Source of the DNA: Planctomycetota bacterium | Lineage (GTDB): Bacteria > Planctomycetota > Planctomycetia > Planctomycetales > Planctomycetaceae | Assembly (NCBI GenBank): GCA_003388505.1 | Contig: QQVO01000055.1 | Span: 1 to 64,000, forward strand | Length of the DNA: 64,000 bases | Direction: 5' to 3' | Shown here: positions 1-64,000 of the stretch, one piece after another | Position numbering within the stretch: position 1 is the stretch's first letter | How the letters are laid out: each line of letters begins with the position of its first letter | Notes under the pieces: model-generated | The model's input: only the letters and a program-made list of their open reading frames with translations | Databases searched by the model: none | Told to the model about the DNA's origin: nothing | Translations under genes and position numbers: made by a program

Positions 1-294
1 CCCCGAGCGCCACAAGCACACCTCTCCCCCCTCCGCGCACCCCCCCGCCCTCTAACAGAGAATGCTCCCGAATTCCATCACCATTCGTCAGGAATGCATT
101 CGCCATTCCCCAAACACCACCCCCTGCACCTCCTGCCGCACATTTTCCCCAAAGAGTTAAAGAGTTGCCCCGATCCCCCGCAAAAACGCAGCTCAACTCT
201 TTACAACATCCCCCGAAGCCCAAACAAGAACCAACGCCGCTATCAACCACCCGCCACCGAATCAACAACCTCCGCCTCTGCGGCCGCGACCGAT
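1..294. other. non-coding left edge
   Basis: No convincing coding sequence is visible in these bases. The reading frame of the transposase remnant stays open back into this stretch, but its translation here is proline- and histidine-rich with no family resemblance, so it looks like chance extension. The composition is C-rich, unlike the coding DNA further right. Confidence 0.4.
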
Positions 295-612
295 CCCCGC
301 GAAGTGATCCGCATCACGCTGCAGTATCTGCAGAACAATCAGTCGCGGATGAACTATCCCGAATACCGCAAACAGGGACTGCCCGTGACAACGGCGTGGA
401 TGGAATCACTGGTCAAGGAGATCAACTGGCGCACCAAGGGAACTGAAATGTTCTGGAACAACCCCTCCGGGGCCGAAGCCATCCTGCAAGTCCGCGCCGC
501 CGCCCTATGCGACGATGACCGCCTGAAACACCACCTCCAAACCCGTCCCGGAAACCCCTTCACCCGCCGACCCAAATTCACCAAACTATCGCCAGAAAAA
601 ATCAAAAGCTGA
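295..612 (+). pseudogene. transposase C-terminal remnant
   Basis: About 105 residues resemble the C-terminal end of a transposase-like family frequent in planctomycetes. The visible landmarks are a run beginning RMNYPEYRKQGLPVT, then an MESLVKEINWRTKGTEMFW stretch and GAEAILQVRAA. This matches the closing part of DDE-type transposases, where a Glu in a helix (here within MESLVK) completes the catalytic triad. No start codon, N-terminal DNA-binding part or first catalytic aspartates can be found upstream in any frame, so it is a truncated relic. It could also be a domain of a related non-mobile protein. Confidence 0.5.
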
Positions 613-701
613 CATGCACCCGCATCCGCGCCTGCAGGCCGGCCCGCCGGCCCGTTCTTTCGCCGGCGGCGCTGCCCAAGCGGGTGGGGCGGTGTTGTGA
701 T

Positions 702-755
702 TCAGTCACTTTGACTGAACAGCTCTTCCCGGGCGATGTTCGAGATGGCGACGAT
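702..755. repeat. 54-bp duplicate of the nhaR-like 3' end
   Basis: This 54-bp block is identical to 3182-3235, the last 17 codons plus stop of the LysR-type gene read on the minus strand (IAREELFSQSD then stop). The copies are in the same orientation and lie 2,480 bp apart, bracketing the TPR membrane gene. The block begins with TCAGTCA-CTT-TGACTGA, a perfect 7-bp inverted repeat overlapping the stop codon. Similarity stops abruptly on both sides, so this is a fragment duplication and not a second gene. Confidence 0.9.
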
Positions 756-863
756 TGTTCAGGTTCCACGTGATTCGTATTTGCAACGAGAGATGGGCTA
801 CAATCGAGCGGCCGTTCACCACTCCCTATACTTCTCGTATCCGCTGAGGCCCGCAGAATTACC

Positions 864-2876
864 GTGTCCAACGACGACGGGATCATAGGCGCGAAGGTCG
901 CAGCGCCCGGCGTTCCGCTGGGACTGTTGCTTCTGACCGCTGCGATCTCGATTGCCTATTGGCCGGCATTTGGCGCGGGGTTCATCTGGGACGACGACGG
1001 TCATCTGATCAACCATGTCGTGCTGCAGCCAGACGGGCTGTATCGGAGTTGGTTCTCGACCGACTCGTTTGCGTACTACCCGCTGACATGGACTACGTTC
1101 TGGGTTGAGCATGAACTCTGGGGGCTCAACCCGTTCGGCTACCACGTCAACAACATCATCCTGCACTCACTTTCTTGCGGGCTTCTCTGGCTGATCCTCC
1201 GCAGGCTCGGGATCGGAGGCGCCTGGTGGGCGGCAGCGCTGTTTGCCGTGCATCCGGTCAACGTCGAGTCAGTGGCCTGGGTGACGCAGCGAAAGAATAC
1301 GCTGTGCATGTTTTTCGTGATGCTGAGCACATGGCTGTATCTGTACTCGGCGGACAAACGCCGTCCGCTGCTGTACTGCCTATCGCTGCTGTCTTTTCTC
1401 GCATCGATGCTGAGCAAGGGCGCCGGCGTCATGCTGCCGTTTGTCTTGCTCCTCATCGCCTGGTGGCAGGATGGTGTGATTCAGCGCCGCAAATTGATCC
1501 GCGTCATTCCGTACTTCGCCGTTTCCATCGGGATGGGGCTCACCGAGACGTGGTTCCAATCGCAGCGCGCGATCGCCGTGGACGTCGTGCGGGATGACAG
1601 TCTGGCCGCGCATCTGGCGGGCGCCGGCATGATCGTCTGGTTCTACCTGTCCAAGGCGGTGTGGCCGTTCGAACTGTGCTTCGTCTACCCGAGGTGGACA
1701 ATCCGCGACGATCACCTGACATCCTATCTTCCGCTGGGATTGCTGGTGCTGGCGTTGCTCCTGCTCTGGATATTGCGGAACCGAACGCGGCACCCTTTCT
1801 TCGCAGCAGCGTACTACGTGCTGATGCTCGTGCCCGCCATGGGATTCGTTCACTTCTATTTCCTCAAGTATTCGTATGTGGCTGACCATTACCAGTATTT
1901 CGCGCTGATTTCGATCACCGCGCTACTGGCGGCGGCGCTGTCCGTTTGCGCCCGGTCGTCAAGAACGTTGGTGCGCATCGCAGGCAAAACAGCATTACCG
2001 GCGATTCTGGGGCTGTTCGTCATTCTCAGCTTCCTGCAGTGCCGGATCTACAAGAATTCGGAAACAGTCTGGATCGACACGCTGCAAAAGAACCCCGAGT
2101 GCTGGATGGCGCACAACAATTACGGCCTGTTGCTCCGCAACAGCGGTCGGGTCAGAGAATCGATCCCGCATTTTCAAAGCGCCTGCGAACTCAATCCAGA
2201 ACACGACGGAGCGTATACCAACCTGGCGCTCGCATACCTGCGACTCAACATGCTTCCGGAAGCGCTTGATGCTTGTCGCAGCTCGATTCGCATCAGCGAC
2301 AATCCGGGCCGCCGTCAACTGGCGTCCGACATTCTGCTTGCCCTCGGACGCGAGGACGCGGCAATCCGCGAACTCCAGACAGCGCAACGGATGAACCCGA
2401 GTGACGTGAGTCTGAACTACAACCTCGGCAATCTTCTGGTACGCGCCGATCGTGTGCGGGAAGCGCTCGACAGCTTCGAACGGACCGTGCAACTCGATCC
2501 GCGCCATTCCGCAGCGTATAACAACATGGGGGTTGTTCACACCTTGCTCGACGAGCATCGAGACGCGATCGAGTGCTATCGGAAGGCATGGGAACTTGAC
2601 GAGCGCAATCTTCGCGCGCGGTCCAACCTGGCCAGAGCACAGATTTCGTACGCGGAGGAGCTGGCGTCGGACGATCGCGTGCAAGAGGCGACTGATCTGG
2701 TCGCGGAAGCCCTTGCGAATGATCGGATGAATCCGATCGTCCATAACAGGGCCGGCTTGTTCTACAAGAATTACGGGGAGACAGCCGATGCGAAGTCGGC
2801 GTTCCGCGAAGCGCTGCGGCTGGATCCGAGTTTCAGGGAGGCGGCGGACAATTTGCGGAGTCTGTCACGCAAATGA
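864..2876 (+). CDS. TMTC-like membrane protein with C-terminal TPR repeats
   Basis: 670 residues, GTG start. The first ~400 residues are polytopic, with about nine or more hydrophobic helices. Just after the first helix lies FIWDDDGHL, an acidic loop like the metal/dolichol-phosphate-sugar binding loop of GT-C glycosyltransferases and TMTC proteins. YYPLTWTTFWVEH and GYHVNNIILHSL follow, as is usual in this family. Residues ~410-665 form TPR helices (e.g. YNNMGVVHTLLDEHRDAIECYRKA split over two lines of the repeat). It may transfer a sugar across the membrane to proteins, but activity is inferred from architecture only. It stands alone between the two 54-bp repeats. Confidence 0.75.
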   Translation: MSNDDGIIGAKVAAPGVPLGLLLLTAAISIAYWPAFGAGFIWDDDGHLINHVVLQPDGLYRSWFSTDSFAYYPLTWTTFWVEHELWGLNPFGYHVNNIILHSLSCGLLWLILRRLGIGGAWWAAALFAVHPVNVESVAWVTQRKNTLCMFFVMLSTWLYLYSADKRRPLLYCLSLLSFLASMLSKGAGVMLPFVLLLIAWWQDGVIQRRKLIRVIPYFAVSIGMGLTETWFQSQRAIAVDVVRDDSLAAHLAGAGMIVWFYLSKAVWPFELCFVYPRWTIRDDHLTSYLPLGLLVLALLLLWILRNRTRHPFFAAAYYVLMLVPAMGFVHFYFLKYSYVADHYQYFALISITALLAAALSVCARSSRTLVRIAGKTALPAILGLFVILSFLQCRIYKNSETVWIDTLQKNPECWMAHNNYGLLLRNSGRVRESIPHFQSACELNPEHDGAYTNLALAYLRLNMLPEALDACRSSIRISDNPGRRQLASDILLALGREDAAIRELQTAQRMNPSDVSLNYNLGNLLVRADRVREALDSFERTVQLDPRHSAAYNNMGVVHTLLDEHRDAIECYRKAWELDERNLRARSNLARAQISYAEELASDDRVQEATDLVAEALANDRMNPIVHNRAGLFYKNYGETADAKSAFREALRLDPSFREAADNLRSLSRK

Positions 2877-3181
2877 CCGACGATTCGAGGCCGCCCGAAT
2901 GCAGTCCGACCGTTGGATTTGGGCAAGGAAAGCGCAAGGAGATCCCCGACGAAGCGATCGATGACCCTCCACTGGTGCGTTTCGATTCATCAAACTTCGA
3001 TCGATAGCAGCAGTGGTCGCTGAAAAAAAGAACGGCCCAAGCAGATAGAATCCGGCGTAGTCAGTGCTGCGGGCACACTGAAAGGCGCGCGGCTTCAAGG
3101 TCGTTCGGAGTGGCCGCGGGCTGACGTGGTGCGACTCGCGTGGGCGGGGACTTGCGACCGTCCTGGAGGCTGGGGAGGTGG
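2877..3181. other. intergenic, no feature seen
   Basis: About 300 bp between convergent genes. No convincing coding frame was found, and no strong stem-loop with a U-tract apart from the short inverted repeat at the end of the regulator gene just to the right. Confidence 0.4.
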
Positions 3182-3235
3182 TCAGTCACTTTGACTGAAC
3201 AGCTCTTCCCGGGCGATGTTCGAGATGGCGACGAT
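3182..3235. repeat. 54-bp repeat, copy inside the nhaR-like gene
   Basis: Identical to 702-755. Here it is functional coding sequence, the C-terminus and stop of the LysR-type regulator. The 7-bp inverted repeat with 3-nt spacer at its left end straddles the stop codon and could act as a weak terminator stem, but no T-run follows. Confidence 0.9.
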
Positions 3236-4096
3236 CGCGGGATGCCGCAGGCGTCTCTCGACGGTGATGGCGTAGAATTCCTCCTTTGCATTGGGAATTT
3301 CGCAGACGCAGTGCAGGTCGAACTGTTGACCGATGTCCTCTTCGATCGCCATGGGGGCGGGGACGAAGCCGATGTGCGACTCGGCGAACACTTTCATCAG
3401 CGCCGTGTCGTCGAACTCGCCGACGACGTGGACCGGGAGTTCAGACTCCAGCAGCCATTGATCGATCGATCGTCGGAGGGCGGTTCCGCTGGACGGCATC
3501 AGAACGGGAGCGTTCTCCAGGGACTCGGGGGGACTCCGGCCGAATTGTCGGCAGAGCTTTTTGGTTCCAAACAGGCCCACGCCGCACGATCCGAGCGAGT
3601 GATTGAAAGCGCGCACGCGTACGAATGAACCGGCGGGCGAGTCGGAGAAGACGACGTCCAGCTCGTGGGCGGCAAGCATCGTCAGCAGTGATTGCTGAGA
3701 ACCTTCCCGACAAATGAGTTGCACCGGCTCCGGCAACTCCAGCGCGGGGCGGAGCAGGCGAAAGACGATCAGTTTCGGGAGCACCTCGGGGACGCCGACA
3801 AGCAAGCGGACGGGGCGGCCGGTCGGGCGCCCCTTGATCGCGTCCGACAATTCCTGGCCGATCGAAAAGATCTCGTCCGCGTACTTGTAGACGGTCTGTC
3901 CGAGATCGGTGAGCACGAGTTCGCGGCCGATCCGCTCATACAGTTTGCCGCCGATCTGCTGCTCCAGTTTCTTGAGCTGACCGCTGATCGTGGGTTGCGC
4001 GAGGTGCAGCTTCTCGCAAGCCGCCGTGATGCTTCCCTCTCGTGCGACGGTCCAGAAATAGAGCAGGTGATGATAGTTCAGCCAGTCCGTCGACAC
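3182..4096 (-). CDS. nhaR: NhaR-type LysR family transcriptional regulator
   Basis: 304 residues, GTG start. Residues ~5-65 are a LysR winged helix-turn-helix (LNYHHLLYFWTVAREGSI then AACEKLHLAQPTISGQLKKL). The N-terminal NYHHLLYFW and the GEFDDTALMKVFAESHIGF stretch near the C-terminus are the signatures that separate NhaR from other LysR members, and the length agrees. NhaR activates Na+/H+ antiporter genes in enterobacteria. No antiporter gene is adjacent here, so the target is unknown. The effector domain (residues ~90-300) is complete. Confidence 0.85.
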   Translation of the reverse strand: MSTDWLNYHHLLYFWTVAREGSITAACEKLHLAQPTISGQLKKLEQQIGGKLYERIGRELVLTDLGQTVYKYADEIFSIGQELSDAIKGRPTGRPVRLLVGVPEVLPKLIVFRLLRPALELPEPVQLICREGSQQSLLTMLAAHELDVVFSDSPAGSFVRVRAFNHSLGSCGVGLFGTKKLCRQFGRSPPESLENAPVLMPSSGTALRRSIDQWLLESELPVHVVGEFDDTALMKVFAESHIGFVPAPMAIEEDIGQQFDLHCVCEIPNAKEEFYAITVERRLRHPAIVAISNIAREELFSQSD

Positions 4097-4503
4097 GTTC
4101 TGCGCCCTTCACGAAGTTATGACGAGTGATACGCCGCAGGCTTGTAAGATAACTGTTGCGGATGCACACCGGTAATGCGCCGCCGCGAGCCCGGATGCGT
4201 GGGCGGTGGGGAGTTTCGAATAGACCGTGGATCTGACGGATGCGGCGGATCAGCGCGGACTTCGGGAGTAGAGCGCTCTGCAGTTCGGTATGTGGCCCCG
4301 AGAACGATCCTTCTTGATTCGCGGATGCATCACCGAAAATGAGTTGAGGGCTGAGAGTCAAGAGTCCAGAGACTTAACCAACGACGCGTCAACAATTCAG
4401 GCCCCTTGGCCCTTGGCTCTCGGCTCTCGACCCGCCACTTCGCCGGAGAGACGAACTTCAGCCAACCTGCCCCCTCAGCACAAACACAGTTCTGCATAGC
4501 GCT
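4097..4503. other. intergenic, no feature seen
   Basis: About 400 bp upstream of the nhaR-like gene and downstream of the sigma factor gene. It contains the low-information CCTTGGCTCTCGGCTCTCG type of sequence often seen in planctomycete spacers. The promoter of the LysR gene should lie near its right-hand start, but no clear -35/-10 pair could be assigned. Confidence 0.35.
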
Positions 4504-5385
4504 CTAATGAGGGAACTCGCTCAGCAGTGGTTCGGTCTCGGCGGCCTCCCGCAGGCGTCGCATGATGCGATGCAGGCGTTGCCTGACCGATTCTCCGGAG
4601 ACCTCTTGCTGCTCCCCGATTTCGCGAAGCGTGTGCGGTCGCGGATTCGATCCGAGTCCGAAACGCCGCTCGACGAGACTGCGATCGGCCGGGCTCAGCA
4701 GTGCGAGATAGCGATCTGCGAGGCGCTTCGCTTCCACGCGGTCGACTCGGCCGGTCGGCTCGGAAACCGATCTCGAAAGCGATATCGGATCCTGGGCCGC
4801 TTCCTGCATGCGCTTGCACATCCGCCGCCGCGACCAGCGGGCGAGGTGGCGCTGAATCGAGTGGGTGGCGTATGTGCTGAACCGAAAGCCGCGGTGGCAG
4901 TCGAACGAATCCACCGCCGCCAGCAACACCAGATTCGCCTCGGAAATCAATTCCTCGACGTCATCGGACGCACGCTGCATGCGGCGGGCGGTGGAAATGA
5001 CGAGTCCCTGACAGGCGGTCAGGATCTGGTCGCGAATCTCCCTGGCGCTGCCCAGCAATCGGTCAGCGGTCTGCTGACGGCGTTCGAGATCGGAGTGGGA
5101 AGCGTGCAGCCGCTTCGCGGCCAGGTGCTTCAGGCAGTTCATTCGCATGAACAACGAGCGTTCCCGCTCAACGGTCAGCGGCGGGAGGCTTCTCGCCGTT
5201 GCCGCGTCCTCCCGCCTTGACCCGCGCTCGTTGCGCCAGGCTGATCCGTCGGGGATCGACTCGAGAATCGAGCGAACCGCCTGTGGGTCGTCGTAGGATG
5301 CATGCCATACGTAGCGGATCGCGCCGCGGCCTGCGTTTTCCGGTGGTGCGTGAGAGCGGACTTGCGTGGGTGCTTCGTTTGCCAT
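4504..5385 (-). CDS. RNA polymerase sigma factor, sigma-70 family
   Basis: 293 residues, ATG start. Residues ~68-95 contain LPPLTVERERSLFMRMN, a region-1.2-like motif typical of planctomycete sigma factors. Region 2 spans ~118-182, with LISEANLVLLAAVDSFD and a core/-10 recognition helix FRFSTYATHSIQRHLARW. Region 4 spans ~222-282, with RFGL, LREIGEQQEVSGESVRQRL as the helix-turn-helix, and a basic tail. Region 3 is short or absent, so it resembles a group 3 sigma factor more than RpoD. It is divergent from the ribosome hibernation gene, and the 345-bp spacer could hold a shared promoter region. Confidence 0.88.
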   Translation of the reverse strand: MANEAPTQVRSHAPPENAGRGAIRYVWHASYDDPQAVRSILESIPDGSAWRNERGSRREDAATARSLPPLTVERERSLFMRMNCLKHLAAKRLHASHSDLERRQQTADRLLGSAREIRDQILTACQGLVISTARRMQRASDDVEELISEANLVLLAAVDSFDCHRGFRFSTYATHSIQRHLARWSRRRMCKRMQEAAQDPISLSRSVSEPTGRVDRVEAKRLADRYLALLSPADRSLVERRFGLGSNPRPHTLREIGEQQEVSGESVRQRLHRIMRRLREAAETEPLLSEFPH

Positions 5386-5730
5386 GTCCGGCGCCCGTCG
5401 TCTGGTCCAAGTCTTCGTGAGAAACGAGTTGCTCCGCAGGTTGCTTCGTCAAACTGTAACCGCCGTCTGAAATATCGTCTAATAGAAACTTGCGATGCGA
5501 GCCATCGCTTTTATGGATGCCTGAAAAACGGTACGGACCATTGTTTTTTTCAATGTTGCGCGTTGCCAAAATCGATGTAACGAATTCGCGCGGCCGGCCT
5601 ACAAAACAACAGAGGCCGGCGGCGAACCAGTCGCCCAGCGCGCCGGTCGTGCATGAATCGGGCATCCCGGAGCGCTCAGGCCGGCGCGACCGACGAATTC
5701 CAACCGACCCAACAACAGAGGGGATTTGCG
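5386..5730. other. divergent intergenic region with a GC-rich stem-loop
   Basis: Spacer between the divergent sigma factor and ribosome hibernation genes. GCCGGCCT at 5593-5600 pairs with AGGCCGGC at 5613-5620 across a 12-nt loop. There is no T-run on either strand, so a protein-binding site or RNA structure is as likely as a terminator. An AT-richer patch near 5440-5580 is where promoters would be expected, but no confident hexamers were found. Confidence 0.35.
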
Positions 5731-6099
5731 ATGAGATTCCTTTGTCGGATTGATCCTGAATTTCCGGAATTGGTGCGTGAGGCCGCAGAACGCCGCGCCG
5801 CGCTCAAATTGAGCCGATTCGGGGACATCGTTCGGTCCGTCGACGTCTCAATCACGGATGTCAACGGTCCGCGTGGAGGGGTCGACGTTCGCTGTCGGGT
5901 GGTGGTTCGTTTGAAGCGGGCTGACGACGTCATCATTCAGGAGCAGGCCGAGTCGGTGAAGGACGCGATTGCAGGCGCTTTCGACCGCGCCGCGCGCGCC
6001 GTGGCCCGCGCCTCCGACCGGCACGCTTCCCGTTATCGCCATGCAACTCAACGCTCGAGTGGCCGTCTGCCGACTTCGTTCGAGTCGATCGCAAGATGA
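5731..6099 (+). CDS. short ribosome hibernation promoting factor (HPF/RaiA family)
   Basis: 122 residues. The ATG at 5731 is preferred over an upstream in-frame ATG at 5653, because GAGGGG sits 7 nt before it and the translation from there (MRFLCRID) starts the domain. The HPF/RaiA fold covers residues ~1-95. The segment SITDVNGPRGGVDVRC is the planctomycete form of the conserved strand-turn, and the second half (AESVKDAIAGAFDRAARAV) is the amphipathic helix with RNA-facing basic residues. The C-terminal dimerisation domain of long HPF is absent. Proteins of this kind bind the 30S decoding region and silence ribosomes in stress. It is divergent from a sigma factor, suggesting stress control. 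Confidence 0.8.
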   Translation: MRFLCRIDPEFPELVREAAERRAALKLSRFGDIVRSVDVSITDVNGPRGGVDVRCRVVVRLKRADDVIIQEQAESVKDAIAGAFDRAARAVARASDRHASRYRHATQRSSGRLPTSFESIAR

Positions 6100-6142
6100 G
6101 CGGAGTTCTTCAGCGCGGAAGACGAACAACAGGAGAGCCGTG

Positions 6143-6334
6143 ATGAGAGGTGCGAATCTGGACTTCCGTGTACGAGCGGCCAGCGCGTATGATCCCGACC
6201 GATCGTATGATCGCCTGTCGCGAGTGAACGTTGTGTTGACGCTTGCGCACAGGAAGCGCCGACGATGGGTGCGCATTCTATGCTCTGTGGGAATGACAGT
6301 CCTGGCCCTTGTCGCGCTCAGGCTTGCATTCTGA
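6143..6334 (+). CDS. small single-pass membrane protein
   Basis: 63 residues, ATG preceded by AGGAG at 6131-6135 (7-nt gap). The N-terminal half is polar (MRGANLDFRVRAASAYDPD); a basic patch HRKRRRW leads into one hydrophobic helix (ILCSVGMTVLALVALRLAF) that ends the protein, so the N-terminus is probably cytoplasmic. No family was recognised. It lies between the hibernation factor (43 bp) and the ABC exporter gene (33 bp) and is probably co-transcribed, so it may belong to the secretion apparatus. Confidence 0.5.
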   Translation: MRGANLDFRVRAASAYDPDRSYDRLSRVNVVLTLAHRKRRRWVRILCSVGMTVLALVALRLAF

Positions 6335-6367
6335 TTCGGGCGCCTTCCGGGAATCGACGAATCTGCT

Positions 6368-8518
6368 ATGGCATCGGAAGAGTCTGCTGAATTCGGATCG
6401 ACGGACGTCGAGGCGGCGGCCTGGATCTTCGAGCAACTGGCGCTGGATGCCGGCCAGCCCGTGAATCGGCCGCGGATACGACGCGCACTCGACGAAGCCC
6501 GGGCGGCCACGCCCGGTGCGGGGGACGAACTCTGGTGGAAGTGGCTGGCGGAAACCAGCACCAGCCTGGGCCTGAAGTGCAAGGTCGTTGACTGCACGTT
6601 GGAGCAACTGGTCGAAGTGGCTCGGGAAGGGGGCCACATCATCACGCATTCGTCGGCCGACAGTCCGTGGGTGGCGGTGGCGGGCATGCGCCGCCGCAAG
6701 TTTCGCGTGCTCCGGCCGATGCGCGATCGAATGCACTCCTGGATGTCGGCCGGCGCATTGCGCCGAACAATCGGCGCGCCTGCGCGGGAGACCGTGCGTT
6801 GCGTCGTGGTCGAATCGGCTTTGCGGGACGTGATTGTCGAAGGCCAGGATGATGCGCGGCGTACGCCGCTGGCTCGACTGATGGCGATCCTGCGTCCCGA
6901 GTCGTCCGACATCTGGATCGTATTGATCTTCGCGATTGTGATCGGCGTACTGGCGATGGCGACGCCGCTGGCGGTGGAGACCCTGGTCAACACGGTTGCG
7001 TTCGGGCGACTGCTGCAACCGGTGGTCGTTCTGGCGCTGTTGCTGCTCTCGTTTCTGACCTTCTCCGCTGCACTGCGGGCGTTGCAGACGTATGTGGTCG
7101 AAATCGTGCAGCGGCGGCTGTTTGCCCGCGTGGCGGCTGATCTCGCCTACCGTCTCCCGCGCGTTCAGATCGAGGCGTTCGACGGTCGCAACAGTCGAGA
7201 ACTTGTGAACCGATTCTTCGACGTGGTCACCGTCCAGAAAATTTCAGCGCAGCTACTGCTCGACGCCCTCACGCTCGTTATCAGCGTGCTGATCGGTATG
7301 GCGGTGCTCGCCTTCTATCATCCGTGGCTGCTCGGTTTCGATCTCGTGCTGCTGGCATCGATGGTATTCGTCGTGTTCGTGCTCGGCCGGGGGGCCGTCA
7401 ACAGCAGTGTGAAAGAGTCGAGTTCGAAATATTACATGGCGGCCTGGCTGGAGGATCTCGCCGGCAACCCGACGGCGTTCCGCTACGACGGCGCCGCCGA
7501 ATTCGCACTCGACCGGGCCGACCGGCTCACTTACGAGTATCTTTCCCATCGCAAGGAACATTTTCGCATCCTGATGCGCCAGATCGTGTTCGCCCTGGGC
7601 ATGCAGGCCGTCGCCAGTACGGTTCTGCTCGGTCTCGGCGGCTGGCTGGTCATCGCCGGGCAGTTGACGCTCGGTCAACTCGTCGCCGCCGAACTGATCG
7701 TCGCGATCATCGTGGGGTCGTTCGCCAAGATCGGAAAGCACATGGAGGGGTTCTACGACCTGCTGGCATCGATCGACAAGCTGGGCCAACTCTTCGACCT
7801 GCCGATCGAACGGCAGGACGGGTTGCTCAGTGTGAATGACAGCCGGCCTGCGGAGGTGACGCTCCATGCCGTGGGTTATTCGTTCGCCAACGGGAAGCGC
7901 GCCCTCGACGGGCTCGAGGTGCAACTCAAGCCGGGCGCGCGGTGGGTCGTCACCGGCGCCAGCGGCAGTGGAAAGAGCATTCTGCTCGATCTTCTCTTCG
8001 GCCTCCGCTCGCCGACCTTTGGTCACCTCACCGTCGGCGGCTTTGACCCCCGCGACCTGCGGCCCGACCTGCTCAGGCGGCTGGTCGCGCTCATACGCGA
8101 CATCGAGGTCTTCAGCGGCACCGTGGCGGAGAACGTCCACCTGGAACGACCCGATGTGACCACCAGTGACGTGCGGGAAGCGCTGGAGCGGGTGGGGCTG
8201 CTGGATGACGTGCTCCGCCTGGGAAACGGCATGGACACCAAGCTGACTCCGTCGGCCGGGCAACTGACCGGCAATCAGGCGCGACGGCTGATGCTGGCGC
8301 GGGCGATCGTCGGACGGCCGAGGCTGCTGCTGGTGGATGGTCTGCTCGATGCGCTCCCCGACTCCGACGCCGAACAGCTCGCCGAGATGCTCTGCGATCC
8401 CGAGCAGCCGTGGACGCTCGTTCTGGTCACCGGGCGCGAGGCGCTGGCGTCGAAGGGAACCCTGCGAACCGAACTTGCGCCGAAACCGGCTCGCTCAACA
8501 ACACTCTCGGCAACTTAG
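6368..8518 (+). CDS. type-I-secretion-like ABC exporter with degenerate catalytic motifs
   Basis: 716 residues. Residues ~15-150 look like a C39-peptidase-like domain without a catalytic cysteine, as in the ABC subunits of RTX/LapB-type secretion systems. Residues ~180-460 carry six transmembrane helices and ~495-700 the nucleotide-binding domain. Walker A is intact (GASGSGKS, 530-537). The signature is LTGNQ (633-637) instead of LSGGQ, Walker B reads LLLVDG with Gly658 at the catalytic Glu position, the H-loop position has Gly689, and the Q-loop Gln is missing (ALIRDIEVF). ATP binding is possible but normal hydrolysis is doubtful. HlyD and TolC-like genes follow. Confidence 0.85.
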   Translation: MASEESAEFGSTDVEAAAWIFEQLALDAGQPVNRPRIRRALDEARAATPGAGDELWWKWLAETSTSLGLKCKVVDCTLEQLVEVAREGGHIITHSSADSPWVAVAGMRRRKFRVLRPMRDRMHSWMSAGALRRTIGAPARETVRCVVVESALRDVIVEGQDDARRTPLARLMAILRPESSDIWIVLIFAIVIGVLAMATPLAVETLVNTVAFGRLLQPVVVLALLLLSFLTFSAALRALQTYVVEIVQRRLFARVAADLAYRLPRVQIEAFDGRNSRELVNRFFDVVTVQKISAQLLLDALTLVISVLIGMAVLAFYHPWLLGFDLVLLASMVFVVFVLGRGAVNSSVKESSSKYYMAAWLEDLAGNPTAFRYDGAAEFALDRADRLTYEYLSHRKEHFRILMRQIVFALGMQAVASTVLLGLGGWLVIAGQLTLGQLVAAELIVAIIVGSFAKIGKHMEGFYDLLASIDKLGQLFDLPIERQDGLLSVNDSRPAEVTLHAVGYSFANGKRALDGLEVQLKPGARWVVTGASGSGKSILLDLLFGLRSPTFGHLTVGGFDPRDLRPDLLRRLVALIRDIEVFSGTVAENVHLERPDVTTSDVREALERVGLLDDVLRLGNGMDTKLTPSAGQLTGNQARRLMLARAIVGRPRLLLVDGLLDALPDSDAEQLAEMLCDPEQPWTLVLVTGREALASKGTLRTELAPKPARSTTLSAT

Positions 8519-8751
8519 CGGCCCGTTTCAAGAACTTCACAGAGTCTCAAGCATCTCGTTTAGCCGCGACCCGCAGGGGAGCGCTGCACTTCGAGTCGCA
8601 ACGGAAGGTGACGAACAACCCGTGCCTCACTTCTGAAGTGGACCACTGAATGACCTGTCAGGGCTCTGTATTCGGTTAGGCCGGACCGAGAATCGGCACG
8701 AACCGCTCAACCCGAACATGAGCAATTCACGAACGTCCGAAGGTAAGACCG

Positions 8752-10230
8752 ATGCTTCGCGCTTCAGATTCGAGTTCCATCGCGGCCGATCACGAGCGTG
8801 ATCGCCGCACCATGCTGTTGCCGGTCGCCTACAGTGAGTCGGTGATGCCGGCATTGCGGCTGGCTCGCTCGTCGCGTAATGCGCGGCAGATTGCGAAGTT
8901 CCTGTCGCTCGGCATGACGCTGGCGGTCATGCTGATGACGTTTGCGCCCTGGCAGCAGAACGTGACCGGCAGCGGGGACGTGATCGCTCTCGACCCGGAA
9001 GAACGGGAGCAGACGCTGGGGGCGCCGATCAAGGGCCGCGTCGTCCGCTGGGGCGAGGACATCCGTGAGAACGTGCGGGTTGAGAAGGGGGACTTCATCG
9101 TCGAGATTCGCGATCTCGACACGGACTACGCCGAGCGGCTGAAACTGAAGGTGGAGAACAGCCAGAAGGCGGTGGCGGCGAGTGAGCAGCAGGTCGCCGC
9201 CGCGCGGCAGAACCTCGAATTCGCGAGAACGGTCGTCGAGACGTTTGAGAATCAGCTCGCGCAGTACGAGAACATCCTCGAGCAGACAAAGAGATTCGAA
9301 CAGTCCTACGTCAACTCGGCGGAAGAGAAACTGGAGGGCGAGCGGGAACTGCTCGCGCAATACGAGGCCGCCATTCCCCAGTTGGAAGCGGAGGTGGAAC
9401 GCCTCAGAAACCTCCACGAGCGGGGCAACATCGCCTTGCAGAAAGTGCAGGAGGTGGAGCGGGAACTGCTGGAAGCGGAAGCCAAGGTCCGCTACGGCCA
9501 AAGACAAGTCGCTTCCGCGCAACAGGATCTCATCGGAAAGCAGGAGGAGCGAGAGTCGAAGATCGAAAAAGCAACTGCCGACATCGAAGAGGTGAGGGCG
9601 AAACTGCGCAAGGCCGGCGGAGACGTCTCCAAAGCGGACAGTGACGTTCAGAAAGCCCAACAGGAGCTCGCCAAGGCGGTGCAGAAGCTGGCCGACGACC
9701 AGAACGCGCTCGAGCGCCAGAACACGGGAGTCGTCACCGCGCCGTTCGACGGATTCATCGTGCAGATCTTCCCCAACCAGGGCTCCGCAGTGCTCAAGCA
9801 GGGGGATCCGCTCTTCAAGATCGTCCCCGACACGCCCGACCGGGCCGTCCAGATCTGGCTCGACGGCAACGACGCACCGCTGGTCGAACCGGGGCGTCAC
9901 GTGCGACTGCAATTCGAAGGTTGGCCCGCCATCCAGTTTGCCGGTTGGCCCTCCGTCGCCGTCGGAACATTCGGCGGAAACGTTCTCTCTGTCGACGCGA
10001 CCGACAACGACGCCGGAAAATTCCGCGTTCTCGTCGTGCCCGATCCCGATTCTGAACCGTGGCCGGAGGAGCGATTCCTGCGGCAGGGGGTCCGCACCAA
10101 CGGCTGGGTGCTGCTCAACCAGGTGCCGCTGTGGTACGAGGTCTGGCGACAGCTCAACGGCTTCCCTCCGGTCGTTTCGATGGACGACCCGACCAAGCCG
10201 AATAGCCCCAAACCTCCCAAGTTGCCCTGA
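8752..10230 (+). CDS. HlyD-family periplasmic adaptor (membrane fusion protein)
   Basis: 492 residues. A single N-terminal transmembrane helix lies at ~48-65 (LSLGMTLAVMLMTFAPW). A first lipoyl half follows (~83-104), then a long alpha-hairpin coiled coil (~120-325, rich in E/K/Q/A), then the second lipoyl half (TAPFDGFIVQIFPNQGSAV, ~329-347) and a beta-barrel. The C-terminal tail is Pro/Lys-rich. The architecture is that of type I secretion adaptors bridging an inner-membrane ABC exporter and a TolC channel, and the gene sits between exactly those partners. Coiled-coil length is at the upper end for the family. The 233-bp gap from the ABC gene shows no terminator. Confidence 0.85.
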   Translation: MLRASDSSSIAADHERDRRTMLLPVAYSESVMPALRLARSSRNARQIAKFLSLGMTLAVMLMTFAPWQQNVTGSGDVIALDPEEREQTLGAPIKGRVVRWGEDIRENVRVEKGDFIVEIRDLDTDYAERLKLKVENSQKAVAASEQQVAAARQNLEFARTVVETFENQLAQYENILEQTKRFEQSYVNSAEEKLEGERELLAQYEAAIPQLEAEVERLRNLHERGNIALQKVQEVERELLEAEAKVRYGQRQVASAQQDLIGKQEERESKIEKATADIEEVRAKLRKAGGDVSKADSDVQKAQQELAKAVQKLADDQNALERQNTGVVTAPFDGFIVQIFPNQGSAVLKQGDPLFKIVPDTPDRAVQIWLDGNDAPLVEPGRHVRLQFEGWPAIQFAGWPSVAVGTFGGNVLSVDATDNDAGKFRVLVVPDPDSEPWPEERFLRQGVRTNGWVLLNQVPLWYEVWRQLNGFPPVVSMDDPTKPNSPKPPKLP

Positions 10231-10459
10231 CATGGCAAACGGCCCTCGCCCAACGAAGGCCCGCGTCAATCTGAGGTGTATGGCGAACTTGGGAATATTC
10301 CGCGCGGTTTAACGGACAAATCGGTTGCGCCCACCGGTCTTGGGTTTCACCGGGCTCCGCCTCTCTGCCGAATGATAAATGGGGGATCGTCGCGCGCTGT
10401 GGGGTCAGCGGGTGCGATCGGTCCGGGGGCAGCAATTCGGTCGCGCAGGTCACGGATGG

Positions 10460-12250
10460 ATGATCAGGGGTCTGGCACTACTCGCGATCGCCGCTCTCTC
10501 AGTCGGCTGCACGGCGGAGCGGAAATACCTGTCGCGATCGTCCCCGCCCCAGAGCGCGGCAGCAGCGCGTTCGGTTCTGCTGGAGGCGTCGAGCGAACCC
10601 GCCTCGCCCGCAGAGTCCGAGTCGGACCTGGAGGCTGCCTCGGTCGCGGAGACTTACGGGCAGACCATGCTGGCGATGGCCGAGTTCGACGGCCGGCCTC
10701 GAAGAGCCAAACGGACTCCCCAGCCGAGGAATTCCCTTTCCTCGGGCATCGTGCTGGCAGCCGGCATTCTGGCGGTTGACGAGCCGCCGTCCGACGATTC
10801 TGCGAACGTCGATCCGCTCCATTTTGAAGAGGTGATCGCTTCCGTCTACCGCAGTTATCCGGCGCTGGAGTCCGCCCTGTTCGCCCGCAATGTCGCGCTC
10901 GGAGAACAGATTGAGGCCTCCGGGGCTTTCGATCTCAAGATCAAGGCAGACAGCCAGAACGGGCCGACCGGGTTTTACCAGACCTACCGGCAGAACATCG
11001 CACTGCTGCAGCCGACCTACTGGGGGGGCGAGGTCTTCGCCGGGTACCGCATCGGCCGCGGCGACTTCGAACCGTGGTACCTGGAAAGACAGACGAACGA
11101 CGGCGGCGAATTCCGGACCGGAATCGAAGTCCCGCTCGCCCGCAATCACGAAATCGACGCGCGACGCGCCGCGCTGTGGCGGGCCGGATACGAGCGGCTG
11201 CTCGTCGAACCGGAAATCCAGGCGCAGCTCATCGGCTTCGTCCAGGAGGCCGGCTATGCCTACTGGGAATGGGTCGCAGCCGGCGAGCAGTATCAACTCG
11301 CCGAGCGCGTGCTCGGCTATGCCACAGATCGCACCGACCGCATCCGCGATCAGGTCAATGAAGGGCTCATCGATCCGCCCGAACTGACCGACAACCTGCG
11401 CCTGGTCGCCGAGCGGCGCGCCGTGCTGGCCGACGCCTCCCGAGCCCTGCAGCAGGCCGCCGTCAAGCTGTCGCTCTACTGGCGCGACGCCAACGGCAAC
11501 CCCGTCATTCCCCACGTGACCTGGCTGCCCACCTTCCCCGAGCCCACTCCCATCGATCCCGAATGGCTCGCGAGGGACGTCCACGCGGCCTTGGCGAATC
11601 GCCCGGAGACGCAGGTGCTGGACTTCATGCGGCGCCAATTGGATATCGACTACGCCGCCGCCGAGAACGAACTGCTGCCCGACCTCGACGCAGTCGTGTG
11701 GGGCTCGCAGGACGTCGGCGAACCGACCACTCCCAAGCGCGACAAGTCGGAATTCGAGCTGGAAGCCGCCCTGTTCTTTGAAGTCCCCCTGCAACGTCGC
11801 AAGGCGCGGGGCAAGATGACAGCCATCCAGGGGAAAGTCGCCCAGCTCGCCGCCAAGCGGCAACTGACGCAGGACAAGATCGTCGTCGACGTGGAGTTGG
11901 CCTACGCAGCACTGGTCGCCGCGTATGAGCAGGTCATTCAAACCCGTGAAGCGGTGCGGCTGGCCGACGAACTCGCCGAACGGGAGCGGATCAACCAGGA
12001 AGCGGGCGAGTCCGACCTGTTGAACGTCACGCTCCGTGAACAATACGCCGCCGAGGCGGCGACGAAGGAGATCAGCGCTCTGCTGAAGTATTTCAAGGCG
12101 CTCAGCGACTACCGGGCGGCCCTGGCCCAGGACCATCCGGCCGGTCCTCCTCCCCCGCCCCTCGCCGCCCCGCCGATGCCACCCCCGCCCCCGGCCCCGC
12201 CCGCCGAACTCCCCGAAGGCCCGCTGCTCGACGGTGAGCAACCGGACTGA
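10460..12250 (+). CDS. TolC-family outer membrane efflux lipoprotein
   Basis: 596 residues from the ATG at 10460. This start gives a lipoprotein signal peptide with lipobox LSVGC (Cys17), whereas a start at 10379 would bury it. After a ~130-residue linker rich in Ser/Ala/Glu, the TolC-like repeats run from ~residue 110 to 555 (FEEVIASVYRSYPALES marks the start), with alternating amphipathic helices and barrel strands. The C-terminus is a proline-rich tail (PPPPPLAAPPMPPPPPAPP). It should form the outer-membrane duct for the ABC/HlyD pair upstream. A 229-bp gap separates it from hlyD, so it may have its own promoter. Confidence 0.8.
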   Translation: MIRGLALLAIAALSVGCTAERKYLSRSSPPQSAAAARSVLLEASSEPASPAESESDLEAASVAETYGQTMLAMAEFDGRPRRAKRTPQPRNSLSSGIVLAAGILAVDEPPSDDSANVDPLHFEEVIASVYRSYPALESALFARNVALGEQIEASGAFDLKIKADSQNGPTGFYQTYRQNIALLQPTYWGGEVFAGYRIGRGDFEPWYLERQTNDGGEFRTGIEVPLARNHEIDARRAALWRAGYERLLVEPEIQAQLIGFVQEAGYAYWEWVAAGEQYQLAERVLGYATDRTDRIRDQVNEGLIDPPELTDNLRLVAERRAVLADASRALQQAAVKLSLYWRDANGNPVIPHVTWLPTFPEPTPIDPEWLARDVHAALANRPETQVLDFMRRQLDIDYAAAENELLPDLDAVVWGSQDVGEPTTPKRDKSEFELEAALFFEVPLQRRKARGKMTAIQGKVAQLAAKRQLTQDKIVVDVELAYAALVAAYEQVIQTREAVRLADELAERERINQEAGESDLLNVTLREQYAAEAATKEISALLKYFKALSDYRAALAQDHPAGPPPPPLAAPPMPPPPPAPPAELPEGPLLDGEQPD

Positions 12251-12395
12251 CCCTGAGAATTGTGGCGGCCGCGAACTGCCTCAGGACGCCGATCGACCAC
12301 ACCGGGCCGGCAGTTGGTGGCATCGAGCGACGCAATCATGTTGTCGCGGGGGTATCGGAGTCCCCCGCACCTGTGCGAATCACACTTGCAAACCC

Positions 12396-12481
12396 AGTCA
12401 CGTAGGGCCGGCTGTGCCGGCCGACAGATGCGGTCGGCGTCATCATGCGATGCGGCCGGCACAGCCGGCCCTACTGGACTG
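12396..12481. repeat. 86-bp hairpin element, copy 1
   Basis: Perfect 21-bp inverted arms at 12402-12422 and 12454-12474 (core GGGCCGGCTGTGCCGGCC) enclose a 31-nt loop. The whole 86-bp unit recurs at 13336-13421 with one mismatch. It resembles a REP/MITE-type non-autonomous element, present in many copies in planctomycete spacers as I recall. No transposase lies next to it. Confidence 0.85.
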
Positions 12482-12499
12482 TGCGGAGGCCGCAGACCC

Positions 12500-12913
12500 C
12501 TATTCGTCAACTTCCATTCCCACAGGGTCCTCGCCGTTGTCGTCCCTCGCAGGCAGTTCAACATTCGCAAAGGCACTTCTGTTCAATACTATCCGATGGT
12601 CATCGAAATCACTGTTTCGCCCAAGCTGCTCCGTATGCACTTCAAAGTTATTGATTGTCACTACGAGTTCGACGGGAGCGTCGCTCGGGGCAACGGTGCT
12701 GCTTAGCCAGTATGTGCCGTCACTAGCGACTGCACGAGGTCCTGCGACCGTGAAGCCAGCGTCGCGAAGTGAAACTCTCGCTTGTTGCACAGGGGCACCC
12801 GTCTCGTCAACGACGACCCCGCTCACACCAACGTGCCCATCGCATCCCAAATTTGTCAGGAAACAATACACCACCAAGACTATTGCAACGCACACTCGCC
12901 AATGCTGATGCAT
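12500..12913 (-). CDS. small lipoprotein with carboxypeptidase-regulatory-like domain
   Basis: 137 residues from the ATG at 12913. That start gives a classic lipoprotein signal (hydrophobic CVAIVLVVYCFLTNLGC, Cys24 as lipidation site). The mature part has VSGVVVDETGAPVQQARVSL, the typical opening of a CarboxypepD_reg-like beta-sandwich, then SDGTYWLSS. Such domains are common as cell-surface modules in planctomycetes and are structural, not enzymatic. Base composition is lower in GC than neighbouring genes, and it is flanked by hairpin elements and an RHS relic, so horizontal origin is possible. Confidence 0.7.
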   Translation of the reverse strand: MHQHWRVCVAIVLVVYCFLTNLGCDGHVGVSGVVVDETGAPVQQARVSLRDAGFTVAGPRAVASDGTYWLSSTVAPSDAPVELVVTINNFEVHTEQLGRNSDFDDHRIVLNRSAFANVELPARDDNGEDPVGMEVDE

Positions 12914-13024
12914 ATACGAACGTCCGAGAAGCAATGCGCTCTTTACGTTTACTGAATTGTTCGACCCTTTGCGCCAGCATTTCGGTCGTATTGAGGCACG
13001 TTGTGCAGAAAGCATATACTTTAC

Positions 13025-13335
13025 CTATTTTGGGACAGGAAGATGGTACGGCGGCTTGGGGAGTTGGTCGATCGGGGGCATCCAAGGCAGCCCCGGTGGG
13101 GGATGTGGATCGTAAGCGTAGCTGGTCCGTTCTGCCTGTGAATTGACCAGGTGGTCGGTCTGGCCGACCGCGTCGTAGCCGTAAGTGAACCGGCCGCCGT
13201 CCGCGTCAATCATGTGGGACCGCTGTCCGGCCGCGTCGTAGGCGTAGGTGATCCGCTTGGCGGCCGGGTTCGTCACGACGGACCTCCGATGCACCGGATC
13301 GTAAGCGCTGATGTAGCGGCCGGTGCCGTTTCCAG
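13025..13335 (-). pseudogene. RHS/YD-repeat protein fragment
   Basis: The translation contains consecutive YD repeats: TYAYDAAGQRSHMIDADG, then FTYGYDAVGQTDHLV, then TSYAYD. These are the hallmark of RHS/YD-repeat surface proteins, which are normally over 1,000 residues. Only about 100 residues remain. The fragment is bounded on its 5' side exactly by the second hairpin element (13336-13421) and ends in a proline-rich run before a stop, so it is a relic interrupted or truncated by rearrangement. Confidence 0.7.
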
Positions 13336-13421
13336 AGTCACGTAGGGCCGGCTGTGCCGGCCGACAGATGCGATCGGCGTCATCATGCGATGCGGCCGGC
13401 ACAGCCGGCCCTACTGGACTG
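13336..13421. repeat. 86-bp hairpin element, copy 2
   Basis: Same unit as 12396-12481, one mismatch, same orientation. Arms are 13342-13362 and 13394-13414. It abuts the RHS relic. A 23-bp near-repeat (GCGGCCGGTGCCGT...CCAGAGT, one mismatch) occurs at 13316-13338 and again at 13508-13530, which could mark duplicated RHS sequence around the insertion. Confidence 0.85.
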
Positions 13422-13790
13422 AATGCCCTTGATCGGGCGACCCATGAGGGGCCTCCTTGAAGCGGGCGTCTGCGGAGCGTGAAGTCTCGACGGGAGAAAG
13501 GGAGACGGCGGCCGGTGCCGTGTCCAGAGTTCACGGCCGGAAACGGTCAAGGGTCAGCATACGCGCAGGCAACCGCCGATCAAGGAGAATCGGGTCATAT
13601 GCAGCAGATTGCATGCGTTGAGAGAATCGGGGGTTGCTCAGGGGCATCCACGGACTGACGCCGCGCGGCTCGCCTCTGGGGAGCGAGGGCGAGCGAGATT
13701 CTGCGAACGGATCGTAGACGGGCCGCAGGCGGCGGGTATGATCGAAGGCCCGGCTCATGGAAGCGACTGATTGATCAAGGAAGGCGGGCT
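13422..13790. other. intergenic, repeat-derived sequence
   Basis: No gene recognised. On the minus strand part of it translates to a GVSPWMPLSNP-like stretch that I have seen as recurring non-coding translation in planctomycete spacers, so I do not call it a gene. The promoter of the kinase gene should be near the right end. Confidence 0.35.
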
Positions 13791-14969
13791 GTGACTGAGC
13801 ATCGAATGGACCCGACGGCGGAATTCGTCCCGCCGGGGCAGGCGGAAGAGCTTCAGCGCCCCAACACCGAACGGCCTGCCGAGGACCACGGCGGCGTTGC
13901 CGCGTCTGCGCTGGAATCGGGTGCGGCGACGGGAACGGATGATCTGACCGAGCAGTTTCACCGGCTGGTGGAGTCGGGCGCGCTGCGGTGGGACGTGTCG
14001 CACCGGGTGGTGCGGAAGCTCGGGTCGGGCGGGCAGGGCGTCGTGATGCTGGCCGAGCGGCTCGGGGCGTTTGGCGTCGTCTTCCAACTCGCCCTCAAGT
14101 TCTTTGATCCCAAGGACTACCACTCGACAGACGCTTACCGTGCGGAGATGTCGCGGCTGGCGCGGCTCACGATGCGGCTGGCCCGGCTGCAGGAAGACCA
14201 TCTGCTCGACGTGTTCAATCAAGTCGATTGCGGCGGCGTCAACGTGCTGGTGATGGAATGGATCGACGGCTACGACCTGCGGTTTCTGCTGACGCCCGGG
14301 TCGCTGGAACAGGTGCGGAGCAACAGCAGCGAGGAGACCTGGAAGTACGTCAACGACGTCGTGGCGACCGGGTCGCGGGCGCAGGTGCGGCTGAAGCCGG
14401 GGGTGGCGATCGCCATTCTGCGGGATTGCCTGGCGGCGCTATCCGCGCTGCACCACGAACAGATCGTGCACGGAGACCTGAAGCCGGCCAACATCATGGT
14501 CAAGCGGACCGGGTCGTGTAAGCTGGTCGACTTCGGTTCGGCGGTGACGCTCGACGAACCGGCGCTCCGCAAGACGTGGACTCCGCGTTACGCCTCGGTC
14601 GAAATGCTCGAAGGGAGCGGTCCCTCGCCGGCCTCCGACCTGGCGAGCCTGGGGTATGTGCTGTTTGAAATGCTCTCCGGGGCGCTGCCGTTCGCGGATG
14701 CGACGACGTATGCGGAACTGATTGCCGAGAAGCGGAGGCTGCCCGAAGAACTGGGCGGACTGCTCCCCCCGGACGCGGCCGACAGCGAACTGCTGCTCGG
14801 CCTGCTGCAGGGGCTGATCTCGCCGGACCCAGCGGAGCGGTTCGCCTCGGCGGATGCGGCCGACGTTTCCCTTGACGGGGCGGCGGCGTTTCAGCGGCAA
14901 TTGGTGCGGGGCGACCTGGCGAGCGAGTACGAGCGCGACATCCGCTTGTGGGTGCGGGAACTGGCCTGA
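13791..14969 (+). CDS. cytoplasmic serine/threonine protein kinase
   Basis: 392 residues, GTG start with AAGG repeats 8-14 nt upstream. Kinase landmarks: glycine-rich loop GSGGQGVV (78-85), ATP-binding Lys in LALKFF (Lys103), catalytic loop HGDLKPAN (227-234; HGD in place of HRD), DFGSA (247-251), TPRYASVEML as the activation/P+1 segment, and SDLASLGYVLFEMLSG. An extended insert lies between the hinge and the catalytic helix (residues ~170-205). No transmembrane helix is present, unlike PknB-type receptors; the first ~55 residues are polar. HGD kinases are often non-RD types not needing activation-loop phosphorylation. Substrate unknown. Confidence 0.88.
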   Translation: MTEHRMDPTAEFVPPGQAEELQRPNTERPAEDHGGVAASALESGAATGTDDLTEQFHRLVESGALRWDVSHRVVRKLGSGGQGVVMLAERLGAFGVVFQLALKFFDPKDYHSTDAYRAEMSRLARLTMRLARLQEDHLLDVFNQVDCGGVNVLVMEWIDGYDLRFLLTPGSLEQVRSNSSEETWKYVNDVVATGSRAQVRLKPGVAIAILRDCLAALSALHHEQIVHGDLKPANIMVKRTGSCKLVDFGSAVTLDEPALRKTWTPRYASVEMLEGSGPSPASDLASLGYVLFEMLSGALPFADATTYAELIAEKRRLPEELGGLLPPDAADSELLLGLLQGLISPDPAERFASADAADVSLDGAAAFQRQLVRGDLASEYERDIRLWVRELA

Positions 14970-14989
14970 TTCAGCGTCGGCCGGCCGCT

Positions 14990-15499
14990 TCAGCGGCGCG
15001 AGTTCTGCGGATCGGCGGTCTGGTTGTCGGTGGTTTCTGCGGCGTCTTTCTCCCGCAGGTACTGGTGGCAGGCCATGCAGTTGGCGGTCAGGCTGTTGTA
15101 GGTGAAAGCCGCGCCTTCGAGGTTTTCGTCGCGAGCCAGTTCGCCCAGCCTGGTGGACAGCCGCAGGAATTCGAGCTGAAAGTGCTTGTAGACTTCGTCG
15201 TCCAGCACGTCGTCGCTGACGAACTCGGGCGAGAGCCGGCTGGTGACGCGCAGGCTGTCTGCCGCGAGGGCGATCCGGCTGAAGTCTTCGAGCACAAGAC
15301 CGTGCAGCACGCCCTGGGAGTGAACCAGCTTGGCGTGCATGTAGGGACGAATGCTCTGCTCGGCGTCCTGCGTTTCCTCAGTCGGAATCGGCCGGACCTG
15401 ATCGTCCGCCTGTGTGGCGGAGGGGGACCGGAGGACGCTGAACAGGACGATCCCGGTCACCGACAGCAAAACGGCCGCAGAGAGTTGCAGATTCTTCAT
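14990..15499 (-). CDS. secreted cytochrome c'-like protein
   Basis: 169 residues with an N-terminal signal peptide/anchor (LSAAVLLSVTGIVLFSVL). The single haem-binding motif CMACH (141-145) sits near the C-terminus, as in class II cytochromes c/c', and the preceding ~90 residues look like a four-helix bundle. The end is polar and Asn/Asp-rich. It would act in the periplasm as a gas-binding or electron-transfer protein; the ligand cannot be told from sequence. Convergent with the kinase gene, 20 bp between stop codons. Confidence 0.72.
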   Translation of the reverse strand: MKNLQLSAAVLLSVTGIVLFSVLRSPSATQADDQVRPIPTEETQDAEQSIRPYMHAKLVHSQGVLHGLVLEDFSRIALAADSLRVTSRLSPEFVSDDVLDDEVYKHFQLEFLRLSTRLGELARDENLEGAAFTYNSLTANCMACHQYLREKDAAETTDNQTADPQNSRR

Positions 15500-16276
15500 G
15501 GCAGCGGCTCCTTCCGCTTCCCCGGTGATTGTGCCGAACCTGTTATTGTTTATCGGACCTGTGGATTCGGTGTAATCAGACGATTCCGCTCTTTGCCGGC
15601 GAACTGCGGCCCAACAGGCCGGCGCCAGGGCGGGAGTGTGCGAAGCCGCACGGCTGACGGTGTGGGTGAATCGGCACTTGTGCAGACGGGCAACAACAAG
15701 GCCTCACTGCTCGGGGAGACCACAACTCATTGCAGGGGAAGCGATTCCGGCGCGGCAGGGTCATCACGGCCAGGATCTGCCTCGAGTTTCACACAAGACG
15801 ACGCCGATTCGTCGCCCGCGTCAGCCACTACAGGTTGAGTTCGCAAACCGGCGGCACACAAAATCGTGTAATTGCTTTACAACCGGCGGCGCCGGTTCTA
15901 AGTTGCCTCCCGTTGAGCAATCGCCGGTCGCAGGGTGTGGATCCCGGACGGGTTGCCTCAATGAAAATCGCCGAGGCCGCGCGGCACTGTGTTGCCGCTG
16001 TCGAGGCGGACCGAACGAATCGGACCGCAACATGGGGAATGGAGTCCCGGCTTCCGGATCGCGTCCGTTCTGTTTGCAGAACGAGGCTGCTGTGAGTGCG
16101 GCGATGCTCACGGTGAGCGGCTTTGACGCGAAACGCCCCTTTCATGCCGTGTGTGAATCTCTGCGCCGCTGGCGCAGCGGTGCGGCATCGCTCGACGTGA
16201 TCCGTTTCGGCCTCAGTGGCGGCGCCGTCCGGCGTCCGCATTCCCGCACACGTTTTTTGTCATGGAGGATTGTGAG
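15500..16276. other. long intergenic region
   Basis: About 780 bp with no supported gene on either strand. It holds a small palindrome, AACCGGCGGCGCCGGTT, near 15882-15898, and leads into the Shine-Dalgarno of the amidotransferase-like gene. The size suggests regulatory sequence or decayed DNA. Confidence 0.4.
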
Positions 16277-17044
16277 ATGAGCCAGAAGCCCGTCATTGGC
16301 ATGAACGCCGATTTCCGTCCCGAACGCAAGAACTCGATTCCGTTTTCGTGGATCAACGCCGGCCAGTACGACAGCATCACAGCCTCCGGGGGAGTGCCGT
16401 TCGTCATTCCGCCGCTGGCCGAGGATGACGACCTCAAGCGACTGCTGGAAAACGTCGACGGACTCGTGCTCGGCGGCTGCAAACTCGATCTGGAGCCGGT
16501 GCGGCTCGGGTTCGACCCCAATCCCGCAACCCGGCCGATGCCCTCGCGTCGGGAAGACTTCGATCGCCGGTTGGCCAGGCTCGCGTTCGACATGAAGATC
16601 CCCACCCTCGCCATCGGCGCCGGGATGCAGACGCTCAACATCATCTGCGGCGGAACGCTCTTCCAGCACATTCCGTCCGACGTCCTCAAGTCGCTGCAGC
16701 ATCGCGATCCGGTCGAGTCCTGCCTGCGGCACGTCATCGAGATTGTGCCCGGCACGAAGATGGATCAGATCTACGGTCCCGGCGAAATTCGCGTCAACAG
16801 CGACCATCACATGGCGGTGGACAACGTCGCCTCCTGCTTCCGCGTCTCCGCCACGGCAATGGACGGCGTCGTCGAAGCGTATGAGTCGGTGCTGGAGAAC
16901 TGGTGGTGCCTCGGCGTCCAGTTCCATCCGGAAAACCAGTCCTCCTCGGCACTCGACATGCAGGTCTTCCAGGCCTTCATCGACGGCGTGAAGGAACAGC
17001 ACGCTCCGGCGATTCTGTCGTTCGAAGATCGCCAGGCGGCCTGA
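16277..17044 (+). CDS. class I glutamine amidotransferase-like (PuuD/peptidase C26 fold), nucleophile missing
   Basis: 255 residues. The ATG at 16277 is chosen because GGAGG lies 8 nt upstream. The fold matches gamma-glutamyl-GABA hydrolases: PVIGMNADFRPERKN opening, DGLVLGGCKLDLEP, and closing GVQFHPEN with His217/Glu219 of the catalytic triad. The nucleophile elbow, normally GICRG, reads AIGAG (112-116), so the cysteine is Gly114. Hydrolysis of gamma-glutamyl bonds by the usual mechanism is therefore unlikely; a binding or regulatory role, or a different chemistry, is possible. A strong terminator follows. Confidence 0.75.
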   Translation: MSQKPVIGMNADFRPERKNSIPFSWINAGQYDSITASGGVPFVIPPLAEDDDLKRLLENVDGLVLGGCKLDLEPVRLGFDPNPATRPMPSRREDFDRRLARLAFDMKIPTLAIGAGMQTLNIICGGTLFQHIPSDVLKSLQHRDPVESCLRHVIEIVPGTKMDQIYGPGEIRVNSDHHMAVDNVASCFRVSATAMDGVVEAYESVLENWWCLGVQFHPENQSSSALDMQVFQAFIDGVKEQHAPAILSFEDRQAA

Positions 17045-17077
17045 TTCGCACGATCGCCGCACAAAGCCCACGAACGC

Positions 17078-17107
17078 AAAGCCCACGGGGTGCAACCCGT
17101 GGGCTTT
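17078..17107. terminator. bidirectional rho-independent terminator
   Basis: AAAGCCCACGGG (17078-17089) pairs perfectly with CCCGTGGGCTTT (17096-17107) over a 6-nt loop and is followed by TCTTATTT. The A-run on the left lets it serve both the amidotransferase-like gene and the convergent VWA gene. Confidence 0.85.
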
Positions 17108-17135
17108 CTTATTTCGTCAACAAACGAAACCTGTA

Positions 17136-19379
17136 TCACCACAGCCCCACCATGCGGCGGGTGATCCATTCGACGCCCATCCAGACGAGCAGCAGGGTGA
17201 GGATCAGGCCGCGGTCCCACAGGTAGATCAGCTTCGGGGGCATCGTGAGCGCGGCCAGGTGCCGCGAGAGCATTTCGTCGAGGTCGAGGCCCTCTTCGGG
17301 AGTCAGAAACGCGCCGCCGGAGTGTTCGGCCAGAATCCGCAGCGGCATCGGGTTGACGGCGGTTCGCAGGCGTTCCAGATTGACGTTGTAGACGTTGAAG
17401 TTCCGGCTGAGCTGCGAGGGGTTCATGCCGGGAGCCGACAACTCGACCTGGTGCACGCCGACTTCGGCCGGCGTGATCGTGGCCCGGTAGCGGGGAAACG
17501 CGCCGGGCAGTTCGTGGACCGCCACGTCGACGGTTTCGCCGTCCGGCCCGGTCAACTGCAGGCGGGGCACGGCGCCCTCCGCCGATTCGTGCTTGTAGGC
17601 GATGTCGACGGTGACCTCGTCACCCAGCCGGGCGGTGGTCCGGCTGAGTTGCAGCGCGACCTGCTGCCCCGGCGGAAAGTCGCCCCCCAGCGCGAGCCAG
17701 CGGACGAGGTTCGACCAGAACGTGTCATAGAAGCCGCGCAGATCCTGGGACTCGGGCGGCAGCAGGCTCCACTTCCAGAGGCCTTCGCCGAGAATGCCGA
17801 TGACGGTGCCGCGACCGTAGTTCATGCTCGTGAGCGCGGGGACGCCGCTTCCGGCCGGCCCGCCTTCGGCGAAGGCGCGGGCGAGCACCAGGGTGCCCGG
17901 TTTTTCGCGTTCGACCGTCTGCATCACCTCGAAGCCCGGCAGCCGGGTGAATGCGTCCTGCGCGTCGAGACCCATCTTGGTGGGGGACATCCAGTTGCTC
18001 GTCCGCCCGCTGGGAGTCAACTCCAGTGAAAGCTGCTGCATCTGCTGGTTGCCCCACACGACCGGTTCGAGCCGCTGCAGAACTTCGGCCAGCTCCATGC
18101 CTGCCGCGGAATCGCGGCTGTAAGCCGGCCCGCGGGCGAAAACCACGTGACCGCCCCCGTCGACGACGAATGAAACGAGCCGTTCGGCCCCTTCGCGGTC
18201 GAGCACGTTCTCCAGGTTCTTGCCCAGAATGACGACGTCATACTCGGACCATTCTTCCGGCGTGCGGGGGACTTCGGGGGTGCCGCGCTCGACGCGCGAG
18301 ACGATCGTTTCCCGCCGTTCCGTGCCAAGTTGTGAGATCTGCGTCAGTTCGACGCGCTCATCCTTGCGGAGCGACTGCGCCAGAAACTTGGTGTCCCAGA
18401 ACGGCTGCCCTTCCAGCACGAGGACGCGCAGCCGTCGTTCCATCACTTCGCAGAACACCGTCTGGCGGTTGTTGGTGAGTTCCGTCTCGTCGCCGACCGT
18501 GTCGAGCGAGACTTCATACTGGTACTGGCCCGGTTCGTCCTGCTTGATGGGGATCTGAAGTTCGACGACTGATCCGTTCCCGATTTCCACCGGCAACCGT
18601 GTGACCTCGTCTCCGGACGTGACAGTCACCGTGGTCGACGTTCCGTCCAGCCCCGACTGATAGACCTTCACCATGATCGCACCCGGTTCGCCCGGCAGCA
18701 GCGACTCCTGCATGGGGACGGCCAGCAGGGCGGCGTCGGTGGTCGACTGGTCGCCTCCCACCGCCACGGCGTAGATCGGGATCCGCTTCGACTCCGCCAG
18801 CGCGGCCGCCGGTTGGACCGACGCGTCTTCGGTGTCGCGGCCGTCGCTGACGATCAACAGCACGTCCCCCTCGTCCCGACCCCGCATTTGAGAGAGGGTT
18901 TGCGTGACCGACTCCGCGAGATACGTGGCCCGGCCTGTGGCCAGATCGGTCGGATCGGTGTAGAGGCGACGCTCCGGGAGCGGATGGACGCGCTCGTCGA
19001 ATCCTCGGGTTTCAACGCGGAAGCCTTCCTTTAACTCCCGCAATTGCTCGGGGCCGAGCACGGTCGACGCCGCGTGCGTCAGGCGGCTTGCGCCGTCACA
19101 GTCCTCGGTCCGCATCGATTCCGACGTGTCGACGAGAATGGAGAGTTTCGGCTTCCGGGTCGATTCCGGCTGCGGCTGCTCCCGGCTGGGCCCCATCAGC
19201 AGCGCCGAGATCGCGCCGATCACGGCCAGCCGCATCACAAGCAGGATCGATGAGGAGACCGGTCGCGCACGGAACACACGCAGATAAGCGAATAGCGTCA
19301 GCGCCGTCAGCACCGCAGCCCCCGCCGCAATATGCAGCGGAGCCGCAATCGGTTGCCAGACCAACGCGATTACGAACAT
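17136..19379 (-). CDS. VWA-domain membrane protein (C-terminal member of MoxR block)
   Basis: 747 residues. Two N-terminal helices (~15-35, ~45-63) precede a von Willebrand A domain whose MIDAS begins DTSES (84-88). The central part is a Rossmann/GATase-like domain (LRVLVLEGQPFWDTKFLAQ; YDVVILGK; VVDGGGHVVF) as in large planctomycete VWA proteins. A beta-sandwich and a final helix (LILTLLLVWMGVEW) follow. It is the last gene of the leftward block MoxR, DUF58, BatA-like, VWA; such blocks are thought to be chaperone/metal-insertion or envelope-integrity systems. Exact substrate unknown. Confidence 0.82.
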   Translation of the reverse strand: MFVIALVWQPIAAPLHIAAGAAVLTALTLFAYLRVFRARPVSSSILLVMRLAVIGAISALLMGPSREQPQPESTRKPKLSILVDTSESMRTEDCDGASRLTHAASTVLGPEQLRELKEGFRVETRGFDERVHPLPERRLYTDPTDLATGRATYLAESVTQTLSQMRGRDEGDVLLIVSDGRDTEDASVQPAAALAESKRIPIYAVAVGGDQSTTDAALLAVPMQESLLPGEPGAIMVKVYQSGLDGTSTTVTVTSGDEVTRLPVEIGNGSVVELQIPIKQDEPGQYQYEVSLDTVGDETELTNNRQTVFCEVMERRLRVLVLEGQPFWDTKFLAQSLRKDERVELTQISQLGTERRETIVSRVERGTPEVPRTPEEWSEYDVVILGKNLENVLDREGAERLVSFVVDGGGHVVFARGPAYSRDSAAGMELAEVLQRLEPVVWGNQQMQQLSLELTPSGRTSNWMSPTKMGLDAQDAFTRLPGFEVMQTVEREKPGTLVLARAFAEGGPAGSGVPALTSMNYGRGTVIGILGEGLWKWSLLPPESQDLRGFYDTFWSNLVRWLALGGDFPPGQQVALQLSRTTARLGDEVTVDIAYKHESAEGAVPRLQLTGPDGETVDVAVHELPGAFPRYRATITPAEVGVHQVELSAPGMNPSQLSRNFNVYNVNLERLRTAVNPMPLRILAEHSGGAFLTPEEGLDLDEMLSRHLAALTMPPKLIYLWDRGLILTLLLVWMGVEWITRRMVGLW

Positions 19380-19442
19380 CGATTCGCAACTCCCACCATC
19401 ACACCAGAAACCTCACCCCAGGAACCACTTGCCCCATCAACG

Positions 19443-19464
19443 CCCACGGGCTGCGACCCGTGGG
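19443..19464. terminator. stem-loop between the two VWA genes
   Basis: CCCACGGG and CCCGTGGG, 8-bp arms over a 6-nt loop. The stem is almost the same as the terminator at 17078-17107. There is no good T-run on the minus strand, so it may attenuate or stabilise mRNA instead of terminating it. Confidence 0.45.
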
Positions 19465-19548
19465 ACGTGTAAGTTTCCACGCTTGCGTGAACTCGGTTGC
19501 AACCGCCTGCTGACGCCGCGCAGCTCGTCGGGTGTTCCCGATGTTCTG

Positions 19549-21681
19549 TCATCGCTTCCACCAGCCGAGCAATAACAACTCCAGACCGATCGCGCACAGG
19601 GCGAGGGTGAAAAACAGGCCCCACATCGGTTCACCGTCGAGGTTCAGCACAGGATCCCAGCCGGCGGTTTGCCGCGTGTCGGTTCGCAATCCTTGCCGGG
19701 AGAGCGATTCCGACACTCTCTCGGCCGACAGGCTCGCCAGGTTTCCTTCGCGGGGATCAACGTTGATCGCCGCGGCGTCAATCAACGTCCCTCCCGACTC
19801 AAACCGATAGATCCCCCCCGCTTGCGGGTTCGCAATCTCCACCTGCATCCCGTCACCCCGCGCCGTCACAGCCGCCGCGACAACCGAATCGTCAGGACCG
19901 GTCACCACCACCGACCGCTCTCCCGGCTCCAGCTTGATCAACCCCCGATGATGATACGCCACCCCCGGAGGCGTCGCCTGCGCGGTGACCACGCCCGGCA
20001 TCAGGGACTGTGCGACGATCTGCGTCCAGGCGACGAACGCACCGTGCTTCCCGAAATCGCTCTCGCCCACGGACGGGCTGAAGTTCGCCACCAGCAGTTG
20101 GCCCTGCCCGAACAGCCGGCTGCCAAGCGCCGGCTGGCCATTCGAAAACGAGAGCAACACGTCCGTTTCCGGATGCGGCGCGGCAACCGACCACACGCGG
20201 CGAAAGCTGATCTGCGCAATCGCAATCTGGCTCTGTTCGTCAAACTCGCGAAACCAGCGCGACTGCCACCGGCCCGAAGAGATGTGCAACGGCTCCCCGC
20301 GCGGATCGATCTCTCGTCGGATCCCCGGATTCCAGGGCAGGATCTCGCGGTCTCCCGCCGCTGTTTGCAACGTCTCGAGGTTGCGGACCACCGGTCCTTC
20401 GCCACAGAACCAGACCACGCCGCCCCCGCCGTCGATGTAATCGACGAGGACTCTGGCGGTCGCCTCCGAAACGTCTCCCAGATAACCGACGAAGACCGCC
20501 GAGACGCCCGCCAAGGACTCCCGCGTGAGCCGGAGCGGGCGCACATGCCGCGCATCAAACCGGTCGGTGTTGTCGCCCCGGGGCGAGAGTGCGCGAAGCG
20601 TGTAGAAGGCGGTCGTGCCGGGATCATCCGGGCTGTCGTCGCTGACAATCAGGACCGGGATGCGGTCGGACGTGCGGACGACGAGACAGGCCCGGTTGTC
20701 GACGATCAGGGCGTCGGCCGGAGCCGAAAACGTCGCCAGCAGCGGCCCGCTCTGCGGCGCGGTCGCATCAAATGTGACGTCCCGATCTTCCCCCGCTTCG
20801 AGGGATATCGTCTGATCGCGAATCGCGCTCTCCCCCGCGGCGGTCTCGGTCTCCAGCGACACGCGCACCTGGGCCGGTTGCGTTCCGAAATTGTTCACGC
20901 GGACCGTGAGTTCGCACTCCTGTCCGGCGAGCGGTTGGGCCGGGAAATGTCGTGGATCGCTGAGACTGATGTTCCCCGGAGCCCTCTCCCCGGTCTCCGC
21001 CACCGTGACGACCGTATCCGGCGGAAGAAGTTGCCCCAGCGAGCCCTCCGTCAGCGCGTCGTTCCAGTTGCTGGCCTGCAGATCGGAAATCACGACGAGT
21101 CGCTTCGGGCCGTTCCGCTCCGCGAGAAACCGTCCGGCGAGCGCCACGGCCGCCGGGAAGTCGGCCCGCTCTTCAGAAGGCGCGAGTTGATCCAGTTCCT
21201 GCCGCAGGACCGGGAGATTTGGGCTCATGCGGTCGAACACGGCGTCCGGCTGAGCGTCCGCAAACACAATGTTCGCCACGTCTGTTCCGCTGCGCAGGGA
21301 GTCGAGCGTCCGTCCGGCGGCCGCCCGCAGCGACTCGATCCCCGTGACTCCCCCCGATCGCCGGCCGGTCGACGCGCTGCGGTCCACCAGCAGTACCACC
21401 GACGTGGATTGGCCCCGCGTTGCGGCGTCCGTTTCCGATACGTCCAGCCACACCGGCCGTGTGAACGCCAGCACGATGCACGCCACCGCAATCAGACGCA
21501 GCAACAGCAGCAACCATCGTTTCAAGCGGTGGAACCGCGACTGCGTGGCAACGGCCGCCATCAGGAACTGCACCGTTGGAAACACCACCCGCCGCGTCGA
21601 ATGCCGCTGCAGAAAATGCGCGATCAACGGCAGCGTCAGCAACCCGAGACCGGCCAGCAGAATGGGTGTTGTAAAGGACAT
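19549..21681 (-). CDS. BatA/VWA-domain membrane protein
   Basis: 710 residues from the ATG at 21681. The open frame runs further upstream, but MSFTTPILLAGLGLLTLPLI is the standard start of the BatA N-terminal double-transmembrane domain. Its second helix is near 55-75 (LKRWLLLLLRLIAVACIVL). The VWA domain begins with VVLLVDRSAS (MIDAS 100-104). A CARDB-like beta-sandwich (~300-370) and a GATase-like segment with VVWFCGEGP follow. The protein ends with one helix (WGLFFTLALCAIGLELLLLGWW). The stop lies 169 bp before the next gene; the DUF58 gene ends 7 bp upstream, so they are co-transcribed. Confidence 0.82.
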   Translation of the reverse strand: MSFTTPILLAGLGLLTLPLIAHFLQRHSTRRVVFPTVQFLMAAVATQSRFHRLKRWLLLLLRLIAVACIVLAFTRPVWLDVSETDAATRGQSTSVVLLVDRSASTGRRSGGVTGIESLRAAAGRTLDSLRSGTDVANIVFADAQPDAVFDRMSPNLPVLRQELDQLAPSEERADFPAAVALAGRFLAERNGPKRLVVISDLQASNWNDALTEGSLGQLLPPDTVVTVAETGERAPGNISLSDPRHFPAQPLAGQECELTVRVNNFGTQPAQVRVSLETETAAGESAIRDQTISLEAGEDRDVTFDATAPQSGPLLATFSAPADALIVDNRACLVVRTSDRIPVLIVSDDSPDDPGTTAFYTLRALSPRGDNTDRFDARHVRPLRLTRESLAGVSAVFVGYLGDVSEATARVLVDYIDGGGGVVWFCGEGPVVRNLETLQTAAGDREILPWNPGIRREIDPRGEPLHISSGRWQSRWFREFDEQSQIAIAQISFRRVWSVAAPHPETDVLLSFSNGQPALGSRLFGQGQLLVANFSPSVGESDFGKHGAFVAWTQIVAQSLMPGVVTAQATPPGVAYHHRGLIKLEPGERSVVVTGPDDSVVAAAVTARGDGMQVEIANPQAGGIYRFESGGTLIDAAAINVDPREGNLASLSAERVSESLSRQGLRTDTRQTAGWDPVLNLDGEPMWGLFFTLALCAIGLELLLLGWWKR

Positions 21682-21688
21682 GGGATCA

Positions 21689-22636
21689 CTATGCCCGGCG
21701 TTGTTCCCGGCCCACCAAATAACGTTCCAGAATCTTGTAGTACGGTTCGTTGGTGAGCGCCCTTGCGTAGTCGACTCCCAGGCCCAGGCACCGCCGAAAC
21801 CAGCCGTCGATGAAGTCGCGCATCCGCTGCTTGTACTCGTCGCGGATCTCACTCACGTTCAGCCGCACGCGCGCGGCCGTTTCGCTGTCGATGAACAGAC
21901 CGTGATCGATGTCCGGGAGGTTCAGTTCATCCGGGTGCAGAATCTGAAACACAATCGCTTCGCCCCCCGCCTGCGTCCGGGCCGCCAGCGCCTTGGCGAC
22001 GGCGTCCGGTTCGTCGATCAGATCACTCAACACAATCAGCAGCGAGCGCCGCGAACCCTGCCGCGTCAATTCATCAATGGCGACCGGCAACCGCGCGCGT
22101 CCTCGCGGCCGCAGCGCTTCCATCCGCCGCAGAATCCCGGTGAGGTGCCGCATCGTGCTTTCCGGCGGCGCGTACCGCTGTAATCCCCGTTGGGCGAAAC
22201 CACACGAGAAGCGGTCGTGCTGTTTCATCACGAGAAAGCCGATCGAAGCGGCCAGAAAGCAGGCGTAATCGTACTTGGAGAGCCCCTTCTGTGGCGCCCG
22301 GCGGTCGCCGACGAGTTGTCCCCGGTAGGCCATTGATCCCGACGCGTCGATCAGCAGGTTCACCGTCAGTTCGGACTGATGTTCGAACAGCTTGATGAAC
22401 AGCTTGTCGCTGCGACCGTAGACCTTCCAGTCGATGCCGCCGATGTCGTCGCCCGGCAGGTACTGGCGATAGTCGCGAAACTCGACGCTCTGCCCCCGCT
22501 GCCGCGTTGCGTAGTGCCCGCTGTAGCGCCCCTCGACGATCCGTCGCGGCGCAAACAGCAGGTACTCCAGCCGCCGCAGATCGGCGAGCTGCAGATACTT
22601 GTGCCGGAATTCACCCTGATTACGAGTCGCCGCCAC
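21689..22636 (-). CDS. DUF58 domain protein
   Basis: 315 residues, GTG start. The DUF58 core is clear: VEFRDYRQYLPGDDIGGIDW, then KVYGRSDKLFIKLFE, followed by a VWA-like strand LLIDASGSMAY with MIDAS residues Asp97, Ser99, Ser101. No transmembrane helices are seen, so it is cytoplasmic, as are most planctomycete DUF58 proteins in MoxR blocks. It probably partners the MoxR ATPase encoded upstream. Confidence 0.88.
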   Translation of the reverse strand: MAATRNQGEFRHKYLQLADLRRLEYLLFAPRRIVEGRYSGHYATRQRGQSVEFRDYRQYLPGDDIGGIDWKVYGRSDKLFIKLFEHQSELTVNLLIDASGSMAYRGQLVGDRRAPQKGLSKYDYACFLAASIGFLVMKQHDRFSCGFAQRGLQRYAPPESTMRHLTGILRRMEALRPRGRARLPVAIDELTRQGSRRSLLIVLSDLIDEPDAVAKALAARTQAGGEAIVFQILHPDELNLPDIDHGLFIDSETAARVRLNVSEIRDEYKQRMRDFIDGWFRRCLGLGVDYARALTNEPYYKILERYLVGREQRRA

Positions 22637-22665
22637 AGCTATGAAACCTCAAAGGCCAGAGTTGC

Positions 22666-22847
22666 CTCACGCAAAGTCACAAAGTCGCCAAGAGATAGAG
22701 CAAATTCCCTGGATACCGCCCCACTCGCCGCGACCGTCAGGGAGCGGTCGATGTGCAGACAATCTCGCACTACGACTGAACCATCCACCTTCCTCTCAAT
22801 CCTTTACTTCCAGTCTCCCCCTTTGCGCCTTCGCGACTTTGCGTGAG
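22666..22847. repeat. spacer bounded by 13-bp inverted repeats
   Basis: CTCACGCAAAGTC (22666-22678) and its exact complement GACTTTGCGTGAG (22835-22847) enclose 156 bp between the MoxR and DUF58 genes. The arm sequence is a familiar dispersed motif in bacterial spacers. It could be a small non-autonomous element; no ORF is inside. Confidence 0.45.
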
Positions 22848-22867
22848 CCCTCCCTCAACGAAACCAA

Positions 22868-23962
<1,095 letters not shown>

Positions 23963-24135
23963 CGATCAGTTCTCATCTTCCGTTTAGTCACAACCCGCGC
24001 GTCCATTCCGAACGCCACTATGTAGTCTACCAGCCCGCCCCCCCGCCTGCATTCCGCCGGCCCCGCCACCTTTCGGAGTGCGGCGACCTGTCGCCGCTTT
24101 TCGAATGGGAATGTGCAACCGGCAATAGGACGCGC

Positions 24136-24167
<32 letters not shown>

Positions 24168-24233
24168 CACCGCGCGACCGCGCCCCGCCGCTTCCCGTTG
24201 ACACGCCGCGTCAACGGGCCAGACAATATAGGC

Positions 24234-24494
24234 ATGCCGCGCATCACCGAGTTCTACGGCATCGCCATCTACATGTACTATCGCGATCACGCGCCGCCGC
24301 ATTTTCACGCGATCTACGGCGAATTCGAGGCGGAGATTGAGATTGCCACGGCGGAAATTCTGGTCGGCGACCTCCCGCGGCGGGCCACGTCGCTTGTAAC
24401 CGACTGGGCGGAACTCCACCGAGATGAATTGCAGGAGAATTGGGACCTCGCTCGTCGAGCACAACCCATGAATCCAATCGCCCCGCTCGAATGA
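24234..24494 (+). CDS. DUF4160 domain protein
   Basis: 86 residues from the ATG at 24234 (upstream frame has no family resemblance). MPRITEFYGIAIYMYYRDH then APPHFHAIYGEFEAEIEI is the DUF4160 signature, and ATAEILVGDLPRRA completes it. The HFH pair is conserved in the family. It is followed after 10 bp by a DUF2442 gene; the two families are commonly neighbours and have been suspected of being a toxin-antitoxin-like module, without proof known to me. Confidence 0.8.
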   Translation: MPRITEFYGIAIYMYYRDHAPPHFHAIYGEFEAEIEIATAEILVGDLPRRATSLVTDWAELHRDELQENWDLARRAQPMNPIAPLE

Positions 24495-24504
24495 AGGCTC
24501 GTCA

Positions 24505-24783
24505 ATGATCCTGCGAATCACACAAGCCGAAGTCACCGGGCCCCATTCGCTCGCGTTAGCCTTCAACGACGGAACGAAAAAAACAGTCGAGGTGACGTCG
24601 TTGCTCGACGGTCCGGTCTTTGAACCGCTGAAGGAGCCGGCCTACTTCGCGCAGGCGACTTTAGATTCCGTCTGCGGCACGGTCGTCTGGCCGAACGGAG
24701 CTGATTTCGCTCCGGAAGCGCTGTACGAGTTGGCGGCCGAACCAAACCAGACAGAACGGGGGGCACGGCCCGGAACGGAATGA
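24505..24783 (+). CDS. DUF2442 domain protein
   Basis: 92 residues. ITQAEVTGPHSLALAFNDGT, then VTSLLDGPVFEPLKEPAYFAQ, and the closing GTVVWPNGADFAPEALYEL are the DUF2442 pattern. Last ~12 residues are poorly conserved and overlap a dispersed repeat (24762-24803), which supplies the stop codon. Partner of the DUF4160 gene just upstream, likely the second half of a small two-gene module. Confidence 0.8.
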   Translation: MILRITQAEVTGPHSLALAFNDGTKKTVEVTSLLDGPVFEPLKEPAYFAQATLDSVCGTVVWPNGADFAPEALYELAAEPNQTERGARPGTE

Positions 24784-24803
24784 AATGCAGCGACGGGAGT
24801 GGC
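24762..24803. repeat. 42-bp dispersed repeat, copy 1
   Basis: Matches 26710-26751 with five differences out of 42 (core AATGAAATG, then AGCGACGGG). Same orientation. The two copies bracket the oxidoreductase and VapBC-like genes. This copy overlaps the end of the DUF2442 gene. Confidence 0.7.
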
Positions 24804-24887
24804 CGGGCGCAGCATTGACGCTGATCATGAAGGAATGCGTTGCTATAAATGGTCGCCGCACTCCAGAACTCCTCGGAATAAACCGCA

Positions 24888-25928
24888 ATGATGTCCCCAC
24901 CGATTCGAACCGCTCTCGCACTGCTGCTGACACTCGCCGTGACCACCCACGTTCGCGCGGACAAACCGGAACGGCCGGTCCGCGTGGGGATGATCGGGCT
25001 CGACACGTCGCATGTGGTCGCGTTTACAAAGCTGGTCAACGATCCCGATGCGGCAGGTGAATTGGCGCAGATCACCATCGCGGCCGGATTCCCCGGCGGC
25101 AATCCTGAGTTTCCACTCAGCCGGGATCGGGTGAACCGGTTCACCGAGCAGTTGCGCGGCATGGATGTCGAAATCGTTGCGTCGATCGACGAACTGCTGG
25201 AGAAAGTCGACGCCGTCATGCTGGAGAGCGTGGACGGGGGTCAGCATCTGGAACAGGCCCGGCTTGTGTTCGCGGCCGGCAAACCGTTGTTCATCGACAA
25301 GCCGCTGGCCGCGTCGCTGGAGGACGCCCTCGCGATTTACGAACTCGGCCTCGAGACCGGCACCCCCTGGTTCTCGGCGTCTTCCAGCCGGTTCACTCCG
25401 GGGTACCTGGAACTGCGCAACAGCAACGACCAGGTCGGCAAGGTGCTCGGTTGCGACGCCTACAGCCAGTCGCGCGCGGCGCCGTTTCATCCCGATCTAT
25501 TCTGGTACGGCGTCCACGGGGTCGATCTCCTCTACACCGTGATGGGCCGCGGCTGCGAGAGCGTGTCGGCTGTGCAGACCGATTACACCGAGTCGGTCCG
25601 CGGCGTCTGGAGCGACGGCCGCGTGGGAACCTATCGCTCGATCCGAGAGCACACCGGCAAAACGGGCTTGGGAGCGACCGTGTTCGGAACGGACGGGATC
25701 GTGCACCACAACCAGTACTACGACTACGAGCCGCTCGTGCGGGAAGTCGCCCGCTTCTTCGTCTCAAAGCAGCCGCCGGTCGACCCGGAAGAAACGCTGG
25801 AGGAATTCGTCTTCATGGCGGCCGCCGAGCGCAGCAAGACCGAGAGCGGCGCGCCGGTGGAACTGGAACACGTCCTCAAAGAAGCCCGGCAGACGTTGGC
25901 GGGGCGGTCGGGGAAGGATGGTCGATAG
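24888..25928 (+). CDS. secreted Gfo/Idh/MocA-family oxidoreductase
   Basis: 346 residues. A Sec-type signal peptide (IRTALALLLTLAVTTHVRA) precedes a Rossmann domain starting VRVGMIGLDTSHVVAF. The motif FIDKPLA (135-141) stands where the family has EKP, giving the catalytic lysine Lys138. The C-terminal alpha/beta domain (from ~150) includes DLFWYGVHGVDLLYTVMG with histidine(s) typical of the substrate pocket. Exported members of this NAD(P)-dependent sugar oxidoreductase family are common in planctomycetes. Substrate unknown. Alternative start one codon later. Confidence 0.8.
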   Translation: MMSPPIRTALALLLTLAVTTHVRADKPERPVRVGMIGLDTSHVVAFTKLVNDPDAAGELAQITIAAGFPGGNPEFPLSRDRVNRFTEQLRGMDVEIVASIDELLEKVDAVMLESVDGGQHLEQARLVFAAGKPLFIDKPLAASLEDALAIYELGLETGTPWFSASSSRFTPGYLELRNSNDQVGKVLGCDAYSQSRAAPFHPDLFWYGVHGVDLLYTVMGRGCESVSAVQTDYTESVRGVWSDGRVGTYRSIREHTGKTGLGATVFGTDGIVHHNQYYDYEPLVREVARFFVSKQPPVDPEETLEEFVFMAAAERSKTESGAPVELEHVLKEARQTLAGRSGKDGR

Positions 25929-26029
25929 GGATTCAAGGCTGCGTTCTTGAAGGCTCGGCAGGGTGGGCGCTGTCGCGCGACCGCGTACAATTGACGTGGC
26001 TGGGGAACCCGATTCGTGGAGAGCGGCAA

Positions 26030-26260
26030 ATGGTTGATGCGACAATTGAAAGCGAACTCTCGACCTGCCTGGGGAAACTGCCTGTTGAGAAGCAGCGCCA
26101 GGTACTGGAGTTCGCGCGAACGTTGGCGACTGCGCCCCCGCACGGCGTGCCGGGCTCCAACCTTCTGCGGTTCGCCGGGGCGATCAACGAAAGTGATCTG
26201 AACGCGATGTCGCAAGCCATTCAGGACGGCTGTGAGAGGGTCGACGTCGATGAATGGTAA
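26030..26260 (+). CDS. small antitoxin-like protein paired with a PIN toxin
   Basis: 76 residues. ELSTCLGKLPVEKQRQVLEF resembles the DUF2281-type helix found in antitoxins paired with PIN nucleases, and the acidic C-terminus (DLNAMSQAIQDGCERVDVD) is the kind of tail that binds a toxin active site. Its stop lies inside the next gene (overlap 26250-26260), the usual translational coupling in VapBC operons. The short length and context are the main support. Confidence 0.7.
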   Translation: MVDATIESELSTCLGKLPVEKQRQVLEFARTLATAPPHGVPGSNLLRFAGAINESDLNAMSQAIQDGCERVDVDEW

Positions 26261-26639
26261 GCATCTACTCGACACAAGCATCATCGTCGCACTCTTCAAG
26301 AATGATGAAGCGGTGCGAAGTCAAATCGCCTCAGCGCCTGAAGTCTTCGTGCCCTCTATCGCCGTCGGAGAGTTGTACTACGGTGCACAGCATTCCGCTC
26401 AGGTCGAGCGGAACGTGGCACAGGTGCGCGAATTCGCTGCCAATTCCGCAGTCCTCGCATGCGATCTGGTGACGGCCGAACACTACGGTCAGATCAAAAA
26501 CGAACTGAAAACCAAAGGGCGTCCCCTGCCCGAGAATGACGTCTGGATTGCTGCAATTGCCAGTCAGCACTCTCTCACAGTCGTAACTCGAGATCAGCAC
26601 TTCGGTGTCATCGACGGCCTGCAGTTGGAAGAGTGGTAG
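26250..26639 (+). CDS. VapC-like PIN-domain ribonuclease toxin
   Basis: 129 residues; start at the ATG at 26250, 11 nt inside the antitoxin gene. PIN-domain acidic residues are visible in order: LLDTSI (Asp), VGELYYG (Glu), PENDVWIAA (Asp) and VVTRDQHF (Asp). These coordinate Mg2+ for RNA cleavage. Length and motif spacing match VapC toxins acting on tRNA or rRNA. Expected to be held inactive by the preceding antitoxin and autoregulated. Confidence 0.88.
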   Translation: MNGKHLLDTSIIVALFKNDEAVRSQIASAPEVFVPSIAVGELYYGAQHSAQVERNVAQVREFAANSAVLACDLVTAEHYGQIKNELKTKGRPLPENDVWIAAIASQHSLTVVTRDQHFGVIDGLQLEEW

Positions 26640-27204
26640 CTCTCGGCAAGGCTGTCGCCACGAATGACCGAAAAGAAACGGCGTGAGCCGTCGATCGATG
26701 AGCTCGGGTGGCACGACCCGGAGCGAAATGAAATGGAGCGACGGGCGTGGCTGATGGAAGCTTTGAGACCGTTCGCGAGACTGTGGAAAACTGCGAATCG
26801 ACTCGAACTCGACACGTTCGGCGTTTCGCTGCGCTTCACTCAAGGTACGCCGACCGGTGCGGTTCGCTCCCTTCGCGCAACTCAGACCGAATGATGAGGG
26901 ACGGCGGATCCGTCCCAATGTTCGCTGTCCGGCCACCGCAGAAACTCTGCTCCGTTCCGTTCTCCCCCCATGCGCACCCGACCCGTTTTCCACACTCTGC
27001 GCACATCATCGCCGGCTTCGTTGCGACCCGCTGCATACGTAAAGGGTAAAGACTTCAAAGACTTCAGTGACGGCCCCGAAAAACGGCCTTCCAACTCTTT
27101 ACGCATTCCCGCTCCGGGCGCCCGGTCATCGACCCACCCGCAACCGCCGCGCAACCGGCCGCCAAAGGGTGAGCCGCCGAATGACGGTGTACGACCAACA
27201 ATCC
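26640..27204. other. intergenic region with dispersed repeat
   Basis: About 565 bp without a supported gene. It contains the second 42-bp repeat (26710-26751) and low-information sequence. No terminator with a clear T-run was found downstream of the toxin gene or of the leftward VKOR gene. Confidence 0.4.
26710..26751. repeat. 42-bp dispersed repeat, copy 2
   Basis: Five differences from 24762-24803, same orientation. It lies in non-coding DNA just after the PIN toxin gene. Confidence 0.7.
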
Positions 27205-28473
27205 TCATTCCACCGGCGTCAGCCCGAGTTCGGCTTCGAGGATTGAGAAGAGCCGTTCCGCACTTTCGGGTCTGCCGACGACGGTATCGAGGCCGGGGGA
27301 GAGGATGACCGGGATCGTCTCGGCGCCGCTGGAGTCGTAGGCGGCGACGTCGGCGGCGATGCGGTCGGTGATCCACTTCTCGGAAGCGGCGGTGTCGATA
27401 TTCATGCCCGGCACCAGTTGGGCGGCGTAGTCCCGGGCGAGTTCGGCCGAGCGGGGCCGTTCCGGCTCGAACAGCCAGCGGTCGAACTCCGCAAACTCCG
27501 CAGGGTTCGCCCGCCACACGGCCAGAGCCAGGCGCGCCAGTTCGCATGCTTCCTCGAATCGCGGTTCGGTTTCGACGACGTGCGGGTTGCACTCGGCATC
27601 GAGCGGCATCGGGAGCAGCACCACGCCGTACTGATCGGGATAGCGATCGAGGCCGTCCTGCAGGTAGCCGTGGGTAGCGCGGCAGTGGGGGCAGCAGTAG
27701 TCGTACAGCAGCACCAAAAGCAGTGGTGCATCGGGCGAGCCGAGCGTTGGCAGCTCGTGGACGTCCAGTTGCAGTTCGCCATTCAGGACGGAAACCCAAC
27801 GGTCCGGACCGGGCCCGGTGTCGCTGTTCTCGCCGGCGGGCAGCCGCGCTACGGTCGTTGTGGAGGTGCTGAAAGAGACCTGCAACAGAATGAAGGCAGC
27901 GGCGATCAGTCCTCCAGCAAGCACCGGCATTCCGAATCCGCGCGGTTGCGCCGCGTCCGGTTCATGAACCGGCACGTTTGCAGACTGAGTCATCGCCAGC
28001 CAGAACGACGCGGCGGCGGTCAGGAGGCCGACGGCGTGTTCCGCCATGCACCAGGGACAGGTTGCTCTGAGGACCAGCAACTGCAGACCGATGAACCAGA
28101 CCGCGCTGAGCGCAACCAGCGTCGCCAGTGCGATCAACCCGAAGCGTCCGCAGCGCCGGGCCGCAGACCCGGCGGGCCGTGTGACGAGCACGGAACAGAC
28201 GATGATCGCGAGATAAACGAGCACGGCCGGAGCGCCGACCGGGACGCCGAACAGGTTGGACCACCGGCTGCGGAGGACTTCGTCGCAGCCCGAACCGGAG
28301 CCGCATCCGAGCGGCAGACCCGACTGGGAGAACGACACCGACGTGAGGTAGACGCCGATGATGAGCCCGAGGACCGCCAGGACGCGAACCGACCAAACGG
28401 GCAAAGCGGCTGAGTGCGACGGCCCGCCGCCCACGGCGAGTTCGTCCGGATCGAAATCGAGTTCGTCGTGCAT
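27205..28473 (-). CDS. VKOR - DsbA-like fusion (disulfide bond formation)
   Basis: 422 residues. Residues ~28-165 form a four-to-five-helix vitamin K epoxide reductase domain with loop cysteines Cys57/Cys63, the WSNLFGVPVG signature, and active CPWC (139-142). After another helix (~181-200) comes a periplasmic thioredoxin-fold domain with YDYCCPHCRATHG (CPHC, 261-264) and a cis-Pro region near ETIPVIL. The fusion lets VKOR pass electrons from its own DsbA-like domain to quinone, so one protein introduces disulfides in exported proteins. Monocistronic here. Confidence 0.9.
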   Translation of the reverse strand: MHDELDFDPDELAVGGGPSHSAALPVWSVRVLAVLGLIIGVYLTSVSFSQSGLPLGCGSGSGCDEVLRSRWSNLFGVPVGAPAVLVYLAIIVCSVLVTRPAGSAARRCGRFGLIALATLVALSAVWFIGLQLLVLRATCPWCMAEHAVGLLTAAASFWLAMTQSANVPVHEPDAAQPRGFGMPVLAGGLIAAAFILLQVSFSTSTTTVARLPAGENSDTGPGPDRWVSVLNGELQLDVHELPTLGSPDAPLLLVLLYDYCCPHCRATHGYLQDGLDRYPDQYGVVLLPMPLDAECNPHVVETEPRFEEACELARLALAVWRANPAEFAEFDRWLFEPERPRSAELARDYAAQLVPGMNIDTAASEKWITDRIAADVAAYDSSGAETIPVILSPGLDTVVGRPESAERLFSILEAELGLTPVE

Positions 28474-28656
28474 GCTCCGTCCTCGATCTAACGAATGGTC
28501 ACCGGAAATCCATCATATGCCGCCTGGGCGGCTGCGCGGAACGGGTGACGGGTGTGTGGATGTGGTAGCATTACGTCGTTTGACCCTGAGGGCGACCATC
28601 GGACGTTGTTATTCTCGACCGATTCACCGACTTCACCGACGCAGGTCTTGAAAGCT

Positions 28657-30705
28657 ATGGCTCTTCGAACTCGCAGAACGGCGTTGTTTTTAATGTTCCT
28701 TGCTGCGGCCGGCGCAGGGTTGTCCGGCCAGAGCACGGACGACGGGCCGCGCGACCTGGCTTCGATGGGACCGCTGCGCTTCGCGGCGTTGATGCAGCAG
28801 CACGGGATCCCTCTTCAACAGAAACTGGCGGCGGCGTTCGAGGCGGACGATCTGGACGCGGCTCAGGCGGTCTGTGAGGAACTCATTGGCACACTCCCGT
28901 TCCACCCGGACGGATACTACAACCTCGCTTGCGTTCACGCCCGGCGGGGAGAAACGGATCAGGCCTACTCGCGGCTGACCGAGGCGGTTGAACACGGATT
29001 CCGCAATGTCGAGCACATGCGGTCGGATTCCGACCTCGCACCCCTGCGCGACGATGAGCGGTACGCGGAACTTCTCAAACAGGCGGCGCAGGTCAAGCCT
29101 GTCGGTCCGGCGCGGAAAATCCAACCGGCGGACGTCGTCAAGGGCGTGGCGACGGTTGATGACGGGAACACGGCGATCGACCCGCGCAACGGCCTGTTCG
29201 TGCCGCTGTTCAACCTGCCGGCGGAACAGGACCGGGACGCGGAGATCACGACGTTCGAGTGTCCGGCCGGCGATCTGGTGCGGGAATGGTGGAAGGACGG
29301 AACGGCGGCCGGGTTCGCCGGAGACCTGTACGACAATCGGGATCAGGATCACTCGACGCTGCAACGGAAGCTGTTCCCGTTGCTGACGCAGGTCGAGTAC
29401 GGCCCCGACGCGAAAGCGCTGGGCCTGCACCAGGGAGTCCCGCGGCAGATTCTGCATCGCGGCGTCGTGCTGGGAAACGCCTCGCTGGCGATGACGGCCG
29501 GTCCACTCTGGCGAAGCATGCCGCGGCTGGCGATGTCCGATCCCCGGACGATCGGATTGCTGCACGTGCAGTATTCGAATAATCAGCTCTACGTCTATCC
29601 CTGTCACGTCGACTATTCGCCCGGCCGCAACGGCAAACTTGGGGACAAGAACGGGCGACATGGCGACGTCTACTTCGCGAACACGCCGCTGCTGATCACG
29701 TCGCAGGGGTCGTCCTACACCGACCAGCCGTTTCTTGAGGCGCTGGCGTTGACGATGGCGGCCTTTCGCCCGGAGACCAAGCAGTTTCTTGTGGAGCGCA
29801 TGGCGCTGTCGCCGACGCTGCAGATGATCTTTCGCCGCTCGAACAAGCCGGTTGAGTCGGACGAGGACTACCTGAGCGGAACCGCGCACCCGCCGGTGTT
29901 CCCGGGCGAAGACGTGGACGCCGAGCGGATGGTGCGGCTGGCGCATGGGCTGACGCCGGAAACCGTACCGCCGGTTGTTGCGTTGAAAGTCGTCGAGGAA
30001 GAGGAGTTTGTGCAGGGGCGCGACTACTTTGATCCCGTGCCGGGCGAGCAGATTTTCGACACGCCGGCGGCGATTGCGCGGGTGATGCGGGCGACGGCGA
30101 GGACGCGGACGATGGTCGTCAGCGCCGCGGGGACGCGCGCCCTTTCGGGCGAAGTCGTTGAGTACCAGTGGAGTCTGCTGCAGGGGGATCGGGAACGGGT
30201 CGAGATTCGTCCAATGGAAGATGACGGCAGCCGGGTGGAGCTGACGGTCGGCTGGCACGACCGGTTTCCGGCGGCCACGAACCCGGAACTGGGGACCAAC
30301 CGGGTGGACATTGCCTGTTTCGCCCGCAGCGGGGAGCAGTGGTCGGCTCCGGCCTTCGTGACGTTCTATTGCCCGGACAACGAAGAGCGGTCTTACGACG
30401 AGGAGGGCCGCATCAGGGAGGTGCGCTACAACGACAACTACGCCGATCCGGTGCTCGTCAACGTGAAGGAGTGGCGCGACGAGTATCAATACGATGAGGA
30501 CGGCCACCTGACCGGTTGGACCCGGCATCGCGGTGACTCTGTGCAGGAATTCACGCCCGAGGGCCAGAGAATCATCAAGCGCGACGACGACGGAACCGTC
30601 GTGGAGAGCACGGCCGTTGAGTACAAACCGGAGGCGGCTGACCCGAAGCAGCGGCCGCGGCTGGTGCAGACGGACGTCGCCTCTGAGAAAAGCGGTCAGG
30701 AATAG
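28657..30705 (+). CDS. secreted TPR-containing protein of unknown function
   Basis: 682 residues from the ATG at 28657, chosen because it gives a clean signal peptide (RRTALFLMFLAAAGAGLSGQ). Residues ~45-140 hold one or two TPR units with YYNLACVHARRGETDQAY and an end-loop GFRNVEHMRSDSDLAPLR typical of planctomycete TPR_end_loop proteins. The remaining ~540 residues, with FVPLFNLPAEQ, QVEYGPDAKALGLHQG and the region PLLITSQGSSYTDQPFL, were not assignable to a family I know. The last ~90 residues repeat Y-D-E-G-like hairpins (SYDEEGRIREVRYNDNY; YQYDEDGHLTGW) as in YD-type beta repeats. Confidence 0.65.
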   Translation: MALRTRRTALFLMFLAAAGAGLSGQSTDDGPRDLASMGPLRFAALMQQHGIPLQQKLAAAFEADDLDAAQAVCEELIGTLPFHPDGYYNLACVHARRGETDQAYSRLTEAVEHGFRNVEHMRSDSDLAPLRDDERYAELLKQAAQVKPVGPARKIQPADVVKGVATVDDGNTAIDPRNGLFVPLFNLPAEQDRDAEITTFECPAGDLVREWWKDGTAAGFAGDLYDNRDQDHSTLQRKLFPLLTQVEYGPDAKALGLHQGVPRQILHRGVVLGNASLAMTAGPLWRSMPRLAMSDPRTIGLLHVQYSNNQLYVYPCHVDYSPGRNGKLGDKNGRHGDVYFANTPLLITSQGSSYTDQPFLEALALTMAAFRPETKQFLVERMALSPTLQMIFRRSNKPVESDEDYLSGTAHPPVFPGEDVDAERMVRLAHGLTPETVPPVVALKVVEEEEFVQGRDYFDPVPGEQIFDTPAAIARVMRATARTRTMVVSAAGTRALSGEVVEYQWSLLQGDRERVEIRPMEDDGSRVELTVGWHDRFPAATNPELGTNRVDIACFARSGEQWSAPAFVTFYCPDNEERSYDEEGRIREVRYNDNYADPVLVNVKEWRDEYQYDEDGHLTGWTRHRGDSVQEFTPEGQRIIKRDDDGTVVESTAVEYKPEAADPKQRPRLVQTDVASEKSGQE

Positions 30706-30861
30706 ACACAGCCATGCGAACCCGCGTGCCGTCATTCCGTCTGCTGAAGTCGTCGCAGTTGCCGTCGTTCCGTCGACGCCGGAATGGACTGCTGGCGTTT
30801 CCCCTCGGGTTGCCGATGACGGCGCCCGCGACCGTGATGAGTTGGCCGCATCAATCCAGGC

Positions 30862-30984
30862 TCAGAAATGTCCATCGAAGGCCGTATCGATCCACGTCGT
30901 AACCGGCGTATACGCTCCATCCAGTTTGTCGCTGACCGGAACGTCCAGCAGCGCCCGGCCCTTTTCGTCCACCGTTCCGATCAC
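30862..30984 (-). pseudogene. truncated retropepsin-like (clan AA) aspartic protease
   Basis: 40 codons from a GTG that overlaps the upstream stop (GTGA). VIGTVDEKGRALLDVPVSDK is followed by TTWIDTAFDGHF and a stop. The DTA(F)DG motif corresponds to the catalytic DTG-type motif of clan AA aspartic proteases, which in bacteria often follow a small DUF5678-like gene and are ~110-120 residues. Here translation ends three residues after the motif region, and no continuation is visible in the other frames, so two-thirds of the domain is gone. Confidence 0.6.
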
Positions 30985-31214
30985 GATGAACCCGCCCCAA
31001 TGTGAAATGCCGCGTCATGGCCGATACGAATGACAAACGACTTCCGGTCGGGATGCGCCTGTTTGGCCGCAAGCGCCGCATCAATAAATGCGTCGCCAAG
31101 ATAATACGACTTCGACACAGATTCGATGGCAACGTATTCGTCCCGATGCTCCGATACCAACCGGGCCTTGAATTCGCCTTCGTAAACGTCCTTCGCACCC
31201 TGTGCAATCGACAT
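30981..31214 (-). CDS. small DUF5678-like protein
   Basis: 77 residues from ATG 31214. AKDVYEGEFKARLVSEHRDEYVAIE, read as two pieces around a conserved Glu-rich helix, then YYLGDAFIDAALAAKQAHPD and FVIRIGHDAAFHIG match small proteins I associate with DUF5678, usually encoded just upstream of a clan AA aspartic protease. The name is from memory and not certain. It may be an inhibitor, substrate or partner of the protease; here its partner gene is truncated, so its job may be lost. Confidence 0.6.
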   Translation of the reverse strand: MSIAQGAKDVYEGEFKARLVSEHRDEYVAIESVSKSYYLGDAFIDAALAAKQAHPDRKSFVIRIGHDAAFHIGAGSS

Positions 31215-31290
31215 TTGACCGATTCCCGATGCTGGCCGAGTCACTGACGAGACGACGAAGATAAGTTACGATTTCTCTGGTCACGGACAA

Positions 31291-31776
31291 ATGCTGTTGA
31301 ACGTCGTCGACCTCACATTCCGCGCCGCCGATCAGTCCGCCACCGCCAGGTTTGGCGGCATTCTCGCCGATGCTCTCAAACCGGGGGACGTTGTTTCACT
31401 GAATGGTCCGCTCGGTGCCGGGAAGACGAGGCTGGTGCAGGTGGTTGCTGCGGCGCTGGGTTGCAGGCGGCAGATGGTGAACAGCCCGACGTTTGTGTTG
31501 ATTCAGGAATACGATGGTCGGCTGCCGCTGTATCACGTTGATGCCTACCGGCTGAAGGACAGCGACGAGTTTCTGGAGATCGGCGGCGAGGAACTGCTTG
31601 AGAGCGACGGCGTGTGCCTGATCGAATGGGCCGACCGGATCGCCGACGTGCTGCCGCGCGATCTGCTGCGGATTGAGATCACGCCGACCGGGGAGACCGA
31701 ACGTGAATTCAAAATCACTGCTGCCGGACCGCGATCCCGCACGATTGTGGAGGCACTGAAAGCTGAGCACCACTAG
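31291..31776 (+). CDS. tsaE: tRNA threonylcarbamoyladenosine biosynthesis ATPase TsaE
   Basis: 161 residues. Walker A GPLGAGKT (39-46), SPTFVLIQEY (TsaE-specific switch), LYHVDAYRLKDSDEFLEIG with the catalytic Asp/Glu region, and LIEWADRI as the closing motif. TsaE is the P-loop ATPase that resets the TsaB-TsaD complex making t6A37 on ANN-decoding tRNAs. Length is normal. It stands alone with no tsaB/tsaD nearby in the window. Confidence 0.93.
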   Translation: MLLNVVDLTFRAADQSATARFGGILADALKPGDVVSLNGPLGAGKTRLVQVVAAALGCRRQMVNSPTFVLIQEYDGRLPLYHVDAYRLKDSDEFLEIGGEELLESDGVCLIEWADRIADVLPRDLLRIEITPTGETEREFKITAAGPRSRTIVEALKAEHH

Positions 31777-31874
31777 CAGCCCCATCATCTTTGTGTCCTT
31801 CGTGCCTTTGTGGTTCACCACGTCGACACGAAGCTGACAAAGCGACGCCATACGCTGGAGCCGACCCCGCAATT

Positions 31875-32282
31875 CTAATGGTGGTCGTGGCCGGCGTCGG
31901 GGTCCGGTTGCTCCAGGTTGAGGTAGCGGTCGCAGGCGCCGGAGAGTTGGACGGAACCGCAGAGGAGCATGATGACGATGAGACCGGTGACCCAGACGGT
32001 CTTGGCGACGAAGTTCGAGAGTTTCAGGCCGAAGATGGTCTCGTGACCGGCGTCCGGAGGCCAGACGCAGCCCCAGACGAGGATCATCATGAGGCCGATC
32101 AGAACGAGTCCGATCCAGCCGCCGCTGAGCAGCGTTTTGCGGAGGGAGACCCAGTTGACGGCGAGGGACCAGAAGGCGACCCAGGCGATGAGCGGCCACC
32201 AGGGGGCGATTGTCTTCGCCAGGGCGGCGAGGACTTCGAGGATCGCAACGAGCAGGTTCAGAAGGGATTCGAGGAGTTCCAC
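31875..32282 (-). CDS. four-helix membrane protein of unknown function
   Basis: 135 residues, GTG start. About four hydrophobic helices, with the motifs WPLIAWVAFWSLAVNWVSLR, SGGWIGLVLIGLMMILVW and KTVWVTGLIVIMLLCGSVQL. The C-terminus is short and metal-ligand-like (PDAGHDHH). I recall similar small proteins only from planctomycetes. No function assigned. It is separated from TsaE (convergent) by about 100 bp and from the dehydrogenase gene on its right, same strand, by 185 bp. Confidence 0.6.
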   Translation of the reverse strand: MELLESLLNLLVAILEVLAALAKTIAPWWPLIAWVAFWSLAVNWVSLRKTLLSGGWIGLVLIGLMMILVWGCVWPPDAGHETIFGLKLSNFVAKTVWVTGLIVIMLLCGSVQLSGACDRYLNLEQPDPDAGHDHH

Positions 32283-32467
32283 AGTTCGCTCACGACGTCA
32301 ATTCGGGGCGCGGTTTCGAGATGGGGAATGAATACCAAACTCGCGCGGTGTGTTCCAGAGAGAGGATCGCGAGTGTCGTGGTTGGATCGCATGCAACGGC
32401 CGGCTGATGCCGGCCGCTCGCCGGTTTCGCGTTGCCCATTGATGGCGATGCGCGCCGGCAGCGTGCG

Positions 32468-33514
32468 CTACGGGGCGAGTTCGACGCCGAGTCTTTCGGC
32501 GGTTTCCCGGATTTGTCGCCAGGTTTCCTCGGGAATGGGGACGCCCTCCAGGGCTCGTTGTTTGGAACGCCTCTGTTCAATCTCGCCGGGGAGCAGGATT
32601 TCGTCGACGCCGGGCATGCGTCGGCTGCTCTTGATGTGTTCGATGTAGCGGGCGACCCAGCCGTCGTACTCGCCCTTGGGAAGGAATTGTTCGATGTCGA
32701 GCAGGGTGAGCCAGACGCCGTTGGCGCCGCGGGGGAGGTCGTCTCGGGCGACGCCGCTGCCGGAGAGGACGCCGCAGAACATGTCGAGCATCACGCTGAG
32801 TCCGTAGCCTTTATGGCCGAGGAGCGGGCCGCCGAGCGGGAGGATGGCGCCCGGCGGATCCTTGTAGAAATCGCCCGGATCGGTGCTGGGATTCCCTTCG
32901 CCGTCGATGATGAGTCCGTCGGCGACGCGTTCGCCTTTTTGAAATGCGACGCGGAGTTTTCCCTCGGCAGTGGCGCTGGTGGTCATGTCGAGGACGAAGG
33001 CGTCTCCCGCCGCGGGGACCGCCATCGAGATGGGCGAGGTGCCGAGTTTCTTGTCGATGCCTCCGAAGGCTGCGACGCCGCCGGGGCCGGGAGAGTTGAC
33101 GGCCATTTGTGCGGCGAACCCGTCGAGCGCGGCGCGATGCGTGTAGGAACCGAGCCGTCCCACGTGATTGCAGTTGCGGACCATGACGGTCGCCGTCCCG
33201 ACGGCGCGGGCCTTCTCGCGAGCAATTTCCAGGGCCCTGGTCGCGGCGACCTGTCCCAGATTGAAGTGGGCATCGGCGACCGCGAAGGCCGGCGCGTCGC
33301 GGAGAACTTCGAATTCTCCACCCGGTTTGACGAAGCCGTCGTCGATCATCTGTACGTACTGGACCAACCGCATCACGCCGTGGCTGTCGTGGCCGACCAG
33401 GTTGGCGTCGCGCAGTTCGGCCGCAACGACGGCGGCGTCGGCGGGCGGGACGCCGGCCCCTTCGAGGACCTGAACGGCGATAGAAAGCAGTTGATCGGCG
33501 TTGAAGGTGGGCAT
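32468..33514 (-). CDS. malate/L-lactate dehydrogenase-family (Ldh2) oxidoreductase
   Basis: 348 residues from ATG 33514; the frame stays open further upstream but without similarity. The family's catalytic GHDSHGVMRL (41-50) is present, followed by NCNHVGRLGSYTHRAA, AVNSPGPGGVAAFGGID and LLGHKGYGLSVMLDM, which form the NAD(P)-binding and substrate parts of this non-Rossmann fold. Members reduce or oxidise 2-oxo/2-hydroxy acids such as malate, lactate or ureidoglycolate. The exact substrate cannot be told. Expressed leftward downstream of the giant membrane gene, with a dispersed repeat in between. Confidence 0.87.
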   Translation of the reverse strand: MPTFNADQLLSIAVQVLEGAGVPPADAAVVAAELRDANLVGHDSHGVMRLVQYVQMIDDGFVKPGGEFEVLRDAPAFAVADAHFNLGQVAATRALEIAREKARAVGTATVMVRNCNHVGRLGSYTHRAALDGFAAQMAVNSPGPGGVAAFGGIDKKLGTSPISMAVPAAGDAFVLDMTTSATAEGKLRVAFQKGERVADGLIIDGEGNPSTDPGDFYKDPPGAILPLGGPLLGHKGYGLSVMLDMFCGVLSGSGVARDDLPRGANGVWLTLLDIEQFLPKGEYDGWVARYIEHIKSSRRMPGVDEILLPGEIEQRRSKQRALEGVPIPEETWRQIRETAERLGVELAP

Positions 33515-33594
33515 GATGAAATCGTGCAGGAGGACCAGGCAGGCGGGGCAGTTGCGCGGCGTGATACGATAACACGGAGGGTGGGACCGGTGTA

Positions 33595-33634
33595 GTGCCC
33601 TGTCAGGGCTGTTTTCGGGGTTGGCTGGACTGCA
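33595..33634. repeat. 40-bp dispersed repeat, copy 1
   Basis: GTGCCCTGTCAGGGCTGT followed by a GGTTGG.TGGACTGCA tail; a near copy lies at 54637-54677. The left part CCCTGTCAGGG is a perfect short palindrome around a central T. It sits just after the giant membrane gene. Confidence 0.65.
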
Positions 33635-33639
33635 CGTGC

Positions 33640-36600
33640 TCACGCACCGGAGGGGGCCATGACGTGGGGAAATTGTTCGACTTCGGGAGAGACGTCGCTG
33701 GGGGCAGCGGGGGTCCAGGCGCGGACCCATTCGTCCCAGGTGATCGGACAGTCGGCGAAGACAAGTGCCTCGCGTTCGACAACGGGCCAGTCGCCGGGCC
33801 GGGCTTCCGGCTGGAGCAGCGGCGCGAGCATGCGGGCGGAGGTGCGCAGCTTGTACACCGCTCCCCGGCGGGGATTTTCTCCGGTGAAGACGAGTGCCCC
33901 ATCCTCCTGGAACCGGGTCTGGAGTTCGGGGCGGGGGAAGCGTTCCTGGAAGTTCTCGCGCACGAGGTCTACTCCGGCTCGCTTGTAAAATCCGGCCAGA
34001 GCGGTGTTCACGCGTTCGCGCGAGTCGGGATCGACTTCGGCCAACCAGCCGGGATTGCGAACCGTCGCGACAAGCCAGCCGGAGTTGTCTTCGAATGTGA
34101 GCGAGAGGGGACCGGCGGAAAACTGTCCGTTGTCGACTTCGATCTCGATACGATTGGTGGCTGTCGCCACCTGCTCGACTCGCATCGGATTGCCGCGGGT
34201 GAATTCGCAGAGAGACAGGGTCTGACACAGCGTGCGGTTGACGAATCTCTCGACGGAGAGCCGCACGCCGTCGATGGCGGCGAGTTGTTTACGCGCGGCG
34301 CGATCGTGCTCGTCGTGCCGGGCATTGTTCAGCGCTCTGCGGAGTTTGGAGAACAGTTTGGGCAGTGTGCCGGAATGGATGCCCGGGCGGAGCAGAGCGG
34401 TCATTGTTTCTCCATAGCGGCCCATGGGGGCGGGCGCGAGGGACTCGGAACGGTTCGCTTCGTAGAGCCGCCAGTTCCCTTTGAGTTCCCAAACGAGGAA
34501 CCCGAATACGCCGGGCAGGAGGAGGATCGTCGTCGTCGCCAAAGTGGGGGCGGCGATGCCGCCGACGAGTGGAACCAGCAGCGTGATTAAATGCGGGGTG
34601 AAGGGGATCAGGATCTTGTGTGAGACCGTGACCACGGGGAAGTGCTTGATCGGGTTCACCTGGGGTTCGACGAGCAGGGTCATGCAGAAGCGGATGACGT
34701 AGGCGACCATGGCCCAGATCGTGCCGAGCACGAGTTTCGCGCCGACGAAAGCCCGTGAGTCGCCGGGGCGGAACCGCAGCCATTCGTCCACGATGTAAAG
34801 AAAGCGCTCGACCCATTCGAGCAGGAGGTGAAAGACGTCCATAATCCAGTGAAACGCGGCGGCCAGCACTCGAATCCGGAGTTCGTGCCAGGCCCGCACC
34901 AGGACGTCGGTGAGCCACTCTTCAAAGAACCGGCCGATCGGCGAGTTGAGGAACAGGTTCGCGGCCAGAAAGAACTGAACGGCGAAATCGCGCGACCAGG
35001 GCGCGCCGAGCCACCACGCGACCCCGGCCGCGATCAGCGAGACGACGGCCGGTCGCACAATGTAATTGCGGAAGACGGCAAATGTCTGACTGTCGAGAAC
35101 GCGTCGCACCCACGGCTTGCGCAGGATTTCCGCCGGGAGATCGACGACCAGCTTGCGCAGGAACCGCCAGAGTTTCAGGAGCGTCCGCCCGAGCCAGGCC
35201 CGGAATTTCGGGCGATGCATGATCAACAGCAGCAGCACGCCGACGATCAGCACCGAAGCGAGGAACGGCCAATTCAGGGCCGTGGGGGATGTTTCGGCAA
35301 GCGGGTCTGCCGGGGGCGGTTGGCCGGAGCCGCGTGACGCCGCTTCGGCTCCGACAATCCCGCCTACGACGTGGCGAATGGCTTCGAGCCCGAGATATGC
35401 GCCGCCGAAGGGGAGGACGACGTATTGGACCAGAAACCGGCCGGTGGGAACGCCGAAGGCCAGCGAACTGAGGCGTTGCGTCATTCGCAGATAGATGGCT
35501 CCGGGCCGGTACACGCCCTCCAGCGCGATGCCGAGTTTCCGGTCCGCCCGGAGGAGTTTGTCTCCGCTGACGAGTTCGACGACGCCGGAGAGATCGGGCA
35601 GCTTGAGGTCGTTTTGCGAGAGCGCGTCGCGGACGTCGCCCATGTTGAGAAATCCGCGTTCCTCGACCCGGTCGAGCAGTTCTTCGATGAGCTTGCGGCG
35701 CGTGATTTCCTCGGGCGTGTTGTCGGGGACGAGACCGACATCGTCGAAAACGGCGACAATCCTCGGCCGGACGTCGTCGCGCATGGCCCGTTGCGAACGG
35801 GAGACGACGTCGTCGAGCAGCAGTTCGAGTTGCCTGCGGTCCTCGGCGGCGAGGCGGATGGTGGAGACACGGCGGGCGGCGGTCCGCAGAGCTTTGGTGA
35901 TGAGCACCTGTTGCAGGATCGGCAGCGGTCGGCGCAGGGGGATGCGGCCGCGCGACTGGAACCAGCTTCGCCAGGCGAAGCGAAAGAAGCCGCGCTCGTG
36001 GGCGAGGCAGGCTTTCTGCAGGTCGTAGAGCAGGCGGGCCTCGGTGCGGCGATAGCCGCCGGCGGCGGGTTCGAGCAGCGCAGTGAGCGCGCGGGCCCAG
36101 CGATCGGTTTCTTCGTCCGTCAGGTCGTAAACCCGCTGGAGCCGTTCGGCCAGTTCGTGCAGTTCGGCGGCGGCGGAATCGCGCGTGGTCTCCTGTTGCT
36201 GCGGGTCGCCGATTCTCGCTGCGACCATTCGCAACATGGCCGCTTTGACGTTGTTTCCCACACTCGCCGCTTTTTCCGCTTTCTGAATGAGTTTGGCGTA
36301 TCGCCGGGCCGGGACGGCTTCGGCCGGTTGTTCCGTCGTGCCGGCTTCGACGGACTTCAGGGCAGCGGCGTCGGAGTGCGGCGCCTTCGGAGAAGCGCCG
36401 TCCGGCTGCGTGGTGCGAAACAGTTGAGCCTGGTCGACGTCGGCGGACAGAAGTTGGTCGACCCGGTTCCAATCCCTGACGGCGGGGAAAAACAGGGGCC
36501 GCTGTTCGGGCGCAAATTGCAGCAATTCGAGCGCTACGGCGGTGAACTCGACGTAGGCGTCGATCTGGCTGTGCTGCGGAGCGAGCAGATCGTCCTGCGT

Positions 36601-37068
36601 GAGGACACGGCGGATTTCGGCGAACTCGACGAGGCCGATCTGCTCGATCCGACGTCCGACGGCTGCTTCGTCCAGGGACTTTGCGTCGACGAGGGATTCG
36701 AGTTCCACGTGGATCCGGGCGTGGAACAGCAACCTCCAGTAATCGTGCAGCAGGCGCGCTGTGTAGCCCGGCGGCAGGATTTCGTCTTCGTGCTCGGGTC
36801 GGGGGAGCAGGATGACGTAGGGAGGCAGGTCGGCGGCGGGGGCGAGATCGAGTTCGGGCCGGTCGGCGATGACGAGCAGCCGTTCCCGCTTGATCGTATA
36901 CACGTCGGCATGGGGCATCTGAAAGCCGATGCCCGAAAGGCGGCGGTCCTGTTTGATGACGCGTCTGAGGATGCGGGGTTCGATGAACAGCGCGGCGGGG
37001 ACGGCGGCGCGAACGGTTCGTTCGACGTCGGCCAGCGTCATGCCTGGTGCGTGTTCGGGAGCGACCAT
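33640..37068 (-). CDS. very large membrane protein of unknown function
   Basis: 1,142 residues, ATG start. The first ~530 residues are soluble and helical, Arg/Glu/Leu-rich, with TMQ-like TIKRERLLVIADRPE early on. Hydrophobic segments appear near residues 549, 605-625 (FLASVLIVGVLLLLIM), 686, ~710, ~793 and 825-870 (several in sequence). A polar C-terminal domain of ~230 residues follows (VRLSVERFVNRTLCQTLSL, then EIEVDNGQFSAGPLSLTF). No enzyme motif was recognised. It seems to be a phylum-restricted family. Transcribed ahead of the Ldh2-like gene, 126 bp apart. Confidence 0.6.
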   Translation of the reverse strand: MVAPEHAPGMTLADVERTVRAAVPAALFIEPRILRRVIKQDRRLSGIGFQMPHADVYTIKRERLLVIADRPELDLAPAADLPPYVILLPRPEHEDEILPPGYTARLLHDYWRLLFHARIHVELESLVDAKSLDEAAVGRRIEQIGLVEFAEIRRVLTQDDLLAPQHSQIDAYVEFTAVALELLQFAPEQRPLFFPAVRDWNRVDQLLSADVDQAQLFRTTQPDGASPKAPHSDAAALKSVEAGTTEQPAEAVPARRYAKLIQKAEKAASVGNNVKAAMLRMVAARIGDPQQQETTRDSAAAELHELAERLQRVYDLTDEETDRWARALTALLEPAAGGYRRTEARLLYDLQKACLAHERGFFRFAWRSWFQSRGRIPLRRPLPILQQVLITKALRTAARRVSTIRLAAEDRRQLELLLDDVVSRSQRAMRDDVRPRIVAVFDDVGLVPDNTPEEITRRKLIEELLDRVEERGFLNMGDVRDALSQNDLKLPDLSGVVELVSGDKLLRADRKLGIALEGVYRPGAIYLRMTQRLSSLAFGVPTGRFLVQYVVLPFGGAYLGLEAIRHVVGGIVGAEAASRGSGQPPPADPLAETSPTALNWPFLASVLIVGVLLLLIMHRPKFRAWLGRTLLKLWRFLRKLVVDLPAEILRKPWVRRVLDSQTFAVFRNYIVRPAVVSLIAAGVAWWLGAPWSRDFAVQFFLAANLFLNSPIGRFFEEWLTDVLVRAWHELRIRVLAAAFHWIMDVFHLLLEWVERFLYIVDEWLRFRPGDSRAFVGAKLVLGTIWAMVAYVIRFCMTLLVEPQVNPIKHFPVVTVSHKILIPFTPHLITLLVPLVGGIAAPTLATTTILLLPGVFGFLVWELKGNWRLYEANRSESLAPAPMGRYGETMTALLRPGIHSGTLPKLFSKLRRALNNARHDEHDRAARKQLAAIDGVRLSVERFVNRTLCQTLSLCEFTRGNPMRVEQVATATNRIEIEVDNGQFSAGPLSLTFEDNSGWLVATVRNPGWLAEVDPDSRERVNTALAGFYKRAGVDLVRENFQERFPRPELQTRFQEDGALVFTGENPRRGAVYKLRTSARMLAPLLQPEARPGDWPVVEREALVFADCPITWDEWVRAWTPAAPSDVSPEVEQFPHVMAPSGA

Positions 37069-37236
37069 CGATGCCTGCAGCGGGATCGGTGCGGTGGCGG
37101 GTGAATTGGCGAGCGCCCGGCTATTCTAGCGAATTGCCCCTCCGTCGACGCTGCGGACGGGCCGGCGTTCGTGGAGAATCGGGCAGATCGCCCGGATGCG
37201 TTGGAACGTTGGGCCGCCTCGGTTAGGATGCCCCGC

Positions 37237-37572
37237 ATGTCGAACGAGCAGACCTACGACCCGGTGTATTTGCATACGCGGCGGGAGGCCATTGTCATTA
37301 TCGGGCTGTGGCTGTTCGCCCTGTTGTGGACCGTGCCGTATTGCTACTTCAACGGTTTCCACACGGTCTCCGACGGTGGGGAGATCGAAACGATGTGGGG
37401 GATTCCGAGTTGGGTCTTCTGGGGGATCGCCGTTCCGTGGCTGGTGTGCGACGTCATTGCCATTGGATTGTGCCTGTTCTTTATCAAGCAGGACGATCTG
37501 GGGGAGGCGCATGAAGGGGCCGACATCGCCGAGGATCAGCAGCGGCTGCATCAGGCGGAGGGCCGGGGATGA
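37237..37572 (+). CDS. YhdT/DUF997-like small symporter subunit
   Basis: 111 residues from ATG 37237 (AGGAT 7 nt upstream; ATG 37228 is an alternative). Two helices: EAIVIIGLWLFALLWTVPYC and WVFWGIAVPWLVCDVIAIGL. YDPVYLHTRREA is the typical N-terminus of planctomycete YhdT-like proteins. Its stop overlaps the symporter start (ATGA at 37569-37572), indicating translational coupling. In E. coli YhdT is encoded next to the pantothenate symporter PanF. It is probably a helper subunit of the transporter downstream. Confidence 0.75.
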   Translation: MSNEQTYDPVYLHTRREAIVIIGLWLFALLWTVPYCYFNGFHTVSDGGEIETMWGIPSWVFWGIAVPWLVCDVIAIGLCLFFIKQDDLGEAHEGADIAEDQQRLHQAEGRG

Positions 37573-39710
37573 ACTCGTTAAGGTCCGTTGTCCCGATTCT
37601 GGCGGCTGAGGAATCGACGGCCGCACTGGTTACGTTCGTCGTCTACACGCTGGGCGTGTTCGCCCTGGCGGCGATGGCCAACCGGCTGCTGAAACAGAAG
37701 AGCTTTCTGAGCGAGTACTTTCTCGGCAGCCGCGGACTCGGCATGTGGGCTTTCGCGCTCACCTTTGCAGCGACGAGCGCGTCGGGCGGGAGCTTTACCG
37801 GTTTCCCGGCGAAGATCTACACGCACGGCTGGATCCTGGCCTTGTGGATCGCGAGCTACATGGTCGTGCCGATCTGCACGATGGGGTTGATCGGCAAGCG
37901 CGTGAACCAGGTGGCCCGCATCTCCGGCGCGATCACGATGCCGGATGTGCTCAGGGACCGGTACGAGAGCCGCGGACTGGGTCTGCTGTCGACAATTCTG
38001 ATCGTGTTCTTCCTCGTGTGGAACCTGGTGGCGCAGTTCAAGGCGGGGAGCGAGATCCTGCGGACGCTGCTGGCGGACGTGGAACTGTTCGACGTCGCCA
38101 CGGCCTGGACCGGCGCTCAGATCTCGGGCTGGGAGTATTTTGACAAGGTGGAGCCGTCGTATCTGCTCTGCCTGATGGCGTTCGGCGTCTCCGTCATCGT
38201 GTATACGGCTTACGGCGGGTTTCACGCGGTGGTCTGGACCGACGTGATGCAGGGCGTCGTGATGGTGCTGGGCGTGGCGGTGATGTTGCCGCTCGCGCTG
38301 ATGCAGGTCGGCGGACTGGAGAAGGCGACACAGGAAATCGCGCGGATGCAGCCGCCGCGGATCGGTTACGCCAGTATGGGGTTGGAGGTTCCGGTCGCGT
38401 CGAGCCAGCGCCTCCGGGATGAGTGGTTTCTTGCGCCGGACGAGTCGGGAGAGCTGACACGGGTGTGTCGAGTCAGCCGGGACGTGACGTTTGAGCCGGG
38501 CGAACGGATTGTTGAGAACGTGCGATTCGTGGAACTGACGACGCCCGAGGAGGTTGAGCGTCAGATGGAAGCGCTGCGAACGCCGGCAGCCATCGCCCGG
38601 ATGCAGGCCGACCTGCGCGGGGTCGCAGAGAGCCAGCGCGCCTGGGAGAACGCGGAGGGTCCGGTCGAGGGGGAGATTGTCACGGACGCCCAACTGGACG
38701 CCTTGCCAATGGCGGTGTTGAATCATCCCGATGCGCCGGTGGTCCGGGTGACGGTCGACCTGGTGCGGGAGTATGCCTATGGCGCGGGAGAGACCGGGGG
38801 GTACGTGTCGGGTCCGGCGCCGGTTCCTCCGACGCTGCCGGCGACGGCGGATGGTCCGTTGCCGGACGAATCGGCGGCCTCCGTGGGCTTTCTTCCGCTG
38901 GGGGTGGCGATTTCGTTTTTCTTCATGTGGGCGATTTCGGGGAGCGGGCAGCCGCAGTACATGGTCCGGCTGATGGCGTTCAAAGACTCGCGGACGCTGA
39001 CCCGCGCCATTATGACGGTGACCGTGTACTACTCCTTGATTTACTTCCCGCTGGTGATCATCTTCGTTTGTGCGCGGGTGCTGATGCCGGGGATGGAGGG
39101 CAACGCCGACGCCATCATGCCGAGCATCGCCGTTCTGTTGACGAAGAACGTCGGCGCCGCGTGGTTGGGCGGCCTGCTGGTGGCCGCGCCGTTCGCCGCG
39201 GTGATGTCGACCGTGGACAGTTTTCTGCTCGTGATTTCGTCGGCGGTCGTGCGAGACATCTACCAGAGGAACATCAATCCCGACGCCTCGGAGCGGACGA
39301 TCAAGTGGATCAGTTACATCACGACGTTTTCGGTCGGCATGATCGCGCTCGTGGGAGCGATCAAGCCGCCCGAATTCCTGCAGGATATCATTGTCTACGT
39401 GGGCAGCGGTCTGGCGGCCTGTTTTCTGTTCCCGGTTATTGCGGGGCTCTACTGGAAGCGATCGAATCTCGCCGGGTGCGTGGCCGGCATGCTGGGGGGA
39501 TTCGCGGCGCATCTGTCGATGCATCTGATCGGCATGGCGGTGAACGGGCGGTTCGTGAACGCGTACCGGCTGTTCGGAATGGACCCGGTCGTGATCGGAC
39601 TGTTCGCGTCGCTGGTCTGCGTGCTCGTTGTCACGCCGATCACGCCCGCCCCCAATGAGACGCTCGTGCGACGCTACTTTTATCGTGAGAGCGGTCAAGG
39701 CTCTGTATAG
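37569..39710 (+). CDS. sodium:solute symporter (SSS family) with large loop insertion
   Basis: 713 residues, versus ~480-530 usual for the family. About 13 helices share the SSS core: SEYFLGSRGLGMWAFALTFA (49-68), SASGGSFTGFP (70-80), TAYGGFHAVVWTDVMQG (213-229), ISGSGQPQYMVRLMAF and AAPFAAVMSTVDSFLLVISS (Na+-site region). Between ~250 and 438 a hydrophilic insertion of ~190 residues interrupts the fold; it has no motif I know. The substrate is unknown, pantothenate or another small acid being possible. Coupled to the YhdT-like gene; GNAT and amidohydrolase genes follow. Confidence 0.88.
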   Translation: MNSLRSVVPILAAEESTAALVTFVVYTLGVFALAAMANRLLKQKSFLSEYFLGSRGLGMWAFALTFAATSASGGSFTGFPAKIYTHGWILALWIASYMVVPICTMGLIGKRVNQVARISGAITMPDVLRDRYESRGLGLLSTILIVFFLVWNLVAQFKAGSEILRTLLADVELFDVATAWTGAQISGWEYFDKVEPSYLLCLMAFGVSVIVYTAYGGFHAVVWTDVMQGVVMVLGVAVMLPLALMQVGGLEKATQEIARMQPPRIGYASMGLEVPVASSQRLRDEWFLAPDESGELTRVCRVSRDVTFEPGERIVENVRFVELTTPEEVERQMEALRTPAAIARMQADLRGVAESQRAWENAEGPVEGEIVTDAQLDALPMAVLNHPDAPVVRVTVDLVREYAYGAGETGGYVSGPAPVPPTLPATADGPLPDESAASVGFLPLGVAISFFFMWAISGSGQPQYMVRLMAFKDSRTLTRAIMTVTVYYSLIYFPLVIIFVCARVLMPGMEGNADAIMPSIAVLLTKNVGAAWLGGLLVAAPFAAVMSTVDSFLLVISSAVVRDIYQRNINPDASERTIKWISYITTFSVGMIALVGAIKPPEFLQDIIVYVGSGLAACFLFPVIAGLYWKRSNLAGCVAGMLGGFAAHLSMHLIGMAVNGRFVNAYRLFGMDPVVIGLFASLVCVLVVTPITPAPNETLVRRYFYRESGQGSV

Positions 39711-39733
39711 AGTTTGTGAGATCGAGAGGCGTC

Positions 39734-40492
39734 ATGGAACTTGAGAATCAGATTCTCGACCTGTCCGGATTCACGAACTATCCCATTCGGCTGCTGCGCG
39801 ACTACATCGCGCTGATGTTTGAGTCGAGCCCGATCAAGGTCCGTTCGCTGAAGCCCGAGGATTTTGAGGACGCCAAGCGGGTCGAGGCTGAAGCCTGGGG
39901 CGATCAGTACATCCAGTTTGATCGGGATCAGTTCGAGGAACGGATCGAGAAGTTCCCTTTGGGGAATATCTGCGCCATCAAGGAGGGCCGCATGGTGGGC
40001 CTGATCAACATGCAGCGCGTGCATTATGATTGGGACAATCCCTGGCCGACCTGGTACGAGGCGACCAACAACGGCCGGCTGCGGCACGACCCGGACGGCG
40101 AGTACCTGTACGGCGTCAATCTGTCGATCGCCCAGAACGAATTGCTCTCCGGCGCGGGGAACCTGATCATGCTGCGGATCGGGCTGCTGATGATGGAACT
40201 GGGGCTGCGGGGCATCATCCTGGGAGTGCGGCCGCTGCGGTACCACCGGTTCGCCGACAAGATGTCATTTGACGAGTATCTGTACGACAAGCGGGGGAAG
40301 ATTCGCGATCCGGAACTCGGGATGTACTGCCGGATGGGATTCGAGATCCGTAAGGCGCTGCCGGAGTATTTCGAGGATCCGGAGAGCGTGAATTACGGAG
40401 TGCTGCTGTTCTCGGAAAACCCTCACTTCGATCCGAACAAACCGGTCGTGGAGACTCCTGTGGGAACACGGGAGTTGGCGGTCGTGAGCTGA
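39734..40492 (+). CDS. GNAT-family N-acetyltransferase-like protein
   Basis: 252 residues from ATG 39734 (GAGAGG 5 nt upstream; an ATG at 39716 is in frame but lacks a site). KVRSLKPEDFEDAKRVEAEA opens the GNAT fold, GNICAIKEGRMVGLINM is the central strand pair, and residues ~130-185 (NELLSGAGNLIMLRIG; LGVRPLRYHRF) stand where the acetyl-CoA pyrophosphate loop would be, although the R/Q-x-x-G-x-G/A motif is not perfect. The last third is atypical. Probably in one transcript with symporter and amidohydrolase genes. Confidence 0.6.
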   Translation: MELENQILDLSGFTNYPIRLLRDYIALMFESSPIKVRSLKPEDFEDAKRVEAEAWGDQYIQFDRDQFEERIEKFPLGNICAIKEGRMVGLINMQRVHYDWDNPWPTWYEATNNGRLRHDPDGEYLYGVNLSIAQNELLSGAGNLIMLRIGLLMMELGLRGIILGVRPLRYHRFADKMSFDEYLYDKRGKIRDPELGMYCRMGFEIRKALPEYFEDPESVNYGVLLFSENPHFDPNKPVVETPVGTRELAVVS

Positions 40493-40573
40493 GACGACGC
40501 CGGGCCGGACGGAATGAGTGGGTCTTTCGACCCAGCGCAGAAACCGCTACGAATTGGATGAACCGGAAACACG

Positions 40574-41962
40574 ATGGCCGTTGACTGTCTGTTCAAACAC
40601 GCTCACCTGTTCACGCTGGCCGGAGAGGGCGTGGGCTACATTCCCGACGGCGCCGTTGCCGTGACGGGGAATCGGATTATTGCGGTGGGCGACACGAATC
40701 AGGTTCTCGCGGATCTGGCGGCTGCCGGGAACGGCGTGATCAAGCAGGAAATCGACGCGACGCATCAGGCGCTGTTGCCGGGGCTGATCGACGCGCACAT
40801 CCACACACAACTGGGACTGCTCCGCGGCGTCGCCCAGGACATGCACGACTGGATGATGCAGGGCGTGCTCCCGTATATGCTCGAGTTGAAGCCCCGGTGG
40901 CAGATTTTGTCGAGCCAGTTGACCGTGATGGAGGCGCTGCGGGCGGGGACGACGACGTTCGGCGATTTTCTCGTATTCCCCGACCCGGCGCTGATGGAGT
41001 TCTACCTGTCGAGCGGCATTCGCGTGCGCCCGATTCTGCCGGTGTTCGAGATCGGTCCGGAACTGCTTGCCGGAGGCAAGCTGTATCAACTCGACGATCA
41101 CATGGGACAGGCTTCGTACAACGAAGCGCTGCGGCTGTATGCAGAGTACCACGGCGCGGCTGACGGACGGATCCAGTGCATGATGGGTCCGTTTGCTCCG
41201 GACTTCATCAGTGAGAAAACGCTGGTCAAATGCAAGGACGCCGCCGCCGCGAAGGGGCTGCCGATCCAGATGCACACGGCCCAGGGGGACCGCGAAACAG
41301 AACAGATGGAAATGCGGTACAAGAAGCGGACGATTCCGTATCTCGATGAGCACGAGTATCTCGATCCGGAGTTCACCGCCGTGCACATGACGATGGCGAA
41401 CAACGACGAGGTGCATCAGGTCGCCGAGGCGGGCTCGAAGCTGGTGGTGTGCAACGGGTCGATCGGTCTGATCGACGGGATGATTCCGCCGGCGATTCCG
41501 TTTCAGGAGGCGGGCGGCACGGTCGGACTCGGATCGGACCAGGCGGCGGGCAACAACAACTGCAACGTGTTCAACGAGATGAAACTGACCGCGTTCTTCG
41601 GGAAGATGCGGAACCAGGATCCGACCGCGATGCCGGCCGATCGCGCGTTGCGGATGGCGACGATCGACGGGGCGAAGGCATTGGGACTCGAGGATGAGAT
41701 CGGATCCCTCGAAGTCGGCAAGAAGGCCGATCTGATTCTGGTGGATACCCGGCATCCGACGCTGCAGCCTGTGATCGAAGCTCCGTTCAACCTGACGGCC
41801 AACCTGGTCTACGCGGCGCGTGGCAACGAGGTGTCGTTCGTGATGATTGACGGCCGGGTCGTCTTTGACGACGGAAAACTGCAGACAATGGACGAGGACG
41901 CCGTGATTCAGGAGATCCGTGAAACGGTTCCGAGTCGGCGGAAGAAGGTGGGTTTCATGTAG
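40574..41962 (+). CDS. amidohydrolase (TRZ/ATZ chlorohydrolase - deaminase type)
   Basis: 462 residues. Metal-binding residues of the amidohydrolase superfamily: DAHIH (His75, His77), QMHTAQG (His234), AVHMTMANNDE (His271) and GLGSDQAAGNN (Asp322), the last typical of SAH/MTA/guanine-type deaminases and s-triazine hydrolases. The N-terminal beta-sandwich and the C-terminal IDGRVVFDDGKL strand complete the fold. It likely deaminates a purine or pyrimidine-like compound; a preceding transporter and GNAT suggest uptake and modification of one substrate. The stop TAG is part of a palindrome shared with another gene end (55812). Confidence 0.85.
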   Translation: MAVDCLFKHAHLFTLAGEGVGYIPDGAVAVTGNRIIAVGDTNQVLADLAAAGNGVIKQEIDATHQALLPGLIDAHIHTQLGLLRGVAQDMHDWMMQGVLPYMLELKPRWQILSSQLTVMEALRAGTTTFGDFLVFPDPALMEFYLSSGIRVRPILPVFEIGPELLAGGKLYQLDDHMGQASYNEALRLYAEYHGAADGRIQCMMGPFAPDFISEKTLVKCKDAAAAKGLPIQMHTAQGDRETEQMEMRYKKRTIPYLDEHEYLDPEFTAVHMTMANNDEVHQVAEAGSKLVVCNGSIGLIDGMIPPAIPFQEAGGTVGLGSDQAAGNNNCNVFNEMKLTAFFGKMRNQDPTAMPADRALRMATIDGAKALGLEDEIGSLEVGKKADLILVDTRHPTLQPVIEAPFNLTANLVYAARGNEVSFVMIDGRVVFDDGKLQTMDEDAVIQEIRETVPSRRKKVGFM

Positions 41963-41976
41963 AGCAAATTGCTCTA
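41960..41976. repeat. 17-bp palindrome at the stop codon, copy 1
   Basis: TAGAGCAAATTGCTCTA, 8-bp perfect arms with one central base; the first three bases are the stop of the amidohydrolase gene. The identical sequence overlaps the stop at 55812. Downstream at ~42092-42165 a sequence resembles that after copy 2. Confidence 0.85.
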
Positions 41977-42590
41977 GCGAGGCAGTGCCTCAGACCATCC
42001 GAGCTGCCGCTCGAAAGCAGGAACCCGCTCCCGTTGGTCGCTGAAATTTGACTCGACTGCAACGACTTCCGGGAGAAAAGTAACCTAACAAGTGTCCGCG
42101 TCGCGCGGTTGTCAGACGGTAGAACCCGAGATTCCACGAGGCAGGACGTCAACACTCATTCGCGAGGCGTCGCAGCCGCTTTCGAATGAATCGCGGCGGA
42201 ACGATCGGTGCATCCGATTCAATCGCACCCGGGGGGCGGCGTCGCGGGGGGCGAAGAAACCGTTACAAGTGAAAATGTCGTGCCGCCTGCAGGCTGTGAT
42301 CGCACAGACCGGGCTGCGCACGTGATTGGCCGCAATTCCACGCCTCAACAGGACGATGCAACTCACGCGGCGTCCGCCAGATTCGGCGTAAATCGGCGGC
42401 GGGCGTCCATTGATCCGGTGCGGGCCGATCAGGATACTGGAACTGCCGACCGACCGTGGTTGCTGTCTGCCAGCGTCGCTGATGGTTCGCAGCGGCGAAG
42501 GACGCGAAGGGAGGCCGCTTTGTTGGAAGGCCGTTCGCCTCAGCTGCGGGCGGGGACACCGATATCAGTCAACAGGGCGCGATCGCCCGA
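41977..42590. other. long intergenic region with repeat tail
   Basis: About 610 bp with no supported gene. From about 42092 to 42165 it is roughly 70% identical by eye to 55833-55906 (shared GTGTCCGCGTCG, then a CAACACT block), suggesting a dispersed element. The promoter of the ACP/ketosynthase operon should be in the right half; none assigned. Confidence 0.45.
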
Positions 42591-43031
42591 ATGCGGGACG
42601 AGATTGTTGTGAACGCAGAAATACCGACACGGGACGAAGTTTTTGCCGGCGTCCAGGAATGCCTCGTGGAATCCCTGGCGGTCGATCCGGACGAAGTCAG
42701 CGAGGACTCGCTGCTGGTCGAGGATCTGGGTCTGGCGTCGATCGACATGCTGGATCTGCTGTTCGGATTGAACACGACGTTCGGGACGTACATTCGTCCG
42801 CAGGAAGTGCAATCGCACCTGCTGGGCGGCATGAGCGAAGACGAATTCCTCAAGGCAGACCGCACCGTCAGCGAGAAGGGCTACGAGCGGATCGCCGAAC
42901 TGGTGCCCGATTTCGACCGGAGCAAGCTGGAAGAGGATCTGACGGACGGCGACCTGTTTCAGTTCTTCCGGGTTCGCCACGTGGTCGACCTTGTGCTGGA
43001 CAAAATGGCGGAGAAGGCGGAAAACGCATGA
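42591..43031 (+). CDS. acyl carrier protein, extended
   Basis: 146 residues, roughly twice a normal ACP. The carrier domain covers ~15-85; the phosphopantetheine site is Ser50 in VEDLGLASIDMLDLLF. The last ~60 residues are an added helical extension of unknown role. ATG at 42591 is used; a GTG at 42609 could be the real start. The stop overlaps the ketosynthase ATG (ATGA, 43028-43031), so the two are translationally coupled. No other ACP is in the window, so this one is probably dedicated to the neighbouring synthases. Confidence 0.82.
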   Translation: MRDEIVVNAEIPTRDEVFAGVQECLVESLAVDPDEVSEDSLLVEDLGLASIDMLDLLFGLNTTFGTYIRPQEVQSHLLGGMSEDEFLKADRTVSEKGYERIAELVPDFDRSKLEEDLTDGDLFQFFRVRHVVDLVLDKMAEKAENA

Positions 43032-44305
43032 CGGCCCGCAAAGCGCGGCGGGTTGTCGTCACCGGGATGAGTGCCGTCAGCCCGCCGGGAAACGATCTGG
43101 CGAGCACGTGGGCCTCTGTCAAAGCGGGCGCCAGCGGCGTGCGCAGCGTGCAGAGTTTCGACGCGACGGACTGGCCGGTTCAGATCGCGGGCGAAGTCCG
43201 GGATTTTCGCGTCGATCCGTTTCTGGATGAGTCGCAGCGGTCGCTGGGGGAAATCCTGCCACGCAACGTGCAGATGGGCGTGGCAGCGACTGCGATGGCC
43301 GCAGAAGACGCAGGGTTGCAGCCGGAGAGCATTCCGCCCGAGCGTCTGGGCATTTCGGTGGGGGCGTACACGACGTGCATCAACCTCCGGCAGGCGGCCG
43401 GCTGGCGAACGTTGATGGTGGATCACGCCCCGCCGCGCTACCCGGACGACGAAAAGCGAATCGATCTGCGGCTCCCCCAGGTGAGCATCGTCGAAGCCCT
43501 CGGGGATCGCTGGCGCGCCGGGGGACCGAACTACGTGGTGAGCACCGCGTGCGCCGCGGGGACGCAGGCGCTCGGTTCGGCCGTCCGGGCGATTGAGGAC
43601 GGGCGGGCCGATGTGATGATTTCCGGCGGCTTCGACAACATGGTCGAGGAAGTGGTGTTGCTGAGCTTCTCGCTGCTGGGTGTGATGTCGCAACGGAATG
43701 ACGAGCCGGAGCGGGCGAGCCGGCCCTTCGACCGCCAACGCGACGGATTCGTCATCAGCGAAGGGGCCGCGATTCTCATTCTCGAAGAATTGAAACATGC
43801 GCAGCAGCGGGGAGCGCGAATCTATGCGGAATTGACGGGATACGGGGCCAGCATGACGACGGAGCACATCACCGATGCGGCGACGGACGGCGGCGCCCCG
43901 GCGGCGGCGATTTCGCTGGCGCTGCAGGACGCGGGCATGGAGCCGGAACAGATTCAGTACGTCAATGCGCACGGCACGTCGACTCGCGGCAACGACAAGA
44001 GCGAAACGATGGCGATTCGAAAGGCGTTTGGAGAACACGCCGATCGACTGGCGGTGAGTTCGACGAAGTCGATGACGGGCCACCTGATCCACGCGGCCGG
44101 CGCGTTGGAAGCGGTGTTCTGCGTGATGGCAATTCACGACAACGTGGCGCCGCCGACGATCAATTACGAGCATCCGGATCCCGGTTGCGATCTTGACTAT
44201 GTGCCGAACGAGGCGCGGGAGATGCCGATCGACGCGGCGCTTTCCAACTCGTTCGCGTTCGGCGGGAACAACGGGGCTGTGGTGTTTCGACGACTGCAGG
44301 AGTAG
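43028..44305 (+). CDS. beta-ketoacyl-ACP synthase II-type (KS-alpha), catalytic
   Basis: 425 residues from ATG 43028. The full FabF triad is present: Cys175 in VSTACAAG, His315 in NAHGTST and His352 in MTGHLIHAAG. FVTG-like opening VVVTGMSAVSP and SNSFAFGGNNGAVVF near the end agree with FabF and type II PKS KS-alpha. It would condense malonyl-ACP or a relative with an acyl primer, with the adjacent ACP as carrier. Starts inside the ACP stop codon. A second, incomplete ketosynthase follows after 61 bp. Confidence 0.92.
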   Translation: MTARKARRVVVTGMSAVSPPGNDLASTWASVKAGASGVRSVQSFDATDWPVQIAGEVRDFRVDPFLDESQRSLGEILPRNVQMGVAATAMAAEDAGLQPESIPPERLGISVGAYTTCINLRQAAGWRTLMVDHAPPRYPDDEKRIDLRLPQVSIVEALGDRWRAGGPNYVVSTACAAGTQALGSAVRAIEDGRADVMISGGFDNMVEEVVLLSFSLLGVMSQRNDEPERASRPFDRQRDGFVISEGAAILILEELKHAQQRGARIYAELTGYGASMTTEHITDAATDGGAPAAAISLALQDAGMEPEQIQYVNAHGTSTRGNDKSETMAIRKAFGEHADRLAVSSTKSMTGHLIHAAGALEAVFCVMAIHDNVAPPTINYEHPDPGCDLDYVPNEAREMPIDAALSNSFAFGGNNGAVVFRRLQE

Positions 44306-44366
44306 ATGAGTGCGACAGCGGACGACCCGGCGCGGGTTGCTTCCGGAGAGAATGACAAGCTGACCG

Positions 44367-45665
44367 ATGAGTGAAGCCGACGAAAAACGACGCGTGTTCG
44401 TGACCGGGATGGGGCTGTTGAGTCCCATCGGCCGGACCGCCGATGACGTCTGGCAGCGATGGGCCGGCGGGCGCTGCCCGGCGGGTCCGGTGAAGCGGTT
44501 TGACGCGACGAATCTGCCGACGCGGATCGCCACAGAGATTCCCGATTTCTCGCCGAGAAAGGAACTGAAGAGCGGCCGGTTGGCGCGGTTGCTGCGGCCC
44601 GGTGAAGATTTCGGCTACCTCGCGGCGGCGGCGGCGATCAGCGACGCGGGACTTGACCGGGAGTCGATCAACGGTCCGCGATCGGGCATCGCGATCGGGT
44701 GTCGCAAGGAAGGCCCGAAGGTTGAGAACTTTTTTTCCGCCATCAAGGCCTCGCTCACCGAGGCGGGCGAGATGGACCATCAGAAGTTCATCGACGATGG
44801 AATCAAGCTGATTCCTCCGCAAACGATCGTCGAGGGGCTTCCCAACGCCTGCATGTATTACATCGCGCATGAGTACGTGCTGCAGGGGATCAACTACAAC
44901 TTCCTGGCCCTGGGGTCGGGCGGAGCGATGGCGCTGGGGGAGAGCCTGCGTGCGATCCGCCGGGGCGAGGCGGATTTGATGCTGGCCGGAGGATACGACT
45001 CGTGGGTCAACTGGGTGTATCTGGCCCAGTTGTCGAACCGCCGTCTGCTGTCGCGAAACAACGACCATCCGCAGAAGGCCCACCGGCCGTTCGATTCCAA
45101 CCGGGACGGCAGCGTCGCCGGCGAGGGCGCCTGTCTGATGATCCTGGAAGACGCCGACTCGGCGGTGCGCCGGGGAGCGAGCGTCTACGGCGAACTTCAG
45201 GGTTACGGTTCCGCGACAGGGGTGCCGCACGAGGATCTCGCCGCGTGCACGCGCGTGCTGACGGGTTGTATTCGTCAGGCGCTGGCTGACGCCGGTTGCG
45301 GGCCCGAGGAGATTGACTTCGTCCATCTCTCCGGAGACGCGACGCCGGGCGGCGACGCCGTCGAGACGAGAGCGACGATGGAAGCGCTCGGCCGGCACGG
45401 CACGCAGATTCCCGCCACCACGCTGAAGTCAGCGACCGGGCATTTGGGGAACGCATCGGGCAGCATGGAACTGGCGATGATGTTCGAGGCGATGAAACGG
45501 CAGACGATTCTGCCGATCGTGAATCTCGAAGACCCGGATCCGGTTTTGCCGTTGTCATTTGTGACGTCGCCGATGGAGGGGCTGGAGCTGCGGCGTGGAT
45601 TGCTGCTGAATCGGGGGTGGCCTTCCCACTACACGGCATTGGTCGTCGGCCGAGCGGGCGGGTGA
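44367..45665 (+). CDS. ketosynthase-like protein lacking active-site Cys (KS-beta/CLF-like)
   Basis: 432 residues with the whole FabF fold (RRVFVTGMGLLSPIG; GEADLMLAGGYDSWVN; FDSNRDGSVAGEGACLMILE). Where KS-alpha has TACAAG this protein has ALGSGG, so the cysteine becomes Gly183; the first catalytic His is Ser322 (VHLSGDAT). Only His359 (TGHLGNASG) remains. Type II PKS chain-length factors similarly lack the cysteine and dimerise with a competent KS. The order KS-alpha then KS-beta is the same here. It might shape chain length, or be a scaffolding subunit; condensation on its own is not expected. Confidence 0.85.
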   Translation: MSEADEKRRVFVTGMGLLSPIGRTADDVWQRWAGGRCPAGPVKRFDATNLPTRIATEIPDFSPRKELKSGRLARLLRPGEDFGYLAAAAAISDAGLDRESINGPRSGIAIGCRKEGPKVENFFSAIKASLTEAGEMDHQKFIDDGIKLIPPQTIVEGLPNACMYYIAHEYVLQGINYNFLALGSGGAMALGESLRAIRRGEADLMLAGGYDSWVNWVYLAQLSNRRLLSRNNDHPQKAHRPFDSNRDGSVAGEGACLMILEDADSAVRRGASVYGELQGYGSATGVPHEDLAACTRVLTGCIRQALADAGCGPEEIDFVHLSGDATPGGDAVETRATMEALGRHGTQIPATTLKSATGHLGNASGSMELAMMFEAMKRQTILPIVNLEDPDPVLPLSFVTSPMEGLELRRGLLLNRGWPSHYTALVVGRAGG

Positions 45666-45724
45666 TTGAGGACCGGCGGGGCGTCGCTGCGGAACGGAAA
45701 GTCAATTTCGATTGTGGAGCAACG

Positions 45725-47080
45725 ATGTCTGACGAATCACGGGATGCTGTTTGTATTGTCGGCGCCGGGTCTTCCGGCATTGTCGCGGCCAAGATTCTGC
45801 ACGAGCGCGGCATCCCCTTTGATTGCTTCGAGAAGGGCACGGGGGTTGGTGGCCTGTGGCGGTATCGCAACGACAGCGGGACGTCTTCCGCTTACCGGAC
45901 GCTGCACATCAACACGTCGCGGGACTCGATGCAATACTCGGACTTTCCGATGCCAGCGGAGTACCCGCCGTTTCCGCATCACTCGCTGATCCTCGACTAC
46001 TTCGAGAGTTACGTGGATCATTTCGGCTTCCGCGACAAGATCACGTTCGGCGCGTCGGTCGAGCACATCGAACCGTTGAGCGACGGCGGGTACGAGGTGA
46101 CCGTCGAAGAGTCGGACGGACAGCGCACGACGCGGCGATATCGGGCCGTGCTGGTCGCCAACGGCCACCACTCGAAGCCCCGCTGGCCGGAGTTTCCGGG
46201 ATCGTTCGACGGCGAAGTGATGCACTCGCACTACTATGAAGACGCCAGCGGATTCGCCGGCAAGCGGGTGCTGGTGGTGGGGCTGGGGAATTCGAGTTGC
46301 GACATCGTGTGTGAAACGGCGCGGCTTGCGGCCAAGACCTTCCTGTCCACACGGCGCGGCGCGCACATCATCCCCAAGTACATGTTCGGCCTGGTGATGG
46401 ACCGCATCCTGCCGCCCTGGTGCTGGCGGTATCTGCCATTCAAGATGTTGCAGGGGTTGTTCGGACTGGGGCTGTTTCTCTCGCGCGGCAAGGTCACGGA
46501 TTACGGGCTGCCCAAGCCGGGGCACCGGGTGCTGGAGGAGCACCCCACGATCTCGTCCGATCTGCTGAACCTGTTGGGTCACGGCGACATCACGGTGAAG
46601 CCGACGATCAAGGAATTGTGCGGCGACCGTGTGCGCTTCGTGGACGATTCCGAAGAACAGGTTGACGTCATCGTATATGCCACCGGCTATGACATCACGT
46701 TCCCGTTTCTGGACAAGTCGGTGCTCGATATCTCCGGAAACGAGGTCGGCTTGTACCGGAACGTCGTCCATCCCGATCATCCCGGACTGTGCTTTATCGG
46801 ACTTGTCCAACCGTGGGGGGCCATCATGCCGCTGGCGGAGGCGCAATCGGAGTGGATGGCGGACGTCATCGAGGGGAAGTGCGGTTTGCCGGACCGGGAC
46901 CAGATGCTGCGCCAGATTCAGCGCGACCGCGAAAAGATGGCCCGGCGTTACACGAAGTCTTCGCGGCATACGATCCAGGTGGATTTCTTCCCCTATCTGG
47001 ATCAGATTCGCCGGGAGCGGAAGCGGAAACCGGCGGCCGTTCGCTCCGAGCGGGAGCAACCGAAAATGGTTGAGGCGTAG
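45725..47080 (+). CDS. flavin-containing monooxygenase (FMO-like)
   Basis: 451 residues from ATG 45725 (the in-frame ATG at 45617 overlaps the ketosynthase gene and gives no extra similarity). FAD-binding GAGSSG (13-18), the FMO fingerprint FPGSFDGEVMHSHYY, NADPH-binding GLGNSSCD, and YATGYD near the C-terminus. FMOs of this type oxygenate amines, sulfides or ketones (Baeyer-Villiger). It follows the ketosynthases after 59 bp on the same strand, so oxidation of the acyl product of this locus is a reasonable inference. No signal peptide. Confidence 0.85.
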   Translation: MSDESRDAVCIVGAGSSGIVAAKILHERGIPFDCFEKGTGVGGLWRYRNDSGTSSAYRTLHINTSRDSMQYSDFPMPAEYPPFPHHSLILDYFESYVDHFGFRDKITFGASVEHIEPLSDGGYEVTVEESDGQRTTRRYRAVLVANGHHSKPRWPEFPGSFDGEVMHSHYYEDASGFAGKRVLVVGLGNSSCDIVCETARLAAKTFLSTRRGAHIIPKYMFGLVMDRILPPWCWRYLPFKMLQGLFGLGLFLSRGKVTDYGLPKPGHRVLEEHPTISSDLLNLLGHGDITVKPTIKELCGDRVRFVDDSEEQVDVIVYATGYDITFPFLDKSVLDISGNEVGLYRNVVHPDHPGLCFIGLVQPWGAIMPLAEAQSEWMADVIEGKCGLPDRDQMLRQIQRDREKMARRYTKSSRHTIQVDFFPYLDQIRRERKRKPAAVRSEREQPKMVEA

Positions 47081-47274
47081 TGCCCTGAGAGGGGAGTCGC
47101 TCCGGGCGTCTGGAATGGCCGGGGCACCGGCAGCCGGCGGTTTGTGGGTTGTTTTCGCTCACACTCGGACGGAGCGTTGCGTATGATATTTGTGAGTTGA
47201 TATTCGTACGCGCTGTTTCATCCGGCGTTCGATACAGCCGGCTTCATTGACGCCTTTGTCTGCATGAGAATCGA

Positions 47275-49590
47275 GTGTTTGTGACGTCCGCGCCCCGCCG
47301 CGCAGGGGTTCTGCACCTCCGGCCGGGGCGATTCTGCTTTCTGAACCGCCCAAACCGTCACCGGCCGCATCGCGCAGCGCTGTTGATTGCTTGCGCGCTC
47401 GCGCTTACCGGTGCACCGCAACGTCTGCCTGCCGACGACCCGGCCATCCGGATCGTCGACGTTTCCCTCGGGTTTGGCGGGGTGATCAAGGTCGGGCGGT
47501 TGACTCCGGTGGAGGTCGAAATCGAGGGCGGGGGCGATGAGCAAGTGGGGGCGTCAATCACCGCCCCGGATCCCGATGGGAGTCCGGTCACGTGGCCGTT
47601 GAGGGAAGCCGGGCCTGATGAACAAGGGAAGGGGCGCTTTGTCGGTCTGTTTCGAGTCGGACTGTTGGGCGGAGTGCTGCGGCTCCAGGTCGGGGACGCC
47701 ACGACCACGATTCTGTTTGATCCGCTGCGCGAGGCAGCCGGCGACGAGACGCCCTCAGTCCGGTTGGTACGCCAGTCTGTGCCGATTGTGGGCGTCTGCG
47801 CGCACTCAGACCTGACGGCCGATGCGCTGCGCGGAGTCGCCGGCGACGAGACGCCTCAGACAACGGGGAACCGGATCGTCGTTGAATTCGGAAGCGATGC
47901 CTCTGTTCCCTCGCTCGAAGAGGGTCTGGACGCGCTGGACGTCCTTGTCGTCACGGGCGGATTCCAGTTCGACGAGGCGCAAAGTGCGGCGGTCTCGCGG
48001 TGGGTTCGCAGCGGCGGACACCTCGTCTTCGGCGCGACGGCCGAAGTCGACGAACTGCGCCGCAATGCGCTCCTGTCGTGGATGCCGCTCGAGTTCGTTG
48101 AGGAAGGGCGATTTGACGACCTGGCGTCGCTGGTGGACCGCGTGCGAGGACGTCCCGAGTTGCCGTCGCGTCGCGACGCAGCCGGAGCGCGGCTGCGGTT
48201 CACTGAGGGACAAGCGCTGGTCAGCAGCCTCGACGGAGCTGTTGTGGCGCGGGTCGCGTACGGCCTGGGTCGGGTGACGGTGTGTGCGGTCGACTGGTCG
48301 GAGCCGCCTCTTGCAGAGTGGAAGGGACTTTCGGGTCTCTTCGATTTCCTGACCGATCTGCCTGCGACCGATGAACAGGAGCACCGGGACTCGGCTGCGG
48401 CGCAGCTGGGATCGGGCGGGTTGTCGGAAATGGCGACGCAGCTTGCGTCTCAACTGGACCAGTTTCCGGGCGTTCTGCGGCAGCGATATTTGATCGTGTT
48501 GGTGATGATCCTGGCCTTGGTGATTCTCGTGGGGCCGATCGATTATTGGCTGGTTCAGCGACTCTTGAAACGCCCTCGACTCACGTGGGTGACGCTTCCC
48601 GTCTGGGTGCTGGCGGCGACGCTGGCGGCCGACGCGTGCGCCGACCGATGGAACGGCGCGCGAGCGATGGCCAATCAGTTCGATCTGATCGACATCGACG
48701 CCGACAGCGGGCTGACGCGGCTCCAGAGTCGTATGACGTATTACAGTGACAGCACGCGACGCTATGAACTCAAGGCGGAGGTTCTGCCGTGGCTGACTGA
48801 GAGCGGCGACCGGGAGCAAGCCCGGGTTTCCTGGGCCGGGGTGCCGGAGAGCGGTTTTCGCGGCATGTATCGCTCGGGCGGGCTCGACCTGGGAAATCCT
48901 CCCTACTCGCTCGGCGTCGAACTGACGTCGATCCTCAATCTGCCGATTGATGAACATTCCAGCCAGCCGCTCGGCGCAGGCTGGACCGACTTCGACCGCG
49001 AGGAGGTCGAGGGGTTGGTCGAGAGTCAGCTCGTCGACACCGGCGCAGGCCGGCTGGATGGGACGATCACACACCATCTGCCGGGTGAGATTACGGAGTG
49101 GTGCCTGGCGTACGAGACGTCGGCCTACGTGTTTCGGCCGTCCCTCGAAGCCGACGCTGCGGGCGGCATCCCGCCCGGCGTCGCCTGGGATCCCGAGGAG
49201 GCCGTGCAGCCCCGCCGTCTTTCACTTTACCTGACCGGTCTGACTCACCTCGTGAGGCGGCGTGAGGGGCGAAGCGGCGACGACGCGATCCCGGGCGTCA
49301 GCCAGTACGACCCTCGCGCGGGCGACGTCCGCACGTTCGCGCAGACCCTGACATTCTTCGAAGCGGCCGGCGGGCGCAACTACACGAGCCTGTCGAATAC
49401 CTCATTGCAGCGGAGCGATCTGTCTCGACTTTTGACCCTGAACCGAGCCGTCCTGTTCGGACGTCTCGAAACGCCTGGCACCGAGTACATCGTGGACGGT
49501 CAGGCGGTGGCGCCTCATCGCCGAACGACGTACGTTCGGCTCATTCTGCCCGTTGCTCCGGCCGGGAATTCCGGATCGCGGGGTCGTTGA
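47275..49590 (+). CDS. membrane-anchored exported protein linked to an ABC ATPase
   Basis: 771 residues, GTG start, low certainty. A signal-like helix (RAALLIACALALTGAPQ) starts a ~370-residue extracytoplasmic part with a GATase-like segment (LDVLVVTGGFQFDE; WVRSGGHLVFGA). Two adjacent transmembrane helices come at ~405-450 (RYLIVLVMILALVILVGPIDYW and WVTLPVWVLAATLAAD). A further ~310-residue beta-rich domain follows. The GPIDYW signature is shared with planctomycete proteins encoded next to ABC-2 exporter genes, as here (ATPase 63 bp downstream). Confidence 0.65.
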   Translation: MFVTSAPRRAGVLHLRPGRFCFLNRPNRHRPHRAALLIACALALTGAPQRLPADDPAIRIVDVSLGFGGVIKVGRLTPVEVEIEGGGDEQVGASITAPDPDGSPVTWPLREAGPDEQGKGRFVGLFRVGLLGGVLRLQVGDATTTILFDPLREAAGDETPSVRLVRQSVPIVGVCAHSDLTADALRGVAGDETPQTTGNRIVVEFGSDASVPSLEEGLDALDVLVVTGGFQFDEAQSAAVSRWVRSGGHLVFGATAEVDELRRNALLSWMPLEFVEEGRFDDLASLVDRVRGRPELPSRRDAAGARLRFTEGQALVSSLDGAVVARVAYGLGRVTVCAVDWSEPPLAEWKGLSGLFDFLTDLPATDEQEHRDSAAAQLGSGGLSEMATQLASQLDQFPGVLRQRYLIVLVMILALVILVGPIDYWLVQRLLKRPRLTWVTLPVWVLAATLAADACADRWNGARAMANQFDLIDIDADSGLTRLQSRMTYYSDSTRRYELKAEVLPWLTESGDREQARVSWAGVPESGFRGMYRSGGLDLGNPPYSLGVELTSILNLPIDEHSSQPLGAGWTDFDREEVEGLVESQLVDTGAGRLDGTITHHLPGEITEWCLAYETSAYVFRPSLEADAAGGIPPGVAWDPEEAVQPRRLSLYLTGLTHLVRRREGRSGDDAIPGVSQYDPRAGDVRTFAQTLTFFEAAGGRNYTSLSNTSLQRSDLSRLLTLNRAVLFGRLETPGTEYIVDGQAVAPHRRTTYVRLILPVAPAGNSGSRGR

Positions 49591-49653
49591 CCGGGCGGAA
49601 CACTCCCGGTCGCAAGCGGCGGACCCGTCCTCACTCCTCGAAAGACTGCACGC

Positions 49654-50580
49654 GTGATTGAGTGCCGGAAACTGACGAAGCGCTACGGCGACTTGATCGC
49701 CGCAAATGAGATCGACCTCGAGTTGGCCGAGGGAGACGTGTTCGGATTCATCGGTCCGAACGGTTCGGGCAAGACGACGACGATGCGGATGATCGCCACG
49801 CTTCTCGCTCCCGAGTACGGAGAGTGCTATGTGTGCGGTAAGTCGATCTACACGCATCCGCAGGAAGTGCGCCGTCTGGTGGGCTTCATGCCGGACTTCT
49901 TCGGCGTGTACGACGACATGACGGTGCTCGAATACCTGGAATTTTTCGCCTCCGCGCACCGGATTCGCGGCCCGAGCCGGCGGGCGATCTGTGAAGAGAA
50001 GCTGGAACTCGTCGACATGACGTTCAAGCGCGATGCGATGGTGAACGAGCTGTCGCGTGGTCAGACCCAGCGCATCGGTCTGGCTCGAACGTTGCTTCAC
50101 GATCCGCAGGTGCTGTTGCTCGACGAACCGGCGAGCGGACTTGATCCGCGGGCTCGAATCGAGATTCGCAACCTGCTGAAGCGTCTGGGGGAAATGGACA
50201 AGACGGTGATCGTCTCCAGCCACATTCTGCCGGAGCTAGCGGACGTGTGCACGCGGGTGGGGATCATCGAGGCGGGGGTGATGTTCGTCGACGCCTACGT
50301 CGATGAAGTCATGCGCGAGGCGCGAAAGGCGGTGGTGCTGCACATCGAGGTGACCGCCGATCAGGAGCGCGCCGTGGAAGTGATTCGGTCGGACCCGGCG
50401 GTCAGCGAAGTGACCACGCGCAAAGAGACGATCATCGCCACACTGCACGAAGGAGCCGGCGATTACAGCACGATTCCGACTCGGCTGACGGAGGCCGGAT
50501 TCGGGCTGAAGCTGTTCCGTGAAGAGGAAGTCAACCTGGAGACGGCCTTCATGGAACTGACGAAGGGCAAGCAGCAGTAG
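49654..50580 (+). CDS. ABC-2-type transporter ATP-binding protein
   Basis: 308 residues, GTG start. All motifs are intact: Walker A GPNGSGKTT, signature LSRGQ, Walker B LLLDEPASGLD, and the H-loop VSSHILPEL. The ~90-residue C-terminal extension (IEVTADQERAVEVIRSD onwards) is as in CcmA/ABC-2 ATPases. An ABC-2 permease gene normally sits alongside; none is recognised within this window, so the membrane partner may be the preceding GPIDYW protein or be encoded elsewhere. Confidence 0.9.
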   Translation: MIECRKLTKRYGDLIAANEIDLELAEGDVFGFIGPNGSGKTTTMRMIATLLAPEYGECYVCGKSIYTHPQEVRRLVGFMPDFFGVYDDMTVLEYLEFFASAHRIRGPSRRAICEEKLELVDMTFKRDAMVNELSRGQTQRIGLARTLLHDPQVLLLDEPASGLDPRARIEIRNLLKRLGEMDKTVIVSSHILPELADVCTRVGIIEAGVMFVDAYVDEVMREARKAVVLHIEVTADQERAVEVIRSDPAVSEVTTRKETIIATLHEGAGDYSTIPTRLTEAGFGLKLFREEEVNLETAFMELTKGKQQ

Positions 50581-50609
50581 AGCGGACGCATCGGACGATG
50601 GCAGGGCTC

Positions 50610-50873
50610 TCAATCGCTTTCGATCACCGATTCGCACCACCCGATGTATCGGACGAGTGTGATTCCGATGGGATTGTCGTCATAGAACCGGGTGTTGAAT
50701 TCCGCCCACATCAACGGACGGTAGATGATGTCGTCGTAGAAGCGGGCGATCGGTTTCGGGATGGCTCGCTGGTCGCGCAAAGCGACGTAAGGCCCCACGC
50801 TTGCCAGATAAATGGCCACCAACACGAGGGGGGCCAGGATGCAGCGACAGCAGAACAAGCTTCTGCGCAACAT
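50610..50873 (-). CDS. small membrane protein
   Basis: 87 residues from ATG 50873. One hydrophobic helix, ILAPLVLVAIYLASVGPYVAL, then a polar tail with RFYDDIIYRPLMW and NPIGITLVRYIGWCE. No family recognised. It starts 10 bp after the stop of the larger membrane gene on its right, so they form a leftward pair. Confidence 0.6.
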   Translation of the reverse strand: MLRRSLFCCRCILAPLVLVAIYLASVGPYVALRDQRAIPKPIARFYDDIIYRPLMWAEFNTRFYDDNPIGITLVRYIGWCESVIESD

Positions 50874-50883
50874 GCGGCGTTGG

Positions 50884-51318
50884 TTATCGTTCGTCGTCGG
50901 CGACAATCCAGCCTTCATGGGAGCCGGGCAGTTTGAGGCTTTGGGCGCAGGCGCCCGCCCAGGCCATGGGGAGGAACAGCAGCACGCCGATGATCAGGAA
51001 CCAGGAGGGTGAGTGCGGGATTCTGCTGAGTTGCACGATTCCGAAGACGAGCAGCACGGCCCCAACCGCCATGCCGTGGACGATCTTCCGCCGCGTCGCC
51101 AGGTAGGACGCGTAGAAACCGCCCAGAAAGCTGCCCAGACCCCAAGCCAGCAGCTTGGCGACGAAGTGCGCCGGCGGCAACCGGGAAAAGGCGGCGGGAT
51201 CATCGGGGGAAAGCACGTCGGACGGCGTGACGAGCGCGTGCCCGACGGCCATGCCGATGCCGATCACCACGCCCCCCAATACTGTTCCGAGCAAGACTGC
51301 AACAAGACTACGCGCCAC
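50884..51318 (-). CDS. three-to-four-helix membrane protein
   Basis: 144 residues, GTG start. Helices around 5-30 (LVAVLLGTVLGGVVIGIGMA), 53-72 (VAKLLAWGLGSFLGGFYAS), 80-97 (GMAVGAVLLVFGIVQL) and 105-125 (WFLIIGVLLFLPMAWAGA). The pattern resembles small integral proteins of DUF type without motif. Function unknown; encoded upstream of the small membrane gene and probably co-transcribed. Confidence 0.6.
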   Translation of the reverse strand: MARSLVAVLLGTVLGGVVIGIGMAVGHALVTPSDVLSPDDPAAFSRLPPAHFVAKLLAWGLGSFLGGFYASYLATRRKIVHGMAVGAVLLVFGIVQLSRIPHSPSWFLIIGVLLFLPMAWAGACAQSLKLPGSHEGWIVADDER

Positions 51319-51519
51319 GGAGTTGGTCCCGGATGATTGTCAGCCGGCGATTGTCCCTCGAGAAATCGGCTGGATGCTTTCTCGATTCCGACCCGATAGA
51401 GCGGTGAAGCTAATCCGCGCCCGGCCGCTTGGCAACCGTTGAGAGGTCAAGTCAACTTCCCAAGGTGGAACGGAGACGCGGCGGCCGGCGGCCCTGATCT
51501 GAACTGCGCCATCGCCCGT

Positions 51520-53073
51520 TCAGAGTCCCGTTGTCGTCTCATTTCCTTCGGTGACGCGCACGACTGCCCAGTGCTGTTTGCTGCCGTCGCCGGAGTGCAT
51601 CAGCACGGCTTTCACCCGGGCGGTGCCGGAAGATTTCGCTCGCGTCAGCAATCGGGCGGTGTGCTGTTCGCCGGGAGCGATCCGGTCGATGTGATGCTCG
51701 ACGATCTCTCCATGCTTGTGCTGCAGTTGCGGTGCGACATGCACGGTCAGGACGAGGTCGTAGGCCGGCGCGTCGCCTGTGTTGACCACCTCGAACACCG
51801 TGGCGACCACGTCTCCGGGTTTCGCCGACTCGGGCGAATTGGCCGTGATGGAGAGCAGGGGGGTCGGCGGACGGACCGGATCGAGCGGCAGGGGGCGAGG
51901 CAGCGCCGGCTGATCGGGCCGGTCTTCGGGCATCACGAGCATGGGCAACTCTTCCGGAAGCGCGGCCGGGACCACCGCATCGTCCCGCGACTGCGTGGCC
52001 GAGACCGGACTGCCGGGAAAGCTCTCGGGGAGAACGCGGTCAGGGAGTGTGATCTCGGGTTCGGGATCGAACACCTGCGGTCGCGGCGACCGCTCGGGCT
52101 GGGCGATCAGCGGAAGATCAAGGTCCGTGTTGATCGGTTCGGGGGAGAGCGGTTCGCTGACGGTCGTCGTGACTCCGATCTGTGACTGAACGTCGACCTG
52201 GGTCACGGTCTCCGCCTCCTCCCCTGCGGGCAGGTGCATTGTGACCAGCAGCGGACGCCCCTCTCCCGGCGCCATGTCCATCAGTTCCCAGATCAGGTCA
52301 CCGTCCGGGGTGATGGCTGCGGGAGGATCGACATCGATGACGAGCTCGACGGCGGGGAGCTTCTGGCGAACGAACACTTGCTCGATCGGCTCATTGCCGG
52401 GATTGCGGACGAGGACCGACTGGACGACGACCTGATTCGAATCGCCGGGACGGCCGGGAAGCGCGGAGACTTCAATCTGCAGGTTGCGTGCGGGGGCGGG
52501 GCCGAAGGGCGACATGGGGCCATCGCTCGCCGGGAGAAACGGGTTCTCGTCAGACTCTGAGAGCGTTGCCCGCAGGTAATAGGGTTCGAAATCGATAGCG
52601 GTATTGGAGTCGGCCACGGTCGAGCGGGGCGTCGCGGGTCGCCAGTCGTCCGGCGGCCGAAACGCCGGGGGAAGCGCCGGTTCACCCACCGGAACCGAGG
52701 TCCAGAGCAGGGCCTGCTGCTGGTCCCATTCGAAGTCAAAGCCGAGGCGGTCGACGGAAAGGTCGAGGGCGGGAGGCGGCGTCACGTCGTCGGCTGCGGG
52801 TTGCTCGACAAGCAGAACGGGCGGCAGTGAGTCGTCGTCGGCCGTCGTCGGCGGCACCGCCGCTTCCGGCGGCGGGTCGGCGATCAAGAGCAGCACCGTC
52901 AGCAGCAGGGCCAGCGCGCCTGCAAGAACTGCGGTCGTCCAGGCGGAGGGCATGATGAGCGAGTCGCGGGCCCAGCGAGCCGAGCGCAGCGCGGACCGTT
53001 TCGTGTACCAGGCTGCAGCGAACAGTTGAGGGAACTCGTCCCGCCAGCGCCAGACTCGATGGTGATTCGGCAC
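51520..53073 (-). CDS. single-pass membrane protein with DUF11-like beta domains
   Basis: 517 residues. The GTG at 53073 is chosen because AAGGAGG lies 9 nt upstream; a GTG at 53106 is open but poorly placed. A helix at ~45-65 (AWTTAVLAGALALLLTVLLL) anchors a periplasmic/surface part. Low-complexity Pro/Asp/Glu linkers separate two DUF11-like beta-sandwiches: ~195-300 (VLVRNPGNEPIEQVFVRQKL, then DGDLIWELMDMAPGE) and ~400-505 (ESAKPGDVVATVFEVVNTGD). Such domains serve as surface spacers. No enzymatic motif. Confidence 0.65.
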   Translation of the reverse strand: MPNHHRVWRWRDEFPQLFAAAWYTKRSALRSARWARDSLIMPSAWTTAVLAGALALLLTVLLLIADPPPEAAVPPTTADDDSLPPVLLVEQPAADDVTPPPALDLSVDRLGFDFEWDQQQALLWTSVPVGEPALPPAFRPPDDWRPATPRSTVADSNTAIDFEPYYLRATLSESDENPFLPASDGPMSPFGPAPARNLQIEVSALPGRPGDSNQVVVQSVLVRNPGNEPIEQVFVRQKLPAVELVIDVDPPAAITPDGDLIWELMDMAPGEGRPLLVTMHLPAGEEAETVTQVDVQSQIGVTTTVSEPLSPEPINTDLDLPLIAQPERSPRPQVFDPEPEITLPDRVLPESFPGSPVSATQSRDDAVVPAALPEELPMLVMPEDRPDQPALPRPLPLDPVRPPTPLLSITANSPESAKPGDVVATVFEVVNTGDAPAYDLVLTVHVAPQLQHKHGEIVEHHIDRIAPGEQHTARLLTRAKSSGTARVKAVLMHSGDGSKQHWAVVRVTEGNETTTGL

Positions 53074-53559
53074 GAACCTGTTCCTCCTTGATAACGCCCA
53101 CTTCACCCGCCGCCTGAAGCGACTTCCTTGCGGGACTGTTCATCCCACCGGCGAAGGCCGACATCGCTTATCGGGCGCCGGCCCGTAGTGACGATGTCGC
53201 ACCGCCAGTCCACCATCGGCCGGACAACGTGGGAAAGCCTCAATCGCCTGCTATCGACACGGCCCGCTGCGCGTGAATTACCAGAATCAGCCGGATGGGT
53301 ACAGATCGAATCGGGTCGCGCATGGCGAAATGATTTTCGACAGATTGGACTTGGCGACGTGAAGCGGGCAGTCCTATACTCCCCGCCCTTCGCGTCAGCG
53401 GAGGTCGCGTTCCACGCCGTTGGGCGTCGCCGGAACGCGTCACGGTTCAGTTCGAGGCGACCCAGCGACCGCCTCGGACTCGAAACGGCGAATTCGATCG
53501 ACAATCGAACACGCCGTCCAATGTCGCAATCCGAGCACGCCAGCGCATGGAGGCCAAGC
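53074..53559. other. divergent intergenic region
   Basis: About 490 bp between the leftward DUF11-like gene and the rightward dehydrogenase. The right-hand frame is open back to 53128, but its translation is Ser/Arg-rich without similarity. No promoter or binding site could be assigned with confidence. Confidence 0.4.
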
Positions 53560-54498
53560 GTGAATACGATCCTGGTCGTGGGAATCGAGACCGTCGCGGG
53601 CGCCAATCTCGCCGCAAAGTTCGCCGAGAAACACGCCGTCGTGGGACTCTCAAACGGCCGATCGGTCGAAATCGACGGATGCGAAACGCATGTCTGCCAC
53701 GCGGCGGACGGCAGCGCGGCCGCGGACTGGCTGCATGAGTTGATGCCCGGTCGGGTTGTCTACTGCGGCCCCGAAGCGCGTTCCTGCTGGGATGCGGACG
53801 CGGCTGACTTGCTCAGCGAACAGTCGACGACGGCGGCCGGCAACTGGGCCGCCGCGGCGGAAGAGGCCGGCTGCCGCTTCACAATGATTTCCTCGGACGG
53901 CGTGTTTACCGGTCCCTGGATCTTTCATGACGAAGAGAGCCTTGCCGTCTGTCGCACGCCGGAGGCGGAACACATTCGAAACAGCGAGCGGCGCGTAGCT
54001 CAGGCGGCGGCCGATGCACTGATTGTCCGCACGAACGTCTTCGGATGGTCGCCGGAGGGCGATCGGGGCTGGATGGAGGGGCTGTTGTCGGGCATCGAAT
54101 CACGCCAGGGCCTGAACTGCGACTGCATCCGTCACGCCTCGCCGCTGCTTGCGACGGATCTGGCGGACATTCTGGATCGCGCTCACGAGGAAGGGATCGC
54201 CGGCCTGTATCACATTGCGGGCGCCGAGCGGATCAGCCCCCTGCAATTCGCTCAGCGGCTGGCAGACCAGTTCGACCTCCCGTGGCTGACGATTCGCAGT
54301 GAACAGAGCCTGACCGAACTCCCCGAAGGCTTCGGCGCCGGCGAGACCTCGCTGCAGACCAAAAAGGTCCGCAAGGCGCTCTGTGTGGCGATGCCGATGC
54401 TGACGGAGAGTCTCTCCCGGCTCCGCGCACAACAACTCAACGGATACCGCGATCGGATATCCTCCGATGCGACCCGCCCGGCGAGCAAGGTCGCCTGA
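53560..54498 (+). CDS. RmlD-like NAD-dependent reductase (SDR superfamily)
   Basis: 312 residues from GTG 53560 (GGAGG 6 nt upstream; an ATG at 53521 is in frame too). The opening NTILVVGIETVAGANLA replaces the usual GxxGxxG by GIETVAG, so the glycine motif is altered. SSDGVFTGPW corresponds to the STDYVFDG stretch of dTDP-4-dehydrorhamnose reductases, and LYHIAGAERISPLQFAQ to their C-terminal motif. YxxxK is not apparent (HIRNSERRVA at that place), so catalysis may differ. May take part in nucleotide-sugar or surface-polymer synthesis. A terminator follows. Confidence 0.7.
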   Translation: MNTILVVGIETVAGANLAAKFAEKHAVVGLSNGRSVEIDGCETHVCHAADGSAAADWLHELMPGRVVYCGPEARSCWDADAADLLSEQSTTAAGNWAAAAEEAGCRFTMISSDGVFTGPWIFHDEESLAVCRTPEAEHIRNSERRVAQAAADALIVRTNVFGWSPEGDRGWMEGLLSGIESRQGLNCDCIRHASPLLATDLADILDRAHEEGIAGLYHIAGAERISPLQFAQRLADQFDLPWLTIRSEQSLTELPEGFGAGETSLQTKKVRKALCVAMPMLTESLSRLRAQQLNGYRDRISSDATRPASKVA

Positions 54499-54572
54499 GT
54501 CAGAGTCTGCGGCGGTTGGACGCTCCACCCGCCGGGTGGTTCGGCCGACTTCGCCTGCCAGTTGCCACAATC

Positions 54573-54605
54573 GGGAACGGCCCCCTGAAGCCGGGGGCCG
54601 TTCCC
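54573..54605 (+). terminator. rho-independent terminator
   Basis: GGGAACGGCCCCC (54573-54585) pairs perfectly with GGGGGCCGTTCCC (54593-54605) over a 7-nt loop and is followed by GTTGTTTTT. It should end the RmlD-like transcript. Confidence 0.85.
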
Positions 54606-54636
54606 GTTGTTTTTCGACGGCGGCGTTCTTGCCGTT

Positions 54637-54677
54637 GTGCCCTGTCAGGGCTGTCTTTGGAGGTTGGTTGGACTGCA
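54637..54677. repeat. 40-bp dispersed repeat, copy 2
   Basis: Near copy of 33595-33634 (same GTGCCCTGTCAGGGCTGT start, small changes in the tail). Found right after a transcription terminator, that is, again between genes. Confidence 0.65.
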
Positions 54678-54935
54678 GATCCGCACGAAACCCTGCGGGA
54701 TTCGTGCTCCCGTGAGAACCCCTCAGCCCGGAAAACCTGAATGGACGGACCAGTCGTTTGCCGTCGATTCCATCCTCCGCGCGGCTGCGGCTCACAGAAA
54801 AGCGCTCGCAGAGACAACTGAGGATTGTAAGATAGCCATGCTGCGAATGATTGCGTTCGGGCGGGCGTAGATCATACAGTCAATGGGAAGTCTGCGCGGA
54901 TGGTTTCAAACAGCCGCTTTGGTGAAAGCCGGGTC
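54678..54935. other. intergenic, no feature seen
   Basis: The rest of the spacer from 54499, apart from the terminator and repeat listed separately, shows no supported gene. A promoter for the zinc-ribbon gene should lie here. Confidence 0.35.
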
Positions 54936-55814
54936 ATGAATTCCTGCACCACACACAGATCGCGACGAGTCGTTTTTGCGGCGGCAGCCGTGGTTCTCAC
55001 CGTTTGTTCCGTACCCGGTGCGGCGCAAGACGACGTCCGCATGGAGACGCGAAGCGTTCCACAGTTGACGACGATTATTCCGATTCAGGTGCGGATCAGG
55101 CAGAAGTCGGGGATCACAGCATCGGGAACGTTGATCAGCATCACGGAGGAGTACGTGAAGTTTCGCACTCCTCGCGGCAAAGAAGTCGAAGTCAGTCTCG
55201 ACAAGATCAGCAACATTCGCACCACGGATGGAGACTTGGACTACTCGCCTGCTCGGGAAGACTTTGCGGACCTGGTCGCCCGCGCGAATTCGATTCCGGG
55301 ACTCTCCCGCGGGACAACGACGATCGAAGTTCCCGTCGACCCGGCTGCGAAACCAGTCGTCCCGCCTGCGGATCCGGCAATGCCGCCGGGGGGGCGTCCC
55401 TCTGTTCCGCTCGCAGCCGATCCGGCGGTTCCCGACGATCCCGCCATGGTTGATCCGGCAACTCCGGGAGCAAAGCCGGGCAGCGTGATCTACACCTGTG
55501 GATCGTGCGGCAAAGTCCTGCCCGGCGCACTCAAGAACGGGGAACGGTGCCCGCATTGCGGCATCCTCATCTTCAACTCGTCGGGCCCGGCCGGCGCACC
55601 TCCGGCGGCCCGTCCGGGAGGGAACACGGCGCCGCCGGCGGCCGCTGCGAATCCAGGGGGCGCCCCGGCGGCCCAGCCAGGCGCGACTCCGACGTCCAAC
55701 ACCGTCGTGACGCAGTCGCCGGGCGCCGGTTTCGAAGACGCTCCGATGTGGATGAAAGTCGGGCTGTTTGTCGGGATGATCGCCGTCGCGTGGGTCATCT
55801 TCCAGCGACGCTAG
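54936..55814 (+). CDS. exported zinc-ribbon protein with C-terminal anchor
   Basis: 292 residues from ATG 54936 (alternative ATG 54900 adds 12 residues). Signal peptide RRVVFAAAAVVLTVCSVPGA. A small beta domain (~45-110) reads like the SHD1/Sm-like fold used in planctomycetes (SGTLISITEEYVKFRTPRGK then EVEVSLDKISNIR). Next come Pro/Ala/Gly-rich repeats and a zinc ribbon with CGSCGKVL and CPHCGILI. A final helix (MWMKVGLFVGMIAVAWVIF) anchors it. An exported zinc ribbon is uncommon. Its stop codon is part of the 17-bp palindrome. Confidence 0.7.
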   Translation: MNSCTTHRSRRVVFAAAAVVLTVCSVPGAAQDDVRMETRSVPQLTTIIPIQVRIRQKSGITASGTLISITEEYVKFRTPRGKEVEVSLDKISNIRTTDGDLDYSPAREDFADLVARANSIPGLSRGTTTIEVPVDPAAKPVVPPADPAMPPGGRPSVPLAADPAVPDDPAMVDPATPGAKPGSVIYTCGSCGKVLPGALKNGERCPHCGILIFNSSGPAGAPPAARPGGNTAPPAAAANPGGAPAAQPGATPTSNTVVTQSPGAGFEDAPMWMKVGLFVGMIAVAWVIFQRR

Positions 55815-55828
55815 AGCAAATTGCTCTA
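55812..55828. repeat. 17-bp palindrome at the stop codon, copy 2
   Basis: Identical to 41960-41976 and again starting with the stop TAG of the gene. Four bases later begins the sequence related to 42092-42165; at the other copy about 115 bp intervene. Confidence 0.85.
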
Positions 55829-56410
55829 CCATGTGTCCGCGTCGAGCGGTGTTTGGACTGTCGAGGACGAGAATCCGCGAGACAGATCGCCAACACTGAG
55901 CGGAGCGGGTCTCTTCCGGGAATCGGGCCGAAGCTCCACGGCCTACCGCGTTCGATCCGCTTTCGAGTCGCGGGGTCCGTTTCGCTCCGCAGGCATTCTC
56001 CTCTCTCGCCTCGCGGATGGCCGAGTTGCACACCGCGCGGCCGGCCCGATTTCGCGTGACCGCGCGCACCCCGTCTTGGTCGGGTGAGCGGACAGGACCG
56101 GCCGGTCCGCACGATCACCGCCTGCATCGGACCGCCTGCGACCCGCTTCCGGATACGCCGGGTGCGCGGGTTATACCGCTGTGGCAGGCGTCACATTCGG
56201 CATCCGAAGACGGCCTCTCGCCCGTCGCACACGAACTGCGGCAACTCCAGCCAATAAATGTCGGCCGTTTCCGCCGATAGCAGTCAATGGGCTGGAGGCC
56301 GCATCGCTCGCGTTCGCGCCTCCGGACGAAACATCTTGATGCGACAGATTTCGCGCGGACGGAGCGGCGTCGATCCTCTCTGCTCTCTCGCGCAGCAATG
56401 AGGACAACCC
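55829..56410. other. long intergenic region with repeat tail
   Basis: About 580 bp. Positions ~55833-55906 align with 42092-42165 at roughly 70% identity by eye. The remainder shows no gene on either strand. The thioredoxin-like gene starts at its right end, presumably with its promoter. Confidence 0.4.
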
Positions 56411-57283
56411 ATGCGCCACTCTTCTCTCTTCACGGTAAGGGCCCTGACCGCGCTGGCGATCATCGCAGGCAGCGCGAACGCCGCGGACCAGCGGAGCGGC
56501 TGGTACACCAGCTTCGAGACGGCCCAAGCCGAAGCGAAGCGGTTGAACCGCCCCATGCTGCTCCACTTCTATGCCGACTGGTGCGGGCCGTGCCGTCAGA
56601 TGGAGCAGAAGGTGCTGCACCGGGAGACGGTGCTGGCCGAACTGCGAACTTCGGTAATCGCCGTGAAGATCAACGTCGACCGCGCTCCCGCTCTCGCCGC
56701 CCGCTACAACGTCGATTCCCTCCCGATGGACGTCTACATCGAGCCGGACGGACGCTCGCTGATGGTGGCGACCGGATACCGCGATTCGGGCGAGTACATC
56801 AGCGGCGTGCGGCGTGCAGCAACCCGTTACAGCGACCTGGTCGCCGAACGGTCTCCTCCCAAAGCGTCGGACGCCAAGCCGGAGATTCCGGAAACGATGC
56901 TCGTCGGCGATGAGCAGTCTCCCATGATGCGGGGATACTGCCCGGTGACGCTGTGGAAGAACCGCAAGTGGGAAAAAGGGAGTTCGCAGTTCAGCTACGA
57001 GTATCGCGGGCAGACCTTCATGATGGCGTCGGCGGAAGCGCTTGAGGCGTTCGAGGAGAACCCGGGCCGTTACGCTCCGCAATACCTCGGATGCGATCCG
57101 GTCGTCGTCTATCAGTCCGACCGGGCCGTGCTGGGCAGCACAAAGTTCGGCGCATTCTATGACGACCAGTTGTACCTGTTCGTCACGGACGACAACCGGC
57201 AGTCGTTCAAGTCGGATCCCGACCGCTACATTCGCACCCGCGTCGTCTTGAACCTGGATGAAGTCGAACGCGTCGTCCGCTGA
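56411..57283 (+). CDS. exported thioredoxin with C-terminal YHS-like domain
   Basis: 290 residues. Signal peptide RALTALAIIAGSANAA. Thioredoxin domain ~30-140 with HFYADWCGPCRQME (WCGPC, 57-61) and a cis-Pro at SLPMDVYI. A linker then leads to a YHS-like domain (~172-225) starting GYCPVTLWKNRKWEKG, where a Cys near the start is the usual metal ligand, and SAEALEAFEENPGRYAPQ matches the family's helix. A copper- or iron-linked reducing role outside the cytoplasm is plausible. A terminator follows. Confidence 0.83.
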   Translation: MRHSSLFTVRALTALAIIAGSANAADQRSGWYTSFETAQAEAKRLNRPMLLHFYADWCGPCRQMEQKVLHRETVLAELRTSVIAVKINVDRAPALAARYNVDSLPMDVYIEPDGRSLMVATGYRDSGEYISGVRRAATRYSDLVAERSPPKASDAKPEIPETMLVGDEQSPMMRGYCPVTLWKNRKWEKGSSQFSYEYRGQTFMMASAEALEAFEENPGRYAPQYLGCDPVVVYQSDRAVLGSTKFGAFYDDQLYLFVTDDNRQSFKSDPDRYIRTRVVLNLDEVERVVR

Positions 57284-57312
57284 TCCGGCGCGATTCGACA
57301 GACAATACGAAC

Positions 57313-57342
57313 AACCCCGGTTTCTCCAGGGAAGCCGGGGTT
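57313..57342 (+). terminator. rho-independent terminator
   Basis: AACCCCGGTTTC pairs with GAAGCCGGGGTT (one G-U pair) over a 6-nt loop and continues into TTTTCG. Confidence 0.8.
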
Positions 57343-57433
57343 TTCGCATAGGGCTGTCGGTTGCCAACCGCGCCGGTATCTGGTCTGCTCCGTTTCACAC
57401 GATTGCCACGACCAGAAGAGACCAATTGAACGT

Positions 57434-57835
57434 ATGAATTCGAACGACGTAAGTCGTCAGGCGACCACGGCGCTGGCTCGCAACCTGCTGGACAGTCTCG
57501 ACGCGCTGATCGCCCACGCCCGAGACGAGGACAAACCGTTGGAAGTGGATCCGTTTCGCGGCGAGTTGTTCGAACTGTTCGTCACCGCGGAGGCCGCCGG
57601 ACTGGTCCAAGAGGAAGCCGACCCCGACCTGACGGCTGACGGGCTGTGCCGGTCCCTGGCCGAACGGTGGGGGCTCCGGGCCGCCGCGCAGGAGTCGGTG
57701 GAGTCGGAAGCGAAGTTCAGTTCCGAGCACGTGGACGAGATGCGGCTGCTCTGGTCGGTGATGCGGATGTGGATGGAATGGACCTACGCCTGGCAGCGAT
57801 GGCCGGAATTCCACCGCACCGAAAAGACATCGTGA
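57434..57835 (+). CDS. small hypothetical cytoplasmic protein
   Basis: 133 residues, acidic and helical (ALARNLLDSLDALIAHARDED; LFELFVTAEAAGLV; ADGLCRSLAERWGL; MRLLWSVMRMWMEWTYAWQR). No known domain. I have the impression that similar proteins occur in other planctomycetes, but I cannot name a family. It lies between two terminators' territory and a convergent glycosyltransferase gene. Confidence 0.55.
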   Translation: MNSNDVSRQATTALARNLLDSLDALIAHARDEDKPLEVDPFRGELFELFVTAEAAGLVQEEADPDLTADGLCRSLAERWGLRAAAQESVESEAKFSSEHVDEMRLLWSVMRMWMEWTYAWQRWPEFHRTEKTS

Positions 57836-57862
57836 CGGCCTGAATCGCGCACAGTCGATGCT

Positions 57863-58990
57863 TCAGGGATTGGCTACGTTCTGCCAGAACGCAGCCAACT
57901 CAGCCGCGCGGCTATCGATATTGAACTCCGCCATCACTCTCCGCCGCGCCGATTGCGCCAGGCTCGCCGCAAACGCCCGGTCTGCGGCGAGACGCCCGAT
58001 CGCCGCAGCAAGCAGTTCCGGATCGCCGGGGGCAATCAGGATTGCGTCCTCTCCGTCGCGAAGAATCTCTCGAGTGCCCCCCACGTCGGTGGCAACGATC
58101 GGTGTCTGGACTGCGGCGGCTTCCAGCAGAACGCGGCCCAGAGGTTCCTGATGGGCCGCATGAACCAGCAGGTCGACTTCGGTCAGAATGCGGTCGACGT
58201 CGTCGCGAGGGCCCGTGAGATGCAAACGGTCCGCCATGCCGGCCGCGGCGAACCGGTCCACGATGCCCTGTTCAAAATCGACGCTTTCCTGCTTGGCAGA
58301 GAATCGCTCCCCGACGAGAACGTAGTGGGCGGTCGGCAGGGACCGCGCGTTGACGGCCGCCGCGTGAGCCAGCACGTCCAGTCCCTTCCGGAGACAGATC
58401 TGCCCTATGGCGGCGATCAGAAAAGCATCGTCTGGAATGCCGAATTCGCGGCGGAATCGCCCGTCCCGTGGACGAGGGGCGAAGCGCTCGCAATCGACGC
58501 CGTTGTAGATCACGGTTGTTTTGTCGGCATCAACGCCTTGTCCAATGTGGTACCGGCGCGTCGCATTGGAGACGGCGACCAGGGCCGCATTGCGGTTGAG
58601 GTCGCGGGCCGCGGCGCGCGAAAGGGACAGAATGTCCCGCAGATGGGCCGTCGTCGGGCAGGAGAGCCGATCCGCCGCGGCACCGGTCAGCCGGCCCATG
58701 GAGAGACTGTTCGCGTGCAACAGGTTGGGGCGAGTTTCTTGTATGGCTCCGACGAGGACTTCAATGGCTGCATCGCGTGAGAGCTTCCTCCCCTGCTCAT
58801 CATGGAGTTGCAGCGGCGCATGTGAAATTCCCGCCCCTCGCAGACGGTCGGCCAGCGGTCCGGCCGGCGGCGCGAGAACCGTGACGTCGAACATGTCGGC
58901 CGGCAACCGTTCAATCACAGCCAGCAGCGAATTCTCACCACCTGAAAGTGTGGGATACTCGCAGAGGATGGTGAGACGAAGTCGCGTCAT
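57863..58990 (-). CDS. GT4-family glycosyltransferase
   Basis: 375 residues. N-terminal Rossmann domain (LTILCEYPTLSGGENSL), NGVDCERF, LVGERF, and the GT4 signature near the C-terminus: LLVHAAHQEPLGRVLLEAAAVQTPIVATD with the E(x7)E pair. Retaining enzyme using an NDP-sugar, acting at the cytoplasmic face. Its start overlaps the ATPase stop (ATGA, 58987-58990), so it is translated together with the LolD-like and FtsX-like subunits, an unusual partner set. Confidence 0.88.
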   Translation of the reverse strand: MTRLRLTILCEYPTLSGGENSLLAVIERLPADMFDVTVLAPPAGPLADRLRGAGISHAPLQLHDEQGRKLSRDAAIEVLVGAIQETRPNLLHANSLSMGRLTGAAADRLSCPTTAHLRDILSLSRAAARDLNRNAALVAVSNATRRYHIGQGVDADKTTVIYNGVDCERFAPRPRDGRFRREFGIPDDAFLIAAIGQICLRKGLDVLAHAAAVNARSLPTAHYVLVGERFSAKQESVDFEQGIVDRFAAAGMADRLHLTGPRDDVDRILTEVDLLVHAAHQEPLGRVLLEAAAVQTPIVATDVGGTREILRDGEDAILIAPGDPELLAAAIGRLAADRAFAASLAQSARRRVMAEFNIDSRAAELAAFWQNVANP

Positions 58991-59649
58991 TCCGCGATTC
59001 GTCCGTCGCGGATTTCCAGTACCAGATCGCCCTCCTGGATGTAGCTCCGGTCGTGCGTGACCGACACCACGGTGGAGTTTTGCTCCTGCTGCAGACGCCG
59101 CAGATAGCGGTAGACCTCCGCGCCGTTCTCGCTGTCGAGTTCGCCGGTCGGTTCGTCGGCCAGGACGATGCTCGGCTGCTTGAGCAAGGCGCGGGCGATC
59201 GCCACCCGTTGCTGTTCGCCTCCGGAAAGTTGAGCCGGACGATGATCGAGCCGGTGTTCGAGTCCGACCTGTTTGAGCAGTTCGATCGCATCGCCGCGGC
59301 GGCGCGCGGCCTCGCCGATCGGCATGTACGGAATCAAAACGTTATCGAGTGCCGAAAGATTGCTGAGCAGATTGAAGCTCTGAAAGACGAAGCCGATTTC
59401 CGTGCGACGGAATGCATCGCGGCCGGCCTGGTCGACCTCGTCGAGTCGCCGGCCGGCGACGTGGATCTCGCCGGAGGTCGGCTCGTCCAGAGCGCCGATG
59501 AGATACAGCAGCGTGCTCTTGCCGCTGCCCGACGGACCGACGATGAACGCGAACGCTCCCCGCGGGATTTCGCAGGAGATTCCCCGCAGCACCGGGATTT
59601 CGGTGTCGCCGCGACGGAACGACTTGGTCACGTTTTCGACGTTGATCAT
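58987..59649 (-). CDS. LolD/MacB-type ABC transporter ATPase
   Basis: 220 residues. [39 protein letters not shown] and VTHDRSYI are complete. [20 protein letters not shown] is the usual LolD/MacB/FtsE start. It pairs with the FtsX-like permease encoded upstream (20 bp away) and should power lipoprotein release, substrate extraction or mechanotransmission across the envelope. Confidence 0.92.
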
Positions 59650-59669
59650 GGTGTGTGCGTCGCGAGCGG

Positions 59670-61028
59670 TCAGCCCCGGCGGATTGCTTCCATCGGCGAG
59701 AGGCGGGCGGCGTGCCAGGCGGGGTAAGCGCCCCCCAGCGCGCCGATCAGAACACTGAACGCGATGCTCAGGAGCAGCAGTCCCGGGCCCGCGTGCAGGT
59801 GGATGCGTTCCGGGAAGGTCCAGTTGACCACGTGAGTCGCGATCCAGCCGAGAGCCGCGCCGATCAGACCTCCGACCACGCCGAGCAGTGCGCTTTCAAA
59901 CGTGACAAGACTCAGCACGTGCCCCCGCGACCAGCCGTTGGCGCGGAGAATGCCGAACTCGATGCGCCGTTCGGTCACGCTCATCAGCATCGTGTTGACG
60001 ATCGAAAGCACGGCGATGACGACGCCGATTCCCGTCATCAGCGTCAGAAACAGGTCGAGGTCGGTCATGAAGTTCTCGAACTCGTCGGCCCAGTCGTCGG
60101 CGGAGCGGACTTCGACCGGCGAGACAGAATCCGCCGCGGATTCGGACAATGCGTCCCGTTCGGAATTCTCGCCTCCCTCCGGACTGTCCTCCTCCGGGCT
60201 CCGCTCCGCCGCCGGTCGATCCAACTCGCCGGCCTTCGCCAGCGTGTCGAGATTGCGAAACAAATCGGTCAGCGACATTTCCGGACCGATGAGACGGGAG
60301 GCAGCTGAACTCGGATCCCACTCAGCCAACCTGCGGTCGGCGAAGTGTTGTTCGATGCGGCGCGAGACCGTTTCGTCGTCGATTTCGCCCGTGGTTTCCA
60401 GATAGTAGACCGAGACCGAGTCGGGATCGTAACGGCTGACCGAACGAACGGTCCCGATGTCCATGAGGATGCTGACGTCGATCAGCATCGAACCGGAGTA
60501 GTACGTTCCCACGATCGTGACGTCATAGCCGTTGACCCGGAGCACGTCTCCCACCGACCGGCCAAACTCTTCCGCTATCTGGCGGCTGACGACGCAGTTC
60601 GTGGTGCCGGCGTCTTCGGGGCGGAGGAAGCGGCCCTCCTCCATGCATTCCGCATAGACGCCGTTCTTCAGCCGCAAGCGATTCTCGATATCGACCCCGA
60701 GCACGAACCGCGGCGGACTGATGATCGTCTTTCCCTCGATGACATTGGCCCGGACCAGAACCTCGGCGTTGACGACGGAAACGCCTTCGATATCCTCGAT
60801 CTCCTGCTGCCAGTCGGCCGGCAGCGTCGAAAACAGCGGGACCGGCGCGCCCCGTTGCTGGACGAGCAGGCCGGGGATCAATTCAAACGTCGAGGCCACC
60901 AGATGGTCGATGCCTCCGGCGATCGAAAAAAGACCGACCATTCCGCCGATGGCGACGGCCAGGCCGAGCGTCGAGAGCGAGGAGCGGCCCGGACGGCTGA
61001 GCAGATTACCGATCGCAAACCTGAGCAT
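59670..61028 (-). CDS. FtsX/MacB-type ABC permease
   Basis: 452 residues. First helix LSTLGLAVAIGGMVGLFSIAG (~18-38), then a large periplasmic MacB-like domain to ~310, and three helices near the end (~318-345 LFLTLMTGIGVVIAVLSIVNTM; ~370-395; ~415-440) ending in AARLSPMEAIRRG, the typical FtsX C-terminus. The periplasmic part contains an extra acidic low-complexity insertion at ~265-300 (SPEEDSPEGGENSE). First gene of a leftward operon permease, ATPase, glycosyltransferase. Confidence 0.87.
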   Translation of the reverse strand: MLRFAIGNLLSRPGRSSLSTLGLAVAIGGMVGLFSIAGGIDHLVASTFELIPGLLVQQRGAPVPLFSTLPADWQQEIEDIEGVSVVNAEVLVRANVIEGKTIISPPRFVLGVDIENRLRLKNGVYAECMEEGRFLRPEDAGTTNCVVSRQIAEEFGRSVGDVLRVNGYDVTIVGTYYSGSMLIDVSILMDIGTVRSVSRYDPDSVSVYYLETTGEIDDETVSRRIEQHFADRRLAEWDPSSAASRLIGPEMSLTDLFRNLDTLAKAGELDRPAAERSPEEDSPEGGENSERDALSESAADSVSPVEVRSADDWADEFENFMTDLDLFLTLMTGIGVVIAVLSIVNTMLMSVTERRIEFGILRANGWSRGHVLSLVTFESALLGVVGGLIGAALGWIATHVVNWTFPERIHLHAGPGLLLLSIAFSVLIGALGGAYPAWHAARLSPMEAIRRG

Positions 61029-61256
61029 GAGCGGGAGCGAACCTGAGTCGTGCCGATTGGCGGCCGTTCGCAGCCGCGCCGGGAGTCAAGTTGTAGCGAC
61101 TGGCTCGCTCGCAGCCAATCGGTGATTCCCTGTGTATCTTCCAAAGGTCTGAGAATCACCATTCCCTCCCGTCCCACGTTGAATATCCTGCAGGACGGAG
61201 CGACTGGAGATACGAATCGAGCAATCCGCGCCTTGGGCGTCGAGGTGGGCTTTGGC

Positions 61257-62423
61257 ATGGCGATTCAATTCAACTGCCCTTACTGCACGGCGTCGATCCG
61301 CGTGGGAGACGAAGCGGCGGGGAAGGTCGGCAAGTGTCCGAAGTGTGAAACGAAGCTTCGCGTCCCGAAACCGGATGTCGACGCCGCAACGGAGGGCACC
61401 GGCGCCGCGCCGGACGAACCGGAGAGTTCTCCCGCCACCGGTGCATCGGAAGCCTTCGATTTCGATCCCGCTCCACCGTCCATTGAACCGCTCGAACCGG
61501 CTGAGACCGGCGCAGCGACCGGACCCGTCATCGACACCACGGGGGAACCTCCGCCGTCCTACGCGTCGCTTGTGAAGAAAAAGAGGCAGGGTGGTGGATG
61601 GTGGATCGGCCCGGTCCTGTTCGGGGGGTTGCTGCTCGCCGCCGCCGCCGGTTACTGGTGGTTCACTCGTGCAACGATGACGGGCGAGTTGACGGGAGTG
61701 CCGATTCCGGTCGACAAGGCGGTGACTGCTTATGTCGGTCCGGCAGCCGTCGACATGCCGCGCCGCGAATTCATGCAGGCGGTGGAAGGCCTGACGGTCG
61801 ATCCCGTGCTGATTGACAGCACGGCACTCCACATTGAGATCCGCGGCAGCCGTTTCGGCCTGCGGGTCGCAGCGCAGGCGGGACCGGAGACGGAACTCGT
61901 GGGGGTCGGTCTCGGCCGCCATCCCGTCGTTTCGGCTTTCGTGGCGGAACATGCCGCCGCATTGAACGACCCACTGGCTCAGGAACTGCGCACAGAAGCC
62001 ACCGGCTTCATCGAGAGTTGGCGGGAAGCGCGAGCGGCGGGAATGGAACTGGGCAATCTGGCGGCTTATCGCGACGTCGTCGGTCTGAACGCTCTGCTCG
62101 GCGGCCTGGGCTACCATACCGAAGCAATCTACGACGGAACCATCTACCCGTGCGTTCACGAGGACGCGGACGGAGCGCTGTATTACGCCGTGCCGCGCGG
62201 TACGGAGGCATTCGTTGTCCGGGCGCGAACGTTCGAAGGACGGACACCGGTGATCTCGGAACCGTTCGAGTTCACGATCCATGTCGACCGCGAGGAGACG
62301 CCGACGCAACCTGCCGACTCGCCGGACGACGCCGAGGCCGAAGACCGCTCCGAAACGCAAGAGGCCGCAGCAGCACCGGCTGATGACGACGCATCGACCG
62401 CTCCCTCACCGGCAGAGAAGTGA
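61257..62423 (+). CDS. zinc-ribbon membrane protein
   Basis: 388 residues from ATG 61257; the frame is open further upstream but the ribbon starts right here. MAIQFNCPYCTASIRVGDEA then GKCPKCETKLRVP is an MJ0042/zinc-ribbon of the planctomycete type (CPYC...CPKC). A Pro/Glu-rich stretch leads to one helix (~118-137, GPVLFGGLLLAAAAGYWWF) and a ~200-residue extracytoplasmic domain (VDMPRREFMQAVEGLTVDP) of no known family. The acidic tail ends it. Transcribed divergently from the ABC permease. Confidence 0.72.
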   Translation: MAIQFNCPYCTASIRVGDEAAGKVGKCPKCETKLRVPKPDVDAATEGTGAAPDEPESSPATGASEAFDFDPAPPSIEPLEPAETGAATGPVIDTTGEPPPSYASLVKKKRQGGGWWIGPVLFGGLLLAAAAGYWWFTRATMTGELTGVPIPVDKAVTAYVGPAAVDMPRREFMQAVEGLTVDPVLIDSTALHIEIRGSRFGLRVAAQAGPETELVGVGLGRHPVVSAFVAEHAAALNDPLAQELRTEATGFIESWREARAAGMELGNLAAYRDVVGLNALLGGLGYHTEAIYDGTIYPCVHEDADGALYYAVPRGTEAFVVRARTFEGRTPVISEPFEFTIHVDREETPTQPADSPDDAEAEDRSETQEAAAAPADDDASTAPSPAEK

Positions 62424-62725
62424 CGCCCGCTAACGGCTGTCAGTGACACGCAACTCGGCCGTGGCGCGGCCCCGAGAAACCGGGCCCAGGGGATTCTCGA
62501 ACAGAACACAGATTTTCGCGGACTTGGCGGATCAGCACCGATCTTGCGGGCTTTTCCTTCAAAAAGCGGCAGCGCCGAGACCGCATCGATTCAGGCGCGC
62601 ATGGCGCCGACGCGCAAGAAAACAATCAGCGACAATCGGTCTCATCCGTGGTCATCCGCGTTCCATTCGAATCTCTCGAAGAGTCACACAATCGGGGATC
62701 GAGTGATGTGTGTCAACGACGGCAT
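62424..62725. other. intergenic, no feature seen
   Basis: About 300 bp between convergent genes with no supported gene and no clear stem-loop with T-run. Confidence 0.35.
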
Positions 62726-63733
62726 TCAAACGCGGTAATACCGGCGATACCAATCAACGAAATTCCGCACGCCGTCTTCAATCGGAGTTCCCGGGTTGAA
62801 ACCGACGTCGTTGATCAATGCGTCAACGTTCGCATAGGTCTCCGGAACGTCGCCCGGTTGCATCGGCAGCAGGTTCTTTTCGGCCTTCCGGCCGACGCAG
62901 TCCTCAATCACTTCGATGAAACGCAACAGTTCGACCGGCTCGTGGTTGCCGATGTTGTAAACCCGGTACGGGGCCGCACTGCTGGCCGGGTCCGGGCTCT
63001 TCGCCGACCATCCGGAATCCGGGTTCGCAGGCCGGTCCAGCACGCGAATGACCCCCTCCGCCACGTCGTCGACGTACGTGAAATCACGCCGCATCCTGCC
63101 CTCGTTGAAGACATCGATCGGCCGTTCCTCGAGAATGGCCTGGGTGAAGAGAAACAGCGCCATGTCGGGCCGCCCCCACGGCCCGTACACGGTAAAAAAG
63201 CGAAGTCCGGTCGTCGGCAGCCGATAGAGGTGAGAGTACGTGTGGGCCATCAGTTCGTTGGCCTTTTTCGTCGCCGCGTACAGGCTCAAAGGGTGGTCGA
63301 CGTTCTGGTGCACGGAGAACGGCATCTCCGCGTTGGCCCCGTAAACGGAGCTGGACGACGCATAAACCAGGTGTCCGGTCTGCTGATGGCGGCAACCCTC
63401 CAGCACGTTGCCGAAGGCCACGAGATTGCTGTCGATGTACGCCTCGGGATTCGTCAGCGAGTAACGGACTCCGGCCTGCGCCGCGAGATGGATGACGCCG
63501 TCGAACTGATGGGTTCGGAACAGTTCCGCCGTCGTCTCGCGCCCGGCAAGATCGAACTGATGGAAGTGAAAGTTCTCGTGCGACGTGAGTTGCGCCAGCC
63601 GGTCCTGCTTGAGGGAAACGCTGTAGTAATCGTTGATGTTGTCGACCCCGCACACGTCGTCGCCGCGGGCGAGAAGTCTTTGAACGACGTGGAATCCGAT
63701 GAATCCGGCGGCGCCGGTGACAAGGACATGCAT
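62726..63733 (-). CDS. UDP-glucuronate 4-epimerase-like NAD-dependent epimerase
   Basis: 335 residues. NAD motif TGAAGFIG (6-13), [16 protein letters not shown] with the catalytic Ser, Tyr152/Lys156 in LYAATKK, and [18 protein letters not shown], a signature of UDP-glucuronate/galacturonate epimerases. [15 protein letters not shown] near the start is likewise typical. It would supply UDP-galacturonate or a related nucleotide sugar for surface polysaccharide. Substrate specificity is inferred from motifs only. Confidence 0.88.
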
Positions 63734-63848
63734 GGCTTGATCTCGAGGTGATTACGTTGACGCCGGCGGCCGCTTCGTCGCGATTCTGAACGACCAGTGG
63801 GCCTCTGTCGAGTTCACGGAAAGTGCGCTGAAGTGCATGAGCGCGGCG

Positions 63849-64000
63849 TTATGTGAAGTCACTTGCCGGCTCAATGCCGAGAAACTCGCCATGTTGACAG
63901 GACCGATAGATCAGGTTCTCTTCGACCGCCAACGCCGAGAGGGCTCCGCTCGGCCCGTAGACGCACGTGTCGACACAGCACCACCCATCGAAAACGAGCG
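63849..64000 (-). CDS. C-terminal part of an unidentified gene, cut by window edge
   Basis: Reading the minus strand from the edge gives about 49 residues ending in a stop: LVFDGWCCVDTCVYGPSGAL then ALAVEENLIYRSCQHGEFLG. Three cysteines are clustered near the start. The sequence looks protein-like, but no family is recognised and the rest lies outside the window. Confidence 0.5.
   Translation of the reverse strand, partial: LVFDGWCCVDTCVYGPSGALSALAVEENLIYRSCQHGEFLGIEPASDFT

Follow-up and report, generated by a model that had tools for sequence, protein, structure and literature searches.

The window, i.e., the whole stretch of 64,000 nucleotides that was analysed, carries a run of plus-strand genes in which an ACP gene is followed by a ketosynthase (KS) with an intact active site, here called KS-alpha, and by a second ketosynthase paralogue without the catalytic cysteine, KS-beta. 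The genes and the codons discussed below are the following:

42591..43031, plus strand, ACP, 146 aa, extended at its C-terminus by about 60 residues
43028..44305, plus strand, KS-alpha, 425 aa, Cys-His-Lys-His intact, FAFGG gate
44367..45665, plus strand, KS-beta, 432 aa, ATG start, a Cys-less FabF-like paralogue and the subject of this analysis
44703..44708, plus strand, R113-K114 codons of KS-beta, at the position of FabF G107-I108 in the alignment
44913..44915, plus strand, Gly183 codon (GGG), at the position of the catalytic Cys in the alignment
45324..45338, plus strand, H320-L-S322-G-D324 segment, in which the classical His is Ser322
45330..45332, plus strand, Ser322 codon (TCC), at the position of FabF His303 in the alignment
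45441..45443, plus strand, His359 codon (CAT), present in the window KS-beta and replaced by Phe in 4/4 other orthologues
45612..45626, plus strand, R416-G-W418-P-S420, which replaces the F-G-F-G-G gate segment of FabF in the alignment
45725..47080, plus strand, FMO-like flavin monooxygenase (FMO), 451 aa

The ACP is recognised by PF00550 with 20.9 bits (cut-off 20.8) and by 10 NCBIfam ACP models (best E 8.9e-11), all of them below their own cut-offs; its LGLASID motif likely holds the phosphopantetheine serine. The stop codon of this gene overlaps the start of KS-alpha (ATGA). KS-alpha scores 454 bits with the NCBIfam model PRK07314 (cut-off 387) and 458 bits with the FabF equivalog TIGR03150, whose cut-off of 493.75 it misses. 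KS-beta starts 61 bp after the KS-alpha stop, and the FMO gene (PF00743, 312.7 bits) lies 59 bp downstream of KS-beta and would belong to the same operon. The order ACP-KS-alpha-KS-beta, in which the Cys-less gene has an ACP gene and that of a catalytic KS as neighbours, is the one expected for a gene of chain-length factor (CLF) type. No KR or DH was found beside these genes among the ten window genes searched with Pfam, and the locus thus departs from a reducing type II PKS cluster. A minus-strand ORF that overlaps KS-beta (44160-45398) was taken as the shadow of the GC-rich plus-strand gene. Further upstream there are a sodium:solute symporter gene and an amidohydrolase gene (window positions 37569-39710 and 40574-41962), separated from the ACP gene by approx. 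630 bp without a clear gene.

KS-beta has both ketosynthase halves (PF00109, 107 bits; PF02801, 72 bits in Pfam) and scores 258.3 bits with TIGR03150, below the cut-off given above. When it is aligned with E. coli FabF, Cys163 corresponds to Gly183, His303 to Ser322, Lys335 to Lys354 and His340 to His359; the Cys-His-His active site of FabF is therefore absent from KS-beta (Gly183, Ser322, His359), and the Cys to Gly and His to Ser replacements that a sequence-only reading had pointed out are confirmed. FabF residues are numbered as in the E. coli protein; some of these numbers are given in PMC2649909 and PMC7138838. In the Gly-type KS-betas the R113-K114 position is RK in 5/5 orthologues, as compared with NK in three KS-betas from Streptomyces, and Lys114 is common only to these two groups among 43 aligned KS rows. 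The position of the FabF GFGG segment, for which a gate function has been described (PMC7138838), reads [GS]WPS in the Gly-type proteins. Arg at the position of FabF Phe398 was found in 17 of the 20 Cys-less rows of the same alignment, CLFs included, and in 0/23 Cys-bearing rows.

A profile search detected KS-beta orthologues in five of 170 family genomes, from two genera, with scores of 780-869 bits against 320 bits for the next match; the four orthologues besides the window copy all belong to one genus (g16). Gly occupies the Cys site in 5/5, so that the case in which homologues at the locus retain Cys and only this copy is damaged, raised beforehand as an alternative, did not arise (Cys in 0/5). 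At the two other sites proposed for comparison, 322 and 359, the residues vary between genera: in all four g16 orthologues position 322 is His and position 359 is Phe, a pattern opposite to Ser322 and His359 in the window. The description "one His lost, second remains" is accordingly right for the window copy and fails as a mark of the group, since it is reversed in 4/5; the loss of a different decarboxylation His in each lineage fits sites that have been freed from catalysis. In contrast to the orthologues, the 20 non-orthologous family matches at 1e-90 all carry Cys in the alignment. The genome samples of family, class and phylum were partial and may overlap; within them, 397 class genomes gave nine matches at 1e-75, namely the five Gly-type orthologues and four proteins with Cys, with no further Gly-type orthologue, and in 392 phylum genomes at 1e-94 the window's own KS-beta alone was matched. 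A scan of genome contigs by exact peptide patterns, which is a weak test of absence, returned one distant Cys-bearing KS (L012, 29%). One scan of viral contigs detected no relative; another, run with the KS-alpha alignment, yielded 13 loci, and 10 of these were used as rows of an alignment.

KS-beta lies directly after KS-alpha in 5/5 loci, and in three of them (G390, G316 and G311) the two genes overlap by 4 bp. The Cys-His-Lys-His residues of KS-alpha are present in 4/4 loci, the Cys part of the G316 copy being cut by the contig end. The genes beyond the pair differ in g16 from those of the window: in the three g16 loci that have sequence upstream, similarity searches detected no ACP next to the two genes, and the genes selected in the four g16 loci include no relative of the FMO. 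Within g16, dN/dS was 0.06-0.16 for KS-beta (6/6 pairs) and 0.10-0.15 for KS-alpha (3 pairs), and between genera it was 0.22-0.37 (4 pairs) and 0.19-0.23 (3 pairs), respectively, all of them rough values since dS, at 1.3-2.8, is near saturation. Judged from these codon rates, purifying selection acts on KS-beta. Recent damage of one copy is ruled out by the low dN/dS together with the conserved Gly.

The single-chain model of KS-beta, obtained from 13 rows (pLDDT 84.9, pTM 0.86), predicts a full KS fold, and its TM-scores, normalised by query length, are 0.86 with FabF 1e5m and 0.82 with chain 1tqy_B of the actinorhodin CLF; the first of these values and the two Pfam halves place the protein in the KS fold superfamily. 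Residues 114-138 and 145-159 have pLDDT values <50, and these stretches contain an insert of 13-14 residues relative to FabF and to the aligned CLFs. By analogy with the 108-140 region of FabF, which has its place in the dimer interface, this low-confidence region presumably faces that interface. In profile comparisons KS-beta reached 272 bits to FabF 1j3n versus 135 to the actinorhodin CLF; the Iga12 and aryl-polyene CLF chains, with which kinship is still possible, were absent among the best 60 of 137 and of 156 PDB rows. For PDB entry 9s5h, which has two KS-like chains, no publication was found.

The position of KS-beta was studied in two trees, with supports given as ultrafast bootstrap/SH-aLRT. 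In the 38-row tree the five Gly-type KS-betas joined three KS-betas from Streptomyces plasmids, which have Ala at the Cys site (98/90), and these eight together with four planctomycete KS-betas of the Asp/Glu type formed a 12-row Cys-less branch (100/97); when the catalytic and gate columns were dropped, the supports were 99/92 and 95/98. An earlier tree of 42 rows, which included a single Streptomyces KS-beta, gave 100/95 for the first join and 94/86 (unstarred) for a wider 10-row Cys-less group, and for this tree the program issued a warning of two long branches coming together. KS-alpha likewise grouped with the KS-alpha of the Streptomyces clusters, with 98/94 in the 42-row tree, 95/88 in the 38-row tree and 92/92 (unstarred) without the motif columns. 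The CLFs were placed apart from KS-beta in the 38-row tree and in the tree without motif columns, and KS-beta is thus outside the CLF clade. For the 38-row tree 13 rows of the 42-row tree were left out (OWN_C32_c, HR_L061c, six FAM rows, G259_x, CLF_L059, CLF_L062, KSa_L059 and KSa_L062) and 9 were added; the cut KS-alpha of G316 is in neither tree, both are without aryl-polyene or Iga12 CLFs, and of the 20 non-orthologous family matches 10 are in the first tree and 4 in the second. A distinct KS-beta group specific to planctomycetes had been suggested. Its distinctness holds, and the Gly type was found in two genera of one family; specificity does not extend to the wider clade, whose nearest members in the tree set are the Cys-to-Ala KS-betas of Streptomyces plasmids.

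The ACP points in the same direction less strictly. Compared with eight other ACPs, the window ACP had its two best matches in the Streptomyces clusters (34%, E 5.9e-23 and 31%, E 1.1e-22), followed by L025, a planctomycete ACP beside a Cys-bearing KS (35%, E 3.7e-20), and by the third Streptomyces ACP (E 2.1e-19). The link is not reciprocal, since the Streptomyces ACPs are somewhat closer to L027, another planctomycete ACP beside a Cys-bearing KS, than to the window ACP. A GG-x-x-[ED]-[ED]-EF segment is found in the window and Streptomyces ACPs and is missing from L025 and L027. Taken together, the sequences of KS-alpha, KS-beta and ACP are consistent with one old module, a reading that keeps the risk of long-branch attraction.

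Cys-less KS partners in planctomycetes are already known. Rattray et al. (2009) reported FabF paralogues of planctomycetes in which Cys163 is replaced by Asp, Glu, Val, Phe or Ser, among them two from Rhodopirellula baltica, NP_865682 with Asp and NP_866153 with Glu (PMC2649909). Both are FabF-like, lack Cys163 and keep His298, according to the same source; they match the Asp/Glu rows of our trees, which join the window group, by residue pattern alone. The window group differs from the Asp/Glu paralogues in having Gly, in standing beside KS-alpha every time and in having been seen in two genera. A profile of four Asp/Glu proteins matched 248/248 class genomes at 1e-95, a threshold that also admits other KSs; in the window genome it gave 4 matches, as against 3 Asp-type proteins. 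Among 12 hand-picked Asp/Glu stretches from seven genomes, FabF and AcpP adjoin KS-beta in one (L093:5398-8599, genome G082), a second AcpP-FabF-KS-beta row of the Asp/Glu type besides the one on C32 of the window genome (below); in the other 11 no KS or ACP relative was found beside KS-beta.

The window genome itself has three more Cys-less KS-betas, all with Asp at the Cys site, on contigs C32, C7 and C57:

C32, L029:7753-10675, Asp-type KS-beta locus with the order AcpP-FabF-KS-beta
C7, L028:8762-12074, Asp-type KS-beta locus in which KS-beta precedes the genes of a Cys-bearing KS and of a 3-hydroxyacyl-CoA dehydrogenase
C57, L031:3101-4423, Asp-type KS-beta locus

Elsewhere in this genome, which looks planctomycete from its 66 matches to PF07583 (planctomycete cytochrome domain; none above cut-off in 14 control genomes), there are 33 FabG-like matches, 1 above cut-off, and 4 FabZ-like matches, none above cut-off. 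Contig C18 carries a DH-KR-ACP(long)-DH cassette (L090:10533-13042), with no KS match within 19.9 kb; its ACP shares 70% identity with the one in L025, a KS-ACP-DH cluster in genome G382.

The Streptomyces plasmid KS-betas (L061, L063 and L064) are the sister group in the trees and share with the window protein the insert and Lys at 114, and their clusters hold a KS-alpha and a long ACP related to those of the window, although the kinship of the ACPs is not exclusive. They differ in that Ala occupies the Cys site and both His are kept. The clusters also differ in their order, FabD-ACP-KR-DH-KS-alpha-DH-KS-beta, in which a DH separates KS-alpha from KS-beta and both KR and DH are present. The three clusters carry in addition a further large KS protein, which in L061 has 788 residues and two KS stretches. 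What is new at the window locus is the Gly type, beside KS-alpha in each case and accompanied by a KS-alpha and an ACP linked to Streptomyces; the literature titles and abstract openings that were searched hold no description of a Gly-type KS-beta in planctomycetes.

Two other kinds of KS partner are relevant for comparison. Aromatic CLFs of the actinorhodin type (1tqy_B) are also Cys-less KS paralogues that adjoin a KS-alpha, and they share with KS-beta the Arg at FabF Phe398 and a GG after the Cys site. The residues at the four sites are nevertheless different, Gln, Asp, Lys and Arg in 3/3 aromatic CLFs versus Gly, Ser or His, Lys, and His or Phe in KS-beta. Gln, to which a role in CLFs is usually ascribed, occupies the Cys site in 3/3 compared CLFs and in 0/5 Gly-type proteins; L062, one of five CLF-like proteins fetched, has Asp. 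A 2023 catalogue lists Planctomycetes among 14 phyla with KS-CLF pairs and also names a clade that is mainly non-actinobacterial (PMC10132072). In cispentacin synthesis, AmcF is a KS whose partner AmcG lacks the KS motifs and is not a CLF; cyclisation has been proposed as its role (PMC10698177). As described there, AmcG is without some of the CLF secondary structure, which sets it apart from the full-length KS fold of the window KS-beta.

KS-beta is probably the non-catalytic, pocket-shaping half of a heterodimer with the upstream KS-alpha. Gly183 could not be acylated and one of the two decarboxylation histidines is gone in each copy, and the partner role is further favoured by the adjacency of the pair in all five loci, the coexistence of a Cys-less KS-beta with an intact KS-alpha, the low dN/dS, the KS fold, the tree joins of both proteins, the ACP matches and the Arg at FabF Phe398. 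Against it count the g16 pairs without a neighbouring ACP, the lack of KR or DH beside the window genes, the FMO that is not shared, the low confidence of the interface-relevant stretches, the weaker KS-alpha join without motif columns, the 94/86 support with its long-branch warning, the non-reciprocal ACP link, and two residues, H320 and D324, which suggest that the site may be more than dead. The last point leads to a reading that we regard as unlikely, in which the active site was re-built and H320, D324, Lys354 and R113-K114 serve to bind an acyl-ACP intermediate or to convert it, for example by the kind of cyclisation that has been proposed for AmcG, a precedent for a partner without KS motifs that has a proposed role of its own. 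H320 and D324 are present in 5/5 Gly-type proteins and in 0/38 other rows of the 43-row KS alignment, while the classical His positions vary; nevertheless, 170 of 438 columns are invariant among these five sequences, four of which come from one genus, so that single invariant residues mean little, and the change of the gate to [GS]WPS may close the pocket. An extended form of the same idea, quite unlikely in our view, would have the Gly-type KS-betas, after the loss of Cys and one His, fixing H320, D324, Lys354, an R113-K114 floor and a [GS]WPS lid that act on the chain held by KS-alpha; next to CLFs and the putative cyclisation factor they would then constitute a further kind of KS partner, one that planctomycetes and Streptomyces share as part of an inherited module together with KS-alpha and the long ACP.

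A full-length KS fold under purifying selection would also suit a KS-beta that forms homodimers and catalyses some other reaction without KS-alpha; the adjacent KS-alpha in 5/5 loci, overlapping in 3/5, and the absence of a nucleophile at the Cys position leave little probability for this. With regard to two further origins, the AU test rejected a clade of KS-beta with KS-alpha (p-AU 0.00055) and the forced grouping of the 5 KS-betas with 3 aromatic CLFs (p-AU 0.0189), rejections to be taken with caution because the model's pull on long branches applies to them as well. Descent by drift from the classical aromatic CLFs, which would account for the shared Arg and for the GG that follows the Cys site, is very improbable given that rejection, Gly instead of Gln, the absence of the CLF Asp and Arg, an insert that the aligned CLFs do not have, and a profile closer to FabF; the statement that the site is not simply a CLF copy is borne out. 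An origin by tandem duplication of KS-alpha followed by decay, for which the tandem position speaks, is scarcely credible in view of the first AU result, the low dN/dS and the Gly retained by all the orthologues.

If KS-beta is the partner of KS-alpha in a heterodimer, KS-alpha, with its Cys-His-His site, would carry out the decarboxylative condensation on the operon's own long ACP. KS-beta would supply the other half of the dimer interface and with it the far end of the acyl pocket. A tunnel across this interface would allow KS-beta, although of a separate lineage, to help to set the accepted chains and the chain length as CLFs do. The reducing and dehydrating steps could be provided in trans, for example from the DH-KR-ACP-DH cassette of C18, and the FMO may tailor the product.

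The family concerned is known mostly from actinobacterial CLFs, and these results add to it a lineage of KS-betas that has an active-site code of its own. They also link the Cys-less FabF paralogues of planctomycetes, noted in 2009 and of unsettled function, to reducing clusters of Streptomyces by way of kindred KS-alpha, KS-beta and ACP proteins. Should the heterodimer prove real, dead KS partners that control the chain would not be confined to the CLF family.
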